From the NCBI RefSeq assembly GCF_000025325.1, contig NC_013743.1:2852001-2916000 (forward strand): a stretch of 64,000 nucleotides of DNA, written 5' to 3'. Numbering within the stretch: the stretch's first letter is position 1; every line of letters begins with the position of its first letter. The translations under genes and the position numbers were made by a program. The notes under the pieces were generated by a model. That model was not told the origin of the DNA and searched no databases. It worked only from the letters and a program-made list of their open reading frames with translations. Shown in pieces: positions 1 to 64,000 of this stretch. This DNA is from Haloterrigena turkmenica DSM 5511 (GTDB taxonomy: Archaea > Halobacteriota > Halobacteria > Halobacteriales > Natrialbaceae).

Positions 1-61
1 GGGCGAGCATCGGCCCGACGACTCGAGCGCACTGACTCGAGACTCGAGAGCGACGACCGCG

Positions 62-271
62 CTACTCGAGGTAGCCGAGCCCGCGAAGCTGTTCGGTGAT
101 CTCCTCGAACTCGGCTTCGGTGAGTTCGCCCTCCTTCTGGTGCTGGATGACGATGCTCCGGAGCAGGAACCGAACGAGATCGCTCGTGCTCTGGAAGCTG
201 GTGCCGTCGATCGTCTCCTCGACGCGGTCGGCCAGATCCTTCGGGATCGAGACCGTGGTGTATTCGGTCAT
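62..271 (-). CDS. Ribbon-helix-helix (CopG-like) protein
   Basis: A 69-residue protein whose N-terminus (TTVSIPKDLADRVEE) has the beta-strand plus helix pattern of ribbon-helix-helix DNA-binding proteins. The second helix, around residues 28-43, includes SDLVRFLLRSI, and an acidic tail follows. RHH proteins act as dimers, placing the strand in the major groove. The ATG at 269-271 fits the domain start; an open frame continues upstream in this strand but reads into the opposite-strand gene and is a shadow. The target is unknown. It lies convergent with nothing on its left and divergent from the DUF5789-like gene that starts at 420. The family call is good; the function is inferred only from the fold. 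Confidence 0.8.
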   Translation of the reverse strand: MTEYTTVSIPKDLADRVEETIDGTSFQSTSDLVRFLLRSIVIQHQKEGELTEAEFEEITEQLRGLGYLE

Positions 272-419
272 ACAGGTGTCTTCATCGCCGGCGACAAATG
301 CGTGTCGGGAGCGGACGTCCGTGTCGATCCAGCGGTGTCTCCTTCCCACGGATCGAGAGCGTGGCTTTCCCACGGCCGTCTTCGTAGCGGTTTTGCGGGC
401 GGACGTGCTACGTGATCGT

Positions 420-749
420 ATGGGAGTCCGGCCACCATCGAGCGGAGACGACGACGAACCCGAGAGCATCGAATTCGGTATCGCCGCCGTCGACGCCCGC
501 CTAAAGGACGCGGAGCTATCGTTTCCGGCGACGAAAGACGACGTCGCGGCCGAACTCGGCCACGAACGCATTCCGTACAACGTCCACGGAAACGACGTCG
601 CGCTGCGCGAGATGCTCGCGGAAGTCGACACCGAGGAGTTTCGCTCGCGCCAGGAACTGTTGAACGACCTGCACGGCCCGTTCGAGGAGTATCGACGGAA
701 CAACTCGAACGGCGTCTTCCAGCAGGTCCGTTCGATGCTGCCCTTTTGA
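420..749 (+). CDS. DUF5789-like haloarchaeal protein
   Basis: A 109-residue acidic protein. Its middle (LSFPATKDDVAAELG, then a hydrophobic stretch around ALREMLAEV and EEFRSRQELLNDL) follows the pattern of the small haloarchaeal family I know as DUF5789, here with a Ser/Arg-rich tail. A second, more typical member lies at 52041-52427. No catalytic motif is visible and the function is unknown. The ATG at 420 is chosen because the upstream part of the frame overlaps the antisense RHH gene and has no family similarity. Family assignment is from memory of the sequence pattern. Confidence 0.7.
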   Translation: MGVRPPSSGDDDEPESIEFGIAAVDARLKDAELSFPATKDDVAAELGHERIPYNVHGNDVALREMLAEVDTEEFRSRQELLNDLHGPFEEYRRNNSNGVFQQVRSMLPF

Positions 750-755
750 AACGCG

Positions 756-1715
756 TTATCGTCCGTCGTCGTCTCGCTCGCGGCTCTTGCGAGTGATCTG
801 CTCGAGACGGCGCCGCTGCTCGCGGTGCAAAGAGAGGAGCATATCCGAGAGGACGCCGAAGATGAGTAACTGGACGCCCAACAGAATCGCGGCCGCCGAG
901 ACCAGCGCCATGATCTCGTGGCCGATCTGGTACTGGATCCACTCCCAGAGGACGTACGACGCGATCGCACCGCCAAAGAGGATCCCGCCGACGCCGAAAC
1001 TGCCGAAATAAAACAGCGGGTTGTTGGTCTTGGCCAGCGAGTACAGCGCGAGGATGATCGTGCCGCCGTCCCTGATCGGGTGGAGGTTCGTCTCCGACTC
1101 GTCGGGGCGGGCGCCGTAACTGATCGGCACGACGGTCGTGTCGATACCGTGCTTGACGCACTCGACGGCGAGCTCCGTCTCGAGAGTGAAGCCGTCCGAG
1201 TCGATCGAGAGCCGGTCGAACGAGTCGACGGTGAACGCTCGGTACCCCGAGAGGATGTCCTCGTAGTCGGCACCGTGAATGACGCTGAACGAGCGGTTGA
1301 TCATCCGGTTGCCGAAGCCGTTCAACGCCTTCATCGCGTCGTCGTCCATGTCCGCAAAGCGATTGCCGATCACGTGCTCGTACCCCCGCGAGAGGGGCTC
1401 GATCATGGCGTCGATATCGACGGGATCGTAGGTCCCGTCGCCGTCTAACATCACCACGTAGGGGACGTTGACGTACTCGACTGCCTCGCGGACGGCCTGG
1501 CCCTTCCCCTCGCCGGACTGGACGAAGACGTGGGCGCCGCGGTCGCGGGCGATCTCCCGGGTTCCGTCGTCGCTCCCGCCGTCGGCGACGAGCACGTTCG
1601 TGTAGCCCTGCTCGTGAAAGCCGTCGATGACGTCGCCGATCGTCGCCGCCTCGTCGAGGGTCGGAATGAGAACGCAAACGTCGTCGGGAGAGATCTCCCG
1701 CGTCTCGGCGCTCAT
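756..1715 (-). CDS. aglJ: AglJ-type dolichol-phosphate hexosyltransferase
   Basis: A 319-residue GT2-family glycosyltransferase. The Rossmann-like start CVLIPTLDEAATIGD, the VADGGSDDGT loop and the acidic MLDGDGTYDP motif (about residues 88-97, nucleotide-sugar and metal binding) are all present. Two hydrophobic segments near residues 225-255 and 262-292 anchor it to the membrane. The sequence follows the haloarchaeal AglJ pattern; in Haloferax volcanii AglJ adds the first hexose of the S-layer N-glycan to dolichol phosphate. Three ATGs are possible; the one at 1715 directly precedes the conserved domain. The aglM gene lies upstream on the same strand, supporting a glycosylation role. A TATA-like stretch and near-palindrome (GCGTAATACGC) lie upstream around 1820. 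Confidence 0.88.
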   Translation of the reverse strand: MSAETREISPDDVCVLIPTLDEAATIGDVIDGFHEQGYTNVLVADGGSDDGTREIARDRGAHVFVQSGEGKGQAVREAVEYVNVPYVVMLDGDGTYDPVDIDAMIEPLSRGYEHVIGNRFADMDDDAMKALNGFGNRMINRSFSVIHGADYEDILSGYRAFTVDSFDRLSIDSDGFTLETELAVECVKHGIDTTVVPISYGARPDESETNLHPIRDGGTIILALYSLAKTNNPLFYFGSFGVGGILFGGAIASYVLWEWIQYQIGHEIMALVSAAAILLGVQLLIFGVLSDMLLSLHREQRRRLEQITRKSRERDDDGR

Positions 1716-1908
1716 AGCGATGACCTCTCCATCGCCGCTCGAGAGCCTCGCGTCCGCGCGAACCGCGTCATTTCCCATCGACAATCATTCCCGTGCGCTG
1801 CCGCAAAAGGATACTGATTGCGTAATACGCGTGTTATAACGGCGCCCGCAGACGGCCCGTCGCGCGTCGCGGTTCGCCGGGCCGACTCGAGGGACACCGA
1901 CATCGGCG

Positions 1909-3198
1909 TTACCAGGTGAGCCCCTCGTAGACCTCGAGGGCGTCCCGGTCGACGTCGATCCGGCGGCCGTCGACCAGCACCCGGCGTTCCATCCCGTCGA
2001 ACGCGAGGTCGTCGAACTCCGGCCAGTCGGTCGCGACGACCGCGCCGTCGGCGCCCGCGAGCGCCTCGTCGGCCGAGTCGGCGTACTCGATCTCGGGGTA
2101 GTCCGGCCGGACGTTCTCGACGGCGACCGGGTCGTAGGCGACGACCTCGGCGCCGCGCTCGCGGAGGTGCTCGATCACGTCGAGCGCGCGGGACTTGCGC
2201 ACGTCGTCGGTTCCGGGCTTGAACGACAGCCCTAGCACCGCGACGCGGGCTCCCTCGAACGGGACGTGCTCGGCGAGCAGGGCGACGAGCCGGCGGGGTT
2301 GCTCGTCGTTGACCGAGACGACGGCGTCGAGCAGGTCGGGGTCGTACCCCTGTTCGCGGGCACCGGCCCGCAGGGCGTTGACGTCCTTCGGGAAACAGGA
2401 GCCGCCCCAGCCCAGCCCCGAGCGCATGAAGCGGTCGGAGATACGGTCGTCGAGCCCGACCGCGTCGAGGACCTCGTAGGCGTCCGCGCCGTACTCCTTT
2501 GCGACGTTCCCCAGTTCGTTGACCAGCGAGACCTTCGACGCGAGGAAGGCGTTGTTGGCGTACTTGATGAGTTCCGCCTCCCGAACGTCGGTCTCGACGA
2601 GATCCGTCTCCTCGCGCTCGAGAATTGGGGCGTAGAGTTCGCGCAGCGTCGCGGCGGCGCCCTCGCTCGAGGCGCCGAGCACGACCTTATCGGGCTCGAG
2701 GAAGTCCTCGACGGCCGTGCTCATCCGCAGGAACTCGGGGTTCATCGAGATCTCGAGCCCGTCGCCGATTCGGCGGCCGGACTCCTCCTCGAGGATCGGG
2801 CCGACGACCTCCTCCGTGGTTCCGGGGAGAACCGTGCTCTTGACGACCACGAGGTGGTCGCCGTCCTTCTCGGCGAGCGTCCGCCCCAGAGACTCGGTGC
2901 CCGCCCGCATGGGCGCCAGATCGAGACTGCCGTCGTCGGTCTGGGGCGTCGGGAGGCAGAGGAAAGTGACGTCGGTTTCCCGGATCTCGTCGTAGTCCGT
3001 CGTCGCACGGAGGTTCGTGCCCGCGTGCTCGGCGATTCGCTCCTCGAGGCCCGACTCGTGGATCGGGGCCTCGCCGGCGTTGATAGTCGCGACGATGTCC
3101 TCGTCGATCTCGACGTTCAGCACGTCGTGACCGAGATCGGCGAGGCAGGCGGCGATGGTGGTGCCGACGTAGCCGCTGCCGATGATAGAGACGTCCAT
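1909..3198 (-). CDS. aglM: UDP-glucose 6-dehydrogenase AglM
   Basis: A 429-residue UDP-sugar dehydrogenase that would oxidise UDP-glucose to UDP-glucuronate with NAD, supplying hexuronic acids for N-glycans. The N-terminal NAD fold shows VSIIGSGYVGTTIA. The central domain has NPEFLRMSTAVEDF and the helix KYANNAFLASKVSLVNE. The catalytic cysteine sits in GSCFPKD, and the C-terminal UDP-binding domain has GLSFKPGTDDVRKS. The length is normal for the family. The ATG at 3198 (MDVSIIG) is preferred over the one four codons upstream because it abuts the first strand. It lies about 190 bp upstream of aglJ on the same strand, possibly with its own promoter. Confidence 0.92.
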   Translation of the reverse strand: MDVSIIGSGYVGTTIAACLADLGHDVLNVEIDEDIVATINAGEAPIHESGLEERIAEHAGTNLRATTDYDEIRETDVTFLCLPTPQTDDGSLDLAPMRAGTESLGRTLAEKDGDHLVVVKSTVLPGTTEEVVGPILEEESGRRIGDGLEISMNPEFLRMSTAVEDFLEPDKVVLGASSEGAAATLRELYAPILEREETDLVETDVREAELIKYANNAFLASKVSLVNELGNVAKEYGADAYEVLDAVGLDDRISDRFMRSGLGWGGSCFPKDVNALRAGAREQGYDPDLLDAVVSVNDEQPRRLVALLAEHVPFEGARVAVLGLSFKPGTDDVRKSRALDVIEHLRERGAEVVAYDPVAVENVRPDYPEIEYADSADEALAGADGAVVATDWPEFDDLAFDGMERRVLVDGRRIDVDRDALEVYEGLTW

Positions 3199-3353
3199 GC
3201 TGTATCGCAATATCGGCCGTCGTTACATGCTTTTGGATTTACACGGTCGATCGATCAGTCTGCGCAGGAATGGTCCGCTCCGGACCGAGGGACCGCCGTG
3301 CGATGGCATGCTGTCAGGTGTCTGAGCGATAGCGAGGGCTCTCGACGACCTAG

Positions 3354-3402
3354 GCGAGCGAATCGGCTGGGAGGGGGGCGGCAATTCCGTGTTGCCACGA
3401 TA
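3354..3402 (+). repeat. Dispersed intergenic repeat, copy A (shortened)
   Basis: This stretch, from GAGCGAATCGGCTGGGAGG to GTTGCCACGATA, closely matches intergenic segments at 38604-38652 (same strand) and 29671-29720 (opposite strand). Weaker similarity continues about 100 bp upstream of it (GCGATAGCGA and flanks). It sits in the 287 bp gap between aglM and the esterase gene, and no gene is seen there. Relative to copy B it lacks about 30 bp just before the conserved core. Confidence 0.7.
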
Positions 3403-3485
3403 GTGAACCGCCCGATAGCGTTCCAAACGATAGCAGACCGCTTCGTTTCGAGTCCAGTTCTAAGTTCTACCGATCAGTTCACCCC

Positions 3486-4448
<963 letters not shown>

Positions 4449-4563
4449 ATCACGGGACACTCATCGGCGGAACAAAAAGATATGCGCATCTGCACGTCGG
4501 GAGCACACGCGACGTCGATCCGTTCCACACCGCTTATTTCGGTTCGGCGCGGCCCTTCGAGCA

Positions 4564-5088
4564 ATGCCAAACGAGGAACTCATCGCGGCCCTGCGGGACG
4601 CGGAGGCGGTCAAGTTCGGCGAGTTCAAACTCTCCCACGGCGGCACCAGCGAGTACTACGTCGACAAGTACCTCTTCGAGACCGATCCCGACTGTCTCGA
4701 GGCCATCGCCGAGGCCTTCGCGGAGCGACTCGATGCGGACGACAAACTCGGCGGCGTCGCGCTGGGCGGGGTCCCCCTCGCCGCGGCGACCAGCGTCGCG
4801 GCCGGCGTCCCCTACGTCATCGCGCGCAAGCAGCGCAAGGAGTACGGCACCGGGAACCTGATCGAGGGCCGACTCGAGGACGGCGAGGAGGTCGTCGTCG
4901 TCGAGGACATCGTGACGACGGGGACGAGCCTCGTCGAGGCCGTCGAGGCGCTCCGAGAGGCGGGCGCGACCGTCGAGCGCGCGCTGGTCGTCGTCGACCG
5001 CGAGGAGGGCGGCCGCGAGAACGTCGAGGACGCCGGCGTCGAAATGGAGGCGCTGGTGACCGCGAGCGACCTACTCGAGTCGCAGTGA
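4564..5088 (+). CDS. pyrE: Orotate phosphoribosyltransferase
   Basis: A 174-residue enzyme that converts orotate and PRPP to OMP in pyrimidine synthesis. The PRPP-binding motif [17 protein letters not shown] is complete, and the flexible catalytic loop is seen as [16 protein letters not shown]. The N-terminal [20 protein letters not shown] is typical of archaeal PyrE. The ATG at 4564 begins the family domain. It is monocistronic between two minus-strand genes. This is the metabolic enzyme type; a separate HTH-phosphoribosyltransferase regulator is encoded at 10889-11599. Confidence 0.95.
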
Positions 5089-5128
5089 GTTCCGCGGCGG
5101 CCGACGAAGACGCCGACGGCGCCGGCGG

Positions 5129-5770
5129 CTACTGCCCGTAGGACTCGAACTTCTCGAGCACCGTCTCCAACTGCTCGTCCGACAGCGTCCGCGGCTCGAG
5201 GCCGGCGGCACGGGTCTGGAGGTACAGCCGAGCCAGGCTCTCGACGTGGTGGGTGTTCTCGAGTGCGGTCTCTACGTCCGACGCCGTGACGACGAGGCCG
5301 TGGTTTTCGATGAGCGTCGCGGTCGCCTCGGCCTCGTCCATCGCCCGGACGATGTGTTCGGCCAACTCGTCGGTGCCGTAGGGCGCGTACTCGGCGACGG
5401 GGACGCGCTTGCCGACCGCGACGATCATGTAGTGGATCGGCGGCAGCGGCTCGCGGGCGACCGCCAGCGTCGTCGACCACGGCGAGTGAGTGTGGACGAT
5501 CGCGCCGACGTCCTCACGCCGGTAGATCGCGGCGTGCATCGGCACTTCGCTGCTCGGGGCCATCTCGCCGTCGCGCCGGTCGCCGTCGACGCCGACGACC
5601 GGGACGTCCGCGGCGTCGAACCCATCGTACGGGACGCCGGTCGGCGTGATCGCGAAGGCGTCGCCGGTCTCGCCGTCGCGAACGCTCAGGTTGCCCGTCC
5701 GGCCCGGCGTCAACGCGGCGAGATCCGGCGCGTGCTCGACCACTGCTCGGCGCTCGTCCTCGAGGGTCAT
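5129..5770 (-). CDS. Class II aldolase (fuculose-phosphate aldolase-like)
   Basis: A 213-residue class II aldolase/adducin-family protein. Zinc ligands are visible as HTHSPW (about residues 93-98) and the histidine of the ENHG segment near 155, and the phosphate-binding [10 protein letters not shown] loop lies near residue 23. Such enzymes cleave sugar phosphates (fuculose-1-P, ribulose-1-P and related) to DHAP and an aldehyde; the substrate here is unresolved. Its start codon overlaps the stop of the upstream HAD gene (ATGA, 5767-5770), so the two are probably translated together, suggesting a shared sugar-phosphate or methylthioribose-like salvage step (inference). Confidence 0.85.
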
Positions 5771-6474
5771 CGGATCACCTCCAACAGTTCGTCGAACGCG
5801 TCGATCCGGTAGTCCGGTTTCCGATCGCCCTCGAGCGCTCCGTCTACCTCGACACGAGGATCGAACAGGACCGTCTCGAGGCCGACCGCGTTCGCGCCGA
5901 CGACGTCCGCGTCGACGTTGTCACCCACCATCACGGTCTCCGAGGCGCGCCGGTCGAGGCGCGCGAGCGGGAGCGTGAACATGACCGACCCCGGCTTCTC
6001 GCGGCCCGTCTCCTCGGACGTCAGGAGGAGATCGATCCCGTCCGCGAGCCCCAAGCGCTCGAGTTTCGCGAGCTGGATCCGCGTCGTCAGATTGGTCACG
6101 ATCCCGACGTCGATACCGCGGTTCCGCAGGTCTGCGAGCGTCTCCTCGACCTTCGGATAGCACGTCATCTCCGCGAGGTAGGCGTCCCAGAACGCCTCGC
6201 CGAGGGCCTTCGCGTCGCCCGGTCTGGCCGTTTCCGCGTGCAGTTCGAGCCCGCGCTTGAAGTAGAGGAACCGTTCGTGGCTCGCCGCCGTGCCGGGGAC
6301 CTCGCGTTTGACTTCGCGACGGCCGGCCCGATAGAGCGACTCGAACCCGGCGCGATCGAGATCGTACCCCAGTTCGCGAGCGGCCTCGAACGCGGCCTCC
6401 TTTCCCGCCTCCTTGCACGGCGGATACGGGTACAGCGTATCGTCGAGGTCGAACAGCGCCGCGTCGATCGACAT
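5767..6474 (-). CDS. HAD-superfamily hydrolase
   Basis: A 235-residue phosphatase-like protein with all four HAD motifs: [10 protein letters not shown] at the N-terminus (nucleophile Asp), a T in IVTNLTTR, the Lys in REKPG, and [11 protein letters not shown] for the metal acids. The DDTLY pattern with a helical cap is typical of small-molecule phosphatases. The ATG at 6474 puts motif I at residues 7-15; the upstream extension lacks domain character. It is the first gene of a two-gene unit with the class II aldolase, overlapping by 4 bp. Confidence 0.88.
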
Positions 6475-6551
6475 ACCGGACCCGTCACCGGGAGGGACAA
6501 AACGAGTATCGGTCGCGGAACCGCGCGGTAGCGGCCTCGGTATCGGTCGGC

Positions 6552-6941
6552 TCACTCGCGGGCGGAGGCGCTAGACGCGGACGTCTCGCTCTCCGTACGG
6601 GCGCGATAGCGGCGATAGGTCGCGACGGCGAGGCCGAGCGCGACGGTTCCGACGATCACGAGACCGCCACCGATGAGCCACTGACCGCGGAATCCGAGAA
6701 ACATCAGGCCGAGCGCACCGGCGAACACCCCGACGTGGACGAGTACCCCGACGACGATGAACGCGAGCAACGTCTCGGACGAGAGTTCGGCGAACGCGCG
6801 CTCGAGGTCCTCGTCGCTCTCACTATCCCCGGCGGGGTCCTCGAACGGATCCTCGAGAGGGTCGTTCTCGAACGGATCCCTGAGCGGATCGCCGCCGAAC
6901 GGATCGTCGAACGGGTCGTCGTCTGACGGGTCGGGGCCCAC
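6552..6941 (-). CDS. Membrane protein with acidic DPF repeats
   Basis: A 129-residue protein of unknown function. The first 45 residues are an extremely acidic, repetitive region built on DPF, DPL and DDPF units (for example FDDPFGGDPLRDPF). It is followed by two hydrophobic segments near residues 58-80 and 85-107, and a short charged tail. The start is a GTG at 6941; no ATG is available before the repeat. The architecture suggests a small two-helix membrane protein with a disordered N-terminus. No enzyme motif is present. It lies between the HAD gene and the thrS leader. Confidence 0.65.
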   Translation of the reverse strand: MGPDPSDDDPFDDPFGGDPLRDPFENDPLEDPFEDPAGDSESDEDLERAFAELSSETLLAFIVVGVLVHVGVFAGALGLMFLGFRGQWLIGGGLVIVGTVALGLAVATYRRYRARTESETSASSASARE

Positions 6942-7081
6942 GAACGGACGTACCCCGTTCGGCGGGAAAACCGTTCGCCCGACGAAGACCGTCTGGAGCC
7001 AGCGCCGATGTCCGTCGCGGCCGGTCGCGAGTCGCGACGACGGCCGTCTGACGAACCGGAATCTCGACGGTTCATCACAAT

Positions 7082-7089
7082 GTTTTTAT
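7082..7089 (+). promoter_or_regulatory. Predicted TATA box of the thrS transcript
   Basis: TTTTTATC lies in otherwise GC-rich DNA. By haloarchaeal spacing (about 26 nt) it predicts transcription starting near 7112, about 180 nt before the thrS start codon. The thrS mRNA would therefore have a long leader, unlike the leaderless norm. This is inferred from spacing only. Confidence 0.55.
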
Positions 7090-7111
7090 CCCGCTCGAGA
7101 CTACGCGTATC

Positions 7112-7295
7112 CACGATGGTAGGTGTCCGCTTTACAGGGGCTCTCGCCCGCTTCTAACCTACATCTACCGCTGGCTGTGTTCGATTCGATCCACAGCACG
7201 GTGGGACGAGCGGACCACCCGCCGAACTTCTCACCGAAGTTCCCCGATCAGCAGCAGCCACAGCACTACTCGCAGCCGCACCCACACGAACACCC
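7112..7295 (+). promoter_or_regulatory. Structured 5' leader upstream of thrS
   Basis: Three consecutive hairpins can be read directly: GCTGTG/CACAGC (7174-7197), GGTGG/CCACC (7200-7219) and the perfect GAACTTC-TCACC-GAAGTTC (7224-7242). A 13-codon ORF (7116-7157) begins at the predicted transcript start. Aminoacyl-tRNA synthetase leaders elsewhere control expression in response to tRNA or the enzyme itself; whether this one does is inference. A longer reading frame at 7123-7332 has no protein-like character and I treat the stretch as noncoding. Confidence 0.5.
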
Positions 7296-9245
7296 ATGTC
7301 AGAACCAGATTCCCAGTCACAGGAACAGATAACGGTCGTACTGCCCGACGGATCCGAACTCGAGGTCGCATCCGACGCGACGGTCGAGGACTGCGCCTAC
7401 GAAATCGGTCCCGGTCTCGGCCGCGACACGGTCGCCGGCAAACTCGACGGCGAACTTGTCGCCAAGGAAGAACCCGTCTACGACGGCGTCGAGCTCGAGA
7501 TCGTCACCGACGGCTCCGAGGAGTACCTCGAGGTCATGCGCCACTCCGCGGCACATTGCCTCGCCCAGGCCGTCGAACGGCACTACGACGACGTCGACCT
7601 CGCGATCGGGCCGCCGACGGACGAGGGCTTCTACTACGACTTCGATAATCTCGACGTCGACGAGGAGGATCTCGCGGCCCTCGAGGACGAAATCGAGGCG
7701 ATCATCGCCGAGGACTACGAGATCGAGCGCGAGGATGTCTCGATCGAGGAGGCCGAGGAGCGGCTGGCCGGCGAGCCCTACAAGCTCGAACTGCTCGAGG
7801 AGTTCGCCGACGAGAACGACACCGTCACCTTCTACAAACAGGGCGAGTGGGAGGACCTCTGTGCCGGTCCGCACGTCGACTCGACGGGCGAAATCGGCGT
7901 CGTCGAGCTGTTGGAAATCGCCGGCGCCTACTGGCGCGGCGACGAGGAGAATACGATGCAGACGCGCATCTACGGGACGGCCTTCGAAGACGAGAGCGAT
8001 CTCGAAGACTTCCTCGAGCGCAAGCAGGAAGCCGAGAAGCGCGACCACCGCCGGATCGGCAACGAGATGAACCTGTTCTCGATTCAGGACGTCACCGGCC
8101 CCGGACTGCCGCTGTATCACCCGCCGGGGAAGACCGTCCTGAAGGAACTCGAGGACTTCGTCGAGGACCTCAACAAGGACGCGGGCTACGACTACGTCGA
8201 GACGCCCCACGTCTTCAAAACGGATCTCTGGCACCGCTCGGGTCACTACGAGAACTACCAGGACGACATGTTCATCTTCGACGTCGGCGACGACGAGTTC
8301 GGCCTGAAGCCGATGAACTGTCCCGGCCACGCCGCCATCTTCCAGGATCAGTCCTGGAGCTACCGCGACCTCCCCATTCGCTACGCGGAGAACGGGAAGG
8401 TCTACCGCAAGGAGCAGCGCGGCGAACTCTCGGGCCTCTCGCGGGTCTGGGCCTTTACGATCGACGACGGCCACCTGTTCATCCGCCCCGACCAGATCAG
8501 ACAGGAGGTCGAGGAGATCATGGACATGATCACCGACGTCCTCGAGACGTTCGACCTCGAGTACGAGATGGCTCTCGCCACCCGGCCCGAGAAGTCGGTC
8601 GGCTCCGACGAGATCTGGGACCGCGCGGAGGAGCAACTCGAGAACGTCCTCGAGAATCGCGCCCACGACTACGAGGTCGAGGAGGGCGACGGCGCGTTCT
8701 ACGGGCCGAAGATCGACTTCGCGTTCGAGGACGCCATCGGCCGCTCGTGGGACGGCCCCACGGTCCAACTCGACTTCAACATGCCCGAGCGGTTCGACCT
8801 GAACTACGTCGGCGAGGACAACGAGGAACACCGTCCGGTCATGATCCACCGCGCGCTCTACGGCAGCTACGAGCGGTTCTTCATGATGCTCATCGAGCAC
8901 TACGAGGGTCGGTTCCCGCTGTGGCTCGCGCCCGAACAGGTCCGCGTGCTACCCATTTCGGACGACAACCTCGGTTACGCTCACCGCGTCGCCAACGAGT
9001 TCGACGACTTCCGCGTCGAGGTCGACGGTCGCGACTCCACCTTGGAGCGGAAGATCCGCGCGGCCCACGACGATCGGGTCCCCTACCAGATCATCGTCGG
9101 CGACAACGAGGAGGACGACGGCAACATCTCCGTCCGCGATCGCTTCGAGGACCAGGAGTACGACGTCGAGATCGAGGACTTCAAGCAGCACCTCGAGGCC
9201 GAAATCGAGGAGCAGCGGACCCAGCCGGACTTCCTGCAGGACTGA
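7296..9245 (+). CDS. thrS: Threonyl-tRNA synthetase
   Basis: A 649-residue full-length class II synthetase that charges tRNA-Thr. In order: an N-terminal TGS domain ([12 protein letters not shown], residues about 8-70), an editing domain with the HSAAHCL motif (HxxxH) of the bacterial-type enzyme, the catalytic core with the zinc-binding KPMNCPGHA segment and motif 2 [11 protein letters not shown], and a C-terminal anticodon-binding domain from about residue 545. Many other archaea have an unrelated D-Tyr-deacylase-like editing domain, so this bacterial type fits known haloarchaeal inheritance. The ATG at 7296 follows the long leader. Confidence 0.97.
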
Positions 9246-9251
9246 TCGCGG

Positions 9252-9872
9252 TCACCCGCCGTCGCTGACCGCCGTTTCGTCTGCCCGATTCCCGACGAGT
9301 GCGCGAACGGTCCGCCTCCCCACGAATCGCGGCACGCGCTCGGTGTAGCGCTCGTACTCCTCGCCGTACTGCTCACGTAGCCAGGACTCCTCGGCGAACG
9401 GCAGCGAGAGCCACCAACCGAGGTAGATCGCGCAGATGACGGCCACCAGCGTCGAGTTCGCCAGTAGCGCGAACCCGACCGTCGCGACGATGTAGCCGAC
9501 GTACTGGGGATTTCTCGAGTAGCGGTACCAGCCGCCGGTTCGCAGGTCGCCGGCGAGTCCCTTCGTCTCCTCGACGCCGAGGTCCAGGCCGGCCGCGATG
9601 GCGACGCCGTAGCCGGCGACGAACAGCGCGGCGCCCGCGGCCAGCGACGGGCCACGGGGAAGGCCGAGACTGTTCCAGCTGAGGTAGGTGAGCGCGAGCA
9701 TGACGACGTTGAGCGAGTGCGAAATCCCCCAGTGAACGTAGTAGGTCCAGTTTCGTTCGCCAGGGGGCCAGTACTCGAGCACGCCCAGCGCGCTGGCGAC
9801 GATTCCCGTGAGGTTCGCCAGTGCGAGGCCAACGCCCACGACGAAGACGGCACTCGTCAGCGCGTTGATCAT
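9252..9872 (-). CDS. Isoprenylcysteine methyltransferase-like (ICMT/PEMT) membrane protein
   Basis: A 206-residue integral membrane protein with about five hydrophobic segments. The C-terminal half carries the ICMT/phospholipid methyltransferase signature: the block YRYSRNPQYVGYI (about residue 112) followed near the end by an EE-x-WLREQYGEEYERY segment that binds S-adenosylmethionine. Known relatives methylate prenylcysteines or phosphatidylethanolamine, or are uncharacterised; the substrate cannot be assigned. The ATG at 9872 is taken as start. It converges on thrS with only 6 bp between stop codons. Confidence 0.82.
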   Translation of the reverse strand: MINALTSAVFVVGVGLALANLTGIVASALGVLEYWPPGERNWTYYVHWGISHSLNVVMLALTYLSWNSLGLPRGPSLAAGAALFVAGYGVAIAAGLDLGVEETKGLAGDLRTGGWYRYSRNPQYVGYIVATVGFALLANSTLVAVICAIYLGWWLSLPFAEESWLREQYGEEYERYTERVPRFVGRRTVRALVGNRADETAVSDGG

Positions 9873-10058
9873 CGGTGCATCACCGCCGTCGCCGTCAGCG
9901 ACTCGAGCGACCACACCTGCCCCTGTCCTGGATCGACCGTCGGCAGCCGTGCTTGATAGCGCCTCATACGCGTACGTCGGCCATCGATCGCACTGTCGCT
10001 TCTCACGGATACACTAGGTGATTTATATGCTACCCCGTCCTGCCGTCGACACACCGCG

Positions 10059-10778
10059 ATGAAGTACCTCGACGTTCGGCTCCGCCAGCCCGACTGGATG
10101 CTCCATCCCATGCAGCTGTTCATCCGCGAGGGAGACGCGGTCCGCTACGAGGAACTGCGCACGTGGAACATCCTCGGCCCCGAGGGCGACCGCGAGTACG
10201 AACTGTTCTACGCCGAGGCCGACCGCGAGGCGTACGTCGACGCCATCGAGGCCGTCGATTCGGTCCGCTGGTACGACCTGACGCCGATCGACGACGACTC
10301 GTTCTACGTCTACATCTGCCAGGAGACTCGCGAGGAAGACGTGCGCTGGCGGCAATCGTTCGCCGCGCTCGATCTCGTTGTCGTCCCGCCCGTAATCTAC
10401 GACTCCGAGGCCGCGTTCTACATGACCGTCGTCGGCGCCGGCGAGGACCTGCAGGCGATGCTCGAGGGGCTCCCCGACGAGATCGACGTCACCGTCCGCG
10501 CGATCGGGGAGTACGACCGCCGGCACGCACCGCTGACCGGTGGTCTCACCGAGCGTCAGCTCGAGGCCGTTGCAGCCGCGGTCGAGGTCGGCTACTACGC
10601 GGTTCCGCGCGAGGCGGGACTCGAGGCCGTCGCCGAGCGGCTGAACTGTGCCGCGAGCACGGCCGGAACGCTCCTCCAAAAGGCGCAGGCGCGGGTGATG
10701 CAGCGACTCGTCCGACAGCGCGGGCGAGGTCTCCTGGAGGGCGAGACGAACGCGACCGCTCTCGATGCGGGGAAATAG
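10059..10778 (+). CDS. Bat-type HTH transcriptional regulator
   Basis: A 239-residue regulator. The C-terminal 70 residues form the bacterio-opsin-activator HTH (GGLTERQLEAVAAAVEVGYY, then PREAGLEAVAERLNCAASTAGTLLQKA). The N-terminal 150 residues are the haloarchaeal ligand or sensor domain often paired with it, starting MKYLDVRL. It should bind DNA and act as an activator or repressor; the signal is unknown. A TATA-like TTTATAT at 10021-10027 lies about 32 nt before the ATG, consistent with an almost leaderless transcript. Confidence 0.85.
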   Translation: MKYLDVRLRQPDWMLHPMQLFIREGDAVRYEELRTWNILGPEGDREYELFYAEADREAYVDAIEAVDSVRWYDLTPIDDDSFYVYICQETREEDVRWRQSFAALDLVVVPPVIYDSEAAFYMTVVGAGEDLQAMLEGLPDEIDVTVRAIGEYDRRHAPLTGGLTERQLEAVAAAVEVGYYAVPREAGLEAVAERLNCAASTAGTLLQKAQARVMQRLVRQRGRGLLEGETNATALDAGK

Positions 10779-10888
10779 AAGTGACCTGGCCGGTTCGGCC
10801 GACTTGCGGCCGCTGATCACGGACGTGGCTATCTCGAGCGCGCAATCCGATCGAAACCCCCATACTTGCAGGATCGTGCATATCTAGT

Positions 10889-11599
10889 ATGAACAGAGCC
10901 GAGAAGGCAGCCCTCCAGTTACGGGCCGTCGACGTGTTGCGGATGCTGAAGGAGACCCGAACCTACGACGAACTCGCCGAGACGACAGGGCTTCCGGCGG
11001 GAGATCTCAATCGGTACGTCAACGGTCACGTGCTGCCGGGAACCGAGCGCGCACGCGAGGTCGTCGAGGACCTCGGCCGCGAGGCCTTGGCCGGCGAACT
11101 CGAGGCCCGCATCCGGGTCGACGACGAGGGCTACGTCGACAACAGCGCGGCGGTCTTCGATCAGTCGTTTCTCGACCTCGTCGCGCCGGTCGTGGCTAAC
11201 GCGTTCGACTTCGATCGGCCCGACGTCGTCCTCACCGCGGCGACAGACGGGATCACGCTCGCCGCCTCGCTCGCGAGCTACTACGGGACGCGCTGTGCCT
11301 ACGCGAAGAAGAGCAAAGAGACCGCCGTCGAGGAGTTCATCGAGGCCCGCGAGCGCCTCCAGTCGGGGATCGAACTCACCTACTATCTCCCCGAGTCGGC
11401 CATCGACGCCGGCGAGTCGGTGCTGGTCGTCGACGACCTCATCCGCTCGGGCGAGACCCAAGAGCTCCTACTGGACATCGTCGACACCGCCGACGCCGAC
11501 GTCGCCGGCGTCTTCGCGCTCATCGCGGCCGGCGAGGACGGCATCCAGCGGGCCCGGAGCCACACCGACGCGCCCGTCGACGCCCTCACGACGGTCTGA
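10889..11599 (+). CDS. HTH-phosphoribosyltransferase regulator
   Basis: A 236-residue protein combining an N-terminal helix-turn-helix (about residues 18-50, LKETRTYDELAETTGLPAG) with a phosphoribosyltransferase domain. The PRPP loop is SVLVVDDLIRSGETQELL. The architecture matches PurR/GfcR-like regulators, in which an Orotate-PRTase-like fold senses PRPP or nucleotides rather than catalysing. It is not the GfcR sequence I recall, so it looks like a distinct paralogue. It probably controls nucleotide or sugar genes; targets are unknown. An AT-rich CATATCTAGT stretch lies about 15 nt upstream of the ATG. Confidence 0.8.
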   Translation: MNRAEKAALQLRAVDVLRMLKETRTYDELAETTGLPAGDLNRYVNGHVLPGTERAREVVEDLGREALAGELEARIRVDDEGYVDNSAAVFDQSFLDLVAPVVANAFDFDRPDVVLTAATDGITLAASLASYYGTRCAYAKKSKETAVEEFIEARERLQSGIELTYYLPESAIDAGESVLVVDDLIRSGETQELLLDIVDTADADVAGVFALIAAGEDGIQRARSHTDAPVDALTTV

Positions 11600-11687
11600 G
11601 CGGTCCGACCGCCGTCTCGAGTCGTTCCGTTCGGGCGTCGTCGACCGATGAGTCTCCCACCGGGGAAACCGTGCGAACCATTGCCAC

Positions 11688-11699
11688 ATGATTAATCAT
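11688..11699. promoter_or_regulatory. 12-bp palindrome upstream of mamA
   Basis: ATGATTAATCAT is a perfect palindrome placed directly before the TATA-like TTTATTG (11704-11710), about 40 nt ahead of the mamA start. This is a position from which a regulator could control initiation. It shares ATTAATCA with the SDR/P450 operator at 19256 and 21371, but the spacing and arms differ. Confidence 0.45.
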
Positions 11700-11739
11700 T
11701 AGGTTTATTGTGCTCCCGCCAGTTTGTGGTGGTACGACC

Positions 11740-12189
11740 ATGACGAAGACAGTCATCCTCGGCGTGATCGGATCCGACGCCCACGTCGTCGGGATCACCA
11801 TCCTGGAGCAAGCGTTCGAGGCCGCGGGGTTCGACGTCGTCAACCTCGGGGTCCAGACCTCCCAGACGGAGTTCGTCGACGCCGCAGACGAACACGACGC
11901 CGCGGCGGTACTCGTCTCCTCGCTCTACGGTCACGCCAAACAGGACTGTCAGGGCTTCCACCGGCAGATCGCCGACGCCGGCCTCGAGGACGTCACGACC
12001 TACATCGGCGGCAACCTCGCCGTCGGTCAGGACGACTTCGAGGAGACCCGGGCGTTCTTCCGCGAGATCGGGTTCGATCGCGTCTTCGACTCCGAGACCG
12101 ACCCCGAGGACGCGATCGAGGCGCTGCGGGCCGATCTAGATATGCGCTCCGCGGAGACCGAGCGGGAGAGCCAGACCGTCTCCGCCTGA
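11740..12189 (+). CDS. mamA: Methylaspartate (glutamate) mutase, B12-binding subunit
   Basis: A 149-residue cobalamin-binding protein. The B12 motif DxHxxG appears as GSDAHVVG (residues about 10-17), with the downstream SLYGHA (SxL-like) and YIGGNLAVG (GG) segments completing the fold. It is the small subunit of the enzyme that isomerises glutamate and methylaspartate, a step of the haloarchaeal methylaspartate cycle of acetate assimilation. The large subunit (mamB/glmE) and other cycle genes are not in this window; the neighbour downstream is a convergent universal stress gene. The ATG at 11740 fits a leaderless transcript. The adenosylcobalamin it needs could come from the cob operon at 54-60 kb. 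Confidence 0.88.
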   Translation: MTKTVILGVIGSDAHVVGITILEQAFEAAGFDVVNLGVQTSQTEFVDAADEHDAAAVLVSSLYGHAKQDCQGFHRQIADAGLEDVTTYIGGNLAVGQDDFEETRAFFREIGFDRVFDSETDPEDAIEALRADLDMRSAETERESQTVSA

Positions 12190-12296
12190 ATCGATCCGCC
12201 GGTCGCCGTTTTCGTCGTTCGCTACGCTACGGACCGCCCGCTGTTGCGGTCGCTCACACTGAGACGTCTCGACTCGAGTCGCCAATCGCTGACCGC

Positions 12297-12731
12297 TCAC
12301 CGGACGATCGTCACCGGGACGGGCGAGCGGCGAGCCACCTTCTCGGCGACGCTGCCCAGCAGAATCCGACTCGCGCCCGTGCGGCCGTGGCTCCCGATCG
12401 CGATGTGGTCGACGTCGTTGTCGGCGGCGTAGTCGACGATCGACCGCGAGATCCCGCCGACGACGTGGTCCGTCTCGATCTCGACGCCGTGCTCGGCGGC
12501 CTGTTCGCGCGCCGCCTCGAGGATCGCCTCCGCCCGCTCCTGATGGTGGTCCTGAAGCTCCTCGTAGTTGGCCATCGCCCCGCCTTCGATGCCGGTCGCG
12601 GCGTAGAAGTCGCCGGGATCGAGGACGTGCAGCGCCGTGATGCGGGCGTCGGGATACTCCTCGCAGGCGAATGCGAGGGCTTCGGTCGACTGGTTCGAGT
12701 CGTCGACGGGAACGAGAACGTGTGTTGCCAT
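12297..12731 (-). CDS. Universal stress protein (UspA family)
   Basis: A 144-residue single-domain Usp protein. It opens with HVLVPVDDSNQS and ends with the nucleotide-binding signature GSHGRTGASRILLGSVAEKV, followed by SPVPVTIVR. The G-2x-G-9x-GS pattern predicts ATP binding. Haloarchaea carry many Usp paralogues of unclear individual role. It stands alone, convergent with mamA and upstream of the fused E1 gene. Confidence 0.93.
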   Translation of the reverse strand: MATHVLVPVDDSNQSTEALAFACEEYPDARITALHVLDPGDFYAATGIEGGAMANYEELQDHHQERAEAILEAAREQAAEHGVEIETDHVVGGISRSIVDYAADNDVDHIAIGSHGRTGASRILLGSVAEKVARRSPVPVTIVR

Positions 12732-12792
12732 GCGCGATACTACATCGGCTCCCGAAATAAACGTCGGGCTATCGACGGGGCAAACCCGGCGC

Positions 12793-14901
12793 CTACGACG
12801 ACGTTACGCGCTCGATCGCCCCTCGAATGCGCTCCTGGTCGGGCCGGTACGCCTCCTCTCGGCCCGGCAGCGGCACCGGGACGTCGTAGCCGGCGACGCG
12901 CTCGATCGGCGCCTCGAGGTGCCAGACCGCCTCGTCGGAGATGCGGGCCGCGATCTCGGCACCGAACCCGCCCGAGCGCGGGGCCTCGTGGACGACGACG
13001 CACCGGCCGGTCTTCCGGACCGACTCGCGGACCGTCTCGGTATCCATGGGACTGATCGTCCGCAGGTCGATCACGTCGGCCGACGCCTCGCTCTCCTCGA
13101 GGGCGCCTTCGACCTCGCGGACCATCGCGCCCCAGGTGACAACTGTGACGTCGGTACCTTCCTCGACGACGCGGGCCTCGCCGAGCGGAACCTCGTGGTC
13201 GGCGGGGACGGGGCGACGGGCCGCCCGGTACAGCACCATCGGTTCGAAGAACAGAACGGGATCGGGGGCCCGGATCGCGGACCGGAGCAGCCCGGCGGCA
13301 TCCTGCGCGGTCGACGGAATCACCACCTTGAGTCCGGGAATGTGGGCGTAGCCGGCCTCGTAGCTCTCGGAGTGGTGCTCTAAGGCCTTCACGCCCAGCC
13401 CGTACGGCGCGCGAATCACCATGGGACAGGTGAGTTTCCCGCGCGAGCGACTACGCAGGCGCGAGACGTGCTGGTGGATCTGGTCGAACGCCTGGAAGGT
13501 GAAGCCGGCGAACTGGATCTCCGCGACGGGCCGGTAGCCCGCAGCCGCGAGGCCGACACCCAGACCGACGATGCCGGCCTCCGCGACCGGCGCGTCGTGG
13601 ACGCGGCCGGGGAACGCGTCGAGCAGCCCCTGGGTCGCCCGGAAGACGCCGCCGTCGACGCCGACGTCCTGCCCGTAGACGACCACGTCCTCGTCGCGAT
13701 CCAGTTCCGCGCGGAGCGTCCCGCGGATCGCCTCGACCATGTTCAGCCGATCGACCCCCTCCGTGACGCCCGAGTCGGTCGCCGTCCCGCCGTCGCCGCG
13801 CTCCTCCGCCGCTCGAGGCGGCGCGATCTCGCCGTCGGCGTCGCCGGTGAACGCCTCCCGCTGGCGCTCGAGGTAGTCGGGGAGTTCCGCGTAGGCGGTG
13901 TCGAACATGTCGACCGGATCGGCGTTCGCTTTGGTCTCGCGGGCCGCCTCGAGGGTCTCCTCGAGTTCCGTCTCGATCTCGTCCTCGATCGCCGAGACGG
14001 CGTCGTCGTCCAGAACGCCCCGATCTCGGAGGTACCGCTCGAACCGCAGGATCGGGTCCAACGGCTCCCACTCCTCTTCTTCCTCAGTGGTACGGTAGAC
14101 GGAGGGATCGTCCGCGGTGGTGTGCATCTCCCGCCGGTAGGTCGTCGCCTCGATCAGCGTCGGGACACCCCGCAGGGCGCGCTCCCTGGCCTCCTTCGTG
14201 ACCGCGTAGACGCCAAGCACGTCGTTGCCGTCGACCTGAATCGGTTCGATGCCCGCGGCGATGGCCTTCTGGGCGAGCGTCGCGGCCCGCGTCTGTTTCT
14301 CCAGCGGCGTCGAGATGGCGTACTGGTTGTTCTGGCAGACGAAAACCGTCTGCGCCTCGTAGACGCCCGCCAGGTTCATCGCCTCGTAGACCTCGCCTTC
14401 GCTGGTCGCGCCGTCGCCGAAGTAGGTCAGCGCGATCCGGTCGCTGTCCTGCAACGCCTGGGCCCAGCCGATTCCCGCGGCGTGGAGCGGCTGGGAGCCG
14501 ACGGCGATCGCCGGCGGCATGATCGGGACGTCGTCGGGCGGTCCGCCGCCCTCCTCGAGGCCCATCGCGTACTCGAAGATCGCCTGGGGTGAGAGCCCGC
14601 GGGCCAGCGCCGATGGCTGCTCGCGAAAGGCCGGCACCGTCCAGTCGTCGTCGGTCAACGCGGCGGTGCTGCCGACCTGTGCGGCCTCCTGGCCCGTCGC
14701 CGGCGCGAAGGTCCCCAGTTCGCCCCGGCGCTGGAGGGCGATCGTCCGCTCGTCGAGGCGCCGGGAGAGCTTCATCGTCCGATACCACTCGCGTAACCGC
14801 TCGTCCGCGAGGTCCGGCTCCATCGATTCGTCGACGCGGCCGTCCTGATCGAGAATCTCGACGCGGTCGATCGAGAAGTCGGCGACCGTCGATCGTGGCA
14901 T
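12793..14901 (-). CDS. Fused 2-oxoacid dehydrogenase E1 alpha-beta
   Basis: A 702-residue thiamine-diphosphate enzyme in which E1alpha and E1beta are one chain. The alpha half (to about residue 345) has GDGATSEGEVYEAMN and NNQYAIST for ThDP/Mg binding and the phosphorylation-loop region around TTADDPSVYR. A charged linker (about 350-395, GDADGEIAPPRAAEERGDGG) leads to the beta half, which starts LNMVEAIRGTL and has VYGQDVGVDGG and the QIHQHVSRL and RAPYGLG segments. It should decarboxylate a 2-oxoacid (branched-chain, pyruvate or other) for transfer to an E2 lipoyl domain. No E2 or E3 gene is nearby. The reading frame is uninterrupted. Confidence 0.9.
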   Translation of the reverse strand: MPRSTVADFSIDRVEILDQDGRVDESMEPDLADERLREWYRTMKLSRRLDERTIALQRRGELGTFAPATGQEAAQVGSTAALTDDDWTVPAFREQPSALARGLSPQAIFEYAMGLEEGGGPPDDVPIMPPAIAVGSQPLHAAGIGWAQALQDSDRIALTYFGDGATSEGEVYEAMNLAGVYEAQTVFVCQNNQYAISTPLEKQTRAATLAQKAIAAGIEPIQVDGNDVLGVYAVTKEARERALRGVPTLIEATTYRREMHTTADDPSVYRTTEEEEEWEPLDPILRFERYLRDRGVLDDDAVSAIEDEIETELEETLEAARETKANADPVDMFDTAYAELPDYLERQREAFTGDADGEIAPPRAAEERGDGGTATDSGVTEGVDRLNMVEAIRGTLRAELDRDEDVVVYGQDVGVDGGVFRATQGLLDAFPGRVHDAPVAEAGIVGLGVGLAAAGYRPVAEIQFAGFTFQAFDQIHQHVSRLRSRSRGKLTCPMVIRAPYGLGVKALEHHSESYEAGYAHIPGLKVVIPSTAQDAAGLLRSAIRAPDPVLFFEPMVLYRAARRPVPADHEVPLGEARVVEEGTDVTVVTWGAMVREVEGALEESEASADVIDLRTISPMDTETVRESVRKTGRCVVVHEAPRSGGFGAEIAARISDEAVWHLEAPIERVAGYDVPVPLPGREEAYRPDQERIRGAIERVTSS

Positions 14902-15259
14902 ACCGACGGTACGAGAGACGGCCACTTAGTGCTCGAGTCGGCTATCGCACGCTCCGCGGTGCTCGAGTCGGCCATCGCGCCCCGCGTCGATCGCTGGACG
15001 CTTTCGACCATCTGAACCGACACCCTGCTGGTCGACCCTGACGCGGAACACCGTTCGCCGAAACCGACGCCGACGACCCGCTGACGGTGCTCGGTCGCCC
15101 CGGACCACGGCCGACGTCCCTCGATTTCCGACCAGCGCGCGGGTCGGACATCACTTGCGGAACAGCGTTCGTGGCGTCCGGAAGGTTGGACTTCCAACAG
15201 CTTTTTATTACCTATCGTAGCAATTGGATAATAGATGTTTCAGGCATTCGTGAAAGACA
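14902..15259. other. Intergenic region with a 30-bp period duplication
   Basis: No gene is seen in these 358 bases between divergent genes. A 19-base unit (GCTCGAGTCGGCYATCGC) occurs twice with a 30-base period at 14931 and 14961. An AT-rich stretch at 15199-15236 is the likely promoter of the subtilase gene. Confidence 0.5.
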
Positions 15260-16798
15260 ATGACTGATGAAAACTCTACAGAGCGAGCGACGCGGCGAAC
15301 GGTACTCAGGAGCGTCGGTACCGGTCTCGCCGGTTCGGTCGCGCTCTCCGGAACCGGCGCGGCCTTCGACGGCGAGTCCGTCGGCGAGGCGCTTGAGGGC
15401 GTATTCGAGGCCGGCGGCGCCCTCGTCGACGACGCGCTCGATCCCGAGAGCGACGCCCTTCAGGAGGTCATGATCGTCTTCGAGGACACCGAGGCCGTCG
15501 TCCGCCTCGAGGAACTCGACGCCGAGTTCGCGATCGGCTTCGATACCCTCCCTGTCGGCTACGCCAAACTGCCGGGGTCGCTGGTCGAGACCGTCGCCGA
15601 CTGGGAGCCGGTGCGGTACGTCTCTTCGAACTACGAACTGGAGTTCCACAACGACAACGCCCGCGAGGACACGAACGCGGACGCCGTGCAGGCCGGTGCG
15701 GGACTCGAGACGCCCTACACCGGCGAGAACGTCCACGTCGCGGTCATCGACTCCGGGATCGGCGGTAGCCACCCCGATCTGCAACCGAACCTCGAGGCGA
15801 ACTATCAGTACGTGGGGATCCCAGGCATTCAGGACGAACCGCTCTGGTGGCAGGACGTCGACGACATCGATACCGACGCGAACGGCCACGGCACCCACTG
15901 TGCGGGAAGCATCGGCGGCACCGGTTCGGAGAGCGGCGGCGAGTACGCGGGAATGGCGCCCGACGTCGATCTGACGATGTACTCGACGAGCGCGGGCCCG
16001 GCGATCGCGTTCACCGTCGCCGCGTACGACGATCTGATCCGCCGACAGCGGGAGGGCGATCACGATATCCAGATCGTCTCAAACTCGTACGGCTCGGGAC
16101 AGATCGGCCGCCCCTTCCTCCCCGAAGATCCCCTCAACGTCGCGACGTGGCACGCTCACGAGGAGGGGATCCTCTCGGTCTTCGCGGCGGGTAACGACGG
16201 TCCCGATACGGGAACGCTGAACCAGTACGCGAAGGCACCGCACGTTCTGGGGGTCGGGGCGACCGACGCCGAGGGAGCGGTCGCGGACTTCTCGTCGCGC
16301 GGTCGCCCGCAGGACGGCACATACGACACGGACAATTACGACCGCGCGGCGGCCTACGAGAACCTCGCCGCGTTTCACGACGGCGTCCCCGCGGACGAGA
16401 TCGACGGTCCGCTGGGGATCTACCGCAACGGCGTCGCCGCCAAAGGTGACGCCGTAATGAGTACGCTCGAGCGGTTCGACCTGATAAACGTGCTCCAACC
16501 GGACGACGAACGCTACTACGGGCCCGCGTCCGGGACAAGCATGTCCTGTCCCGTCACCGCTGGCTGCGCGGCCTTAGTCTACGACGCCGCCATCGAGCGT
16601 AACGGCGACGCGCCCGCTCCGATGGACGTGCTCGCGACGCTCGAGGCGACCGCCGACGAGCGCCGACGCGAGTCGTACACCGCGGAAGCCGTCGGTGCGG
16701 GGTACGTGGACGTCCACGCAGCCGTCGAACGGGCCGAAGCAGGCGAATTCGCGGCGGTCGACGAGATCGACGTCGCCCCGAGTGCCGCCGAGCGGTGA
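15260..16798 (+). CDS. Secreted subtilisin-like serine protease (halolysin type)
   Basis: A 512-residue S8 protease with a twin-arginine signal at residues 11-35 (TRRTVLRSVGTGLAGSVALSG). The signal is followed by a propeptide-like segment to about residue 150. The catalytic triad is complete: Asp in AVIDSGIGGSHPDL, His in NGHGTHCAGS, Ser in GTSMSCPVTAG, with the oxyanion Asn in FAAGNDGPD. It should be exported folded by the Tat system and degrade extracellular protein. It lacks the long C-terminal domain of some halolysins. The ATG at 15260 directly precedes the signal peptide. Confidence 0.93.
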   Translation: MTDENSTERATRRTVLRSVGTGLAGSVALSGTGAAFDGESVGEALEGVFEAGGALVDDALDPESDALQEVMIVFEDTEAVVRLEELDAEFAIGFDTLPVGYAKLPGSLVETVADWEPVRYVSSNYELEFHNDNAREDTNADAVQAGAGLETPYTGENVHVAVIDSGIGGSHPDLQPNLEANYQYVGIPGIQDEPLWWQDVDDIDTDANGHGTHCAGSIGGTGSESGGEYAGMAPDVDLTMYSTSAGPAIAFTVAAYDDLIRRQREGDHDIQIVSNSYGSGQIGRPFLPEDPLNVATWHAHEEGILSVFAAGNDGPDTGTLNQYAKAPHVLGVGATDAEGAVADFSSRGRPQDGTYDTDNYDRAAAYENLAAFHDGVPADEIDGPLGIYRNGVAAKGDAVMSTLERFDLINVLQPDDERYYGPASGTSMSCPVTAGCAALVYDAAIERNGDAPAPMDVLATLEATADERRRESYTAEAVGAGYVDVHAAVERAEAGEFAAVDEIDVAPSAAER

Positions 16799-16911
16799 GC
16801 TGTCGGCTCCGGTAGGCGAAGGGCAGCAACCGCTCGTCGATTCACGGAGCCGTCGCTCTCGAGTCGAGTCGCAGAAAAATCGAGGTTCGGATCGTCGAAA
16901 CCGACCGGTCG

Positions 16912-17502
16912 TTACTTCGCGCGACCCTGTCCGCCGTTGTTGGACGGACGGACCTTCTCGGCGCCCTTACCGCGGTTGTTGAGGCCGCGATTGGCCTTAC
17001 CTGCGTTGGTGAGACCACGGAACGCGCGGTTCGTGTGGTCGTCGTCGCAGATCCAGTTGAGGTCGTCGTCGTTCTCGATCGCCGGGTGGTTCGGATCCAC
17101 GAGGATCGCTTCGAACCACTTCTGCGAGCCGTCTTCGCCGACCCAGTAGCTGTTGAGCACCCGCAGGTTGGGGTACTTCCGGGAGACGCGCTCCTCACCG
17201 ATGCGCTGGATGTTCTTGCGCCGCCCGATGCGGTTGACACCCTGGCGCTTGGATCGGCGACCGGCCGTGAAGCGTTCCTTACGGGCGGTCCCCTTGCGGA
17301 CCGACATGCGGACCACGATAATGCCCTGCTTGGCCTTGTAGCCGAGTTCGCGCGCCTTGTCCAGACGGGTCGGGCGCTCGATGCGCTCGATTGCGCCCTG
17401 TTTGCGCCATTCCTGCTTTCGCTGCCACTGCAGTTCCCCGAGCTTCCCGTCGTCGGGGTCCTTCCATGCGTCCTTGATGTGGGAGTAGAAGCTTTCTGCC
17501 AT
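16912..17502 (-). CDS. rpl15e: 50S ribosomal protein L15e
   Basis: A 196-residue ribosomal protein, basic despite the acidic proteome, with RKGTARKERFTAGRRSKRQG and RKYPNLRVLNSYWVGEDG typical of eL15. The protein starts MAESFYSHI at 17502. Unusually for a haloarchaeon it has a Shine-Dalgarno-like GGTGAT four bases before the ATG and a predicted leader of about 120 nt with two hairpins. It is monocistronic here. Confidence 0.97.
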   Translation of the reverse strand: MAESFYSHIKDAWKDPDDGKLGELQWQRKQEWRKQGAIERIERPTRLDKARELGYKAKQGIIVVRMSVRKGTARKERFTAGRRSKRQGVNRIGRRKNIQRIGEERVSRKYPNLRVLNSYWVGEDGSQKWFEAILVDPNHPAIENDDDLNWICDDDHTNRAFRGLTNAGKANRGLNNRGKGAEKVRPSNNGGQGRAK

Positions 17503-17653
17503 GTGTATCACCGCGGGCGTTTCCTGGTTCAATCCCGACCGGGGGCGGTCCCCGCGGATCACATCCCGACCTGTGGCGGCAATGCCGTACAGGTGCCCGC
17601 TGGCGCCCGCGACCCAGCGAGTCTACCTTCTCTTCCCAACTCTCGAGTATAAG
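17503..17653 (-). promoter_or_regulatory. rpl15e promoter and hairpin leader
   Basis: A TATA-like TTATACTC on the minus strand (about 17644-17651) predicts a start near 17621. The leader then folds into CCTGT-A-CGGC-ATT-GCCG-CC-ACAGG (17570-17593) and GACCG-CCCC-CGGTC (17537-17550), followed by the ribosome-binding GGTGAT at 17507-17512. Such leaders allow ribosomal-protein autoregulation; here that role is inferred. Confidence 0.5.
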
Positions 17654-17707
17654 GGCTTCGAACTGCGGGAACGGCGAGCCGAAAAACGAGGAATGTTCGT
17701 GGGTCGA

Positions 17708-18241
17708 TCACCGCTCGAGCGGGACGTACTCGCCGACGCCGCCGGGGACGACGCCGTTGACCGTCGCGAACACGGCACCGAGGACCAGTCCGTAGACCAG
17801 GTGGCCGATCGCGAACAGGAGCGCGCTGACCAGTTCCCCCGCGACGCCCGGAACGGGGAGAAACGGCAGCGGCAACGCCGCGACGCCCGCCTGCTGCATC
17901 GCCAGTGGGAACAGGAAGCCGCCGGCGAAGAGGCCGAGGAGGGCCCCGAACACCAGTCCGACGACGAGGTAGTCGCTAAACGAGTCCACCAGGTCCTGGA
18001 CCGCTCGCCGCGAGACGAGGGCGGCGAACGTCAGCCCGAACAGGGCGCTGAGGACCATGTGGACGGTCCAGCCGACGCCGACCGCCGTTCCGGAATCGGC
18101 GATCAGCGCGCCGAGCAGTTCGATCTGGCCCGCGCCGAGGTGGAGGACCAGCCCCATGGCGATGCCGCCGACCAGTCCGCCGGTGAAGCCGCCACCCCAG
18201 ACGCCGACGCCGTCGAGGTCGTGAGTGTTATTCTCACCCAT
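17708..18241 (-). CDS. Haloarchaeal multi-pass membrane protein
   Basis: A 177-residue hydrophobic protein with about four predicted membrane segments (near residues 15-36, 48-75, 88-112 and 135-165) and many glycines. There is no recognised catalytic motif. The start ATG at 18241 begins MGENNTHDLDG. Function unknown. It is upstream of rpl15e on the same strand but separated by a predicted promoter. Confidence 0.72.
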   Translation of the reverse strand: MGENNTHDLDGVGVWGGGFTGGLVGGIAMGLVLHLGAGQIELLGALIADSGTAVGVGWTVHMVLSALFGLTFAALVSRRAVQDLVDSFSDYLVVGLVFGALLGLFAGGFLFPLAMQQAGVAALPLPFLPVPGVAGELVSALLFAIGHLVYGLVLGAVFATVNGVVPGGVGEYVPLER

Positions 18242-18526
18242 ATATGACGGGTACGATCCCGAGTGTAATCAAACCGACCATTGATTCGGTTATACGAGGA
18301 TTCAGAAAACGGACAGGTTGCCGTCCGTCACCGCAGTACCGGCCGAATTCGGCCGGAGCCGCGACAGCTCTCCGGGACCAATCGTCATCGGACAGCAGTA
18401 CCCCGACGTGATCGACTCGCTGCCCACGGCGTGGTTCGACTTCGACCTCCGGTGTCTCGCCGACAACGACCTCGTCGCCGACAGCGCCGACCCGCTGGCC
18501 GGGATGCGCGTCGCGGCCGACCGTCG

Positions 18527-18640
18527 GCCGACCTCGCCCTGAATCCCGCCCAGTTGCCGGTCGATATCATCACCGGCCTCGTCGGCGGGCCGTACTTCCG
18601 CTATCTGATGCGCAAACAGGAGAACATGGGCGAGATCGAG
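18527..18640 (+). pseudogene. Relic of a FecCD-type iron ABC permease
   Basis: About 38 codons encode ALNPAQLPVDIITGLVGGPYFRYLMRK, which matches the C-terminal cytoplasmic-loop and last helix of FecCD/BtuC permeases (usual form ELPVGIVTxLVGAPFFxYL). No membrane segments precede it in frame and no partner genes are present. A preceding open frame at 18318-18542 (VIDSLPTAWFDFDL) may be part of the same or another broken gene. The 18242-18855 stretch otherwise holds no gene. Confidence 0.6.
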
Positions 18641-18855
18641 GTCTCGACCTCGAGACTGGAGTCGATTCACTGGCCTCGAGTCGAGGGCCATATCGCAGTT
18701 CAACGCCCCGTCTCTCGAGGCGGACTAACAGGGAAGGATGCAGTCGGCTCGAGCGACGGGCAGTCGACCGAGTACCGAACTGACGGCGAGTAACAAACCG
18801 AAGCGAGAGACGACCTAGAGGCGTCGCTCGTCGGGATTGAATGGTGTATGAAGAG

Positions 18856-18977
18856 CGAGGCAGCGAACCGGGTCTCCCAGAGGCTCGCGCACTCCAGTAC
18901 TCGCCGGGACGCAGGCGGGCTTAACGTCCGTGTTCGGGATGGGTACGGGTGGTTCCCCGCCGCTGTGGCCGCCTCAA
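18856..18977 (-). rRNA. rrf: 5S ribosomal RNA (orphan copy)
   Basis: The minus strand reads TTGAGGCGGCCACAGCGGCG, continues through the conserved CCCGTACCCATCCCGAACAC, and ends with GTACTGGAGTGCGCGAGCCT and CTGGGAGACCCGGTTCGC, the standard haloarchaeal 5S sequence of about 122 nt. Ends are set by similarity and may be off by a few bases. No 23S or 16S gene lies upstream: the SDR gene begins about 315 bp away on the opposite strand. The gene is therefore separated from an rRNA operon. No obvious disabling change is seen. Confidence 0.9.
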
Positions 18978-19025
18978 CGCCGACCCGCGGAATCGAACCG
19001 CGGTAACGCCTGCGCCGGTGTGTTC
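18978..19025 (-). ncRNA. tRNA-like processing element before 5S rRNA
   Basis: Immediately 5' of the 5S gene is a tRNA-like T-arm, CGCGG-TTCGATT-CCGCG, with an acceptor-like pairing of CACCGGC and GTCGGCG. It lacks D- and anticodon arms, so it is not a tRNA gene. In Haloferax volcanii a similar mini-tRNA structure directs tRNase Z cleavage that makes the 5S 5' end (published for that species). Its retention suggests this 5S copy is still processed. Confidence 0.65.
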
Positions 19026-19056
19026 ACTCCGATATCGGGAGTACGACGGTTTAACA
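19026..19056 (-). promoter_or_regulatory. Possible promoter of the orphan 5S gene
   Basis: On the minus strand, GTTAAAC near 19050-19056 is preceded about 20 nt upstream by TTCGACGG, resembling the TTCGA...TTAA layout of haloarchaeal rRNA promoters. Spacing predicts a start near 19026, right at the tRNA-like element. An inverted repeat (ACTCCCGATATCGGAGT) overlaps. It could instead be residual 23S-5S spacer. Confidence 0.4.
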
Positions 19057-19255
19057 CTTCTGATCTTTCCGTCGAACGCTGACTCGGTTCGTTCCCGGCT
19101 CCTTTGGCGGTGCTCGGTTCCTGCTTGTCCGGCATCGTCCTCTTCAGCCGTCCTCTCGGCGGTCGCTGCTCGAGATCGCTCCGTCGGACGACGGGTCCCG
19201 CTTGAGATCGAACCGATAGCGGAGCCCCGACTGGACGGCCGAACCGAAAGACTGT

Positions 19256-19275
19256 ATTAATTGAACAATTAATCA
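19256..19275. promoter_or_regulatory. Shared TetR-type operator, SDR copy
   Basis: ATTAATTGAACAATTAATCA contains a perfect inverted repeat (ATTAATTG-AA-CAATTAAT) 16 nt before the SDR start codon. It matches the sequence before the P450 gene (21371-21390) at 18 of 20 positions. The TetR gene at 21545-22165 is the obvious candidate binder. Confidence 0.65.
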
Positions 19276-19291
19276 GCAGTGAGGACTACTC

Positions 19292-20062
19292 ATGAACGGA
19301 TTAGACGGGAAGACGGCCGTGGTAACGGGCGGTGGATCCGGAATCGGGCGCGCGTCGGCGAAACGCTTCGCCGACGAGGGGGCGAACGTCGTCGTCGCGG
19401 ACATCGACGCGGAGACCGGTCGCGAAACGGTCGATCTGATCGAGGACGCCGGCAATAACGCGACGTTCGTCGACGTCGACGTCTCCGACCTCGAGTCGGT
19501 CGAGCGAATGGTCGACGTCGCGGTTGACACCTATGGAAGCCTCGATTTCGCACACAACAACGCGGGTATCCTCACGGGGTTCGCAGACGTCACCGACATC
19601 GACGCCGCAGACTGGGACAGACTCCTCGAGGTCAACCTGAAGGGGATCTGGGCGTGTCTGAGGGCCGAACTTCCCGTCATGACGGAAAACGGTGGCGGGG
19701 CGATCGTCAACACGGCCTCCGAGTCGGGACTCGTCGGGATGGGCGGCCTCGCCAGCTATGCCGCCAGTAAACACGGCGTTGTCGGCCTCACGAAGACGGT
19801 CGCGCTCGAGTACGCGACGCGGGGCGTGCGGGTCAACGCCATCGCACCGGGACCGACGAACACGAACATCCAGTCCGGGATGTCGGGAGACAGCGATCCC
19901 TCGACCATGGAGTTCGACACGTCGGCGATGATCGACGTCCCCATGGACCGCATCGCGGAACCGGAAGAGATGGCCGGCGCGGTCGCGTTCCTCTGTTCCG
20001 ACGACGCCTCGTACATCACCGGCCACACCCTCCCCGTCGACGGCGGGCAGGCCGCGGACTGA
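19292..20062 (+). CDS. Short-chain dehydrogenase/reductase (SDR)
   Basis: A 256-residue classical SDR oxidoreductase. The cofactor motif TGGGSGIGRA lies at residues 12-21, with VVADIDAETG near 35-44 giving an Asp after beta-2 that favours NAD(H). Also present are NNAG (about 89), the catalytic Ser in TASESGLVG and YAASK near 154-158, and the C-terminal TGHTLPVDGG. The substrate is unknown. Its promoter carries the same operator as the divergent-side P450, so the two probably act in one oxidative pathway, for example alcohol oxidation after P450 hydroxylation (inference). Confidence 0.92.
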   Translation: MNGLDGKTAVVTGGGSGIGRASAKRFADEGANVVVADIDAETGRETVDLIEDAGNNATFVDVDVSDLESVERMVDVAVDTYGSLDFAHNNAGILTGFADVTDIDAADWDRLLEVNLKGIWACLRAELPVMTENGGGAIVNTASESGLVGMGGLASYAASKHGVVGLTKTVALEYATRGVRVNAIAPGPTNTNIQSGMSGDSDPSTMEFDTSAMIDVPMDRIAEPEEMAGAVAFLCSDDASYITGHTLPVDGGQAAD

Positions 20063-20138
20063 CTGCCGGCCCTCCCCGTCGGGGAACACTCAACACGCAA
20101 CTATCCGAGGATTCGGCGGTATCGGTGCCGCGGTCGGA

Positions 20139-21368
20139 TTACGCGTTCTTCCTCACGTCGCAGGGAAGCGACTCGAGACCGTAGAGACCGCTCAGCGGCC
20201 GAAGATCCGATAGATCGGCGTCCAATCGGTCGAAGCGCTCGAGCAGTTGCCCCAGGGCGACGTCGGCTTCCATCCGCGCGAGGTGCGCGCCGAGACAGAA
20301 GTGAACCCCCGTTCCGAACGCCATGTGACGGTTCGGGTGGCGCTCGGGCCGGAACTCTTCGGGCGCGTCGAAGACGTCCGGATCGCGGTTCGCGGCGCCC
20401 AGCCAGAGCGTGACGACGTCGCCGGTCTCGATCCGTCGCCCGTTTAGCTCGACGTCCTCCACGGCGATCCGCTTCAGCGATTGGATCGGCGACCGGTATC
20501 GGAGCACCTCCTCGATGGCTCGCTGCCGGTCGACCGCTCCCGTTCGAATCGCGTCCGTCACCCCCGCTTCCTCGACGGACCAGATCGCGTTGGTGAGGAG
20601 GTTCGTCGTCGTGATGTTGCCCGCGAGGAGGAGCAGTATACAGAAGCCGACCTGTTCGCCCCTGGTTAGTTCGTCCGCGTTCGCCGCGAGCGTGATCAGA
20701 TCGTCCCCATTGCCGCCGTCGCGTTCCTCCAGCAGCGTCGCGAAGTAGCCGCCCATCTCTCGCTGGGCCCGTTCCTGTTCCCGTTGCACCCGCTGTAGCT
20801 CCGCCTCGCTGTCGTCGTCGGGTCGTGCGACGAGTGCGTCCGACCACGCCTTGAACTCGTCGCGGCGCTCGGCGGGGATCCCCAGTAGCTCGGCGATCAC
20901 GATGACGGGAAGCGGAATCGCGAACTCGTCGACGAAGTCGAACGCGTCCTCGTCCTCGAGGTCGTCCAACAGTTCCTCCGTCACCGCTTCTACTCGCGGC
21001 TGATACTCCCGGATGGCGCCGGGCTGAAATCGTTCATCGACGAACCCGCGGAGTCGGGTCTGTTCCGGCGGGTCGGTCGAGATCATCGTCTGCAGCATCG
21101 GAAGGTCCTCGTCACCGTCGCTGTCGCCGTCGTTCGAGGACTTCTCGGGGTCGAACGCGCGGTTCGCTGTGAACGTATCGTGGTCTTTGAGCACGCGCTC
21201 GACGTCTTCGTACCGGAACACATCCCACGTCTCTCGCTGTTCGTCGTAGTGAACCGGACTCTCCTGTCGCATCTCGGCGTACCACTCGAACGGCGAGAGC
21301 TGTCCCTCGCGGCTTCGGATCGCTTTCGGTGACTGGCCCACGCCGACGACTGAATCGGGGGACTCCAT
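20139..21368 (-). CDS. Cytochrome P450
   Basis: A 409-residue soluble, bacterial-type P450. The heme-thiolate loop FGTGVHFCLGAHLAR (Cys about residue 350) is intact, as are the K-helix ExxR in EEVLRYRSP and the meander region. The I-helix reads LAGNITTTNLL, where the usual acid before the conserved Thr is replaced by an amide/hydrophobic pair, which may affect proton delivery. It requires ferredoxin and a reductase that are not encoded here. It converges with the SDR gene (about 76 bp between stops) and its start codon abuts the shared operator. Confidence 0.93.
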   Translation of the reverse strand: MESPDSVVGVGQSPKAIRSREGQLSPFEWYAEMRQESPVHYDEQRETWDVFRYEDVERVLKDHDTFTANRAFDPEKSSNDGDSDGDEDLPMLQTMISTDPPEQTRLRGFVDERFQPGAIREYQPRVEAVTEELLDDLEDEDAFDFVDEFAIPLPVIVIAELLGIPAERRDEFKAWSDALVARPDDDSEAELQRVQREQERAQREMGGYFATLLEERDGGNGDDLITLAANADELTRGEQVGFCILLLLAGNITTTNLLTNAIWSVEEAGVTDAIRTGAVDRQRAIEEVLRYRSPIQSLKRIAVEDVELNGRRIETGDVVTLWLGAANRDPDVFDAPEEFRPERHPNRHMAFGTGVHFCLGAHLARMEADVALGQLLERFDRLDADLSDLRPLSGLYGLESLPCDVRKNA

Positions 21369-21370
21369 GA

Positions 21371-21390
21371 ATTAATTGACCGATTAATCA
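21371..21390. promoter_or_regulatory. Shared TetR-type operator, P450 copy
   Basis: ATTAATTGACCGATTAATCA sits 2 nt upstream of the P450 ATG, followed by ATTG that extends the dyad. It differs from the SDR operator at two positions. A repressor here would sit over the expected transcription start of a leaderless mRNA. Confidence 0.65.
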
Positions 21391-21544
21391 ATTGTAGCTC
21401 TTTCGGTGGCGGGCTCCGGTCGCGGGCCGTAACTGACCCGTGAGAGAACGATCGGCCGTCGCGGAGGCCGGCGAAGCACGGCCCAAGGCGGGAATTCGAG
21501 TCGGCGTAGCGACGACAACGCGAACTGCGGTTCGAGCGGCTCTC

Positions 21545-22165
21545 CTAACTCTCGAGGGAGAGATCGTCGATGATCTCGTCGACGAGCGCCTCTACCCTGT
21601 CGACGGCGTCCTCTCGGTTCGTCGTCGTCTGTGTGTGGATTCCCTGTTTGAGGAGAAAGAGGAGGTGGTCAGCCGTGGGCTCGGGGTCGACCGAGCGGAA
21701 CTGCTCGCGTTCGACTCCCGCGCGGATGATTCGGACGATCGCGTCCCGGAGTCCCGCCTCCACCGCCGTCGTTTTGTTACGGAAATCGTCGTCCCACGTC
21801 GCGTGCGCCCACAGTTCGACGAAAACCCGCGCGATCGCCGTCTCGATATCGGACGGCGGAGCGGACATCACCGCTTCGACCTGCATCGGTTTCGGGTGCA
21901 GGATTTGACCGACGAACCGCCGAAGTTCCGTCTCCGCGTCGGTGATCGGTTCCTCGGCCTGCTGGCCGAGGAATATATCCACGAAGACGTCGAGCATCGA
22001 CAGTAACAATTCGTCTTTGCTATCGAAGTAATGGTAGATCAGCGACGGGTTCTGGCCCAGTTCGTCGCCGATATCCTTGATTGAGAGGTCCGCATATCCG
22101 TGTTTGACGAGCGCGCGAAACGCGGCCTCTCTGATTCGTTGTTCGGTTTCGGGCTGACCGTTCAT
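21545..22165 (-). CDS. TetR-family transcriptional regulator
   Basis: A 206-residue regulator. The N-terminal HTH (residues about 8-55) reads RIREAAFRALVKHGYADLSIKDIGDELG followed by SLIYHYFDSKDELLLSMLDVF, the canonical TetR pattern. The C-terminal ligand domain has the TetR_C-type layout with a helical core. It is encoded 180 bp upstream of the P450 on the same strand and is the likely repressor of the SDR and P450 genes. The operator is not found in front of its own gene. Confidence 0.92.
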   Translation of the reverse strand: MNGQPETEQRIREAAFRALVKHGYADLSIKDIGDELGQNPSLIYHYFDSKDELLLSMLDVFVDIFLGQQAEEPITDAETELRRFVGQILHPKPMQVEAVMSAPPSDIETAIARVFVELWAHATWDDDFRNKTTAVEAGLRDAIVRIIRAGVEREQFRSVDPEPTADHLLFLLKQGIHTQTTTNREDAVDRVEALVDEIIDDLSLES

Positions 22166-22623
22166 ACTCGTACGTAGGGAATCCCCTCATAAGCCGATAT
22201 CTAGTCGACCGTTGCGACGCGCTTTCGAGCGGTACGAACCGAGTTGATCGACCGTCGAAGAGAGAACTTCGGCCGTCCCGGTCGCCGAACGTCGAAGGAC
22301 CGACGGAGCGATCGACATCAGCGATCGTGAAATACCGAGTTTCGTATACCGATATATGGTTTGTCGTCCGCGAGAACGTCGTATTTGATTCGCGTCGGTT
22401 CGTACTATCCGACGTCCAGAACCTGCTCGTCGGCTTCCGAGCTGTCCGGTACGCGACTTTTGAAAACGAGAGGCAACCGCGAGGCGAGAGGCGTGTATCC
22501 CGATCCCGAACGACGTCGCGTCTCGAGACCGATCGCTCTCCGCGATCGAACGGGAGTCGAGAACCGGACTCGACAACGCAGGCGGAGTTCGCGCACGGAC
22601 GCTGCGAGGAGTCGACTGGATTG
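22166..22623. other. Intergenic region without recognised features
   Basis: These 458 bases between the TetR and rio2 genes hold no convincing gene. Open frames here have arginine-rich, shadow-like translations. AT-rich patches near 22340-22390 could carry a promoter. Confidence 0.4.
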
Positions 22624-23535
22624 TCAGGCGACGAACTCGGATATCGTCTCGAACGACTCGTCCTCGATCGAGTCGGCGAGGTCGTCGCTCTCGAGGTCGT
22701 CGGGGACGTGCTGGGGGTACTTCCGGCGGAAGTAGCCCACGATGTTCGTCAGATCCCGGCGAAGGAACTCGCCGGCGTTCTCGTGGTCGGTCGGCACGGC
22801 CTGGGGCCAGTCGAAGATCTTCACGCCCTCCTCGTTGACGAAGACGTTGTACTCGCTCATGTCCGCGTGGACGTACCCGTTCGCGTGCGCGTTGGCGATC
22901 TCGGAGACGAGCAGGTCGAGGACGCCCAGCACCTGATCGGCCTCGAGTCGCGTCCGGGAGAGTTCGACGCCGTCCATCTTCTCCATGACGATGGCGTGGC
23001 GGTTCTGATCGATCGGTTGGGGGACCGAGACGTCCGGGTAGAGCTCTTCTAGGATCTCGTGTTCCCGCTCGGCGGCCTTCCGGGCGGTGTACATCCACGA
23101 GACGTGGTCGTTCTCCGAGGTGTAGTCGCGTTCCTTGTGGACCTCCCGGAAGTTCGTGTAGCCCTCGCGGTGGTACTTCAGGGCCAGGGGCTTGTACGAG
23201 CGCACCTCGTAGACGTCACTCTCCTTCCCGACCCCCAGCGGCGAGCCGAACTCGCCGATGGTATCGCGTTCGACGAGCGCGCGCAGGGCGAGCGTGTCGT
23301 ACCCCTCGAACTGGAGGGTGTACCCCTCGTACTGGATCGTCTTCTTCTCTATCAACCCGCGTTTCAGACAGCGCTCGAGGCGGTAGTCGACCTCCTCTTC
23401 GGTCAGACTGGTGAACTTCGGGAGCTTCTCCCGCTGGACCCACTCCGAGAAGCGCATCCCCTGTTCGACCCCCGAGAGGAGATAGAAGTCTTCGTCCTCG
23501 AGCTCCGGGAGTTCCCCGGCGACGTTCCGCACCAT
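22624..23535 (-). CDS. rio2: Rio2 serine/threonine protein kinase
   Basis: A 303-residue atypical kinase/ATPase. The N-terminal winged-helix domain (residues about 1-90) is followed by the RIO kinase core: P-loop GVGKESDVYEV, the lysine in LALKYHREG, the catalytic YVHADMSEYNVFV and the metal-binding IFDWPQAV. Rio2 functions in final maturation of the small ribosomal subunit in eukaryotes and probably archaea. Length and layout are normal. It is likely monocistronic. Confidence 0.95.
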   Translation of the reverse strand: MVRNVAGELPELEDEDFYLLSGVEQGMRFSEWVQREKLPKFTSLTEEEVDYRLERCLKRGLIEKKTIQYEGYTLQFEGYDTLALRALVERDTIGEFGSPLGVGKESDVYEVRSYKPLALKYHREGYTNFREVHKERDYTSENDHVSWMYTARKAAEREHEILEELYPDVSVPQPIDQNRHAIVMEKMDGVELSRTRLEADQVLGVLDLLVSEIANAHANGYVHADMSEYNVFVNEEGVKIFDWPQAVPTDHENAGEFLRRDLTNIVGYFRRKYPQHVPDDLESDDLADSIEDESFETISEFVA

Positions 23536-23892
23536 AGCCCGGGATAGCCGGTGAGTACGTAAAAACGTCGTGACGTGGGGCGACTATAGGGCGGCAGGCG
23601 CCAGCCGTGGTATCTACGACGGAACGCGCAGCCGTGACGACAGCGTACGTCCGCACATCGCACCCAATAAATCAAATATTGCGATATAGAATCCGATGTT
23701 CGGGCCTCGAGCGACTGCGGCGGCTCAGTCGAACCAGTCGATAGCTGGGCTAGTCGGGTCCACGTATCGATCGCCGTCCAACGATTTCGCCGCGAATCCG
23801 GGACCAGAGATTACCATGAGACCGGCCGTGAGTGGAGAATTCAGACGTAAGAGGGACAGACCCGAGTCCAACAATCGGATCAGATAGCGCGT
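23536..23892. other. Intergenic region, promoter DNA only
   Basis: No gene is seen in these 357 bases. AT-rich DNA at 23666-23690 (AATAAATCAAATATTGCGATATAG) is the only clear feature and may hold a promoter for rio2 or an unannotated transcript. Confidence 0.4.
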
Positions 23893-24675
23893 TCAGCGCG
23901 CGATCCGATCGCGAATCCGAGCGACGGTTTCGACGAACGCGGTGCTCGCTCGATCTCGAGGCCGCTCCAGCCGGACGTCGACAACGTCGTCGACGCGGCC
24001 CGGCCGGTCGTCCATGACGACGACGCGGTCACCGAGTGCGATCGCCTCCTCGATGTCGTGGGTGACGAATAGCACGGTTTTGTCGGTCTCGCGCCAGATC
24101 TCGAGCAGTTCGCCGTGCAGCCGTTCGCGCGTGCCCGAATCGAGGCTCGCGAACGGTTCGTCCAGCAGTAACACCTCGGGATCGACGGCGAGGGCGCGAG
24201 CGATCCCGACCCGCTGTTTCATCCCGCCGGAGAGGTCGCGCGGATACGCGTCTCCGAACCCCGACAGTCCGACGAGTTCGAGCAGGTCGCGGACTCGCGC
24301 CTCGCAGTCCGGACAGTCGCAGGCGGGGCGATCGAGTCCGAACCGGACGTTCCCGCAGACAGTTCGCCACGGGAAGAGGGCGTCCTCCTGGAAGACCATC
24401 CCGCGGTCGACGCCGGGTTCCGTAACGGGATCGCCGTCGACGAGGACCCGGCCCGCCGTCGGCGACTCGAGGCCGGCGATGAGTCGGAGCAGCGTCGTCT
24501 TCCCGCAGCCCGACGGGCCGACCACGCAGCAGAACTCGCCGTCGGCCACCTCGAGCGAGACGTCGGCCAGCGCCTCGAGGTGAGCGCTGCGGGTGTCGTA
24601 CCGTTTCGAGAGGCCGTCGACGACGATCTTCGCCGCGGCGGACTCCCGATTCGGATCGGTATCGGAGTCGATCAC
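23893..24675 (-). CDS. ABC transporter ATPase (nitrate/sulfonate/taurine type)
   Basis: A 260-residue ATPase of the SsuB/TauB/NrtD group. Walker A is GPSGCGKTTLL, the Q-loop is MVFQEDALFPW, the signature LSGGMKQRVGIARAL, Walker B VLLLDEPFASLD and the H-loop VTHDIEEA. A cysteine-rich insertion CDCPDCEAR just after the Q-loop region is unusual and could bind a metal or be redox active. The GTG start at 24675 overlaps the permease stop (GTGA); another GTG lies two codons upstream. It completes a three-gene importer. Confidence 0.93.
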   Translation of the reverse strand: MIDSDTDPNRESAAAKIVVDGLSKRYDTRSAHLEALADVSLEVADGEFCCVVGPSGCGKTTLLRLIAGLESPTAGRVLVDGDPVTEPGVDRGMVFQEDALFPWRTVCGNVRFGLDRPACDCPDCEARVRDLLELVGLSGFGDAYPRDLSGGMKQRVGIARALAVDPEVLLLDEPFASLDSGTRERLHGELLEIWRETDKTVLFVTHDIEEAIALGDRVVVMDDRPGRVDDVVDVRLERPRDRASTAFVETVARIRDRIAR

Positions 24676-25511
24676 TGCCACGCGAGAACCCTCCGTTCGA
24701 CCGCGCGAAACGCGACGTCCATGCCGACGTAAACGACGCTGATGAGGAACATGTACGCGATACTCGTGTCCAGCGCGAGGTTGTTCGAGGCGTTGATGAT
24801 CTCGTAGCCGACGCCGGGCGCACCGAACAGTTCCGCGCCGACGACGATCATCCAGCATCGACCGATGCTCGTGCGAACGGCGGTGAGCACGCTCGGCGCG
24901 GCGGCCGGCAGGACGACGAGCCGGATCATCTGCCAGTCGGACTCGACGCCGAGCCCGGAAGCGACTTCGATGTACCCCCTCGAGACCCCCTCGACGCCGC
25001 TGTAGGCGCCATAAAGGGTGATCCAGAACGCCCCGACGAAGACGATAAACGCCGCGCCGGTGTGGTGGATACCGAACCAGAGGACGGCGAAGACCACCCA
25101 CGCCAGCGGCGGAATCGGGCGGAGGAGCCGGACGACCGGCCGGAGGTAGTCGTCGACGCGAGTCGACCAGCCCATCGCCACGCCGACCGCGATGCCGGCG
25201 GCGTTCCCGACCACCAGACCGGGGACGTAGTGAAACAGGCTCTGGCCGAGTTTGTACAGTCCGACCGGGACTGCCGCGGTCCCCGCGACCGGGAGATCGA
25301 CGGAGACCCGTCGGACGAAGAGGTCGACGAACGCGCTCGCCGACGCGACCGGGCCCGGGAGGAGATACGACGGCGTCGTCGCCCGCGCGGCGAGCCACCA
25401 GAGGGCGAGGAAGGCGGCGATCCCGACCGTCCCGCGGACGAATCGGATCGGATCGTCGCCGACGAGTCGCGCCGTCCGGTCGTCCGCCTCGAGGTCGATA
25501 TCGACGCTCAT
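24672..25511 (-). CDS. ABC transporter permease (nitrate/sulfonate/taurine type)
   Basis: A 279-residue inner-membrane permease of the BPD_transp_1 family, with about six hydrophobic segments. The EAA loop that docks the ATPase is visible as EVASGLGVESDWQMIRLVVLPAA. It starts MSVDIDLEADD at an ATG that overlaps the stop of the binding-protein gene by 4 bp, giving translational coupling. It would form the channel for the substrate delivered by the lipoprotein upstream. Confidence 0.92.
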   Translation of the reverse strand: MSVDIDLEADDRTARLVGDDPIRFVRGTVGIAAFLALWWLAARATTPSYLLPGPVASASAFVDLFVRRVSVDLPVAGTAAVPVGLYKLGQSLFHYVPGLVVGNAAGIAVGVAMGWSTRVDDYLRPVVRLLRPIPPLAWVVFAVLWFGIHHTGAAFIVFVGAFWITLYGAYSGVEGVSRGYIEVASGLGVESDWQMIRLVVLPAAAPSVLTAVRTSIGRCWMIVVGAELFGAPGVGYEIINASNNLALDTSIAYMFLISVVYVGMDVAFRAVERRVLAWQ

Positions 25512-26545
25512 TCGCTGACCGCGTCGTACGCGTCGAAGTGAAACAGTTCCTCGTTCGAAACCACGGCGTCGGTGTTGCCGACGTCGGCGGCATACCGTGC
25601 GATCCGTTCGGTCGGGTCGGCGATCCGGTACGGATCCGTGTAGAAGTTCGCCGCCTTCGACTCCATCGCCGCCGCGGCGCGTTCGTCGCTCATCCCGGAG
25701 CCGATGATCGCACTCGCGTGTTCCGCGGCCGTCTCCGGATGCTCGCGGATGAACTCGGTCGCCTCGAGGTGCGCCGAGACGAGTTCCCGCGCGAGGTCGG
25801 TCGCCTCGAGGACCCGTACCTGGGCGAACATGACGGTGACGGGATGGTCGGAAAAGACGTCGCCCGACCACGCGACCGACTGAAAGTCGCTGTCGCCGTC
25901 GCCGATCGCGGTCGCGTACGGTTCCTGAATCATCGTCGCGTCGAGGTCGCCCGACGCCATCGCCTGGGGAGTCCTCGCCGGCGGCACCGTCGACTTCGAG
26001 ACGACCGATTCCCGCTCGCCGAGGTCGAGGTCTCGCTCGATCCAGTAGCGCAACACCACATCGGGAACGCTGCCGTCGGGTGCCGCACCGATCCGAGGTT
26101 TTCGGCCTTCTCGAGACTCGAATCGGGAGAACGCGTCGCGCCCGCGCTCGTTGTACAGGTCCGCGAACGCCGACGTTCCCATCACGTGGAATCCTTCAGA
26201 GGAGTTCGCGGTCAGAACGCCCGCGGCTTTCTCGCGGTCGACGAGGACCATCGCCGGCGTGACGCCGAAGAAGGCGACGTCGATCTCGTCGCCGGCGAAG
26301 GCTTTGACGACGTCCGGTCCCGACGCGAACCGTTCGGGCGTCACGTCCGCGGAGACGTCGTCGTAGAGTCCCTCCACGGTCATCACGTAGTGGTGCATGT
26401 TCGGATAGATCGGCACATACGCGACCGATAGCGCCTCGAGGTCACCGCTCCCGGCGAGCGAATTGAGGCAACCGGCCGTCGATAGGCCGAGCGATGCGAC
26501 TGCCGTACCGCGTTTCAGGACGGTTCGACGGCGCTGATCCAGCAT
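25508..26545 (-). CDS. ABC substrate-binding lipoprotein (NMT1/SsuA-like)
   Basis: A 345-residue exported binding protein. The twin-arginine start RRRTVLKRGTAVASLGLS is followed by a lipobox-like STAGC, so it should be Tat-exported and lipid-anchored. The mature part has the NMT1/THI5-SsuA fold pattern (AYVPIYPNMHHYVMTVEGLYDD, VAFFGVTPAMVL). Relatives bind taurine, alkanesulfonates, nitrate or thiamine-precursor pyrimidines; the ligand is not decidable here. It is the first gene of the importer operon, with an inverted repeat just upstream. Confidence 0.88.
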   Translation of the reverse strand: MLDQRRRTVLKRGTAVASLGLSTAGCLNSLAGSGDLEALSVAYVPIYPNMHHYVMTVEGLYDDVSADVTPERFASGPDVVKAFAGDEIDVAFFGVTPAMVLVDREKAAGVLTANSSEGFHVMGTSAFADLYNERGRDAFSRFESREGRKPRIGAAPDGSVPDVVLRYWIERDLDLGERESVVSKSTVPPARTPQAMASGDLDATMIQEPYATAIGDGDSDFQSVAWSGDVFSDHPVTVMFAQVRVLEATDLARELVSAHLEATEFIREHPETAAEHASAIIGSGMSDERAAAAMESKAANFYTDPYRIADPTERIARYAADVGNTDAVVSNEELFHFDAYDAVSE

Positions 26546-26567
26546 TGATAATAAAATTCTATGCTAA

Positions 26568-26589
26568 GATAATAGTAGTTACTAATATC
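26568..26589. promoter_or_regulatory. Inverted repeat before the ABC importer
   Basis: GATAATAGTA-GT-TACTAATATC is a 10-bp inverted repeat with one mismatch, 22 bp upstream of the binding-protein ATG and overlapping AT-rich promoter DNA. It is a candidate operator for the importer, possibly also affecting the divergent lplA gene that begins at 26721. Confidence 0.5.
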
Positions 26590-26720
26590 TAGTGTAGTGT
26601 TGGTATGCCCGCTCTCCGGCTCGCCGGAAACGCGATACGGACCGCACCGACGGGGGGTGGGCCGGCGGTCGGCAGCGAGACGACGCAACCACTAACACGG
26701 TCGCCGGCGACCGGTGGCGT

Positions 26721-27557
26721 ATGAACGACCTCGCCGATCGGGAGTGGCGGCTGATCCGAGACGAGCCCCGCGAGGGAGCCGTCCAGATGTCCCTCGAAGA
26801 AATCGCGGCGCAAACGGCTCTCGAGGACGACCTGCGGACGGTCCGGGTTTACTCGTGGGAGCCGAGCACGCTGTCGCTGGGGTACCGACAGGACGCCGAC
26901 ACGGTCGACTGGGCGTACTGCGAGCACGAGGGAATCGACGTCACCCGCCGCCAGACCGGCGGCGGCGGGATCTACCACGATCGGTACGCGGACATCTCCT
27001 ATACGATCGTCGCGCCCGCCGAGGAGGTGCCCGGCGACCTGATGGACTGCTACGAACTGTTCTGCGAGCCGGTCCTCGAGGGGCTCCGCGAGATGGGCGT
27101 CGACGCCGACTTCGCCGCGGTCGAGCAGGCGTCGATCTACCAGCCCTCCTGCTACCTGCGGGATATCAACCCGGCTCACGACGTCGTTGCGCCGGCCAGC
27201 GCGGACGCGGAGGCGAAGAAGATCAGCGGCAACGCCCAGTACCGCCAGCGCGACGTCGTCATCCAGCACGGCTCGATCAGCTACGACCTCGAGCCCGAGC
27301 GCCACGTCGGCGTCTTCGAGACCGATCTTGAGCCCGAGACCTTCACGGATCGCGTGACGAGCGTCCGCGAGCAGGCGGGGATCGGCCGCGAGCAGGCCGT
27401 CGAGACGCTGGCAACGGCGCTGGGGGAGTGGTGTGACGCCGACGAATCGACGTGGCGCGAGACGGAACTCGAGGCGGCCCGCAACCTCGCTGATCGGAAG
27501 TTCGGCGCGGACGCGTGGGTCCGGAATCGAGAGGTGCTGGAAGCGGACGGCGAGTGA
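26721..27557 (+). CDS. lplA: Lipoate-protein ligase A family protein
   Basis: A 278-residue BPL/LplA-family ligase. The lipoyl-AMP-binding motif RRQTGGGGIYHD (about residues 75-86) and the conserved lysine in AKKISGNAQYRQ (about residue 156) are intact. It would attach lipoate to E2 and GcvH proteins. Relatives also include octanoyltransferases, so substrate preference is not certain. It lies divergent from the ABC importer, about 175 bp away. Confidence 0.9.
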   Translation: MNDLADREWRLIRDEPREGAVQMSLEEIAAQTALEDDLRTVRVYSWEPSTLSLGYRQDADTVDWAYCEHEGIDVTRRQTGGGGIYHDRYADISYTIVAPAEEVPGDLMDCYELFCEPVLEGLREMGVDADFAAVEQASIYQPSCYLRDINPAHDVVAPASADAEAKKISGNAQYRQRDVVIQHGSISYDLEPERHVGVFETDLEPETFTDRVTSVREQAGIGREQAVETLATALGEWCDADESTWRETELEAARNLADRKFGADAWVRNREVLEADGE

Positions 27558-27617
27558 CTGCGAGGAACGGATCAGTTGCGAAGCAGCGCGGATCGGTCGC
27601 CGCGTCGGCCGTGGCCC

Positions 27618-27896
27618 TCAGTTGGCGATGGCCTTCCAGCTCCAGCCGGCGAGGATGATCAGGACGAACGCCATGGCGAAGAACACGCCCCACTGCGTGG
27701 CTCCGGAGTCGGCGATGGGGGCGAAGATATCGACCAGCCCGGTTGCCTGCATCGCGCCGAGGACGAGCAGCCACAGGCCCAGGATCGAGACGACCGCGAT
27801 CCCGATCCAGTTGCGGGTCATCCGCTTCGTCTCCGACTCGGCCTCCGCCTTCGAGGTCGTCGGCTTCTCCGTCGGCTCTCGATCCGGTTCGGACAT
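27618..27896 (-). CDS. Small two-helix membrane protein
   Basis: A 92-residue protein with a charged N-terminus (MSEPDREPTEKPTTSKAEAE) and two hydrophobic segments at about residues 29-50 and 65-86 (TQWGVFFAMAFVLIILAGW). Such proteins are common in haloarchaea and uncharacterised. The ATG at 27896 is chosen; an ORF extension of five codons has weaker character. It lies between lplA (convergent) and the methyltransferase gene. Confidence 0.72.
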   Translation of the reverse strand: MSEPDREPTEKPTTSKAEAESETKRMTRNWIGIAVVSILGLWLLVLGAMQATGLVDIFAPIADSGATQWGVFFAMAFVLIILAGWSWKAIAN

Positions 27897-28019
27897 AGTG
27901 GCGCCTACCACGGACGCGCGGGAAACGGTTCCACCTGCAGGATCCGGGGTTCGATCGGGGCCGCCGAAATCGACGTCCGGACCGTCTCGAGGTGAATCAA
28001 GCGATTACAGCGGGACGAA

Positions 28020-28706
28020 TCATCCGAGAACGTCGTTCTCCCGTCGGCGCAGCGTGCCCCGGACGACCGGCGTCGCCGGAAAGACGCTGACATCGACGCG
28101 ATCGATCTCCTCGACGGCCAGCGCTTCGTGGCCGACGAAGCGCGCGACCGTGTCGCGGGTGAGGTGACAGCCTCCCGCGACACGCTTCCAGACGGGATCG
28201 AGCAGTTTCTGCCCGGTCCCGCGCCAGCCGTCGGCGCCGACGTGCTCGAGAAAACGGAACTCGCCGCCCGGTTTCAGCACGCGGACGACCTCCTCGAGGG
28301 CCGCGTCGGGATCTTGGACGGTACAGAAGACGACGCCGGCGAGGACGACGTCGAAGCTGTCGTCGGGGTAGGGCAGCGACTCGGCGCGGGCGTCCCGGAG
28401 GTCGACCGCGAGTCCCGAATCGCGAGCGGCCTCGACCGCCCGCTTGCGCATGTGCGGATCGGGTTCGATGGCGTGGTACTCGAGGTCCCCGCTCGCGCCC
28501 TCGACGACGTACGGGAACATGTGGCCGGTGCCACAGCCCAGTTCGAGCGCGCGCCCCGAGAGGTCGCGCGCCAGATACGTGCGCTGGGCCTCGAATGCCT
28601 CGGGTTCCGGGAGGTGGTCGTAGCACGCGGCGAAGAACGGGTGGTCGACGTCGTGGTCGTGGCGATGCTCCGGCCGCGTCGCGGAGTCGGGGCTCGAGTC
28701 GGACAT
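28020..28706 (-). CDS. Class I SAM-dependent methyltransferase
   Basis: A 228-residue Rossmann-fold methyltransferase. Motif I is ALELGCGTGHMFPYV, motif II/III AIEPDPHMRKRA and RDARAESLPYPDDSFDVVL, and post-I is VLKPGGEFRFLEHVG. The pattern resembles UbiE/thiol methyltransferase-like proteins; the acceptor is unknown. The ATG at 28706 starts an acidic His-containing N-terminus. It follows nnrD on the same strand after 65 bp and may be cotranscribed. Confidence 0.88.
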   Translation of the reverse strand: MSDSSPDSATRPEHRHDHDVDHPFFAACYDHLPEPEAFEAQRTYLARDLSGRALELGCGTGHMFPYVVEGASGDLEYHAIEPDPHMRKRAVEAARDSGLAVDLRDARAESLPYPDDSFDVVLAGVVFCTVQDPDAALEEVVRVLKPGGEFRFLEHVGADGWRGTGQKLLDPVWKRVAGGCHLTRDTVARFVGHEALAVEEIDRVDVSVFPATPVVRGTLRRRENDVLG

Positions 28707-28771
28707 CTCACTCGAGGTGACGACGGACTGAGGTGTAATGGTTTCCCGTGGCAGGAGTGTTCGATCGCGTC

Positions 28772-29545
28772 TCAGCGAATCGTGTCCGGAATGCGCTCGA
28801 TCACGTCGGTCGCGACGACGCCCGGCCCGTGGTTGGCGGTCGCCAGTTCGCCGGTCTTGCCGAGGATCCACGCGCCCAGTTCGGCCGCCTCGCGCCGATC
28901 CATCCCCTGTCCGAGCAGCGAGGCGACGATGCCGACCATCGTGTCGCCGGTCCCGGCGACGGTCATCGCCGACGTCCCCGTCTCGTTTTCGAGCCGCTCG
29001 CCGTCGGCGACGATCTCGTCGACGTCGCCGGTCAGGGTGATGACGGCGCCGGTCTCCTCCGAGAACGCCTCGAGCGAGCCGTACTCGTCGCGGATCGGCC
29101 CGACCTCCGCGCCGCTGGGCGTGAGCACGGCGTTCGAGAGGTCGGCATCGAGCGACGGCTCGAGGGCGAGGGCGTCGACGACCATCGGGACGTCGATAGT
29201 GTCGATCGCCTCGCAGACGGCCTGGGGATCGGCGTCGACGAGTCCAGGGCCGATCACAAGCGCGTCGGCCCACTCGCTCATCTCGCGGGTGCGCTCGACC
29301 GCGCTCTCCTCGAACTGTTCGCCCGCGTAGCGGTCGACCAGCAGGTTCGGATCCTGTCCCGCGACGATCTCGTAGATCGGATCGGCGACGAGCGCCCGGA
29401 CGTGGTCGGAACCGGTCCGCAGCGCCGCGCGACCGACGAGCGCCGGCTGGTTGGGGTACTCGATCGCCCCGGCGACGATACCGATCCGGCCGTTATCGAT
29501 CTCTTCTTCGGAGATGTTCGAGAGCGTTCGCTGGAGCCGTCCCAT
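28772..29545 (-). CDS. nnrD: ADP-dependent NAD(P)H-hydrate dehydratase
   Basis: A 257-residue ribokinase-like protein that repairs hydrated NADH/NADPH. Diagnostic features are RIGIVAGAIEYPNQPALVGRAA near the start and the C-terminal AGTGDTMVGIVASLL loop, plus VLTPSGAEVGPI in the middle. In many organisms the epimerase NnrE is fused at the N-terminus; this is the stand-alone dehydratase part, with no NnrE gene nearby. The ATG at 29545 begins MGRLQRTL. Confidence 0.88.
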   Translation of the reverse strand: MGRLQRTLSNISEEEIDNGRIGIVAGAIEYPNQPALVGRAALRTGSDHVRALVADPIYEIVAGQDPNLLVDRYAGEQFEESAVERTREMSEWADALVIGPGLVDADPQAVCEAIDTIDVPMVVDALALEPSLDADLSNAVLTPSGAEVGPIRDEYGSLEAFSEETGAVITLTGDVDEIVADGERLENETGTSAMTVAGTGDTMVGIVASLLGQGMDRREAAELGAWILGKTGELATANHGPGVVATDVIERIPDTIR

Positions 29546-29670
29546 ACCGCACCTCCAAAAGCGGGACGGGTAGCCGTTCGGCAGGCGAGTTCCGGTCGTA
29601 TACGGACACGGCTGTCGGTTCGGAGTCAGCCGCGATTCGGTATCCGACACTACGACCTCGAGCGTTCTGC

Positions 29671-29804
29671 TACGACTGGCAACGGGAATTACCACGCCCT
29701 CCCCAGCCGATTCGTTCGTTCCTTCCAGTCACTCGCTCATCCCTCGCGCGGTATCGACGACGCACTCTCGCAGAGGCTCGAGCGCGTCTTCAGCGCGCGC
29801 CACC
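29671..29804 (-). repeat. Dispersed intergenic repeat, copy C
   Basis: On the minus strand this 134-base segment begins GGTGGCGCGCGCTG, contains GCGAGGGATGAGCGA and AATCGGCTGGGGAGGG, and ends in GTTGCCA. Copy B (38519-38652) has the same landmarks in the same order and the same length. It fills most of the gap between nnrD and the phosphoribosyltransferase gene, where no gene is seen. Confidence 0.72.
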
Positions 29805-29882
29805 GCAGGCGGTCTCCTCACCGCCGTCGATCCCGTCGTGTGCCACACCAAGGCATAGTATATGGCCGTCGTAGCGAGTCGT

Positions 29883-30512
29883 ATGTTCGACGACAGAACC
29901 GACGCCGGCGAACGGCTCGCGGCCGACCTCGAGTCCCGCGGCCTCGAGGCCGACGTCGTCCTCGGGATTCCCCGCGGCGCCTTGCCCGTCGCGCGACCGG
30001 TCGCGGACGCGCTCGAGGCCGACCTCGACGTGGTGGTCGCCCGGAAGTTGGGCGCACCGAACAACCCCGAACTGGCGATCGGCGCAGTGGCAAGCGACGG
30101 CAGCGTCTGGTACAACGACGACCTCCTCGAGCGACTCGGCGTCTCTGAGGACTACCGCGAAGAGATCCGCGGGGCGGAGGCCGAAAACGCCGCGGAGAAG
30201 GCCGACCGATACCGTCCGTCAGATCGATCTGGACTGCCCGATCTCGAGGGGAAACGCGTGGTCGTCGTCGACGACGGCGTCGCGACCGGCGCGACGGCGA
30301 CGGCCTGTCTCCGGCAGGTCCGAGCGGCCGGCGCTGAGTACGTCGTGCTGGCGGTCCCGGTCGGGTCGCCCCGCGGCGTCGCCGACTTAGAGAGCGAGGC
30401 CGACGAGGTGATCGCCCTCGAGACGCCCGAGTCGTTCCGCGCGGTCGGCCAGTTCTACCGCGAGTTCGGCCAGGTGACCGACGAGGAAGCGATGGCGTAC
30501 CTCGAACGCTGA
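29883..30512 (+). CDS. Phosphoribosyltransferase family protein
   Basis: A 209-residue type I PRTase-fold protein. The PRPP-binding loop is VVVVDDGVATGATATACLR (about residues 122-140), and the N-terminal MFDDRTDAGERLA with VLGIPRGALPVA matches the stand-alone group often annotated as predicted phosphoribosyltransferases. The substrate is unknown. A TATA-like ATAGTATATG directly upstream suggests a leaderless transcript. It converges with the TraB gene (7 bp apart). Confidence 0.88.
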   Translation: MFDDRTDAGERLAADLESRGLEADVVLGIPRGALPVARPVADALEADLDVVVARKLGAPNNPELAIGAVASDGSVWYNDDLLERLGVSEDYREEIRGAEAENAAEKADRYRPSDRSGLPDLEGKRVVVVDDGVATGATATACLRQVRAAGAEYVVLAVPVGSPRGVADLESEADEVIALETPESFRAVGQFYREFGQVTDEEAMAYLER

Positions 30513-30519
30513 GAAGCCG

Positions 30520-31317
30520 TCAGTCGATCGGGATCCGAGTGACGCTCCGGGAGGGCGAGCGGATCGGCACGGTCGCATTCGCGTCGATTCCCCGGAACTC
30601 GGTCTCCGCCGACTCGAGCGAGTCCGCGTCGCGGTCTCGCGCCTCGAGGTCCTCGAGCGTCCGTTTGATACCCAGATGGTGGCCTGCGCCGACGACGGCG
30701 ACGACGTCGTGGCCCTCGCTGCGGAGCGCGTGGAGCCGCCGGCCCATCGATCGGTCGCGGCGGTCGATCATGATCTCGGTCAGTTCCGGGAGGAGCAGCC
30801 GCATCTGTTCGATCGCCGGCTGCACGTCCTCGCCGCTAGTGATGTCCTCGAACGACGTCGTCAACAGCTCGAGCTGTTTTGCCTGTTGGTCCGGCCCCAT
30901 CCGCTGGGTGCGGGCGAACAGTTTCGGGAGCAGCTCCGGTCCGACCCGGTCGGCGAGCGCGGAGAGCGTCTCCGCGATCGGATCGTCGATCAGCGCGACG
31001 TCTATGTCCAGTTCGGCCGCGGTCTCGACGGCCGCCTCCATGTCGGTCTGACCGGGATCGAGCCCGTACAGTCGGACGACCGTCCGCTGGATCGCCTGCA
31101 GAACGGTGTAGGCGGCCGCCGTCGCCGGCGGCAACTCCCGAGCCAGTTCGAGGGGACTGCGGCCGCTTCGCTCCTCGAGGCGGTCGTACCGCCGGTCGTC
31201 GAGTTCGACGGCGACGACGTCGGGCTCGGTCTCGCGGATCGTCGACCGGACTCGACGCCGATGGGTCGGCGAGAAGTGGACGCTCGGAACGATCGTGATG
31301 GTTCCCTGGGCGGACAT
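30520..31317 (-). CDS. TraB-domain protein
   Basis: A 265-residue protein of the TraB/PrgY (Tiki-related) family. Typical elements are VPSVHFSPTHRRRV at the start, DVVAVELDDRRYDRL, and the late VVAVVGAGHHLGIKRTL with conserved glycine and histidines. TraB-domain proteins are putative metalloproteases or pheromone-shutdown proteins; archaeal roles are untested. There is no clear C-terminal membrane region, unlike longer family members. The ATG at 31317 is preferred over an upstream ORF extension. Confidence 0.85.
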   Translation of the reverse strand: MSAQGTITIVPSVHFSPTHRRRVRSTIRETEPDVVAVELDDRRYDRLEERSGRSPLELARELPPATAAAYTVLQAIQRTVVRLYGLDPGQTDMEAAVETAAELDIDVALIDDPIAETLSALADRVGPELLPKLFARTQRMGPDQQAKQLELLTTSFEDITSGEDVQPAIEQMRLLLPELTEIMIDRRDRSMGRRLHALRSEGHDVVAVVGAGHHLGIKRTLEDLEARDRDADSLESAETEFRGIDANATVPIRSPSRSVTRIPID

Positions 31318-31443
31318 GCTCGTCGTGGTACGCTCGCCACGGCCTTGAAACGGTGACCCGACCGCGCCGGGCGGTCCGGACTGGGAGAGCAAACCGTCGC
31401 TCGGCGGGAACTGCTATGCGAACGACGCGCGGTGGATCCGCCG

Positions 31444-32769
31444 CTAGGGCCAGAGCCCGCGAACCTCGTGGGCCTCGGCGACCCGCGAGAGCGCCACGAC
31501 GTAGGCCGCGTCGCGCCACGTGAGGTCCTTCGCCTCGACCTCGTCGCGGACGGCCGACCAGGCGTCGACCATCTCGGTCTCGAGTTCCTCGTGGACGCGC
31601 TCGAGGCTCCACGCGCGGCGGTTGATGTCCTGGAGCCACTCGAAGTACGAGACGGTGACGCCGCCCGCGTTGGCGAGGATGTCGGGGACGACGTGGGTCC
31701 CACACTCCTCGAGAATAGCGGCGGCGGCGAACGTGGTCGGGCCGTTGGCGCCCTCGACGACGATATCGGCCGCGATCGCGTCGGCGTTGTCGGCGGTGAT
31801 GACGTTGCCGACGGCCGCCGGGATCAGCACGTCGACGTCGAGTTCCAGCAGTTCCTCGTTCGAGAGTCGGTCGACGTCGGCGTCGGGATCGAGGTCGGCC
31901 GCGTAGCTGGTGACCGCCTCGGGCTCCTCGTCGTGGGACGGGATGTCGGCGACATCGATGCCGTCGGGGTCGTAGACGGCGCCGTTGACGTCTGAGACGG
32001 CGACTACGGTCGCGCCCCAGTCTTCAAGCAGGCGCGCCGCGTTGGCGCCGACGCTGCCGAATCCCTGCACGGCGACGGTCGTCTCCTCGAGCGGATAGCC
32101 GTAGTAGTCGCAGGTCTCGCGGGTGACGATAGCGACGCTGCGGCCCGGGGCCTCCTCGCGGCCGTGGGAGCCGCCGACGACGGGGGGTTTGCCCGTGACG
32201 ACGCCGGGAATGGTCTCGCCCTCCTGCATGCTGTAGGCGTCCATCAGCCAGGCCATCGTCTCCGGACCGGTCCCCATGTCGGGCGCCGGAATGTCCGTCG
32301 TCGGACCGATCACGTCGCGGATCTCCTGTGCGAATCGGCGGGTGAGCCGTTCGGTCTCTTCGTCGGATAGGGACTTGGGGTCGACCACGACGCCGCCCTT
32401 CGCGCCGCCGAAGGGGAGGTCCATCACGGCGCACTTCCAGGTCATCCACATCGAGAGGCCGACGCACTCGTCGCGCGTGACCTCAGGATGGTACCGGAGC
32501 CCGCCCTTGTACGGCCCGCGCACACTATCGTGCTGGGCGCGGTAGCCGGTGAAAACGTCGACGCTCCCGTCCTCGCGCTCGAGCGGAACGGCCACCTCGT
32601 GGACCGCCGCGGGGTGTTTGAGTCGCTCGAGGACGGCGTCGTCGATCTCGAGATGGGTCGCGGCGCGATCGAGTTGTCTGCGCGCGGTCTCGAGGGCGGT
32701 TTCGGGTTCGGTCGACTCGACCGGGCGGTGCTCCTCGGCGGGTACCGTCGACTGCTGATTCGAAGCCAT
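31444..32769 (-). CDS. gdhB: Glutamate dehydrogenase
   Basis: A 441-residue hexameric-type Glu dehydrogenase interconverting glutamate and 2-oxoglutarate plus ammonia. The substrate-binding region [10 protein letters not shown], catalytic lysine in [13 protein letters not shown], and dinucleotide motif [15 protein letters not shown] are clear; EGANGPTT is also present. The length is standard and it matches haloarchaeal GdhB. The enzyme links nitrogen assimilation with the 2-oxoglutarate node. It is probably monocistronic. Confidence 0.96.
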
Positions 32770-32785
32770 GGAGTCGGAACGGGGG

Positions 32786-32926
32786 TTATTCGATCGGTGT
32801 GCCGCGATTACGCATGTCGCTACCGCAGTCGGGACAGGTCGTCCCCGTAGTCGCGTGAACGACGGTTCCGCAGTCGAAGCACTCGTAGGTCGATTCCTCG
32901 TCGGGGGTGTATGGAGCGTCTTTCAT
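32786..32926 (-). CDS. Rubrerythrin-like zinc-ribbon microprotein
   Basis: A 46-residue protein, [17 protein letters not shown]..., with two CxxC pairs (CFDC and CPDC) that make a rubredoxin-like zinc knuckle. It is a conserved haloarchaeal small protein seen next to many different genes. The ATG at 32926 follows family starts; a longer ORF adds an unrelated hydrophobic stretch. It lies 16 bp upstream of gdhB on the same strand and may be cotranscribed. Confidence 0.85.
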
Positions 32927-33017
32927 GGAGAGATCGGTCACAGCACTTAGGAATAATAAGGATATTAGGATAGGCATATTCGTAGGATAGCTAGCGTCGA
33001 CGATCAATTGGGGTTCA

Positions 33018-35993
33018 CTATTCAACCCCCAGTGCAGCGTTTGCCGGAAGTCCGAGCTCGTCGAACAGGAGGACGAAGAGTTTCCGCTGGACCGCCCGCA
33101 CGTGGCGATAGAACGCGGCCGAGGAGATGCCGAGCGCGTCGGCCATTTCCTCGCCTGACTGCTCCCGGGGCGACTCGAAGTAGCCCCCGTAGTAGGCCAG
33201 TTGGACGACCTCGAGCTGTCGCTCGGTCAGTCGCTCGCGCAGTTCGCTTCGGAGGTCGCGCGCGGTCGTTCTGTCGACGGTCCGCTTGGCGCGGAGTTCG
33301 ACGTCGTCGAGCGCGTTCGAGACGACGTCGACGCTGTTGCCCGCGTCGACGGTCGGCGGCACGTCGACGACGATGCGCGCACCGTCGGGGGACGCCTCCA
33401 CGCTGCGGAGCACGACGCCGTGATCCGCGAGGCGCAGCGCCAGAAACGGCGGCGCCAGTTCGAGCAGGACCGTCCCGCCGCGACCGTCCGTGGCCTCGGC
33501 CTCGTCGTCGCCGGCGCCGACCGCTCGAGCGTTCTCGACGGCGACGAGATCGGCGGCCGCGTCCGCGACGGCCTCGCCCGACGCGCCCTCGACGGTCGCG
33601 AACACCGCGGCGCCGTCCTCGTGGAGGCGGACGCCGCCGTCGAACGAGAGGACGCAGTCGGCTCGCCGGGCCAACCGGGAGAAGACGAAGCTCTCGTCGC
33701 CGACGTCGAACTCGAGGCGGGTCCGGGAGTCCGTCAGCAGCGCCCGTTTGCGCTCGACGGCGGCGATGGCGGAGGCGATCGTCTCGCCCAGTTCCGCGAG
33801 GACGCTCCGCGTGACCTCGTCGAAGGCGTCGGGGCGGTCCGCGTAGACGGCCAGCACGCCGTAGGTGAACTCGTCGTAGGCCAGCGGCACGCCCGCGACG
33901 GACTGGTACTCCCGCGAGAGCGCCGCCGAGCGCCACGACTCCTCGCGGAGTCGGTCGGCGACGTTGGAGACGACCGTCACCTCGCCGTCGGCCGCCGCGC
34001 GGGCCGCGGGTTCGGTCGCCTCCGAAAGCGAGAGCGAGACGCCGTCGAGGTAGTCCCGGCCGCGGCCGGTCCCGTCGTGGGTGCTCGGCTCGAGTCGCTC
34101 GCCCGGCGCGTCGGTCGTCCCGATCCAGGCGAACGCGAACCGGTCGGCGGCGGTCAGTCGCTCGCAGACGGCGGTCTCGATCTCCTCGCGGGTCTCGGCC
34201 CGGACCAGCGCCGCGTCGATCTCGCGGATGATCTCGTTGATCCGATCGAGCCGCGTGAGCCGTCGGTTCTGACGCTTGAGTTCCCGGTCGCGCTCGCGGA
34301 GGGACCGCTCTCGTTCGACGCGGTCGAGGGCGGCCTCGGCCGTCGCCGCCAGCAGATCGGTCAGTTCGCGGTCGACGTCGTCGAACGCGTCGCGCTCCGA
34401 CGAGCCCGCGAGGAAGACGCCGTGATCGCCCAGCGGGACGACCGCTGCGCCCCTGATATCGGTCGCCGGATCCGCCAGCGCCTCGGCGTCGCGGACGTCC
34501 GCGAAGAATCGGGACTCGCCGTCAACGAAGGCCCGTCCCGAGACGCTGTCCTCGCCGACCGAATGCCGCGAGAGCGGCCCGTGGAGGCGATCCATCCCGG
34601 GCGAGGCGGCGACCGGCTCGAGGACGTTTTCCTCGTCGTCGAAGAGGTAGACGCCACTGGCCTCGAGGCCGAGCACGTCGGCGGCGTCGGCCGCCACGAG
34701 GTCGGCGATCTCGCGGTCGCTCTCGGCGTAAAGCAGTTCGCGTGCGGTCCGGTGGAGCGCGGTCAGGGCCTCCTCGCGACGTTTGCGCGTCGTGACGTCG
34801 CGACAGCTGTAGAGGGTCGTCCCGCCCTGGATCGATACTTCGCGGGCATTGACCAGCAACGCGTGCTCGCGGCCGGCCCGGTCAGTGGCCGTACACTCGA
34901 TGTTGGTGAGCACGCCCTCCCGCTCCAGCTCCTCGCGGTCGAAGAGGTCCGACCCCAGGAGCTCGTCGATCGTCCCCATCTCGTAGATCTCCTCGTCGGT
35001 GTAGCCGAAGATGAAGTGGACGTTCGGACAGACGTAGGTGAACGCGCCCTCGTCGTCCGTGATGAGGACGGTGTCGGTCATGTTGTTCAGCGTCACCCGG
35101 TGGAGCTCCTCCGACTCGCGCAGCTCCCGCTCGAGTCGGGCCCGTTCGGTGACGTCGTTCGCCCGCGCGAGCAGGGAGACGACGGTCCCCGACTCGTCGC
35201 GAACGGGTCGGACCGTCACCTCGAGCGTGTGCGGGTCGTCGATCGCACCGTCGCCGGACCCGGTTTCGGTGTCGACGCCGGCGTCCGCACCCGCACCGTT
35301 CGTCCGCGCCCGGCGGTCGAGTTCGAGGGTCACCTCGCGGTGGACGACCGTCCCGTTCGCCGCTCGGTCGACTGCGGTCCGGATCGTCGATCGGTCCTCC
35401 TCGAGGCGGTTCCACAGCGGGAGATCCGTGAACGACTCCCCGCGAACGTCGGTCCCGGCCGCCTCGAGCGTTCCGCGCGCCTCGAGCGCGCGCTCGTTAG
35501 CCCGACGCACTCGCCCGTCGATCTCCAGCACCCACGCGTACGTCTCGGGGTCGTCGAACACCGCGCCGAACTGGCGGGCACGCTCGCGGCGCTCGCGTTG
35601 ACCCCGGCCCGCCTCGATCGCCCGTTCGACGGCCGTCTCGAGGGTCGAGGCGTCGCGATCGGCCGGGACGTACTCCGTGACGCCCGCGGCGATCGCGTCG
35701 CCGGCGAGGCTCTCGCCGCCATTGCCCTCGCGGGGCGCGAGGACGATCGGAACGTCCGGATCGCGGTCGCGGATCCGTTCGACGAGTTCGAGGCCGGTGG
35801 CGTCGGCCACCGACTGGGGCGTCAGGACGCAGTCGACCGACTCCGTCTCGAGCGCCTCGAGGGCCGCCGTCGCGCTCGAGACCCTCTCCTCGCTCCGTCG
35901 CGAGTCGAACGAGTCGAGGAGCGACGCCGGGTCCGCTCCGGACGGTTCGACGACGAGTACGGTTCCGCCGTCGTCGATTCCTGCGGTAACCAT
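33018..35993 (-). CDS. Multi-domain sensor regulator (receiver-like, PAS, GAF, Bat HTH)
   Basis: A 991-residue regulator. In order: a receiver-like domain (residues 1-120) whose acidic pocket looks degenerate, one or two PAS domains (about 130-290 and 300-420, the latter with TVLITDDEGAFTYVCPN), two GAF domains (about 440-590 and 610-790), a bacterio-opsin-activator sensor region, and a C-terminal HTH (LTERQLEVVQLAYYGGYFESPREQS). There is no histidine-kinase domain, so sensing and DNA binding are in one chain. The ATG at 35993 is used; upstream frame is a shadow. Targets and signal are unknown. It is divergent from the ERCC4-domain gene. Confidence 0.88.
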   Translation of the reverse strand: MVTAGIDDGGTVLVVEPSGADPASLLDSFDSRRSEERVSSATAALEALETESVDCVLTPQSVADATGLELVERIRDRDPDVPIVLAPREGNGGESLAGDAIAAGVTEYVPADRDASTLETAVERAIEAGRGQRERRERARQFGAVFDDPETYAWVLEIDGRVRRANERALEARGTLEAAGTDVRGESFTDLPLWNRLEEDRSTIRTAVDRAANGTVVHREVTLELDRRARTNGAGADAGVDTETGSGDGAIDDPHTLEVTVRPVRDESGTVVSLLARANDVTERARLERELRESEELHRVTLNNMTDTVLITDDEGAFTYVCPNVHFIFGYTDEEIYEMGTIDELLGSDLFDREELEREGVLTNIECTATDRAGREHALLVNAREVSIQGGTTLYSCRDVTTRKRREEALTALHRTARELLYAESDREIADLVAADAADVLGLEASGVYLFDDEENVLEPVAASPGMDRLHGPLSRHSVGEDSVSGRAFVDGESRFFADVRDAEALADPATDIRGAAVVPLGDHGVFLAGSSERDAFDDVDRELTDLLAATAEAALDRVERERSLRERDRELKRQNRRLTRLDRINEIIREIDAALVRAETREEIETAVCERLTAADRFAFAWIGTTDAPGERLEPSTHDGTGRGRDYLDGVSLSLSEATEPAARAAADGEVTVVSNVADRLREESWRSAALSREYQSVAGVPLAYDEFTYGVLAVYADRPDAFDEVTRSVLAELGETIASAIAAVERKRALLTDSRTRLEFDVGDESFVFSRLARRADCVLSFDGGVRLHEDGAAVFATVEGASGEAVADAAADLVAVENARAVGAGDDEAEATDGRGGTVLLELAPPFLALRLADHGVVLRSVEASPDGARIVVDVPPTVDAGNSVDVVSNALDDVELRAKRTVDRTTARDLRSELRERLTERQLEVVQLAYYGGYFESPREQSGEEMADALGISSAAFYRHVRAVQRKLFVLLFDELGLPANAALGVE

Positions 35994-36105
35994 TCGCCGT
36001 ATGTACGGTCTCGAGGTGATAGAACCCATCGCTTCGTCTCTGTTCGCGGGACGACGGTGCCGGCGAACCGATATCCGTACCCGTCTCGAGACCCTGGTAT
36101 CGGCC

Positions 36106-36768
36106 ATGCGCGTCGCCGTCACCGTCGACGATCGGGAACCCGCGGGCCTCGTCGAGGCGGTCCGCGACCATCCCGACGTGACGGAGGTCGTCGTCGACCG
36201 GCTGTCGACCGGCGACCTCGCGATCGATTCGGTCGGCATCGAACGCAAGACCCTGCGGGACTACGTCAACAGCGCGATGGGCCGATCGGGGTCGGATCTC
36301 ACCGATCAGGTCGAGCGCATGGCCGCCGCCTACGACCACTCCTACGTCCTGCTCGAGGGCGACTTCGCCGACCTTGCAACCCTTCGAACGGCGGTCTCCC
36401 CCGAGTCGGTCCGGGGCTCGATGGCCTCGATCACAGCCCGCCACGAGGTGCCGGTCGTCCCCTGTACGGACCGCGCGCACCTCGTCGACTACGCGATCCG
36501 ATTGGGGCGAAAGCACGTCGAGGAGCCCTCGAGTCGTCGGCTCCCGGTCGGCTCCGTTCCAAGCCGTCGCGAACCCACGACCAAGCGCATGTACGGCTGT
36601 ATCGAGGGGATCGGGCCCGAACTCGCCGCGACGCTCTACGAGCGCTACCCCACCGTCGAGTCGCTGCTCGAGGCTTCGCTCGAAGAACTCACCGAGATCG
36701 AGGGGATCGGCGAGCGGCGGGCGCGGACGATCGACGCCGCGTTTCGCGAGGACGGACGCCCGGAGTAA
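36106..36768 (+). CDS. ERCC4-domain nuclease (XPF/Mus81/Hef C-terminal type)
   Basis: A 220-residue nuclease-like protein. The XPF-family catalytic motif is visible as DDREP near the start and GIERKTLRDYV (ERKxxxD, about residue 46). The C-terminal third is a tandem helix-hairpin-helix (IEGIGPELAATLYERY and IEGIGERRARTIDA). It lacks the helicase half of Hef, so it resembles stand-alone archaeal structure-specific endonucleases acting on forks or flaps. The ATG at 36106 starts MRVAVTVDD. Confidence 0.9.
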   Translation: MRVAVTVDDREPAGLVEAVRDHPDVTEVVVDRLSTGDLAIDSVGIERKTLRDYVNSAMGRSGSDLTDQVERMAAAYDHSYVLLEGDFADLATLRTAVSPESVRGSMASITARHEVPVVPCTDRAHLVDYAIRLGRKHVEEPSSRRLPVGSVPSRREPTTKRMYGCIEGIGPELAATLYERYPTVESLLEASLEELTEIEGIGERRARTIDAAFREDGRPE

Positions 36769-36910
36769 CGCGCAGCGAGCAGCGGGCAGGAGCGCAAATC
36801 GAACGTCGATCGCGTCGGAACCACTGGTGTGTGACGTTCTAACGCGTTGGGTGGACCGTTCAGCGTCAGGCCGGCTCCTTATCCCGGCCGACTGGCTACG
36901 GACTGACGCG

Positions 36911-37117
36911 ATGGTGGGTTTTCGAGACCGCTTACTGCTACTGACTGGTGGCGCGACCGTGATCGCAATCGGTGCCGTACTGGCCAGCAGCGGCCTCGTC
37001 GACGTCGGAATCGGCGACCGGGTGAGTTCCGGCGTCGTCACAGGTGTCTCGCTACTGGCGCTCTCGCTGATCGTTGCGGGCTGGTACGAAGCACAGGAGC
37101 ATCGGTCCGACTCGTGA
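36911..37117 (+). CDS. Small membrane protein
   Basis: A 68-residue protein with two hydrophobic segments (about residues 8-28 and 38-58) and a short charged C-terminus. Function unknown. It has an ATG start at 36911 with codon use like its neighbours. It follows the ERCC4-domain gene by 142 bp on the same strand. Confidence 0.7.
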   Translation: MVGFRDRLLLLTGGATVIAIGAVLASSGLVDVGIGDRVSSGVVTGVSLLALSLIVAGWYEAQEHRSDS

Positions 37118-37212
37118 CGTCCGTGGGCGACTGGCGACGGTCGTAGCCGACTGACACCATCTGTAGCCGTCTGACTCGAGGGGCATCGAACGACGCGGAT
37201 CGAATCCGGAGT

Positions 37213-38070
37213 CTAATCAGTTCGATCGACCGGCCACGCCGTTTCCATCGGGACCCACTTCTCTTCGGGATCGACGTGATCCGCGCGGACGGCGTTGAGA
37301 ACGGCCCCGAGCAGGAGACAGAGCCCGCCCAGGTACACCCACGTCAGGACCAACAGAATGGCGCCGGCGATTCCGAACAGGGCGACGCTTTCGGACGTCG
37401 AAACGCAGAACCGGAAGCCGACGGCCAGGACGGTCCAGGAGACCGCCGCGAAGGCCGTCCCGGGGAGTACCTCGCCGACCGAGACGTTGGGCTGGGGAAA
37501 GAGGTAATACATCGGGAAGAAGACCGCGAGCAGCAGCCCGGCCAGCAACAGGGTGCTACCGGCCGCCGTCCAGCCGCCGTCGACGACCACCGAGAGGCTG
37601 ACGCCGACGACGGTGACCAGCGCGACGCCGACCGCGATCGTCACCGTCACGAGGACGACGTAGAGGGCCGTCACGAGCGTCACCGTTGTCGTGGTCGCCA
37701 CGTACGACTCGTCCGTCCGGGCGCCGTACACGTCCGTGAACGCGCTGTTTATCGCCTGAAACAGCCGGACGGCGCTCCAGAGCAGCACCGCCACGGCGAG
37801 CAGCGCCGCCCGCGTCCGAGCGCTGCCGCCGGTCATCCCCTCGAGGCCGCCGTCGGTCACCGCGCCCTCGATCCCGGCCGCCGCCTCGAGCGTCGACACC
37901 AGCGGCTCGAGTCCGTCGACGAGCGAGGCGCCGACCAGCGCCAGGATGACCAGCGGAACGAGCGTGTTGAACGCGTGGTAGGCCAGTCCCGCCGCCGTGA
38001 CGCTGAGCTGGCGTTCGTGGGCGACCGCGACGACGTCGCGAACGAGCGCAAACCGGCTCGAGTCGGCCAT
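37213..38070 (-). CDS. YihY/BrkB-family membrane protein
   Basis: A 285-residue integral membrane protein with six predicted transmembrane segments. Family landmarks include SVTAAGLAYHAFNTLVPLVILAL near the N-terminus, FPMYYLFPQPNVSVGEVLPG and the final LVLTWVYLGGLCLLLGAVLNA. The family was once thought to be ribonuclease BN; its real role, perhaps transport or envelope function, is unclear. It is convergent with the small membrane protein. Confidence 0.9.
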   Translation of the reverse strand: MADSSRFALVRDVVAVAHERQLSVTAAGLAYHAFNTLVPLVILALVGASLVDGLEPLVSTLEAAAGIEGAVTDGGLEGMTGGSARTRAALLAVAVLLWSAVRLFQAINSAFTDVYGARTDESYVATTTTVTLVTALYVVLVTVTIAVGVALVTVVGVSLSVVVDGGWTAAGSTLLLAGLLLAVFFPMYYLFPQPNVSVGEVLPGTAFAAVSWTVLAVGFRFCVSTSESVALFGIAGAILLVLTWVYLGGLCLLLGAVLNAVRADHVDPEEKWVPMETAWPVDRTD

Positions 38071-38201
38071 GCGCTGACCTCAACGATCGGTCGGAAATGG
38101 ATTTGGCCAGCAGACTCCGCTTTCCGACGGAAACGGACAGAGTGCCGGTCACCGTCTTCCGGTGTATGACGGAAGCGTTGCGAGGAAAAGTAACTCGAGC
38201 G

Positions 38202-38408
38202 CTACTCGTCGTGGCGAATCGACTGGACGTGGCCGACGACGCCGCTTTTCAGTTCGACCTCCGGCCCCTGGGGATCGTCGCCGTAGATCGTGCCGACCTC
38301 GCCGACGATCGGTTCCGTGTCCGTCGACTCGACGTCCTGATCGCCCTGCACGATCTCGACGGTGACGCCCTGTCGCAGTTCCTCGGCTGTCGGTCGTTCG
38401 TTGGACAT
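38202..38408 (-). CDS. YwbE-family protein (DUF2196)
   Basis: A 68-residue protein with the family pattern LRQGVTVEIVQGDQD, GEVGTIYGDDPQGPEVELKSGVVGHVQSI. This is a small KOW-like beta-barrel fold found in bacteria and haloarchaea; function unknown. The ATG at 38408 is set by family length. The long upstream frame runs through the copy B repeat and is not coding. Confidence 0.85.
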   Translation of the reverse strand: MSNERPTAEELRQGVTVEIVQGDQDVESTDTEPIVGEVGTIYGDDPQGPEVELKSGVVGHVQSIRHDE

Positions 38409-38518
38409 GGGCGATGGTGGGTCAGTCGCGTCGAAAAGGGTAGTGCCTGCAGTCGTCTGATATCGTGTGCTTGAGTCCGACAATCGACGGACGACACCGG
38501 ACCGAACATCTGGCGAGC

Positions 38519-38652
38519 GGTGGCGCGCGCTGTCGATCGGCCTGGGCGATAGCGACGGCCGATCGACGAAGGCGTGCGAGGGATGAGCGAACGAGGGAAA
38601 CGAGTGAGCGAATCGGCTGGGGAGGGAGTGGCAATTCACTGTTGCCACGATA
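38519..38652 (+). repeat. Dispersed intergenic repeat, copy B
   Basis: This is the fullest copy: GGTGGCGCGCGCTG, GCGATAGCGA, GCGAGGGATGAGCGA, GAATCGGCTGGGGAGGG and final GTTGCCACGATA. A sequence TATCGTG at 38461 is the exact inverse of the terminal CACGATA, so the whole unit may be 38461-38652 with 7-bp terminal inverted repeats. No coding capacity is seen. It occupies the gap between the YwbE-family gene and the next gene. Confidence 0.7.
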
Positions 38653-38777
38653 CAGGATCCGAGCGTCTGTTCGGGTTCGTTCGCTGTACTACTTATCGGA
38701 ATTCGAGCCTGCAGTCGTCCCTCGAGTCGAGACAAACGACGATCGAAGGAGACTGAAAATCGATCGATCGATCGAAT

Positions 38778-39443
38778 TCAGACGACGTCGCCGCGAACCG
38801 TCACGCCGTCCTGTCGTTCGCGCCAGGCGTGAAGCTCCTGGGCCGCGGTTTCGGCGTCGGATTCGTCTAACCCGAGCATCTCGAGGGCCTGCGAGAGCGT
38901 CGGCAGCGCCAGCTCGCTCTCCCGGAGCTTGCGAAACGCCTCCCCGCTCGTGGTGCCGTCGGCCCAGAGACAGACCCCGCGGGGGTCGAGCAACTGGGTG
39001 TAATCCTCGCGCAGTTGCGCCCCGCGCAGCCGCTGGGTGACGTTGTCCTCGAACGGCGAGTTACAGACCTCGAGGTGGATCGGCTCGTCGTCACCCAGCA
39101 GGTGGGCCGCGAGGCACTTCTCGGGGGCGGCGTGGCCGTTGGCGTTGGCCCGCAGGTACTCCGGATGCTCGGCGGCCCAGTCGGCGCGGACGGACTTTCC
39201 GACCCCCTCGACGCCGTACTCGGCGGCGAGTTCGTCGGCGTCGACCTCGCTATCGCCACTGTCGTCGCGCATCAGGACGTCTTTCGTCACGTAGACATCC
39301 AGTCGCTCGACGGGATCGAGCCCGAGCGCGATATCGCCGAAGGCCCACACTTCCCGGACCGGGACCGGCATGCGCTCGCTCTCGACGGTGTCGACGAGGG
39401 CTTCGAGGCGGTCGACCGCGTCGTCGCGGTCAAATCCATTCAT
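38778..39443 (-). CDS. Conserved haloarchaeal protein (DUF7095-like)
   Basis: A 221-residue acidic protein starting MNGFDRDDAVDRLEALVD. It contains EVWAFGDIALGLDPVERLDVYVTKDVLM, which resembles the GD/GLDP active-site layout of nucleotidyltransferases but is not a clear match. A second block reads HLEVCNSPFEDNVTQRLRGAQLREDYTQLLDPRGVCLW. It is a haloarchaea-specific family as far as I know; function unknown. The upstream frame extension is a shadow. It is divergent from the hydrolase gene. Confidence 0.78.
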   Translation of the reverse strand: MNGFDRDDAVDRLEALVDTVESERMPVPVREVWAFGDIALGLDPVERLDVYVTKDVLMRDDSGDSEVDADELAAEYGVEGVGKSVRADWAAEHPEYLRANANGHAAPEKCLAAHLLGDDEPIHLEVCNSPFEDNVTQRLRGAQLREDYTQLLDPRGVCLWADGTTSGEAFRKLRESELALPTLSQALEMLGLDESDAETAAQELHAWRERQDGVTVRGDVV

Positions 39444-39582
39444 GACCCGTACGTGGGGACTCGAGTCGCAAAACGGTTTCTTCAGAGCCGGCTGGTGTGA
39501 CTCCCGTCGGCCGCCGCGCCCTGTCACCGTCCCACGTGTCAAGAGAGCACCTTTTTTATCGGTTCCCGGCGAACGGAATCCC

Positions 39583-40323
39583 ATGCGACACCGGATCTTC
39601 AACGAGGACGGCGACGAGGAACTCGTGTTCGTCATGGGCTGGGGCAACCGCTGGACTCACGAGAACGTCAGCTGGCTCATCGGGAAGCTGACCGAGGCCG
39701 GCTACCGGGTCCACGCCTTCGAACTCCCCACGAACATCGACGACTTCAAAGCCGACTGGCTCGAGCCGATCGCCGAGTACGTCCGCGATCTCGAGGAGTA
39801 CCAGCTGCTGGGCCACAGCGCGGGCGCGCTGATCGCCCAGGCCCTAGACGGCGCGGAGAACCACGTCTACCTGAGTCCGTGGTGGGGCTACGGCGAGGCG
39901 TTCCCCGACGCGCTGCTCGAGGCCGTCTCGAAGCTGCCGACGACGCTGCCCTGCCTCCCGGTGTCCGGGCTCGACCGCGAGGCGATCGGCGAGGAGGCCA
40001 CCGACCACCAGCTCGAGACGACGCCGAAGTGGATCTCGCCGGCGTTCGTCCGCGAGACGCGCCGCGCCCAGGAGGAACTGCTGACGATCGACCACGACGC
40101 GGTCGTCTTCTGCTCGCTGCGCGACCCGGTTATCAGCCTCCGACCGATCGGCGAGCGCGTCCCCGCCGAACACGTCGTACTTTACGACGGCGGTCATGAG
40201 CTGTTCTCCTCCGCGAGCCGCGACCGCTACGTCGAAACGTTGCTTTCCGCCCTCGAGGACGGCGCCGAAGCCGTCGAGGCGGACGACGAGTCCGAGGAGG
40301 AAGCGGATCCGGTGCCTGCCTGA
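39583..40323 (+). CDS. Alpha/beta hydrolase
   Basis: A 246-residue hydrolase. The nucleophile elbow GHSAGALIAQ (Ser about residue 74), a central acid around CSLRDPVISL and the histidine in YDGGHELFSS form a complete triad. The N-terminal ELVFVMGWGNRWTHENVSWL is typical of this haloarchaeal group. The substrate is unknown. TTTTTTATC at 39552-39560 lies about 27 nt before a predicted start just upstream of the ATG, so it is likely leaderless. Confidence 0.87.
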   Translation: MRHRIFNEDGDEELVFVMGWGNRWTHENVSWLIGKLTEAGYRVHAFELPTNIDDFKADWLEPIAEYVRDLEEYQLLGHSAGALIAQALDGAENHVYLSPWWGYGEAFPDALLEAVSKLPTTLPCLPVSGLDREAIGEEATDHQLETTPKWISPAFVRETRRAQEELLTIDHDAVVFCSLRDPVISLRPIGERVPAEHVVLYDGGHELFSSASRDRYVETLLSALEDGAEAVEADDESEEEADPVPA

Positions 40324-40376
40324 AGACCACAGCTTGCCCGCCCTCCGACGGCGAACCGGTGACGGCTCGAGTCCGC

Positions 40377-41270
40377 TCAGTCCGGCAGCGAGAGCACGAC
40401 GGTCGTTCCCCGCGACTCCTCGACCAGTTCGACGCTCCCGCCGGCCTGAACGACGATCGTCCGGACGATCCAGAGGCCCAGCCCCTTCGAGTGGATCATC
40501 GGCGACTCGATTCCGTTCTCGAGGACGGTTCGCTCGATTTCCGGCAGACCGGGGCCGTCGTCGGCGACGGCGATATCGACGCCCTCGTCCGTTCGCCGAA
40601 CCGCAATGCGAACCGTGGGAGCCGCCCGCTCGCTGTGTTCGACGGCGTTGTCGAGCAGTTCCCGGAGCGCGCGCTCGATTTTGGGCGTCGTCCGAACGGA
40701 GCACGTCTCGGGACGGTCGATCTCGATCGTCGCCTCCGGATAGCGATCGCGGGCGGACGCGACGACGGCGTCGATCGCCGGAGTGAGATCCAGCCGGCGA
40801 ACCGGCTCGTCTCCCTCGAGGACGGCGTCCCGGAGACACCGCGTCTTGGATCCGAGTTCGACCAGTCGATCCGTCTGGTGTTTGATCTCCTCGAGGTGCG
40901 GGTCGACCGCCGCCGGAACCGCGTCGTTCGCCTCGAGGAGTTCGGCGTTACCCCGGATGACGTTGCAGTTGTTCCGCAGATTGTGCCGCAGGAGTCGGTG
41001 CAGGACGCTCGTCTGCTGTAAGGCGTGCTCGAGTCGGGCGGTCGTCCGCTCGTGGCGTCGCTGGTTCGAGCGCACCAGCGCGTAGACCAGGCAGGTCGAG
41101 CCGCCGACGAAGACCCAGCCCTTGACGGTCTGCAGCCGGGCCGACGTCTGCGGATCGGTAACCAGTTCCAACACGACGTAGTCAGTAACGACGATCCACG
41201 CTACCCCGACGAATAGGTACGTGAACGCGATCCCAACGGCGCTCCGGAGTCGACCAGTCATCGGTTCCAT
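40377..41270 (-). CDS. Membrane sensor histidine kinase
   Basis: A 297-residue kinase with two transmembrane segments (about residues 12-34 and 48-66) and almost no extracytoplasmic domain. The H-box is LHRLLRHNLRNNCNVIRGN, the N-box ELLDNAVEH, then DDGPGLP and SKGLGLWIV of the ATPase domain. No receiver or response-regulator gene is adjacent. The ATG at 41270 (or three codons later) is the start. It may sense membrane state. Confidence 0.9.
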   Translation of the reverse strand: MEPMTGRLRSAVGIAFTYLFVGVAWIVVTDYVVLELVTDPQTSARLQTVKGWVFVGGSTCLVYALVRSNQRRHERTTARLEHALQQTSVLHRLLRHNLRNNCNVIRGNAELLEANDAVPAAVDPHLEEIKHQTDRLVELGSKTRCLRDAVLEGDEPVRRLDLTPAIDAVVASARDRYPEATIEIDRPETCSVRTTPKIERALRELLDNAVEHSERAAPTVRIAVRRTDEGVDIAVADDGPGLPEIERTVLENGIESPMIHSKGLGLWIVRTIVVQAGGSVELVEESRGTTVVLSLPD

Positions 41271-41339
41271 TGTGTGTTCGGGCTGAAATCGCCGGCACTC
41301 GTCGGCTCCTCCAATGTGTTTGTGACTGTCTGACTAGCA

Positions 41340-42081
41340 TTAAAGGCTTTTCCTGTCGCTGTCCGGGAGCGCGTCGACCAGCGCCCCGAGTTGCGCTCGC
41401 CCGTTCGTGAGCAGCGCGCGGGGGGAATCCGGTGCGAGCGGTCGCGAACGCGTCGGCGAGGGCGGCCGTCGCGTCCGCGAAGACGCCAGTGCCGTGCCCG
41501 AGGAGGATTCGTTCCGGGGCGATACCCGTAAACGCTCCCGTCGGCGGTGTGAGACGCGCCAGTAGGTAGACGGCGAGTCGTTCGTCGCCGGAGAGGTACG
41601 GCGGCGCCGTCCCCAGGAGGTCGGGCACGTACAGCGTTCCGTTCGATCGGCGATACGCGATCGCTTCGTGCCAGCCGGGAAACGGACTCGCCTCGCGGAC
41701 GGCGAAGCCGGACGCGCCGACCTCGTCGGCGACGTACTCGAGGTCGATATCGACGTCGGCATCGGCCAGTCGGTCGGGAAGCCGCTCGAGCCACGAGGGG
41801 ACGAAGACGCGCACGCCGTAGCGCTGGGCGAACGCCGCCGCGTCGCGGGCGTGGTAGTTCGAACAGACGACGATGCCGGCGACCTCGCCCCGGCGCTCGA
41901 GTTCGTCGTCGATCCCGGGTGCCTCGAGCGGATCGAACAGCCAGAGTCGGTCGTCCGCGCCGACCAGCGCGTGACTCGCCCGCTGGCCGGTCTCGTCGGG
42001 GTGAGCGAGCCAGCCGAATCCGCCGTCGAAATCGTCGACGAGCCGAGGGTCGGTCGGCGGCGACCGGTCGTAGGCCGTCAT
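41340..42081 (-). pseudogene. Metallo-hydrolase-like gene with a frameshift
   Basis: The gene starts at the ATG at 42081 and encodes a haloarchaeal MBL-like protein (GGFGWLAHPDETGQRASHALV, LWLFDPLEAPGIDDELE, VVCSNYHARDAAAFAQRYG). The usual HxHxDH metal site is reduced to NYHARD. After TGFPPR the frame is wrong. Removing one base from the six-G run at 41420-41425 (plus strand) restores a natural end, FPRALLTNGRAQLGALVDAL, stopping at 41340. Left unshifted, the frame would run on to 41182 inside the histidine-kinase gene. Either a recent inactivation or an error in a homopolymer. Confidence 0.72.
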
Positions 42082-42229
42082 ACGTGGCCCGTCTCGAGGG
42101 CGCCGGAAAGTCGTTGCCGTCGAAACGATAGCGCGCCGATCTCGCCGGCGGCTATCGCCGGTCTCGAGCGATCGCGTTCCGCTCCCGTAGACGAAACCGT
42201 GATGAGCGGCGACCGACAACGGCCCGCTA

Positions 42230-43189
42230 ATGGACTGTAATCGGTGTGACGAGGAGGCGGTGATGCACGCCGCCTACTCCGGGGCACACCTCTGTGCGGA
42301 TCACTTCCGCGAGTCGGTCGAGAAGCGAGTGCGCCGTCGGGTGCGCCGGGACGATCTGGTTCCGCGAGACGCGACGCCCGAGGCCCCCCAGACGTGGGTG
42401 ATCGGCCTCTCCGGCGGCAAGGACAGCGTCGTCCTGACGCAGATCCTCCACGACACGTTCGCCGAGGACCCGCGTATCGAGCTCGTCGGCCTGACGATCC
42501 ACGAGGGGATCGAAGGCTACCGCGACAAGTCCGTCGACGCCTGCGTCGAACTCGCCGACGACCTCGACATTCGCCACGAACTCGTCTCCTACGAGGAGGA
42601 GTTCGGTGTCCGGATGGACGACGTCGTCGAGGACGACCCCGAAAACATGGCCGCTTGCGCCTACTGCGGCGTCTTCCGGCGCGATCTGCTCGAGAAGTAC
42701 GCCGAGAAACTCGAGGCCGACCTCCTGCTGACCGGCCATAATCTCGACGACGAGGCCCAGACGGCGCTGATGAACTTCCTCGAGGGCGACGTCGAGCAGA
42801 TCGCGAAACACTTCGACGCCAGCCTCGGCGCTCTCTCCGAGCGCGAGGACCAGGCGGAGTTCGTCCCGCGCGCGAAGCCACTGCGGGACGTCCCCGAAAA
42901 GGAGGTCGCCCTCTACGCGCACATCAACGACCTCCCCGCCCACATCACGGAGTGTCCCCACGCCAGCGAGGCCTACCGCGGCGAAATTCAGCAGTTGCTC
43001 TACGGACTCGAGGAGAACCACCCCGGCACCCGCCACTCGATCCTCGCGGGCTACGAGGAGCTGGCCTCGATCGCCGCCGACGAGTTCAGCGGCGACGACG
43101 GCGCCGAGTTGCAGGAATGTACCCAGTGCGGCTCGACCACGACCCGCGAGATCTGTCGGAAGTGCTCCCTGCTCGAGTCGCTGGCCTGA
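42230..43189 (+). CDS. ncsA: tRNA 2-thiolation protein NcsA (TtcA/TuaA family)
   Basis: A 319-residue PP-loop ATPase that thiolates U34 in tRNAs using a ubiquitin-like sulfur carrier (SAMP) in haloarchaea. The PP-loop is IGLSGGKDSVVL. An N-terminal zinc site (CNRCDEEAVMH and CADHF) and a C-terminal one (CTQC and CRKC) are complete. The catalytic Cys region CAYCGVFRRDLL and TGHNLDDEAQT are intact. The ATG at 42230 begins at the first zinc finger. Confidence 0.93.
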   Translation: MDCNRCDEEAVMHAAYSGAHLCADHFRESVEKRVRRRVRRDDLVPRDATPEAPQTWVIGLSGGKDSVVLTQILHDTFAEDPRIELVGLTIHEGIEGYRDKSVDACVELADDLDIRHELVSYEEEFGVRMDDVVEDDPENMAACAYCGVFRRDLLEKYAEKLEADLLLTGHNLDDEAQTALMNFLEGDVEQIAKHFDASLGALSEREDQAEFVPRAKPLRDVPEKEVALYAHINDLPAHITECPHASEAYRGEIQQLLYGLEENHPGTRHSILAGYEELASIAADEFSGDDGAELQECTQCGSTTTREICRKCSLLESLA

Positions 43190-43217
43190 GCCGACTCGAG
43201 ACTGACCCGCTCGAGTC

Positions 43218-43546
43218 TCACAGAGGGGCGTCGCAGTAGTCACACGTCGTGCGGTCCGGATCGTTCGGCGCGCCGCAGTCCGGACAGTAGCGGACCGCCC
43301 TCTCGCCGTCGTCCGTTTCTTCGCCGATACTGGCGTCCTCGAGGGCCGAGCCACAGTTGGACAGTAGTCGGGCGTCCCGGCGCTCTCGCCGGCTCGCATC
43401 CGGTTTCGGTACACCTGTACGATGCCGATTGCGAGCAGCGGCACGAACACCGCCAAGCCGATCGGCCCCATCGCGACGACCGTCACGAAGAGGAGCTAGC
43501 CGACGACGAGGGCGACGACGACCCTCAGGGCGAGCCGGAGGGACAT
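43218..43546 (-). pseudogene. Zinc-ribbon membrane protein, doubly disrupted
   Basis: From the ATG at 43546 the frame encodes MSLRLALRVVVALVVG, then an in-frame TAG (43496-43498) where tryptophan is expected. It resumes as LLFVTVVAMGPIGLAVFVPLLAIGIV, a membrane helix, through PDYCP. A one-base loss near 43358-43362 shifts the frame, after which NCGSALEDASIGE and CPDCGAPNDPDRTTCDYCDAPL restore two zinc ribbons. Two independent lesions make a decayed gene more likely than sequencing error. Function of the intact family is unknown. Confidence 0.7.
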
Positions 43547-43891
43547 GGCATTCGTGTACTGAATCCAACCAATTCCTTCCGGGCGAAAGCGATCCGCCCG
43601 TCGCTGTCGCCGACGGCCGACGACGCTGCGCGGATCGGACGTCCACGTGACTGTAAACAGCGGTGGCTGATCACCGTCGTATACGCCGTAAACGGCCGAT
43701 ACAACGGCTGCTACCGTTCTCGGGAGTTGCCACTCGTCACTCAGAGACTCGAGACGAGCGCCGCGAAAAGCGTCGGACCGATCGATCGGTCCGCGATGAT
43801 GGTGTGTCGTGGACTGCCACTGCGGACGGCGGATGGTGTGTCAATTGCCGTCACGGAAGCGTCGGTTTGTAGCGGTACCTGCGCGTATCGA
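43547..43891. other. Intergenic region without recognised features
   Basis: No gene or strong repeat was found in these 345 bases between the zinc-ribbon pseudogene and ftsZ2. Open frames here are antisense shadows. Confidence 0.4.
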
Positions 43892-45085
43892 TTACCGGAT
43901 CACGTCGACGCCGTGCTGTTTCTCGACCTCTTCGCGGCCGCCGTCGCTGTGTGCGTTTCCGGATCGCGTTCGTCGACCCGCCTCCTCGACGTTGTTGCTC
44001 GCGTCGAAGTCGGCTTCGTTGAATCCTTCGATACTCTGGCGGGACTTGTCGGCCTGTTTCTGGGTCGTCGGGCCGAGCACCTGCGCGCTCTGGACGCCGG
44101 TCATGATCGCCATGACCCGCACCTTGCCCTTGTAGTTGTCCTGAATCCGGGCGCCCCAGATGACGTTCGCCGAGGCCTCGAGGCGCTCGGTGATGTTGTC
44201 TGCGATGCCCTCGGCCTCTTTCAGCGTGAGGTCGGGACCGCCGGTGATGTGGACCAGCCCGCCGGAGGCGCCGCGGTAGTCGACGTCCAGCAGCGGGTGG
44301 TTCATCGCGTCCTTGACGACCTCGTCGGTCTTGTTCTTGTCCTGGGTCTCGCCGACCAGCATGACGGCGACGCCGCCCTGGTTCATGATCGTCGACATGT
44401 CGGCGTAGTCCAGGTTGATCAGCGAGGGCTGGGTGATCGTCTCCGAGATCCCCTTGACGGTCTCGGCGATGATCTGGTCCATCACCGAGAACGCCTTGCC
44501 GATCGGGAGGTTCGGAACGTAGTCGAGCAGCCGGTTGTTGTCCAGCACGATGATCGAGTCGGCCTGATCGCGCAGTTTCTCGAGGCCTTCCTCGGCCTTG
44601 ACCGTCCGCGCGCGTTCGACGTTGAACGGCGTCGAGACCATGCCAACGACGATCGCACCCTGTTCCTTGGCGATCTTGGAGACGACGGGAGCGGCACCGG
44701 TACCGGTTCCGCCGCCCATCCCGGCGGTCACGAACACGAGGTCCGCGTCGCCGAGGACCTCCTTGATCGTGCTCTGGGCCATCTCGGTCGCGCGTTCGCC
44801 CATCGACGGGTCGCCGCCGGCGCCGAGCCCGTTGGTGAGGGACTTGCCGACCAGGATCTTCGTGTCGGCCTCGATCATCTTGAGGTGCTGCTTGTCCGTG
44901 TTGATCGCCACGGTGTCGGCACCGTCGACGCCGATGTTGTACAGCCGGTTGATGGTGTTGTTACCCGCGCCGCCGCAACCGACGATGACGATCCGGGGTT
45001 CGCCGAACTCGTCGTCGTCCATGTCTTCCATCTCCCGGGACTCCTGTTCGGCGTTCTCGAGTGCGTCTTGTACGATATCCTGCAT
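43892..45085 (-). CDS. ftsZ2: Cell division protein FtsZ2
   Basis: A 397-residue tubulin-superfamily GTPase. The N-terminal extension [26 protein letters not shown] and signature [14 protein letters not shown] are followed by the T7 region [12 protein letters not shown], and the C-terminal tail ends in [12 protein letters not shown]. The sequence is the FtsZ2 rather than FtsZ1 type. In Haloferax FtsZ2 drives ring constriction. It is preceded by the short cdrS gene, only 2 bp upstream, so the two are cotranscribed. Confidence 0.97.
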
Positions 45086-45087
45086 CG

Positions 45088-45267
45088 TTACACCTTGGCC
45101 CAGTTGTGTTTGCCGGACTGTTCGCTCGGTCCGTCGCTCTGTTCGTTGATCATTTCACGGACGGCCGACCGGATCGCTTCGCTCCGGTTCGGGAACTCGC
45201 CCGAGTCGACCAGTTGTTCGACCTCCTCGATCTGCTGTTTCGGAATTCGCAGTGTCACACGCTCCAT
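45088..45267 (-). CDS. cdrS: Ribbon-helix-helix cell division regulator CdrS
   Basis: A 59-residue RHH protein starting [19 protein letters not shown], with the second helix [14 protein letters not shown]. The C-terminal 20 residues are polar and probably disordered. In Halobacterium and Haloferax the RHH protein CdrS, encoded directly upstream of ftsZ2, controls ftsZ2 and other division genes. Position and size match. The TAA stop at 45088 is 2 bp from the ftsZ2 ATG, so translation is probably coupled. Confidence 0.92.
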
Positions 45268-45463
45268 TGTTGTATTCCCCTTGGGGTAAGACGGCGCGCG
45301 CCCCTGTCAGACGCGGCGTGTCTTACACGGAGCCGCCCGACATCGGGCGTTTTTCGGCGTTTGCCGACCGTTGTAAGACGACCGTCTTACGCGAATAAGT
45401 GGAATACTGCCATTCACAATAAAGCTTTCGTCGGACACGACTATCTGTGTCTTACACAGGTCC
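45268..45463. promoter_or_regulatory. cdrS-ftsZ2 control region with GTAAGAC array
   Basis: The 196 bp gap holds five copies of GTAAGAC or its complement GTCTTAC: 45286-45292, 45320-45326, 45373-45379, 45384-45390 and 45449-45455. Two form the perfect inverted repeat GTAAGACG-AC-CGTCTTAC (45373-45390). Two are centred in CGTGT-CTT-ACACG (45317-45329) and CTGTGT-CTT-ACACAG (45445-45459). A minus-strand TATA candidate (TTTATTG, 45414-45420) predicts a start close to 45390, over the inverted repeat. CdrL or CdrS is the likely binder. Confidence 0.65.
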
Positions 45464-46078
45464 TTATGACGGAGTGTCACGTTCGAGCACGTCCGCCGCT
45501 GGCGTCCGACGACCGCAGCCAGGACAGAACGCCCAGTCCGAACGGACCTCGTCACCGCACTCGCAGAACAGCCGTTGCGAGGCCTTCTCCCCGCAGTTCG
45601 GACAGAAGACGTGGTCGTCCGCGACCTCCTCCCCGCACTGTCCACACTGGACGGGCTCATCGTTGTCCTCCGACCGGGTATCGTTGGTCCGGTCGGGGGA
45701 AGTGTCCGTAGCCGGATCGTCCGACGAACGGTCGACACCGCGTGCGAGATCATACTCCGTACGGTCCGTCCGTCCGTTGCGGACGTCGTCCGCGAGCGAG
45801 ACGGTAACGGAGACTTCGTTCGGACCACGGTGATCTCGCGTGCGGGCGCCCCGATCCAGTTCCCGAAGGCGTTCGTCGAGGCGTTCGTCGACTCGCTGGC
45901 GAATCAGATCGTCGATCGCGCCTGTGCCGGCCTCGTTCGCCGCGCTGCCACGTTCCGTCCGCTCCTCGGCTCCGAGATACGAGCGCAGCGCTTCCCGCAT
46001 CGCTTCGCTCTTGGAGATCTCGAGCGCCTCGAGTTCGTCGACGAGGTCGTCGTCGGCGCGGAACGTGATCTTGCTCAT
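45464..46078 (-). CDS. cdrL: RHH/zinc-ribbon division regulator CdrL
   Basis: A 204-residue protein with an N-terminal RHH domain (KITFRADDDLVDELEAL, SKSEAMREALRSYLG), an Asp/Arg-rich low-complexity middle (about residues 50-140) and a C-terminal double zinc ribbon (CGQC, CPNC, then CEC and CPGC). The order cdrL-cdrS-ftsZ2 is the conserved haloarchaeal arrangement. CdrL has been reported to act upstream of cdrS-ftsZ2; binding to the GTAAGAC elements is inference. The cdrL promoter region carries one more copy of the element at 46133-46139. Confidence 0.9.
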   Translation of the reverse strand: MSKITFRADDDLVDELEALEISKSEAMREALRSYLGAEERTERGSAANEAGTGAIDDLIRQRVDERLDERLRELDRGARTRDHRGPNEVSVTVSLADDVRNGRTDRTEYDLARGVDRSSDDPATDTSPDRTNDTRSEDNDEPVQCGQCGEEVADDHVFCPNCGEKASQRLFCECGDEVRSDWAFCPGCGRRTPAADVLERDTPS

Positions 46079-46132
46079 TCGAAGTTACACGAGTATTGAT
46101 ACTCCAGCTATATCAATCATGTTGCTCGCGCT

Positions 46133-46139
46133 GTAAGAC
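46133..46139 (-). promoter_or_regulatory. GTAAGAC element upstream of cdrL
   Basis: The plus-strand sequence GTAAGAC (within CTGTAAGACACG) lies 55 bp upstream of the cdrL start. It is the sixth copy of the motif clustered at cdrS and suggests that cdrL is controlled by the same protein, perhaps itself. Confidence 0.5.
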
Positions 46140-46204
46140 ACGACGGTCTCGCCGCCGCGAATAATAACCCTTATGTGACCGACGGCGACTATGTTGAGGT
46201 ACGC

Positions 46205-46278
46205 CCGCCCTTAGCTCAGACTGGTAGAGCAGTCGACTGTAGATCGACTTGCCCCCCGTTCAAATCGGGGAGGGCGGA
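46205..46278 (+). tRNA. trnY: tRNA-Tyr (GTA)
   Basis: The acceptor strands CCGCCCT and AGGGCGG pair fully and A46278 is the discriminator. The D-arm has TAGCTCAGACTGGTAGAGC. The anticodon stem GTCGA/TCGAC encloses CTGTAGA, giving anticodon GTA. The T-arm is CCCCG-TTCAAAT-CGGGG. CCA is not encoded and no intron is present. The TATA-like CCTTATGTG about 35 nt upstream could drive it. Confidence 0.97.
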
Positions 46279-46347
46279 CTTTTCGAAATTCCAAGCGATG
46301 AGCGAAGCGAGTGAGATCGTCTCTCACCTGTTCATTGGGGAGGGCGG
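46267..46347 (+). repeat. Short direct repeat of the tRNA-Tyr 3' end
   Basis: GGGGAGGGCGG, the 3' acceptor end of tRNA-Tyr (46267-46277), recurs at 46337-46347 followed by CTTTT as after the tRNA. Such duplications can mark the far attachment site of an integrative element. Only 70 bp separate the copies and no integrase is present, so this would be a remnant. Confidence 0.4.
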
Positions 46348-46500
46348 CTTTTACCGCGACCAACGCTGCGAGCGAAGCGAGCGAACGCAGATAGGTAGTG
46401 GCTGTCAGACACTGAGAGGAGAGTCTTCCCCGACAACTCCAAAAGTCGACTGAGAGGGAATTCGTCTACACTCCACCAGCCGTACGGAGAAATTGGCGGA

Positions 46501-47676
46501 TCAATCGAAGGCTCGAACGTCGCCAGTCAGGTTGTCCTCGATATAGTCCCAGTTATAGTCGACGCCGAGTCCGGGGCCGTCGGGGACTTCGACGCGACCG
46601 TTCTCGTCGATGGCGTCGAGTTGGTCGGAGTAACCGCCCTCGTAGATGGGCGGTGTGGTGTTGTCGCAGTCGGGATGGACCAGTGCGAGTTCGTAGTAAT
46701 TCGTATTCCGGGTGGCGGCGATACAATGGCGGTGGGCCGGCCCGGGCGCGTGGAACTCGACGTCCAGACCGAACGCCTCGGCCATGTGAACGACCTTCAT
46801 CGCGCCGGTGATACCAGCGTCGTACTCGGGATCGGTCCGGGCGAAGTCGGTCGCGTCGTTGGCGATGAAGTCCGCGTGGGGTTCCAGCCCGCGGACGTGT
46901 TCGGTCTGGAGAACCGGCGTCTCGATCATCTCGCCGAGTTTCCGGTGGCCGTGTTGGGAGATGCCGCCGTCGCGGTAGGGGTCTTCGTACCAGAAGAAGT
47001 CGTGGTCGTCGCAGGCTCGGCCGACTTTGAGAGCGTCCGCGAAGGTCTCGTACTCGCAGGCCGGATCGAACATGAGATCCATCTCGTCGCCGACGCGCTC
47101 GCCGACGGCGTGGACAGTCTCGATTTCCCGCTGTATGTCGCGAGACGCGTCGCTACCGCCCCAGCCGTGGATCTTGAAACCTTGGTAGCCCATCTCGAGA
47201 CACTCCTCAGCGAAGTCCGCAAACGCTTCCGGCGAGTCGAGGCCACCGTTCTCGTCGCCGTGGTAGGTGGAGGCGTAGGCCGGAACCTCGGTCCGGTAGG
47301 TTCCGAGCAGCTCGTGGACTGGCGCGTCGTAGTACTTGCCGGCGAAATCCCACAACGCGATATCGAGCGGCCCGATCCCCATTCGATCGTACTTGCGGAG
47401 CGCGCGCTTGATCTCGCTCCAGTGGCGCTCGCGCTTCAAGGGGTTCTTCCCGACGAGGTACTTCGCGTACGTCTCAATCTGGTCAGGCGAGGTCGACGTG
47501 ACGAGAACGTACTCGCCGGTGACGTCGACATCGGTGTGAACCTTGAGAGCGAGTTGGGTCGCCTCGAGCGTGGATCCCGGTTCGTACACCAGGTTGAAGC
47601 CATTGCCATCCGTTCCCAGGTCCTCGAGAGGATACTCGAACTCCATCATCTCGATGCGTGTGATCTCCGGAGCCAT
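46501..47676 (-). CDS. Enolase-superfamily dehydratase (mandelate racemase type)
   Basis: A 391-residue member of the mandelate racemase/muconate lactonizing branch. The KxH-like pair is GFKIHGWGG (about residue 168). Metal ligands are Asp in MFDPACEY, Glu in WYEDPY and Glu in QTEHVRG. HAPGPAHRHCIAATR provides the second general base region. It could be a sugar-acid dehydratase; the exact substrate is not decidable. The ATG at 47676 is the start. It is the only gene between tRNA-Tyr and a long intergenic gap. Confidence 0.87.
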   Translation of the reverse strand: MAPEITRIEMMEFEYPLEDLGTDGNGFNLVYEPGSTLEATQLALKVHTDVDVTGEYVLVTSTSPDQIETYAKYLVGKNPLKRERHWSEIKRALRKYDRMGIGPLDIALWDFAGKYYDAPVHELLGTYRTEVPAYASTYHGDENGGLDSPEAFADFAEECLEMGYQGFKIHGWGGSDASRDIQREIETVHAVGERVGDEMDLMFDPACEYETFADALKVGRACDDHDFFWYEDPYRDGGISQHGHRKLGEMIETPVLQTEHVRGLEPHADFIANDATDFARTDPEYDAGITGAMKVVHMAEAFGLDVEFHAPGPAHRHCIAATRNTNYYELALVHPDCDNTTPPIYEGGYSDQLDAIDENGRVEVPDGPGLGVDYNWDYIEDNLTGDVRAFD

Positions 47677-47878
47677 GCTCCCACCAATCCGAGCAAAGTC
47701 GCTTAAGCGCTCCGTCTGCGCCCCATATTTACCGCTTGTTAGATAGTTTCAGAAAACGTGTGAGAACGGGTCTCACGACCCGGAGGCATCGCTCGGTCGG
47801 CAGGGAGGGCGGTGTCTGCCTCGTCCCGGCGAGCGAACCCCGAGCGAATGTGAGTTACTTGCTAGCAGTAGGCAGAAC
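47677..47878. other. Intergenic region without recognised features
   Basis: No gene is seen between the enolase-superfamily gene and the candidate small transcript. Promoter signals for the enzyme gene lie at the left edge. Confidence 0.4.
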
Positions 47879-47899
47879 TATTATTGATATGTCGATTGA

Positions 47900-47985
47900 A
47901 TGTTAGAACGGGCTGGAGTGGTAGGTGGCGGTGGTGGTTCGCTCCAGCCCGCGTTCCTATTGGGAACCGTTGCTCTTTAAACCTA
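47900..47985 (+). ncRNA. Candidate structured small RNA or microprotein transcript
   Basis: GGGCTGGAG at 47910-47918 pairs perfectly with CTCCAGCCC at 47942-47950, flanked by GAAC (47906-47909) and GTTC (47953-47956). A second hairpin GTTCC-TATTG-GGAAC is followed by CTCTTT, as in a terminator. The TATA-like CTATTATTG near 47878-47886 predicts a start close to the first hairpin. Alternatively the same DNA encodes a 26-residue ORF (47900-47980, MLERAGVVGGGGSLQPAFLL...). The two readings cannot be separated here. Confidence 0.5.
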
Positions 47986-48414
47986 TGTTACTGGTTAACA
48001 TATGCAACAAATACGGCCAATTAGTTCAGAATATCGACTAGACAACGATCTCGGCCTGCTCGGTCCCGCGGTGATCGTCGCCACCGTGCCAGCGGAGCAG
48101 CGGGTAATTCGCCGCCTCGACCAGTCGGTCCGCGACGATTGTGAAGCCCGACCGCCCCGCCCATGGGGCGCTAACCGACGGAACAGTACCAGCCGTCCCG
48201 CGCGGCACGAGCGGCCGTTCCCGCTCGCGAAGCCGGTCAATCAGTTCGAGAACGTCGCTTCCTGTTAGTCGGCTGCGATCTGCGCCCGTCGACAGTGATC
48301 TCCACTCTCGATCCCGTCGGACGGATGTCGACGCCGGTGGAAACGGGACACAGTGGCCGGCCGAAAGCGTCGTCCGACGACGGCCCGGCGTGGGTCGCAA
48401 CCGACCTACAGTAG
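47986..48414. other. Unassigned region downstream of the multi-PAS kinase
   Basis: A minus-strand open frame (stop at 48038, about 125 codons back to the kinase stop) includes SDVLELIDRLRERERPLVPRGT and FTIVADRLVEAANYPLLRW, which looks more protein-like than a shadow. It has no ATG or GTG start that I can support and no recognised homologue. It may be the end of a decayed gene. Confidence 0.3.
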
Positions 48415-51400
48415 TTACGCCACGTCGTCGGCCGCCGGCAGCGTGAACGAAAACGTCGCTCCCTCGCCGGGCTCCGACTCGACCCAGATCTCGCCGCCGT
48501 GTCGCTCCACGATTCGCTGACAGAGCGCCAGCCCGATCCCCGTCCCCTCGTGTTCCTCGCGGGTGTGCAACCGCTCGAACACCTCGAAGATGCGGTCGGT
48601 GTCCTCCGGATCGATCCCGATCCCCTCGTCTGCGACCGAAATCACCCACTCGTCGTCGCTCTCCGCGGCGATCCCGTCCGCTCGCGGGTTCGGATCGGCC
48701 GGCCCGTCCGCGGCCGCGCGGGAGACCTCGCGTCGCTCGGCGGTGATCTCGATCTGCGGTGGTTCGTCGCCGCTGTACTCGATGGCGTTGTCCACGAGGT
48801 TCTGGAACACCTGCCGGAGCTGGTCGATATCGCCTTCGACGCGGGGGAGCGACTCGATCGATATCTCGGCGTTTTCGTCCTCGATCCGAAACTGTAGGTC
48901 CGCGAGGACCTCGTCGACGACCCGCTCGAGATCGACCGGCTCGAGGGGGTCGCCGCGGGTGGTGACCCGGGAGTACTCGAGGAGGCCCTCGATCATCTCG
49001 CGCATGCGCTCGGCCCCGTCGACCGCGAACTCGATGAACTCCGCGGCGTCCTCGTCCAGTTCGTCCGCGTACCGGGACTCGAGCAACTGGAGGTAGCTCG
49101 TGATCATCCGCAGGGGCTCCTGCAGGTCGTGGGAGACGGCGTAGGCGAACTGCTCTAAGCGCTCGTTCGAGGCCTCGAGCTTGCGCCGGTACTCCCGGCG
49201 GTCGGTGATGTCGGTCGCGATGCCGACGATCCGGACGATCTCGCCGTCGTTGCAGACCGGGACGGCCTGGGCGTGGACCCACCGGACGGCGCCATCCGGC
49301 CGGACGACGCGAAACTCCTCGTCGTAGGCGGTCTCGGGCAGGGCCGCGTAGGCCTCCCGAACCCGCGCTCGGTCGTCCGGGTGGATCGCCTCGAGGAACG
49401 CGTTCAGATCGTCGTAGAGCGACTCGCGACTCCGGCCCCAGACGTCCTCGTAGACCGGGTTGATGTACAGCATCTCCTCGCCGTCGGGCGTCGACATCCA
49501 GACGATCTCGTCGAGATTCTCCGCGAGGGTTCGGAACTTCGCTTCGCTCTCCCGGAGCTCCTGCTCGCGCTCCTTGCGCTCGGTAACGTCGCGGAAGTAG
49601 ACTGAGACGCCGCTCTCGGAGGGGTAGATAGTCGCCTCGAGCCAGAACCCGAGCAGCTCGGAGTAGTGTTCTAAGCCGACCGATTCCTGCGTCTCCATCG
49701 CTTCGTCGAAGCGGTTTCGAATCTGCTCAACCTCGTCCGTCTCCGGATAGACGTCTCCGAGACGCCGGCCGAGCAGGTCGTCCTCGTCGACCCCGAGGAG
49801 CACCGCCGCCCGCTCGTTGACGTGCGTGAAACGGTACTCCTCGTCGACCGCGTAGAACGCGTCCGAGACCCGTCCGAACACCTCGCGCAGCTCGCTCTCG
49901 AGTTCGCGTTCGCGCTCCTTGAGGTCGGTGACGTCCTCCACGGCGGTGACGACGCGATCGATCGTGCCGTCGTCGTCGGCGATCGGGGCGGCGCTGACTG
50001 ACAGCCAGTGTCGCTCCCCGTCCCCGTCTTCGCCCCCCTCCGGGCGTTCGATCCGCAGCACGCGATCGTAGATCGGTTCTCCCGTCGCGAACGCCCGGGA
50101 CGACGGGTACTCCTCGGCCGACAGCCGTCGGCCGTCCTCGTCGTAGAGTAGCCTGTCCTCCCGGGAGAACGTCTCCGGCTTCTCGACACCGAGGAGTTCG
50201 ATGGCGCGGTCGTTGATCCGCGTGATCTCCCCGTCGGCGTCGAGCACGAGGCCGCCCGCGGGAATGGTATCGAGGATCCGGTCGGTCAGATCTCGCTCGC
50301 GCTCGAGGCGGCGCTCGTGGCGGAGCCGGTCGAAGGTCGCCTCGAGGCTCGAGGCGACGACCCGGGCGAGCATCCGGTCGCCCTCGTCGAAGGCGTCGCG
50401 CTCGGCGGAACTGATGAAGGCGACGCCGTGGTCCCCGATCGGCAGAATCATCTCGCTGCCGATCGGCGTGTCCGGATCGTACGCGTCCGGAGCAGTACTC
50501 ACGTCCGCGTGGAACGCCGGCTCGCCCGACTCGAAGACGCGCCAGGCGATCCCCTCGTTGGGTCCGAACGTCGGCAGGTCGCCCAGCAGGCGCTCGGTCG
50601 CCTCCGTCCAGCTCGCGGGTCTGAGCGCCGGCGCGTCGGCGTCGTAGAGGTAGATTCCGTTGAGCGTCATCCCGAGGATGTCCCGGAGGTGGTCCGTGGC
50701 CCGCTCGGCGACCGCCTCGCGCGAGGACTCCTCGAGCCACTCGCTGACGGCTTCGTTCAGTCGCCGCAGCTGGGTTGCCCGGCGATGGCGGTTGGTGACG
50801 TCGTAGTAGAGTTCGATCCGCCCGCCGGCGTACCGGCCAGACTCGATCGGTCGGCTCCGGTGCTCGAGCCAGCGTTCCTCCCCGTCGGAACCGGCCGTGA
50901 CGTGACAGTCGAAGCGCTCGTCGTAGCTGTTGTCCTCGTAGGTCGCGAGGACGGTGTCGGCGAACGCGTCGCCGTCGGCGACGCGGTGACGGATCGTCTC
51001 CTCGATCAGTTCGCGCTTGTCGCGACCGATGACCGCGTCCCGGTCGAACCCGAAGTACTCGCCCGCGGTCTCGTCGGCCCAGGCGACGTCGAAGGAGTCG
51101 TCGAGGACGAAGACGCCCACGTCGGCCTCGTCAAGGACGGTGGTGATCGTCTCGTATGACTCGATCGCCGTCTCCGCGCGCTCCTGGCTGCGTCTTCGAT
51201 CGGTGACGTCGCGGGCGACGCCGACCGTGCCGCGGAAGTCGCCGTCCTCGAGCAGCGGGTTCACCCGGAGCTCGGTCGGGACGCGGTCGCCGTCAGCCGT
51301 CTCGAGCGCGACCTCGAAGACGCTGGCGACGTCTCGATCGGCCGACAGCCCCTCGCGGATCCCGCGTTCGACCCGGGCGACGTCGTCCGCGTCGAGGATG

Positions 51401-51609
51401 CGGGAGACGTGGGCGCCGATCAACTCGTCGCGCGCGTAGCCCGTTCGGTCGACGATCACGTCGTTGACCGCGACGACGGTGCCGTCGGCGTCGAGCTGGT
51501 AGAGGCCGTCGTCGATCGTGTTCACTAACGTCCGGTAGCGCCGGAGCGCGGTGGTCTCGTCCGCGTCGTCCCAGAAGTCCCTGCCGCGTTCCCCCGCTCG
51601 GTCACTCAT
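48415..51609 (-). CDS. Large multi-PAS/GAF sensor histidine kinase
   Basis: A 1064-residue soluble kinase. In order: two PAS domains (about residues 25-150 and 150-270), a GAF domain (about 290-430), three further PAS domains (about 450-830, each ending in a DVTD or RDVTERKE PAC-like motif), then HisKA (ASNERLEQFAYAVSHDLQEPLRMI) and the ATPase domain (NLVDNAIEYSGD, VADEGIGIDPED, GTGIGLALCQRIVERHGG). The start ATG at 51609 opens MSDRAGERG. No response regulator is adjacent. The signal is unknown. Confidence 0.93.
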   Translation of the reverse strand: MSDRAGERGRDFWDDADETTALRRYRTLVNTIDDGLYQLDADGTVVAVNDVIVDRTGYARDELIGAHVSRILDADDVARVERGIREGLSADRDVASVFEVALETADGDRVPTELRVNPLLEDGDFRGTVGVARDVTDRRRSQERAETAIESYETITTVLDEADVGVFVLDDSFDVAWADETAGEYFGFDRDAVIGRDKRELIEETIRHRVADGDAFADTVLATYEDNSYDERFDCHVTAGSDGEERWLEHRSRPIESGRYAGGRIELYYDVTNRHRRATQLRRLNEAVSEWLEESSREAVAERATDHLRDILGMTLNGIYLYDADAPALRPASWTEATERLLGDLPTFGPNEGIAWRVFESGEPAFHADVSTAPDAYDPDTPIGSEMILPIGDHGVAFISSAERDAFDEGDRMLARVVASSLEATFDRLRHERRLERERDLTDRILDTIPAGGLVLDADGEITRINDRAIELLGVEKPETFSREDRLLYDEDGRRLSAEEYPSSRAFATGEPIYDRVLRIERPEGGEDGDGERHWLSVSAAPIADDDGTIDRVVTAVEDVTDLKERERELESELREVFGRVSDAFYAVDEEYRFTHVNERAAVLLGVDEDDLLGRRLGDVYPETDEVEQIRNRFDEAMETQESVGLEHYSELLGFWLEATIYPSESGVSVYFRDVTERKEREQELRESEAKFRTLAENLDEIVWMSTPDGEEMLYINPVYEDVWGRSRESLYDDLNAFLEAIHPDDRARVREAYAALPETAYDEEFRVVRPDGAVRWVHAQAVPVCNDGEIVRIVGIATDITDRREYRRKLEASNERLEQFAYAVSHDLQEPLRMITSYLQLLESRYADELDEDAAEFIEFAVDGAERMREMIEGLLEYSRVTTRGDPLEPVDLERVVDEVLADLQFRIEDENAEISIESLPRVEGDIDQLRQVFQNLVDNAIEYSGDEPPQIEITAERREVSRAAADGPADPNPRADGIAAESDDEWVISVADEGIGIDPEDTDRIFEVFERLHTREEHEGTGIGLALCQRIVERHGGEIWVESEPGEGATFSFTLPAADDVA

Positions 51610-51707
51610 ACACCCAGTAGAGAGGGCCGGTCGGAAAAGTTCCACGTACGCTCGAGGGGCGCTCGGAAGTTAGAAGAGGTATTCGATCGCTTCGGCTCGC
51701 ACCTCCC

Positions 51708-51881
51708 TCAGTCGAGCGAGAGCCCCGAGTCGTCGTCGACTGGGGTGAACTCCGTACAGCCGCACTGGCAGCCGTCCCGTTGCCCGATCGGCCGAAACTC
51801 GCCGGCGGTTATCTCGAACGCCGCGTAGAGGGCACCACACTCCTCGCACATCGCGATGGTCCGTCGGTTCTCCTCAGACAT
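51708..51881 (-). CDS. Small zinc-ribbon protein
   Basis: A 57-residue protein with CEEC (about residue 13) and CQCGC (about residue 40), giving a likely zinc-binding ribbon. The ATG at 51881 (MSEENRR) is preferred over an upstream one that adds only Arg-rich residues. Such haloarchaeal microproteins are abundant; function unknown. Confidence 0.75.
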   Translation of the reverse strand: MSEENRRTIAMCEECGALYAAFEITAGEFRPIGQRDGCQCGCTEFTPVDDDSGLSLD

Positions 51882-52040
51882 GCGTCGCTCTCTCGAGAGC
51901 CACTGCAAGTATCCTCTGCGAGGACGGTCGTAACGACAGCACTGTTGTTACTGCTGTGACAACGTCTCGGGCACGATCGGCGACGAACACAGGCGATCGC
52001 TGGCCGGCCGTTTTTCACTCGGCCGGCGATAGCACGGCGT

Positions 52041-52427
52041 ATGAGCGAGGACGGTCCCAGCCGCGACCGGGCACAGGACAGCGCCGAACAGCGGAAGTCC
52101 GAGCGGGCCGAGACGACCGAGTCGATCCTCGAGGAGGTCGGCCGCGACCTCGGCAAGATCGAGTACCCTGTCACGAGCGAGGAGCTCGCCTCGGAGTACG
52201 CCAACGAGGCGATCGATATGCCGAACGAGACGGAGTCGCTGGGTAGCGTCTTCGATCGGCTGGCCGGCGAGCAGTTCGACACCCCCGAGGAGGTCCGCGA
52301 GGCGGTCTACGGCGAGGTCACCGGTGAGGCCGGCAGTCCCAACGAGGCCAACCCCGAGCGCGACCTCTCGAGTCTCGACGAGGAGAAGCAGGGCTCGCTC
52401 GGCGAGAGCGGCAGCGACTCGCTGTGA
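52041..52427 (+). CDS. DUF5789-family protein
   Basis: A 128-residue acidic protein with the family core GKIEYPVTSEELASEYANEAIDMPNETESLGSVFDRL and a polar, charged tail. It is a paralogue of the protein at 420-749. The function of the family is unknown. The ATG at 52041 follows a short promoter region. Confidence 0.82.
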   Translation: MSEDGPSRDRAQDSAEQRKSERAETTESILEEVGRDLGKIEYPVTSEELASEYANEAIDMPNETESLGSVFDRLAGEQFDTPEEVREAVYGEVTGEAGSPNEANPERDLSSLDEEKQGSLGESGSDSL

Positions 52428-52516
52428 GCCCTCACCGGCCGTGAGGGCGGATCGGCCTCCCGTCTCTCGATTGTGATAGCAGAACGGATTTACGTCCCGA
52501 CCCCCTGTTCTCTCGT

Positions 52517-53128
52517 ATGGATTACGAAGCGAGTCTCGACCGAGCGATGGACGACGTACCGGACATCGGCGGCGACGAGGAGCGACTGCAGATTCCCGAC
52601 GCCGTCCCCCAGAAGGACGGCGCCTTCACGCGATTTACGAACCTCGGCGAAATCGCCGACGTGCTCTCGCGCGACGACGAACACCTCCACCGGTTCATCC
52701 AGCGCGAGCTCGGTACCAGCGGCAAACTCGAGGACGGCCGCGGTCGGTACAACGGTACCTTCTCCGAGCAGGACTTCAACGCGGCCATCGACGCCTACGT
52801 CGACGAGTACGTCCTCTGTTCGGAGTGTGGCCTGCCGGACACCCGCCTCGTCCGCGAGGACCGCACGCCCATGCTGCGCTGTGACGCCTGCGGTGCGTTC
52901 CGCCCCGTCACCAAGCGTTCGACGAGCAGCCAGCAGCAACAACAGCAGGACGCCGTCGAGGAGGGCAAGACCTACACCGTCGAGATCACCGGCACCGGCC
53001 GCAAGGGCGACGGTGTCGCCGAGAAGGGCGAGTACACGATCTTCGTCCCCGGCGCCGAGGAGGGCGACGTCGTCGACATCTACATCAAGAACATCTCCGG
53101 CAACCTCGCGTTCGCCCGCCTCGACTGA
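52517..53128 (+). CDS. Translation initiation factor aIF2 beta with TRAM domain
   Basis: A 203-residue protein. Residues 1-135 are the aIF2-beta/eIF5 fold with a zinc ribbon (CSECGLP and CDACG). A Gln-rich linker (SSQQQQQQD) leads to a C-terminal TRAM domain (about 150-203, TVEITGTGRKGDGVAEKGEY and NLAFARLD). The beta subunit joins alpha and gamma in delivering Met-tRNAi. The TRAM fusion is a haloarchaeal trait and may help RNA binding. The ATG at 52517 is the start. Confidence 0.92.
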   Translation: MDYEASLDRAMDDVPDIGGDEERLQIPDAVPQKDGAFTRFTNLGEIADVLSRDDEHLHRFIQRELGTSGKLEDGRGRYNGTFSEQDFNAAIDAYVDEYVLCSECGLPDTRLVREDRTPMLRCDACGAFRPVTKRSTSSQQQQQQDAVEEGKTYTVEITGTGRKGDGVAEKGEYTIFVPGAEEGDVVDIYIKNISGNLAFARLD

Positions 53129-53147
53129 GGGGGAGTCGTCCGTTCGG

Positions 53148-53756
53148 TTACCGACCGGTATTTTCGCGACTGTTCCCCGCCAGCGGGGCCAGTTGCCGCT
53201 CCTCGTCGGGGAGCCGAATCACTTTCTCTCGGCCGATCCGATAGCGCTCGATCACGCCGTCGTCCTCGAGCGACGAGAGGAGTTCACTGATCGTCGACGG
53301 CGACCAGCCGTAGTCGTCGACGAAGCGCCGCTGTTTGAGTCGGCCGCCGTGTTCGGTCAGGACGGCTCGGACGTACTGGGCCGGCATGCAGCCGTGCTCG
53401 AGGATTTCGCTCTGACTCGTCGGGCCGGTGGCGGGATCGAGCAGGGCGGCTTTCGACCCCGGAGGCGATTCCGGACCCGGACCCAGACCGGACTCGAGTC
53501 GCGTGTCGGTGCCGAGATCGCGATCGGATCGGCCGTGCCGATCGGGCCCGCCGTGGTGATCGGATCGGTTCCAGTCCGTCGAATCATGTCGGTCGTGAGG
53601 GCTGTGGTGCGGATCGTCTCTGAGCGTCGAATCGCTGTCGGCGGTATCGGATCGGGAGCCGACGCGAACCAGCGATGTGACCGTTTCGAGACTCGCTCGG
53701 ACGGTGCGCCGAACGCGGCGGACGAATCGGGCGGTGGAGGGGGAACGTCTGGACAT
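53148..53756 (-). CDS. Winged-HTH protein with His/Asp-rich region
   Basis: A 202-residue protein. The C-terminal 75 residues form a winged helix (HGCMPAQYVRAVLTEHGGRLKQRRFVDDYGWSPSTISELLSSLEDDGVIERY). Residues about 47-80 are rich in His, Asp and Gly (DDPHHSPHDRHD, DHHGGPDRHGRSD), like a disordered metal-binding region. The ATG at 53756 is chosen over a GTG at 53774. It converges with the aIF2-beta gene and is divergent from the cobalamin operon. Confidence 0.78.
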   Translation of the reverse strand: MSRRSPSTARFVRRVRRTVRASLETVTSLVRVGSRSDTADSDSTLRDDPHHSPHDRHDSTDWNRSDHHGGPDRHGRSDRDLGTDTRLESGLGPGPESPPGSKAALLDPATGPTSQSEILEHGCMPAQYVRAVLTEHGGRLKQRRFVDDYGWSPSTISELLSSLEDDGVIERYRIGREKVIRLPDEERQLAPLAGNSRENTGR

Positions 53757-53831
53757 CGGGGAAACCTCGATCACTATCCTGGCCGTAGGCGTTACAAATC
53801 TTTTCCACGATCGTCCGTTCTCCCGATCGCG

Positions 53832-53839
53832 AAATTAAA
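53832..53839 (+). promoter_or_regulatory. Predicted TATA box of the cobalamin operon
   Basis: AAATTAAAG in GC-rich DNA lies about 28 nt before the GTG at 53865, the expected distance for a leaderless mRNA starting at or near the first codon of the HAD gene. Confidence 0.5.
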
Positions 53840-53864
53840 GTCAATTTGTGCTAGTTACACATTC

Positions 53865-54524
53865 GTGGGAGTATCGTTCGACCTCTTCGGAACGCTCGTG
53901 ACCGCCGAGAGACCGTCCGACCCGGCCGCAGCCGTGGCCGAGGAACTCGCGGACCGCGACGTCGCGGTCCCCGACGACTGGAGCGAGGCCTACGCCGAGG
54001 CCCACGTCGACGCCCCCGAGGGCGCCGAGGTACCGCTGCCGGCTCACGTCTCGCGCGCGCTCGCGAGCCGCGACGTCAGCTACGAGCGCAACGCGGCCCG
54101 GCGAGCGGTCGTCGCGGCGTTCGACCCGACGGTCGAGACCAGACCGGGCGCCGTCGAAGCCGTCGCGGCCGCCCGAGAACGGGGACCCGTCGCGATCTGT
54201 TCGAACTGCAGCGTCCCCGAACTGGTCGGTCGCACCCTCGTCCGCTCGGCCTTCGAGCGCGACGACTTCGACGCGATCGTGACCAGCGTCGGCTGTGGCT
54301 GGCGCAAGCCCGCGCCCCAGATCTTCGAACTGACCGCCGATCGGCTCGGCGTCGATCCCGTCGACCTCGTCCACGTCGGCGACGATTCCCGGGCCGACGG
54401 CGGCGTCGAGGCCGTCGGCGGAACGGCGCTGTTACTCGAGGACTGTCCGCTCGAGTCGATCCCGGATCGTCTGTCGACCCTCGAGGAGTCGCGGGAATCC
54501 CGCGGAGAGTCACGGGAATCATGA
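53865..54524 (+). CDS. HAD hydrolase, first gene of the cobalamin operon
   Basis: A 219-residue HAD phosphatase. Motif I is SFDLFGTLVTAE, motif II a Ser/Asn in AICSNCSV, motif III the Lys of WRKPAPQIF and motif IV GDDSRADGGVEAV. The start is GTG at 53865, fitting a leaderless transcript from the TATA at 53832. It heads the cob cluster and could dephosphorylate alpha-ribazole phosphate or L-threonine phosphate intermediates (inference). The C-terminus has a Glu/Ser/Arg repeat (ESRESRGESRES). Its stop is 73 bp before the cbiB start. Confidence 0.85.
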   Translation: MGVSFDLFGTLVTAERPSDPAAAVAEELADRDVAVPDDWSEAYAEAHVDAPEGAEVPLPAHVSRALASRDVSYERNAARRAVVAAFDPTVETRPGAVEAVAAARERGPVAICSNCSVPELVGRTLVRSAFERDDFDAIVTSVGCGWRKPAPQIFELTADRLGVDPVDLVHVGDDSRADGGVEAVGGTALLLEDCPLESIPDRLSTLEESRESRGESRES

Positions 54525-54585
54525 CCTCGCGGCGGGACGACGCGAGTGCGAACGGAACACAGGCTCGCACTTGCGATCGAGGCCC

Positions 54586-54590
54586 GGAGG
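54586..54590 (+). promoter_or_regulatory. Shine-Dalgarno that sets the cbiB start
   Basis: GGAGG at 54586-54590 lies seven bases before the GTG at 54598. The alternative TTG at 54571 has no such site, so the GTG is preferred. Confidence 0.6.
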
Positions 54591-54597
54591 GACGACC

Positions 54598-55734
54598 GTG
54601 CTACTGACGACGATCGCGCTGTTCGGGCTGGCCTTCAGCCTCGACCTGCTGGTCGGCGAGCCGCCGAACGCGCTCCACCCGGTGGCGTGGTTCGGCCGAC
54701 TGGTCGGCGCGCTCGACCGAGAGTGGGCCGCCACCGAGCGCGGCCAGCGACTGGCCGGCGTCGGGATCGCGGTGCTCGCGCCGCTGTGTCCCACGGTCGC
54801 CGCGGGCGGCGCCGTTGCGCTGGCCGGCGCCCTGTCACCGCTCGCCGGGGCCGTCGTCGCCGGCGTCGTCCTCTTTCTGACGACCAGCCTGCGCTCGCTG
54901 CTCGAGTTGACCCGGGCGGTCGTCGACGCCACTGCGGCCGCTGCAACTGCGACGGCGACCGCCGGAACGGACGGTACAGATGCCCGTGCCGAGGCCGGAG
55001 CCGACGACGGCCTCGAGGCGGCCCGCGAGCGGGTTCGGGGGCTCGTCGGTCGCGACACGTCGACGCTCTCGGCGGCCGAGATCCGCAGCGCGGCGGTCGA
55101 GAGCGTCGGCGAGAATCTCGCGGACGGACTGGTCGCGACGCTCCTCCCCTTCGCCCTCCTCGCGCCGCTGTCGCTGCCGGCCGCCGCGGCCGCCGCGGCG
55201 TGGGTCAAGGGTGTCAACACGCTCGACTCGATGCTCGGCTACCCCGCGAAGCCACACGGCACCGCGAGCGCGCGACTCGACGACCTCGTGATGTGGCTCC
55301 CCGCGCGGCTGGCCGCGGTCACCATCGCCGTCGCCGGGGCCGATCCGCTCGCGCTCGGGCGTGCGAGGAAGTGGGCTCGAGACCCGCCGTCGCCAAACTC
55401 CGGGTGGCCGATGGCTACCCTCGCCTGCGTCCTCTCGGTCCGACTCCGGAAGATGGGCGTCTACGACCTGAATCCCGGGGCCGACCTGCCGACGGTCGCG
55501 GACGGCGAGCGAGCCGTCACCGTCGTCGGCCGGGCGGCCGTCGTCGCCCTCGTCGTCGCCGTGCTGCTCGCGGCGGGCGTGACGGCGGTCGCGCCGTCCG
55601 GAGGCGGACAACCGGTCCCGACGGATCCGACGGTCGGCGTCGGCGTCGCGCTCGGCGCGGAAGCAGGGGCCCTAACCAACGCGCTCGCCGCGTCGATGGC
55701 GACGCTGCCGGGACTCGAGGTGATACCCACGTGA
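54598..55734 (+). CDS. cbiB: Adenosylcobinamide-phosphate synthase CbiB
   Basis: A 378-residue membrane protein with about five hydrophobic segments. The family motifs DLLVGEPPNALHPVAWFGRLV near the start, VESVGENLADGLVATLLP and WVKGVNTLDSMLGY, and KWARDPPSPNSGWPMAT are intact. It joins (R)-1-aminopropan-2-ol phosphate, made by CobD, to adenosylcobyric acid. An alanine-rich insertion (TAAAATATATAG) lies in a loop. The stop overlaps the cobS start (GTGA). Confidence 0.94.
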   Translation: MLLTTIALFGLAFSLDLLVGEPPNALHPVAWFGRLVGALDREWAATERGQRLAGVGIAVLAPLCPTVAAGGAVALAGALSPLAGAVVAGVVLFLTTSLRSLLELTRAVVDATAAAATATATAGTDGTDARAEAGADDGLEAARERVRGLVGRDTSTLSAAEIRSAAVESVGENLADGLVATLLPFALLAPLSLPAAAAAAAWVKGVNTLDSMLGYPAKPHGTASARLDDLVMWLPARLAAVTIAVAGADPLALGRARKWARDPPSPNSGWPMATLACVLSVRLRKMGVYDLNPGADLPTVADGERAVTVVGRAAVVALVVAVLLAAGVTAVAPSGGGQPVPTDPTVGVGVALGAEAGALTNALAASMATLPGLEVIPT

Positions 55735-56492
55735 TCGGGGGCGGAATCGCTGCCGTCCGCGGTGCGCTGGGGTTCCTGACGCGGCTGCCGGTCGGCTACC
55801 GCGACGGCGACTGGGCGGCGTTTCGCTCGAGTCCGGCGACGTTCCCGGTCGTCGGTTACATCGCGGGCGCGCTGGCCGCCGTTCCCCTGCTCGCGACCGA
55901 GACACTCCCGGCGCCGACCATCGCGCTGGGCTACCTGCTGGCCGTCTACGCCGTGCTCGGGATCCACCACCTCGACGGGGTCGCGGATCTGGGCGACGCG
56001 CTCGTTGTCCACGGCGACCGCGAGCGCCGCCGGGAGGTCCTGAAGGACACGACGACCGGCGTCGGCGCGCTGCTTGCGGTTGCCCTCGTCGTCGCCGCGC
56101 TGGCGATGGGAGGGCTTGCCCTCGCAGGACTCTCTCCCCGCCGCGCGATCGGCGTCGCGGTCGCCGCCGAAGTCGGGACGAAGCTGGGCATGGCCGCGAT
56201 GGCCTGTTTCGGGACGGCGAGCGACGAGGGGATGGGACGACAGTTCACGACGGCGTCCGGTCCTCGCTCGTTCGTCGCACCCGCCCTGATCGCCCTGCCG
56301 GCCGCCGCGCTGACGTGGCCGTACCCGGCCGCGGCGGTCGCCCTCGGCGGCGCCCTCGCGGGGATCGGGCTCCCCTGGTACTGGGCGACGCGCCACCTCG
56401 GGGGCATCAACGGCGACATCTTCGGCGCGGCCAACGAGATCGGTCGCGTCGCCGGCGTCCATCTGGGGGTGATCGCGTGGACGCTGTCGTGA
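55731..56492 (+). CDS. cobS: Adenosylcobinamide-GDP ribazoletransferase CobS
   Basis: A 253-residue membrane enzyme that joins adenosylcobinamide-GDP and alpha-ribazole to make adenosylcobalamin. It has about five hydrophobic segments, with GFLTRLPVGYRDGDWAAFR at the start and HHLDGVADLGDALVVHGDRERR, the metal-binding acids. The GTG start at 55731 is supported by a strong Shine-Dalgarno GAGGTGAT (55717-55724) six bases upstream and by the overlap with cbiB. Confidence 0.94.
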   Translation: MIGGGIAAVRGALGFLTRLPVGYRDGDWAAFRSSPATFPVVGYIAGALAAVPLLATETLPAPTIALGYLLAVYAVLGIHHLDGVADLGDALVVHGDRERRREVLKDTTTGVGALLAVALVVAALAMGGLALAGLSPRRAIGVAVAAEVGTKLGMAAMACFGTASDEGMGRQFTTASGPRSFVAPALIALPAAALTWPYPAAAVALGGALAGIGLPWYWATRHLGGINGDIFGAANEIGRVAGVHLGVIAWTLS

Positions 56493-57100
56493 TGTGTGGC
56501 GGGAAGGGGACTCGGCTCGAGAGCCCCCGCGAGAAACCGCTGCACCCGATTGACGGGGTCGCGATGGTCGACCGCGTGCTCGACGGGCTCGAGGAGAGTC
56601 GCGTCGACGCCGTGTACGCCGCCGTCTCGCCGAACGCTCCCGAGACGCGAACCCACCTCGAGGCGATCGACGGCGTCACGACGATCGAGACGGCCGGCGA
56701 CGGCTACGTGGCCGACCTGATGGCTCTACTCGAGCGATCCGATATCGAGCCGCCGATCCTCACCGTCGCGGCCGACGTTCCGCTGCTTGCGGGCGCTGCG
56801 GTCGATCGGGTACTCGCGGCCCACGGCGACGCCACCGACGGCGACGGAAGCGCCGCTCCGTCGCTTACCGTCGCCGTCCCCGTCGCGCTCAAGCGCCGGC
56901 TCGGCGTCAGCGTCGACGCGACGCTCGAGTCGGACGACCACCTCGCGCCGACCGGGGTCAACGTAGTCGGCGATTCCGACGAATCCATGTCCATGACCCA
57001 CGTGAGCTACGATCCACGACTCGCGATCAACGTGAACCGACGCGAAGACGCCCGTATCGCTGCCGCACGACTGTCCGCGGCGTCCACGGAGGACCGCTGA
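56477..57100 (+). CDS. cobY: Adenosylcobinamide-phosphate guanylyltransferase CobY
   Basis: A 207-residue archaeal nucleotidyltransferase that makes adenosylcobinamide-GDP, replacing bacterial CobU. The GTP-binding start is VVMCGGKGTRLESPREKPL, and the region AADVPLLAGAAVDRV follows. GTG at 56477 is used because homologues begin a few residues before MCGG; an ATG at 56492 (TGATG overlap with the cobS stop) is the alternative. It overlaps the cobS gene by 16 bp. Confidence 0.93.
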   Translation: MDAVVMCGGKGTRLESPREKPLHPIDGVAMVDRVLDGLEESRVDAVYAAVSPNAPETRTHLEAIDGVTTIETAGDGYVADLMALLERSDIEPPILTVAADVPLLAGAAVDRVLAAHGDATDGDGSAAPSLTVAVPVALKRRLGVSVDATLESDDHLAPTGVNVVGDSDESMSMTHVSYDPRLAINVNRREDARIAAARLSAASTEDR

Positions 57101-57101
57101 G

Positions 57102-58151
57102 ATGCGCGTGATCCTCCCCGCCGGGACGACCGAGACGGCACTGATCGACGGCATCAGCGCCGCCGGGGCCGCCCCGGAGCTGATGGAACACACCCCATCC
57201 GCGGACGTCGAAATCCTCGAGTACGGGAGGCCGACGACGACCCCCGTCACGCCGGTGAGCCCGAACGGCTGTCCGACGCCGGCCGCGGTGACCCGGGCCG
57301 TCCGAGAGGTCGTCGGCTTCGATACGACCGTGGTCGACGCCGGCCTCGCCCAGCCGACGGGCGCGCCGACGGTCGACCTCGGGATCGAACCCGGCGCCGA
57401 CGTCCGCGCAGCCGAGGCCGTTCCCGGCGCGGACGCGATCTTCGACCGCGCCCGCTCGTTCGGTTCGAGCCTCCCCGACGACCTCCTGATCGGCGAGACC
57501 GTGCCGGGCGGCACGACGACCGCGCTGGGCGTGCTCACCGCGCTGGGCGAACCGACCGGCGTCTCGTCCTCGCTCCCGCAGAACCCGATCGAGCGCAAAC
57601 GGCGGGTCGTCGACGAGGCCCTCGCTGCGAGCGACCTCGTGGCCGGCGACTGCGAGGACGATCCGCTCGCGGCCATCCGCGCCGTCGGCGACCCGGTTCA
57701 GGCGACGGTGGCCGGTATCGCGGCCGGCGCGCTCGAGTCGGGCACCGACGTGACGCTGGCCGGCGGCACCCAGATGGTGGCCGTCGCGACGGCCCTGCGC
57801 CACGCCGACGTCGACGAGCCGCTGTCGATCGCGACGACCTCGTTCGTCGAAGACGAGCAGGGCGACCGGCTCGGCGAGGCCTGCTACCGGCTGAACTGCG
57901 AACTGACCGTCACGGATCCCGGCTTCGACGCGCGCGATCACGTCGCTATGGACCGCTACTGCGCCGGCGAGGCCAAGGAGGGCGTCGCGATGGGCGGTGC
58001 GCTCTCGCTGGTCCCCGACGGCCGGATGGACGACGTGCTCGATCGACTCGAGGCGATCTGCGACCGGCTCGGTATCGACGCCGACGGGGGACCGGGCTCG
58101 GATCCGGAGGCGGAGACGAACCCGGAGACGGAGGGTGACAGTGGACCCTGA
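57102..58151 (+). CDS. cobT: Nicotinate-nucleotide-dimethylbenzimidazole phosphoribosyltransferase-like CobT
   Basis: A 349-residue archaeal CobT-type enzyme that activates the lower-ligand base to alpha-ribazole phosphate. Motifs include VGFDTTVVDAGLAQPTGAP, ADAIFDRARSFG, GGTTTALGVLTALG and AGGTQMVAVATALRHADV. The C-terminal tail is an acidic low-complexity stretch (EAETNPETEGDSG). The ATG at 57102 follows the cobY stop by one base and is preceded by GGAGG at 57088-57092. Confidence 0.92.
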   Translation: MRVILPAGTTETALIDGISAAGAAPELMEHTPSADVEILEYGRPTTTPVTPVSPNGCPTPAAVTRAVREVVGFDTTVVDAGLAQPTGAPTVDLGIEPGADVRAAEAVPGADAIFDRARSFGSSLPDDLLIGETVPGGTTTALGVLTALGEPTGVSSSLPQNPIERKRRVVDEALAASDLVAGDCEDDPLAAIRAVGDPVQATVAGIAAGALESGTDVTLAGGTQMVAVATALRHADVDEPLSIATTSFVEDEQGDRLGEACYRLNCELTVTDPGFDARDHVAMDRYCAGEAKEGVAMGGALSLVPDGRMDDVLDRLEAICDRLGIDADGGPGSDPEAETNPETEGDSGP

Positions 58152-59238
58152 CGCGGTACGCACCGGAGCGCGCGTGCCCCACGGCGGTGAGACCGACCGG
58201 AACGTCCTCGATTTCTCGGCGAATACCAACCCGTACGCGCCTGACGGCGTCGGGGAGGTCTACGCGGACGCCCTCGAGGACTCCCGTCGCTATCCGGACG
58301 ATGAGTATCCCGAGTTCCGGGCCGCCGCGGGAGAGTTCGTCGACTGTGCTCCCGATCGGGTGATTCCGACGCCCGGCGGACTGGCCGCGATTCGGCTGGC
58401 GCTGGAGATAACCCTCGAGCCCGGCGACGAGGCGCTGGTCCCGTTCCCGAGTTTCGGCGAGTACGCGCGCGAAGTCCGCCTGCAGGGGGCCTCGCCGCGG
58501 TTCGTTCCGCACGACGAGATCCTGGCGGCAGACGATGACGCGCTCGAGGACTGCGCGCTGGCGATCGTCTGCACCCCGAACAATCCGACGGGCGACGCGG
58601 CCGATCCCGACGCGCTGGCCGACTTCGCGGCTCGCTGCGAGGCCGCCGGAACGACGCTGCTAGTCGACGAGGCCTTTCTGGGGTTTACCGACCTGCCGTC
58701 GGCCGCCCGCCTCGAGTCCGCGGACGTGATCGTCGCCCGCTCGCTGACCAAACTGTTCGGTTTGCCGGGGCTGCGGGCCGGGTTCGCGGTCGCGACGGGC
58801 GAACGGCGCGAGGCCCTCGAGACGGCCCGGCGCGCCTGGTCGCTGGGCACGCCGGCGGCTCGAGTGGGCGCGTACTGCCTTCGACAGGACGCGTTCGTGC
58901 GTGAGACGCGAGAGCGGGTCGCCAGCGAGCGCGAGCGAATGCGCGAGGCGCTCGCCTCGCGGTTCAACGTCCGGTCGTCGGACGCGCCCTACCTGCTGTG
59001 TGACGTCGGCGAGCGAGACGTCGACAGCGTGATCGCCGCGGCCCGCGCGGACGGCGTCGCGATCCGCGACGCGCGGACCTTCCGCGACCTCGACTCGCAC
59101 GTCCGCGTCGCCGTCAAGGACCGCGAGGCGAACGATCGGCTGCTCGCGGCCCTCGGCGTCGCCGACGGACCGGGATCCGACAACTCGAGTGGCGAGCGCG
59201 AGACCACCGACGCCGAGGATGACCGCCGCCGGAGATGA
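58141..59238 (+). CDS. cobD: Threonine-phosphate decarboxylase CobD (PLP)
   Basis: A 365-residue PLP-dependent class I/II aminotransferase-fold protein. VLDFSANTNPYAPDGV is the usual start, with CTPNNPTGD, VDEAFLGF and the PLP lysine in SLTKLFGLPGLRAG. It would decarboxylate L-threonine phosphate to the aminopropanol phosphate used by CbiB; a HisC role is unlikely in this setting. GTG at 58141 overlaps cobT by 11 bp and follows GGAGG at 58130-58134. Confidence 0.9.
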   Translation: MDPDAVRTGARVPHGGETDRNVLDFSANTNPYAPDGVGEVYADALEDSRRYPDDEYPEFRAAAGEFVDCAPDRVIPTPGGLAAIRLALEITLEPGDEALVPFPSFGEYAREVRLQGASPRFVPHDEILAADDDALEDCALAIVCTPNNPTGDAADPDALADFAARCEAAGTTLLVDEAFLGFTDLPSAARLESADVIVARSLTKLFGLPGLRAGFAVATGERREALETARRAWSLGTPAARVGAYCLRQDAFVRETRERVASERERMREALASRFNVRSSDAPYLLCDVGERDVDSVIAAARADGVAIRDARTFRDLDSHVRVAVKDREANDRLLAALGVADGPGSDNSSGERETTDAEDDRRRR

Positions 59239-60002
59239 CCGCGACTGATCCCGCGTACGAGGCCGTGCGTCGAGACGGCGTCCTCCGGGTGGCTCGCCCG
59301 GGGACGGTGTGGCTCTCGACCGGATGGAACGGCGGCCGCCGAACCGCCGACTGCGCCTACAACGTCTCCGTCCCTGACGGCTGGGAACGGACTGATCTCG
59401 CAGCGTACGTCGACGAGCGCCTCGAGCGCGCGGGATTCGACGCCGACGGGCCGACCCTGCTGACCGGCGTCGAGCAGGTCGACGCTCGCGGCGCGCGATG
59501 GGGCTCCGTGACCGCCTACGCGACCGCCGGGGTCTCGAACCCGGCCGCGCTGCCGATGGATCCGGAGAGCGACTCGGACTCGAGTACCGTCGAGCCCGAC
59601 TCGACGACCGGGGATGGCGACACGACACCGGGCCGGGGCACCGTCAATATCGTCGTCGGCACGACGCGGGCGCTCGCCCCCGGCGCGCTGGCGAACTTGA
59701 TCGCCGTCGCCGCGGAGGCCAAAGCCGCGACGCTGCTCGCCGAGACCGGCGTTCCGGGCACCACGACGGACGCCGTCGTCGTCGGCCACGATCCGTCCGG
59801 CGAGCGGGCCGAATTCTCCGGCAGCGGCACCGACATCGGAGGGGCGACTCGAGCCTGCGTTCGCGAGGCCGTCCGTGCGTCGCTGCGGTCCCACTACGCG
59901 GACCGCGACGAGGACCCGCCCGAATCGGTCGCGGACGCAACCTACGGCGTCTCGACGGATGTCCGGGCCGAGGTGGTTCGGCCGTCGCTCGAGGACCGAT
60001 AG
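59235..60002 (+). CDS. cbiZ: Adenosylcobinamide amidohydrolase CbiZ
   Basis: A 255-residue enzyme that removes the aminopropanol arm from scavenged corrinoids to yield adenosylcobyric acid for CbiB. Characteristic are LSTGWNGGRRTADCAYNVSVP, RWGSVTAYATAGVSNPAAL, TVNIVVGTTRALAPGALANLIAVAAEAK and TGVPGTTTDAVVVGHDP. An acidic Ser/Asp insertion lies around residues 110-135. The ATG overlaps the cobD stop by 4 bp. It closes the operon. Confidence 0.93.
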   Translation: MTATDPAYEAVRRDGVLRVARPGTVWLSTGWNGGRRTADCAYNVSVPDGWERTDLAAYVDERLERAGFDADGPTLLTGVEQVDARGARWGSVTAYATAGVSNPAALPMDPESDSDSSTVEPDSTTGDGDTTPGRGTVNIVVGTTRALAPGALANLIAVAAEAKAATLLAETGVPGTTTDAVVVGHDPSGERAEFSGSGTDIGGATRACVREAVRASLRSHYADRDEDPPESVADATYGVSTDVRAEVVRPSLEDR

Positions 60003-60418
60003 CCGATTCTCGAGCGATACCGTCTCTCGCACTCCTTCGGACGTGGTCCGTCCCAGTGGACCGTTGCTCGAGACGATCCCCCCTTCTACTACAGACCGAC
60101 GAACCGATAGACCGACGAACCGCTCGCTCTGGTGCGCGCCGGACCGTGGCGAACGACGCGTGAGCCACGCTCCGAAGCGCGCGAGACCGAAGGTCTCGCC
60201 TCCCATGCGGACGGGCCGTACGAGAGGGGTTCACCGCCTCGAATTCACGACGCGCAGCGGTCGAGAATCGCTTCGCGATTCTCGAGCCCATCAGAAGTGC
60301 ATCGCCCTTCTGAGGACGCCGCGCACGGCTCGTGAGCAGACGCAGCGAGTGACGTCTGGAAGACGCAAAGCGTCTCCTCGAATACGGTGTATCCGATCTT
60401 TCGACTCTCAGCAGTCCC
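60003..60418. other. Hairpin-rich intergenic region
   Basis: No gene is seen. Four hairpins occur in about 200 bases: GCGAGACC-GAA-GGTCTCGC (60181-60199), TCGAGAATCGC-TTC-GCGATTCTCGA (60261-60285), TCAGAAG-9 nt-CTTCTGA (60291-60313) and AGACGC-AAA-GCGTCT (60361-60375). One may terminate the cob operon. Confidence 0.55.
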
Positions 60419-61141
60419 TCAGTGTAGCATGTCGAGGAGGAAGATGAGGAGAAATCCGACGAAGAACAACGTCGTCGACGTCGGCGTTTCCGGTACCTTC
60501 TGAGCTTTGACGAGGAGTTCCTCGGTCACCAGATAGAGGAGGGCGGCAGACCCGAACGCGAGCACGAGCGCGATCGGAGCGCCCGTAACGCCGTCGAACA
60601 GGAGGACGCCAGCGGTCACTCCGCTCAACAGTAGAATCCCGAACCCAGCGGGGACGGCCAGTTTCTTCGGCGTGCTCGTCTCCTCCGGGAGCGCGATGAC
60701 GCCGGTCACGCCGAGAAAGAGGACCTCGATCGCGAGCGCCACTGCGATGAGAACTCCCGTGGCCGCCTCCGCCAAGAACGCCACGCCGATCAGAACGCCG
60801 TCGATCAGCATGTCGATACTCACGGTGATCAGCAGACCAGCGGCACCCGCCATCTTTCCGCCGATGCCCCGCTTTTCGACGTACTTGCTGAGTCGATGGA
60901 TGCCGAGCATGGTGGCGACACCGATCGCGAATCCAACGACGACCACGGTCGGAGCCCGCGTATGGACGTCCGGGAGGAGTTCGGCGGCGACAGCGGCGAA
61001 CACGACGCCGGCCGCGAAGTGCTGGACGTTACTCTCCATTTGCGGTCCCGGCGTACGGTAGACAGCCGCGAGTCCTCCGACGAGCGCGGCGACGACCGCC
61101 AACATCGTGTACGAAAGCGCCTGAACCAGGGTACCAGCCAT
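60419..61141 (-). CDS. ZIP-family metal transporter
   Basis: A 240-residue membrane protein with eight predicted helices. NVQHFAAGVVFAAVAAELLPDVH is the first conserved ZIP helix, and LITVSIDMLIDGVLIGVAFLAEA, with its DxxxDG pattern, corresponds to the metal-binding helix 4, though the usual His is replaced by Asp. It likely transports divalent metal; the substituted ligands make selectivity uncertain. The ATG at 61141 begins MAGTLVQ; the upstream frame is not coding. Confidence 0.85.
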   Translation of the reverse strand: MAGTLVQALSYTMLAVVAALVGGLAAVYRTPGPQMESNVQHFAAGVVFAAVAAELLPDVHTRAPTVVVVGFAIGVATMLGIHRLSKYVEKRGIGGKMAGAAGLLITVSIDMLIDGVLIGVAFLAEAATGVLIAVALAIEVLFLGVTGVIALPEETSTPKKLAVPAGFGILLLSGVTAGVLLFDGVTGAPIALVLAFGSAALLYLVTEELLVKAQKVPETPTSTTLFFVGFLLIFLLDMLH

Positions 61142-61440
61142 CTGACTACCACTTGCGTCTCGATACAGTTGAATGCTATTTCCACGACACCTGGAGATAC
61201 CGTATCCGATACCAGAAACGGAACTCAGCACCGTAGAGCGATTCTGATACGTCGTCGGTCTTCTCGTCGGCGGAATCGAAATCAGACGCCTACGTAATTC
61301 GAGGCGATAGCGTGGCGCTCGGTTCGCGTTGAGTGAGCGAGTCAGCTGAGACGTACCAGACGACCCTCGAGCCCGTTTCGAAACCACTGAGTCCGGCCCA
61401 ATATACACCTTTTACCCGTCTCGAGTCCAACGAACGGCCA

Positions 61441-61863
61441 ATGGTGGGGGACAATGAGGACGATCCGACAGCGATCCAGTCGATCGCGCTGTCAGCCGAA
61501 GACGTGGCCAACGCCTACGCGTACACGCAGGAGAACCCTGGTGCAGCCGTGCTCCGGGTGACACCGCCGTTCCACGGCCGGATGCGGGCGCGAATCCACG
61601 TCTACCGGCGCGACGACACCGAACTGACCGGAGCCGTCCACGTCCCGCCCGAGGACGTCATCGCGGACGACGTCGTCGCCGACTACCCCGACCTCGAGGC
61701 CCGACTCGAGGACGCGCCGTCGGACGAAACCGACGAAATCCGCAAGCGTCACGCCGACGCCGTCGAGGAGTGGCAGGCGCGGGTCCGCGAGGCGATCGTC
61801 GACGCGGTCGCGATCGACACCGACGCGGGACCGCACCGCGTCGACGTCAAGCGACTCGGCTAA
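61441..61863 (+). CDS. Haloarchaeal protein of unknown function
   Basis: A 140-residue acidic protein, MVGDNEDDPTAIQSIALSAEDV..., with FHGRMRARIHVYRRDD and EWQARVREAIVDAV. I do not recognise a domain with a known role; it looks like a conserved haloarchaeal single-domain protein. A TATA-like ATATACACC at 61400-61408 precedes the ATG by about 33 nt. Confidence 0.72.
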   Translation: MVGDNEDDPTAIQSIALSAEDVANAYAYTQENPGAAVLRVTPPFHGRMRARIHVYRRDDTELTGAVHVPPEDVIADDVVADYPDLEARLEDAPSDETDEIRKRHADAVEEWQARVREAIVDAVAIDTDAGPHRVDVKRLG

Positions 61864-61995
61864 GTCGGCGAACTGCGCCATTACGTCGTCTCGAGGGACG
61901 ATTTCCGAATTTCGACGTTACACCGCCGCTGTCCTGTACTTTCACTTTCACTCCGGGTGGATCGGTTTAACGTACACTCCGTCTCATCGATACGT

Positions 61996-62208
61996 ATGGT
62001 GCTGATCGTCGACCGAACCGATGACCGACCCGAGCCGATCAACAAACAGGAGGGTACCACGCTGGACGCCGATCCCCAGCGGCGTCGCATCGACGTCACC
62101 GATCTCCACGCCGCCGGCATCGAGGAGTTCGTCGAATCGAGTGTCGACACCGACGACGTCTCGCTCGAGCACCGCCTCGATCGAACGTACCTCGTCATCG
62201 AGGAGTAA
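61996..62208 (+). CDS. Small haloarchaeal protein
   Basis: A 70-residue acidic protein (MVLIVDRTDDRPEPINKQEG ... HRLDRTYLVIEE). No domain is recognised. It has an ATG at 61996 with good codon use, and it stands alone between two unrelated genes. Confidence 0.65.
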   Translation: MVLIVDRTDDRPEPINKQEGTTLDADPQRRRIDVTDLHAAGIEEFVESSVDTDDVSLEHRLDRTYLVIEE

Positions 62209-62593
62209 CGTCGGTAGCTGAATTCGCACACGCACACGCTCCGTCGGCGTCCCTGTCAGACGCCGACGGTTCCCCTGTCACGCGCTCCGCCGGAACGCCT
62301 GTCACGTTTCGGCGGAACCCGTCACACGCTACGAGAACTCGAGATTGGGATTGCGATCGGGATTGGGGCCGATAGACTAACGGGGCCGGATTCGGGACCC
62401 ACGCGGCGAGGGTCTCGGGACGCGCGTCCGGCTCGCCGACGAACAGTTCCATATCCGGTCGGTTTTTCGCCGCATCAATACCGGCATCAATCGCGTCCGT
62501 CTCGGCCGCCTCGAGACGAACTGCCGCCGCGACCGGTCGGCCGGCTGATCGGTCCCCCGTACCGTTTTTGTCCGGATCGTGGGAGAAGGTCGC
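62209..62593. other. Intergenic region with CCTGTCA-loop hairpins
   Basis: No gene is seen in these 385 bases. Two hairpins read directly: CCGTCGGCGT-9 nt-ACGCCGACGG (62241-62269) and TCCGCCGGAACG-CCTGTCA-CGTTTCGGCGGA (62286-62316, one G-T pair). Both loops contain CCTGTCA and a third, unpaired copy lies at 62274-62280. Confidence 0.5.
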
Positions 62594-63610
62594 ATGACTC
62601 GAGCGCGAGCGAGCGGACAGGAGCGATCGACGACGAGCGCGTCCCGGCGGTGCGTGCTCTCGAGGGCGGGCGCCGGACTCCTCGGCGCCGCCGGCGCGGG
62701 GACGAGTGCGACGGCCGGGACGGAGCCGAGCGTGCAATCGAGCCAGGAGGGAGCCGTCACCGACCAGCCGCTGTTCGACGCGCACACCCACCTGATCCCC
62801 GCGGAGACCCTCGACAGGGAGCCCCTGCACGCGGACGACCTGGTGTCGTGGATGGACGCGGTCGGGATCGACCGCGCGGTCGTGCTGGCGCTCGATTCGC
62901 CCGAGAGCTATCCGGTTCAGGCGCCGAGCTGGTGGATCCTCGAGCAGGTCGCCGCCTACCCCGACCGGCTCGTCCCCTTCTGTACGGTCGATCCGCGGAC
63001 GCTGGTCTACGAGGAGGACTTCTCGGCCGTCACGAACCTGCTCGAGCGCTACGTCGAGCGGGGCGCGCGGGGCTTCGGCGAACTGAAGGCCGGGTTGCCG
63101 GTCGACGACGCCCGACACGAGCGGCTGTACGAACTGTGTGCCGACCACGGACTTCCGGTGGTCCTCCACCTCGACGACAAGGCGATGCTCGACGCGGTCG
63201 GCCTGCCGCGCTTCGAGGACGTGCTGGCGTCGTTCCCCGACGTCGATTTCGTCGGCCACGCCCACGGTTGGTGGGCCCACATCTCCGCGGACGTCGTGGA
63301 GTCGGACATGGGTCGGTATCCGGACCGGCCGGTCGAACCCGGCGGCCGAGTCCCGGAGCTCCTCGCCAGGTACGACAACGTTTACGGCGATATTTCGGGC
63401 CTCTCCGGCTGGACCGGGCTGACTCGGGATCCCGAATACGGGCAGGCGTTCCTCGAGACCCATCACGACCAGCTCCTCTTCGGGACGGACTACCTCTACC
63501 CGGGCCACGAGACCGCGCAGCTCGGACTGTTCGATCGGTTCGATCTCCCGGCCGAGGCGTGGGCGAACGTTCGCTACCGGAACCTCGAGGGACTGCTGGA
63601 CGAGGGATGA
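62594..63610 (+). CDS. Tat-exported amidohydrolase
   Basis: A 338-residue amidohydrolase-2 family protein. The N-terminus SRRCVLSRAGAGLLGAAGAG is a twin-arginine-like signal. The metal site HxH is DAHTHL (about residues 63-68), with HLDDKAML, VGHAHGWW and the late Asp of FGTDYLYPG. The substrate is unknown; relatives are decarboxylases and hydrolases. The ATG at 62594 is used. Tat export of an amidohydrolase is uncommon. Confidence 0.86.
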   Translation: MTRARASGQERSTTSASRRCVLSRAGAGLLGAAGAGTSATAGTEPSVQSSQEGAVTDQPLFDAHTHLIPAETLDREPLHADDLVSWMDAVGIDRAVVLALDSPESYPVQAPSWWILEQVAAYPDRLVPFCTVDPRTLVYEEDFSAVTNLLERYVERGARGFGELKAGLPVDDARHERLYELCADHGLPVVLHLDDKAMLDAVGLPRFEDVLASFPDVDFVGHAHGWWAHISADVVESDMGRYPDRPVEPGGRVPELLARYDNVYGDISGLSGWTGLTRDPEYGQAFLETHHDQLLFGTDYLYPGHETAQLGLFDRFDLPAEAWANVRYRNLEGLLDEG

Positions 63611-63648
63611 ACGCTCGAGCGCCCGGCGATCGTCCGGAAGTCGCTCAC

Positions 63649-63897
63649 TTAGAACCGCTGGAGCCGAACTTCGTTACCGGTAATATCGTCGATGTGGTCC
63701 TCGTCGAGTCGGAACCGCTCCATGCCGTCGGCGACGTCCCGGTCGCGGTGGAGGCGTGACTTGATCGAGTCGCTCATCTCCGCCCCGGGTTCGACGTACG
63801 CGACCCCCGCACCGACCTCGTCGATGACGCCGATCTCCTTGCCGTTCGTGTTGACGACTCGTTTCCCTTCCTCGTCGACGGTGAGGTTAGCGCACAT
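63649..63897 (-). CDS. PRC-barrel-like small protein
   Basis: An 82-residue protein, MCANLTVDEEGKRVVNTNGKEIGVIDEVGAG..., whose G-xx-IG-V pattern suggests a PRC-barrel-like fold, with a helical C-terminus. It is a common haloarchaeal family of unknown role. The ATG at 63897 is taken over one two codons upstream. Beyond it the final 100 bases of the window show no gene. Confidence 0.72.
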   Translation of the reverse strand: MCANLTVDEEGKRVVNTNGKEIGVIDEVGAGVAYVEPGAEMSDSIKSRLHRDRDVADGMERFRLDEDHIDDITGNEVRLQRF

Positions 63898-64000
63898 ATC
63901 CATCCGTTTCCGAGGGATCGGGGTATACGTCGGCCCTCCATGTGCCTGTGTCCGGGCCTCGAGCGTCGTAGGGTGGTACCACCCCTCGAGTCAGTCCGTG

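Follow-up and report, generated by a model that had tools for sequence, protein, structure and literature searches.

A candidate operator shared by SDR and P450 promoters follows an adjacent TetR-family regulator across haloarchaeal genomes

Why would an oxidoreductase gene and a cytochrome P450 gene in a haloarchaeal genome carry nearly the same AT-rich palindrome in front of their start codons, and is the neighboring TetR-family gene the link between them? We addressed this question in a stretch of 64,000 nucleotides from Haloterrigena turkmenica DSM 5511 (hereafter the window; C1:2852001-2916000 of G000), within a genome of 5,440,782 bases in 7 contigs. The ORF list, profile matches and motifs delineate a 256-residue SDR family oxidoreductase (19292..20062, plus strand), convergent with a 409-residue, CYP109/CYP119-like cytochrome P450 (20139..21368, minus strand) recognized by profiles, motifs and a PDB match. 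Directly 5' of the P450 gene, 176 bases upstream and on the same strand, lies the gene of a 206-residue TetR-family regulator (21545..22165, minus strand), the proposed repressor, assigned by profiles, an HTH containing QNPSLIYHYF and a fold match; these coordinates agree with the first-pass annotation, which had placed a TetR-family gene immediately upstream of the P450.

The candidate operator at the SDR promoter, ATTAATTGAACAATTAATCA, occupies 19256..19275 (plus strand) and is kept at 14 SDR orthologs located beside a TetR ortholog. Its counterpart at the P450 promoter, ATTAATTGACCGATTAATCA, occupies 21371..21390 (minus strand) and was recognized by pattern matches, promoter alignment and a weight matrix. 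On recount, the two 20-mers are identical at 18 of 20 bases, as first reported, and their GC contents are 15% and 25%, respectively, against 66.9% for the window. The core common to both is TTAATTGNNCNATTAA, which reads TTAATTGAACAATTAA at 19257-19272 in the SDR copy and TTAATCGGTCAATTAA on the P450 strand at 21372-21387 in the other. The claim that one copy is a perfect inverted repeat holds for the SDR site, in which perfect arms of 8 bases flank a 2-base center (ATTAATTG-AA-CAATTAAT, 19256-19273). Both sites do lie just 5' of a start codon in GC-rich DNA, the 16-mer core ending 19 nt 5' of the SDR start codon and, at the P450 gene, 3 nt 5' of the ATG.

At up to three mismatches, the window contains four matches to the core (both sites, on both strands) against 0.44 expected, and a scan of the 5.44-Mb genome at up to one mismatch returned the two window sites only, which speaks against a 20-mer widespread at unrelated genes. 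A weight matrix trained only on sites of other genera ranked the window sites first, at 31.8 and 28.8 bits; the best other non-overlapping window position scored 12.1 bits, and none of 100 simulated windows reached 28.8 bits. The next-best sites in the same genome, at two mismatches, lie just upstream of a large surface-protein-like gene (C1:2265023) and between genes of a peptide-transporter-like operon (C3:54120). We do not claim these as additional targets because the reversed-pattern control yields about as many.

The regulator combines a TetR_N HTH (PF00440, 1.1e-13) with a TetR-type C-terminal domain (PF13977, 8e-10), and its structural model (pLDDT 85.8) finds its best PDB fold in 3crj, a TetR. 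An identity as the choline regulator BetI was rejected, the score being 34.8 bits against an NCBIfam BetI equivalog cut-off of 201. Orthologs occur in 8 other genomes of the family (69-90% identity; next-best TetR, 36%) and, in the class sample, in a further 11 genomes (57-71%), giving a range of 57-90% across the class. P450 and SDR genes near these orthologs were located by tblastn and their promoters were then aligned. The close-genome search suggested in the first-pass annotation, for the SDR-P450-TetR set with the same 20-mer, thereby recovered the palindrome TTAATTGnTCAATTAA at the P450 and/or SDR promoter in all 20 of the 20 haloarchaeal genomes with a TetR ortholog, at up to two mismatches in 19 of them and at three in G018, beside a P450 remnant. 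Hosts of the cassette include Haloterrigena salina, Natrinema zhouii, Natrialba asiatica, Haladaptatus sp. DYF46, Haloferax gibbonsii, Halocatena salina and Halostagnicola larsenii. The G018 locus, with a 63-residue P450 remnant (L040:9132-9320), an intact TetR and a degenerate operator, has the appearance of cassette decay.

Across 125 genomes of the family, the site at up to one mismatch was present in 6 of the 9 TetR-bearing genomes and in 2 of the 116 that lack the regulator (Fisher p = 4.8e-7, an optimistic value because the genomes are related). The palindromic site therefore tracks the regulator at the core promoters of neighboring targets, and a chance or compositional origin is ruled out by the expected counts, the genome scan, the family genomes and the simulated windows. 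Comparison across genomes shows the identity of the putative operator, its confinement to the two promoters and its linkage to the TetR lineage. Autoregulation is common, though not required, among TetR-family repressors; here, the 75 bp preceding each TetR ortholog gave no match to the site at up to four mismatches.

Loci of other composition serve as natural controls. At L093 and L081, the SDR gene directly follows the P450 gene as an operon, and a single palindrome stands before the P450 only. Seven P450 ortholog loci were found without a TetR ortholog (L078, L080, L084 and L103-L106), and at these the palindrome was not found, the promoters differing from it by at least four mismatches. 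In five of the seven, the P450 has another TetR next to it, which shares 26-31% identity with that of the window, and most of the seven promoters have a ACTRANNNNTYAGT-like palindrome instead, in the same place. At L084 and L105, whose TetRs are 78% identical to each other, this palindrome is also present at the SDR gene and upstream of the TetR gene. We propose ACTRANNNNTYAGT as a putative second operator type, a weaker claim because L080 and L103 match the motif only with a mismatch and because the group lumps at least three TetR lineages. Both operator kinds are interspersed across the P450 tree, and well-supported branches force at least three changes.

The first-pass proposal of an operator common to the SDR and P450 genes under the adjacent TetR has thus stood up, and we regard such a shared-operator regulon as very likely, because the palindrome accompanies the TetR in 20 genomes and gives way to another where a different TetR has taken its place. 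A broader scenario, which we put forward tentatively and with somewhat less than even confidence, is that the P450/SDR cassette is mobile and has several times exchanged its repressor for one of a distant TetR lineage, the operator at the same promoter position being rewritten to match (TTAATTGnTCAATTAA versus ACTRANNNNTYAGT), and that its acid-less P450 and SDR act on a compound still to be named. If true, the series of repressor swaps would offer a natural system for studying the joint exchange of a regulator and its sites. At L094 and L095, a second, different P450 (~40% identical, I-helix AGHST) carries the palindrome at its own promoter (L094:11662-11677; L095:11547-11562; pattern scan), so the regulon can apparently grow. 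In G270, the genome of L095, the sites at this second P450 and at the SDR persist and the promoter of the first P450 has no operator; that P450 aligns only partly, and an internal deletion is likely. In G394 (L097), the SDR gene lies a few kb off and has no site.

The position of the palindrome within each promoter was assessed by assigning BRE and TATA elements from the archaeal promoter pattern, and these assignments are presumptive at both genes. At the SDR promoter, the presumed BRE/TATA lies at 19245..19259 (plus strand; CCGAAAGACTGTATTAA region), conserved in the promoter alignment of relatives as (A)AAGGACTATATTAA. Operator 1 overlaps the presumed TATA element TGTATTAA, the palindrome starting inside the TATA-like CTATATTAA. 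At the P450 promoter, the presumed BRE/TATA spans 21388..21406 (minus strand), reading CCGAAAGAGCTACAATTGA on the P450 strand and CCAAAAGRRCTATAAYTGA in aligned relatives. The order is CCAAAAG, CTATAAYTGA, palindrome and ATG (presumed BRE, TATA, operator and start), with operator 2 between the presumed TATA and the start. This layout would fit leaderless transcription, and the order of elements would suit repression. The spacing from palindrome to P450 ATG is 3 nt in 14 of 16 site-bearing loci and 7 nt in the other two; from palindrome to SDR ATG it is 13-19 nt in 14 loci.

In the mechanism we infer, a TetR dimer, or a pair of dimers, would bind directly to TTAATTGnTCAATTAA, over or just 3' of the TATA at the SDR and P450 promoters, and thereby block TBP, TFB and RNA polymerase. 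By analogy with the behavior of the TetR family, the module may be ligand-induced: a small hydrophobic molecule, probably the substrate or product of the P450, would enter the C-terminal pocket and release the TetR, inducing both genes together. That the palindrome is instead a core promoter element, a TATA or initiator of AT-rich archaeal promoters, could be argued from its AT-richness and its overlap with the presumed SDR TATA, yet we give this next to no credence: the palindrome, at up to one mismatch, occurs nowhere else in the genome, is missing from nearly all TetR-less genomes among the 125 of the family, is lost or altered when the TetR lineage changes, and forms a near-perfect dyad that at the P450 gene has a distinct TATA/BRE upstream of it. 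The TetR might also activate one or both promoters rather than repress them, since some family members are activators, as described for FasR in a passage of PMC7382501; however, the site lies over the presumed TATA or 3' of it, close by the start codon, where a bound protein would be well placed to block, and we consider activation quite improbable.

The P450 has the Cys ligand, ExxR and I-helix Thr of its family (PF00067, 8.6e-34; I-helix AGNITT at 249-254, ExxR at 287-290, Cys 358 in FGTGVHFCLG). Its model has a pLDDT of 79.9, and its best PDB match is 5l90 (E 1.3e-95), which we take to be CYP109E1, CYP119 also being among the nearest solved relatives. By the CYP naming rule, membership of the family would call for >40% identity to a named CYP109. 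Among the cassette loci, WP_247995870.1 of Halocatena salina, the second P450 of L097/L109, is CYP109BK1. Bacterial CYP109s oxidize fatty acids, terpenoids, ionones and steroids (PMC9962201), a range that, by analogy, may only narrow the candidate substrates of the window P450. The genome encodes two P450s. It has eight 2Fe-2S ferredoxin-domain matches, none of them inside the window, which for ferredoxins of this type upholds the earlier remark that a local partner is lacking; in a survey of archaeal P450s, redox partners usually lay outside P450 operons (PMC9962201).

An acid usually precedes the I-helix Thr in P450s. The first-pass annotation was right that it is missing here; the residue is Ile in all orthologs. 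The feature is not special to the module, as AGNITT is found in every ortholog and also in most of the 44-47% identical haloarchaeal relatives sampled, for which reason we read the loss as a trait of this wider sampled clade. Other haloarchaeal P450s have AGNVTT, AGHVTT or AGHSTT, with one AGVETS, and the Paenibacillus relatives differ from the haloarchaeal clade in having AGNET where the latter has AGNIT.

The SDR carries TGGGSGIG (12-19), NNAG (89-92) and the Ser/Tyr/Lys motifs NTASES and SYAASK, and beta-2 ends in an Asp (VVVADID), which suggests NAD+ as cofactor; taken together, these features place it among classical NAD-type SDRs. It most resembles broad 'glucose 1-dehydrogenase'-like and cyclohexanol dehydrogenase-like SDRs, and scores 250.7 bits against the glucose 1-dehydrogenase subfamily NF005559 (curated cut-off 215), a broad subfamily that does not imply the substrate.

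How the two enzymes relate is less clear-cut than how they are controlled. All three genes occur together in 13 of the 20 TetR-bearing genomes, in several arrangements, one of them a P450-SDR operon. A P450 ortholog is lacking in three genomes that have SDR and TetR (G156, G405 and G146), and an SDR ortholog in three that have P450 and TetR (G104, G019 and G334). The coupling is thus frequent and, on this gene content, not obligate. The initial idea that the P450 hydroxylates and the SDR oxidizes remains plausible, but a common pathway is not forced, because each enzyme occurs alone with the TetR in three genomes. We lean slightly toward a two-step oxidation in which the CYP109-like P450 would act first, oxygenating the molecule with electrons from a ferredoxin encoded elsewhere, and the NAD-type SDR would, most simply, turn the resulting alcohol into a ketone. 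The same single-enzyme genomes, in which TetR and operator are retained, together with the second, different P450 that joins the regulon at L094/L095, fit a parallel detoxification in which the TetR controls both genes through the operator and P450 and SDR act on different molecules; against this stands the joint presence in 13 of 20 genomes, operon included, and we consider it unlikely, though a serious contender. A P450 performing another reaction (peroxygenase, reductive or dehydrating), its proton-delivery acid being Ile, is improbable: the invariance of AGNITT across orthologs and the AGNETT of the Paenibacillus sisters would favor it, but the motif is shared by most of the more distant haloarchaeal relatives, and Thr, ExxR and Cys ligand are all kept.

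Apart from the P450, SDR and TetR genes, nothing in the neighborhood is widely shared, and we found no conserved neighbor around the cassette loci that would name the substrate. At L104 there are lactate permease and glycolate oxidase-like genes, and at L096 a metal ATPase; being lineage-specific, they were discarded as substrate clues. The surroundings of the cassette vary between genomes, and in Halocatena salina and Halostagnicola larsenii it is carried by large plasmids; the cassette thus probably moves as a unit, and it may represent a self-contained catabolic or detoxification unit spread horizontally.

The closest counterparts of the module in kind appear to be the bacterial CamR and EdcR systems and, among archaea, FadR. 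In the P450cam-camphor module of Pseudomonas putida, a TetR-family repressor lies beside a P450 and an alcohol dehydrogenase and regulates locally. PMC4592980 describes CamR as a homolog of the Tet repressor that responds to camphor. Both modules join a TetR-family gene to a P450 and a dehydrogenase gene; the haloarchaeal cassette differs in its archaeal promoter, the absence of a local 2Fe-2S ferredoxin, the SDR nature of its dehydrogenase and its CYP109-like P450. In the estradiol (edc) cluster of Caenibius tardaugens, the TetR repressor EdcR likewise uses one palindrome at two promoters, those of divergent operons, overlapping core promoter elements, whereas that system is bacterial, with a larger catabolic cluster, another palindrome and a known effector (PMC8700777). 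FadR of Sulfolobus acidocaldarius, a local repressor, is also an archaeal TetR-family regulator with few palindromic sites (semi-palindromic, only four in the genome, released by acyl-CoA), but controls a 30-kb fatty acid cluster rather than a P450-SDR cassette (PMC6449355). Archaeal CYP109 enzymes, which the window P450 resembles, have been reported (PMC9962201, PMC12250468), and a 2023 survey lists a plasmid of Halorubrum lacusprofundi with a CYP109G27->SDR operon (PMC9962201); these reports describe no regulator or operator, and 'TetR' has 0 occurrences in PMC9962201. In the open papers searched, we found no description of an archaeal TetR-P450-SDR module.

A regulon this small, sharply defined and portable could provide an inducible promoter pair for halophiles, and the TetR ligand may offer a route to the substrate of an archaeal P450. 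The cassette loci would also constitute a natural experiment in regulator replacement. To our knowledge, few archaeal regulons have both operator and regulator assigned.

Other features of the window were also recorded. An orphan 5S rRNA gene (18855-18976, minus strand), in a window without 16S or 23S, differs at ~10 of 122 positions from the three other, mutually identical 5S copies of the genome; G025 and G026 have an identical orphan copy next to the cassette, and G024 has a more typical one. An eL15-Euryarchaeota ribosomal protein leader (RF03144; 17521-17593, minus strand) stands at the start of the eL15 gene and is likewise found in G024-G026. Farther along (23893-26545, minus strand), genes for the substrate protein, permease and ATPase of an ABC importer, with sulfonate/taurine/nitrate-type likeness, adjoin a RIO kinase gene.
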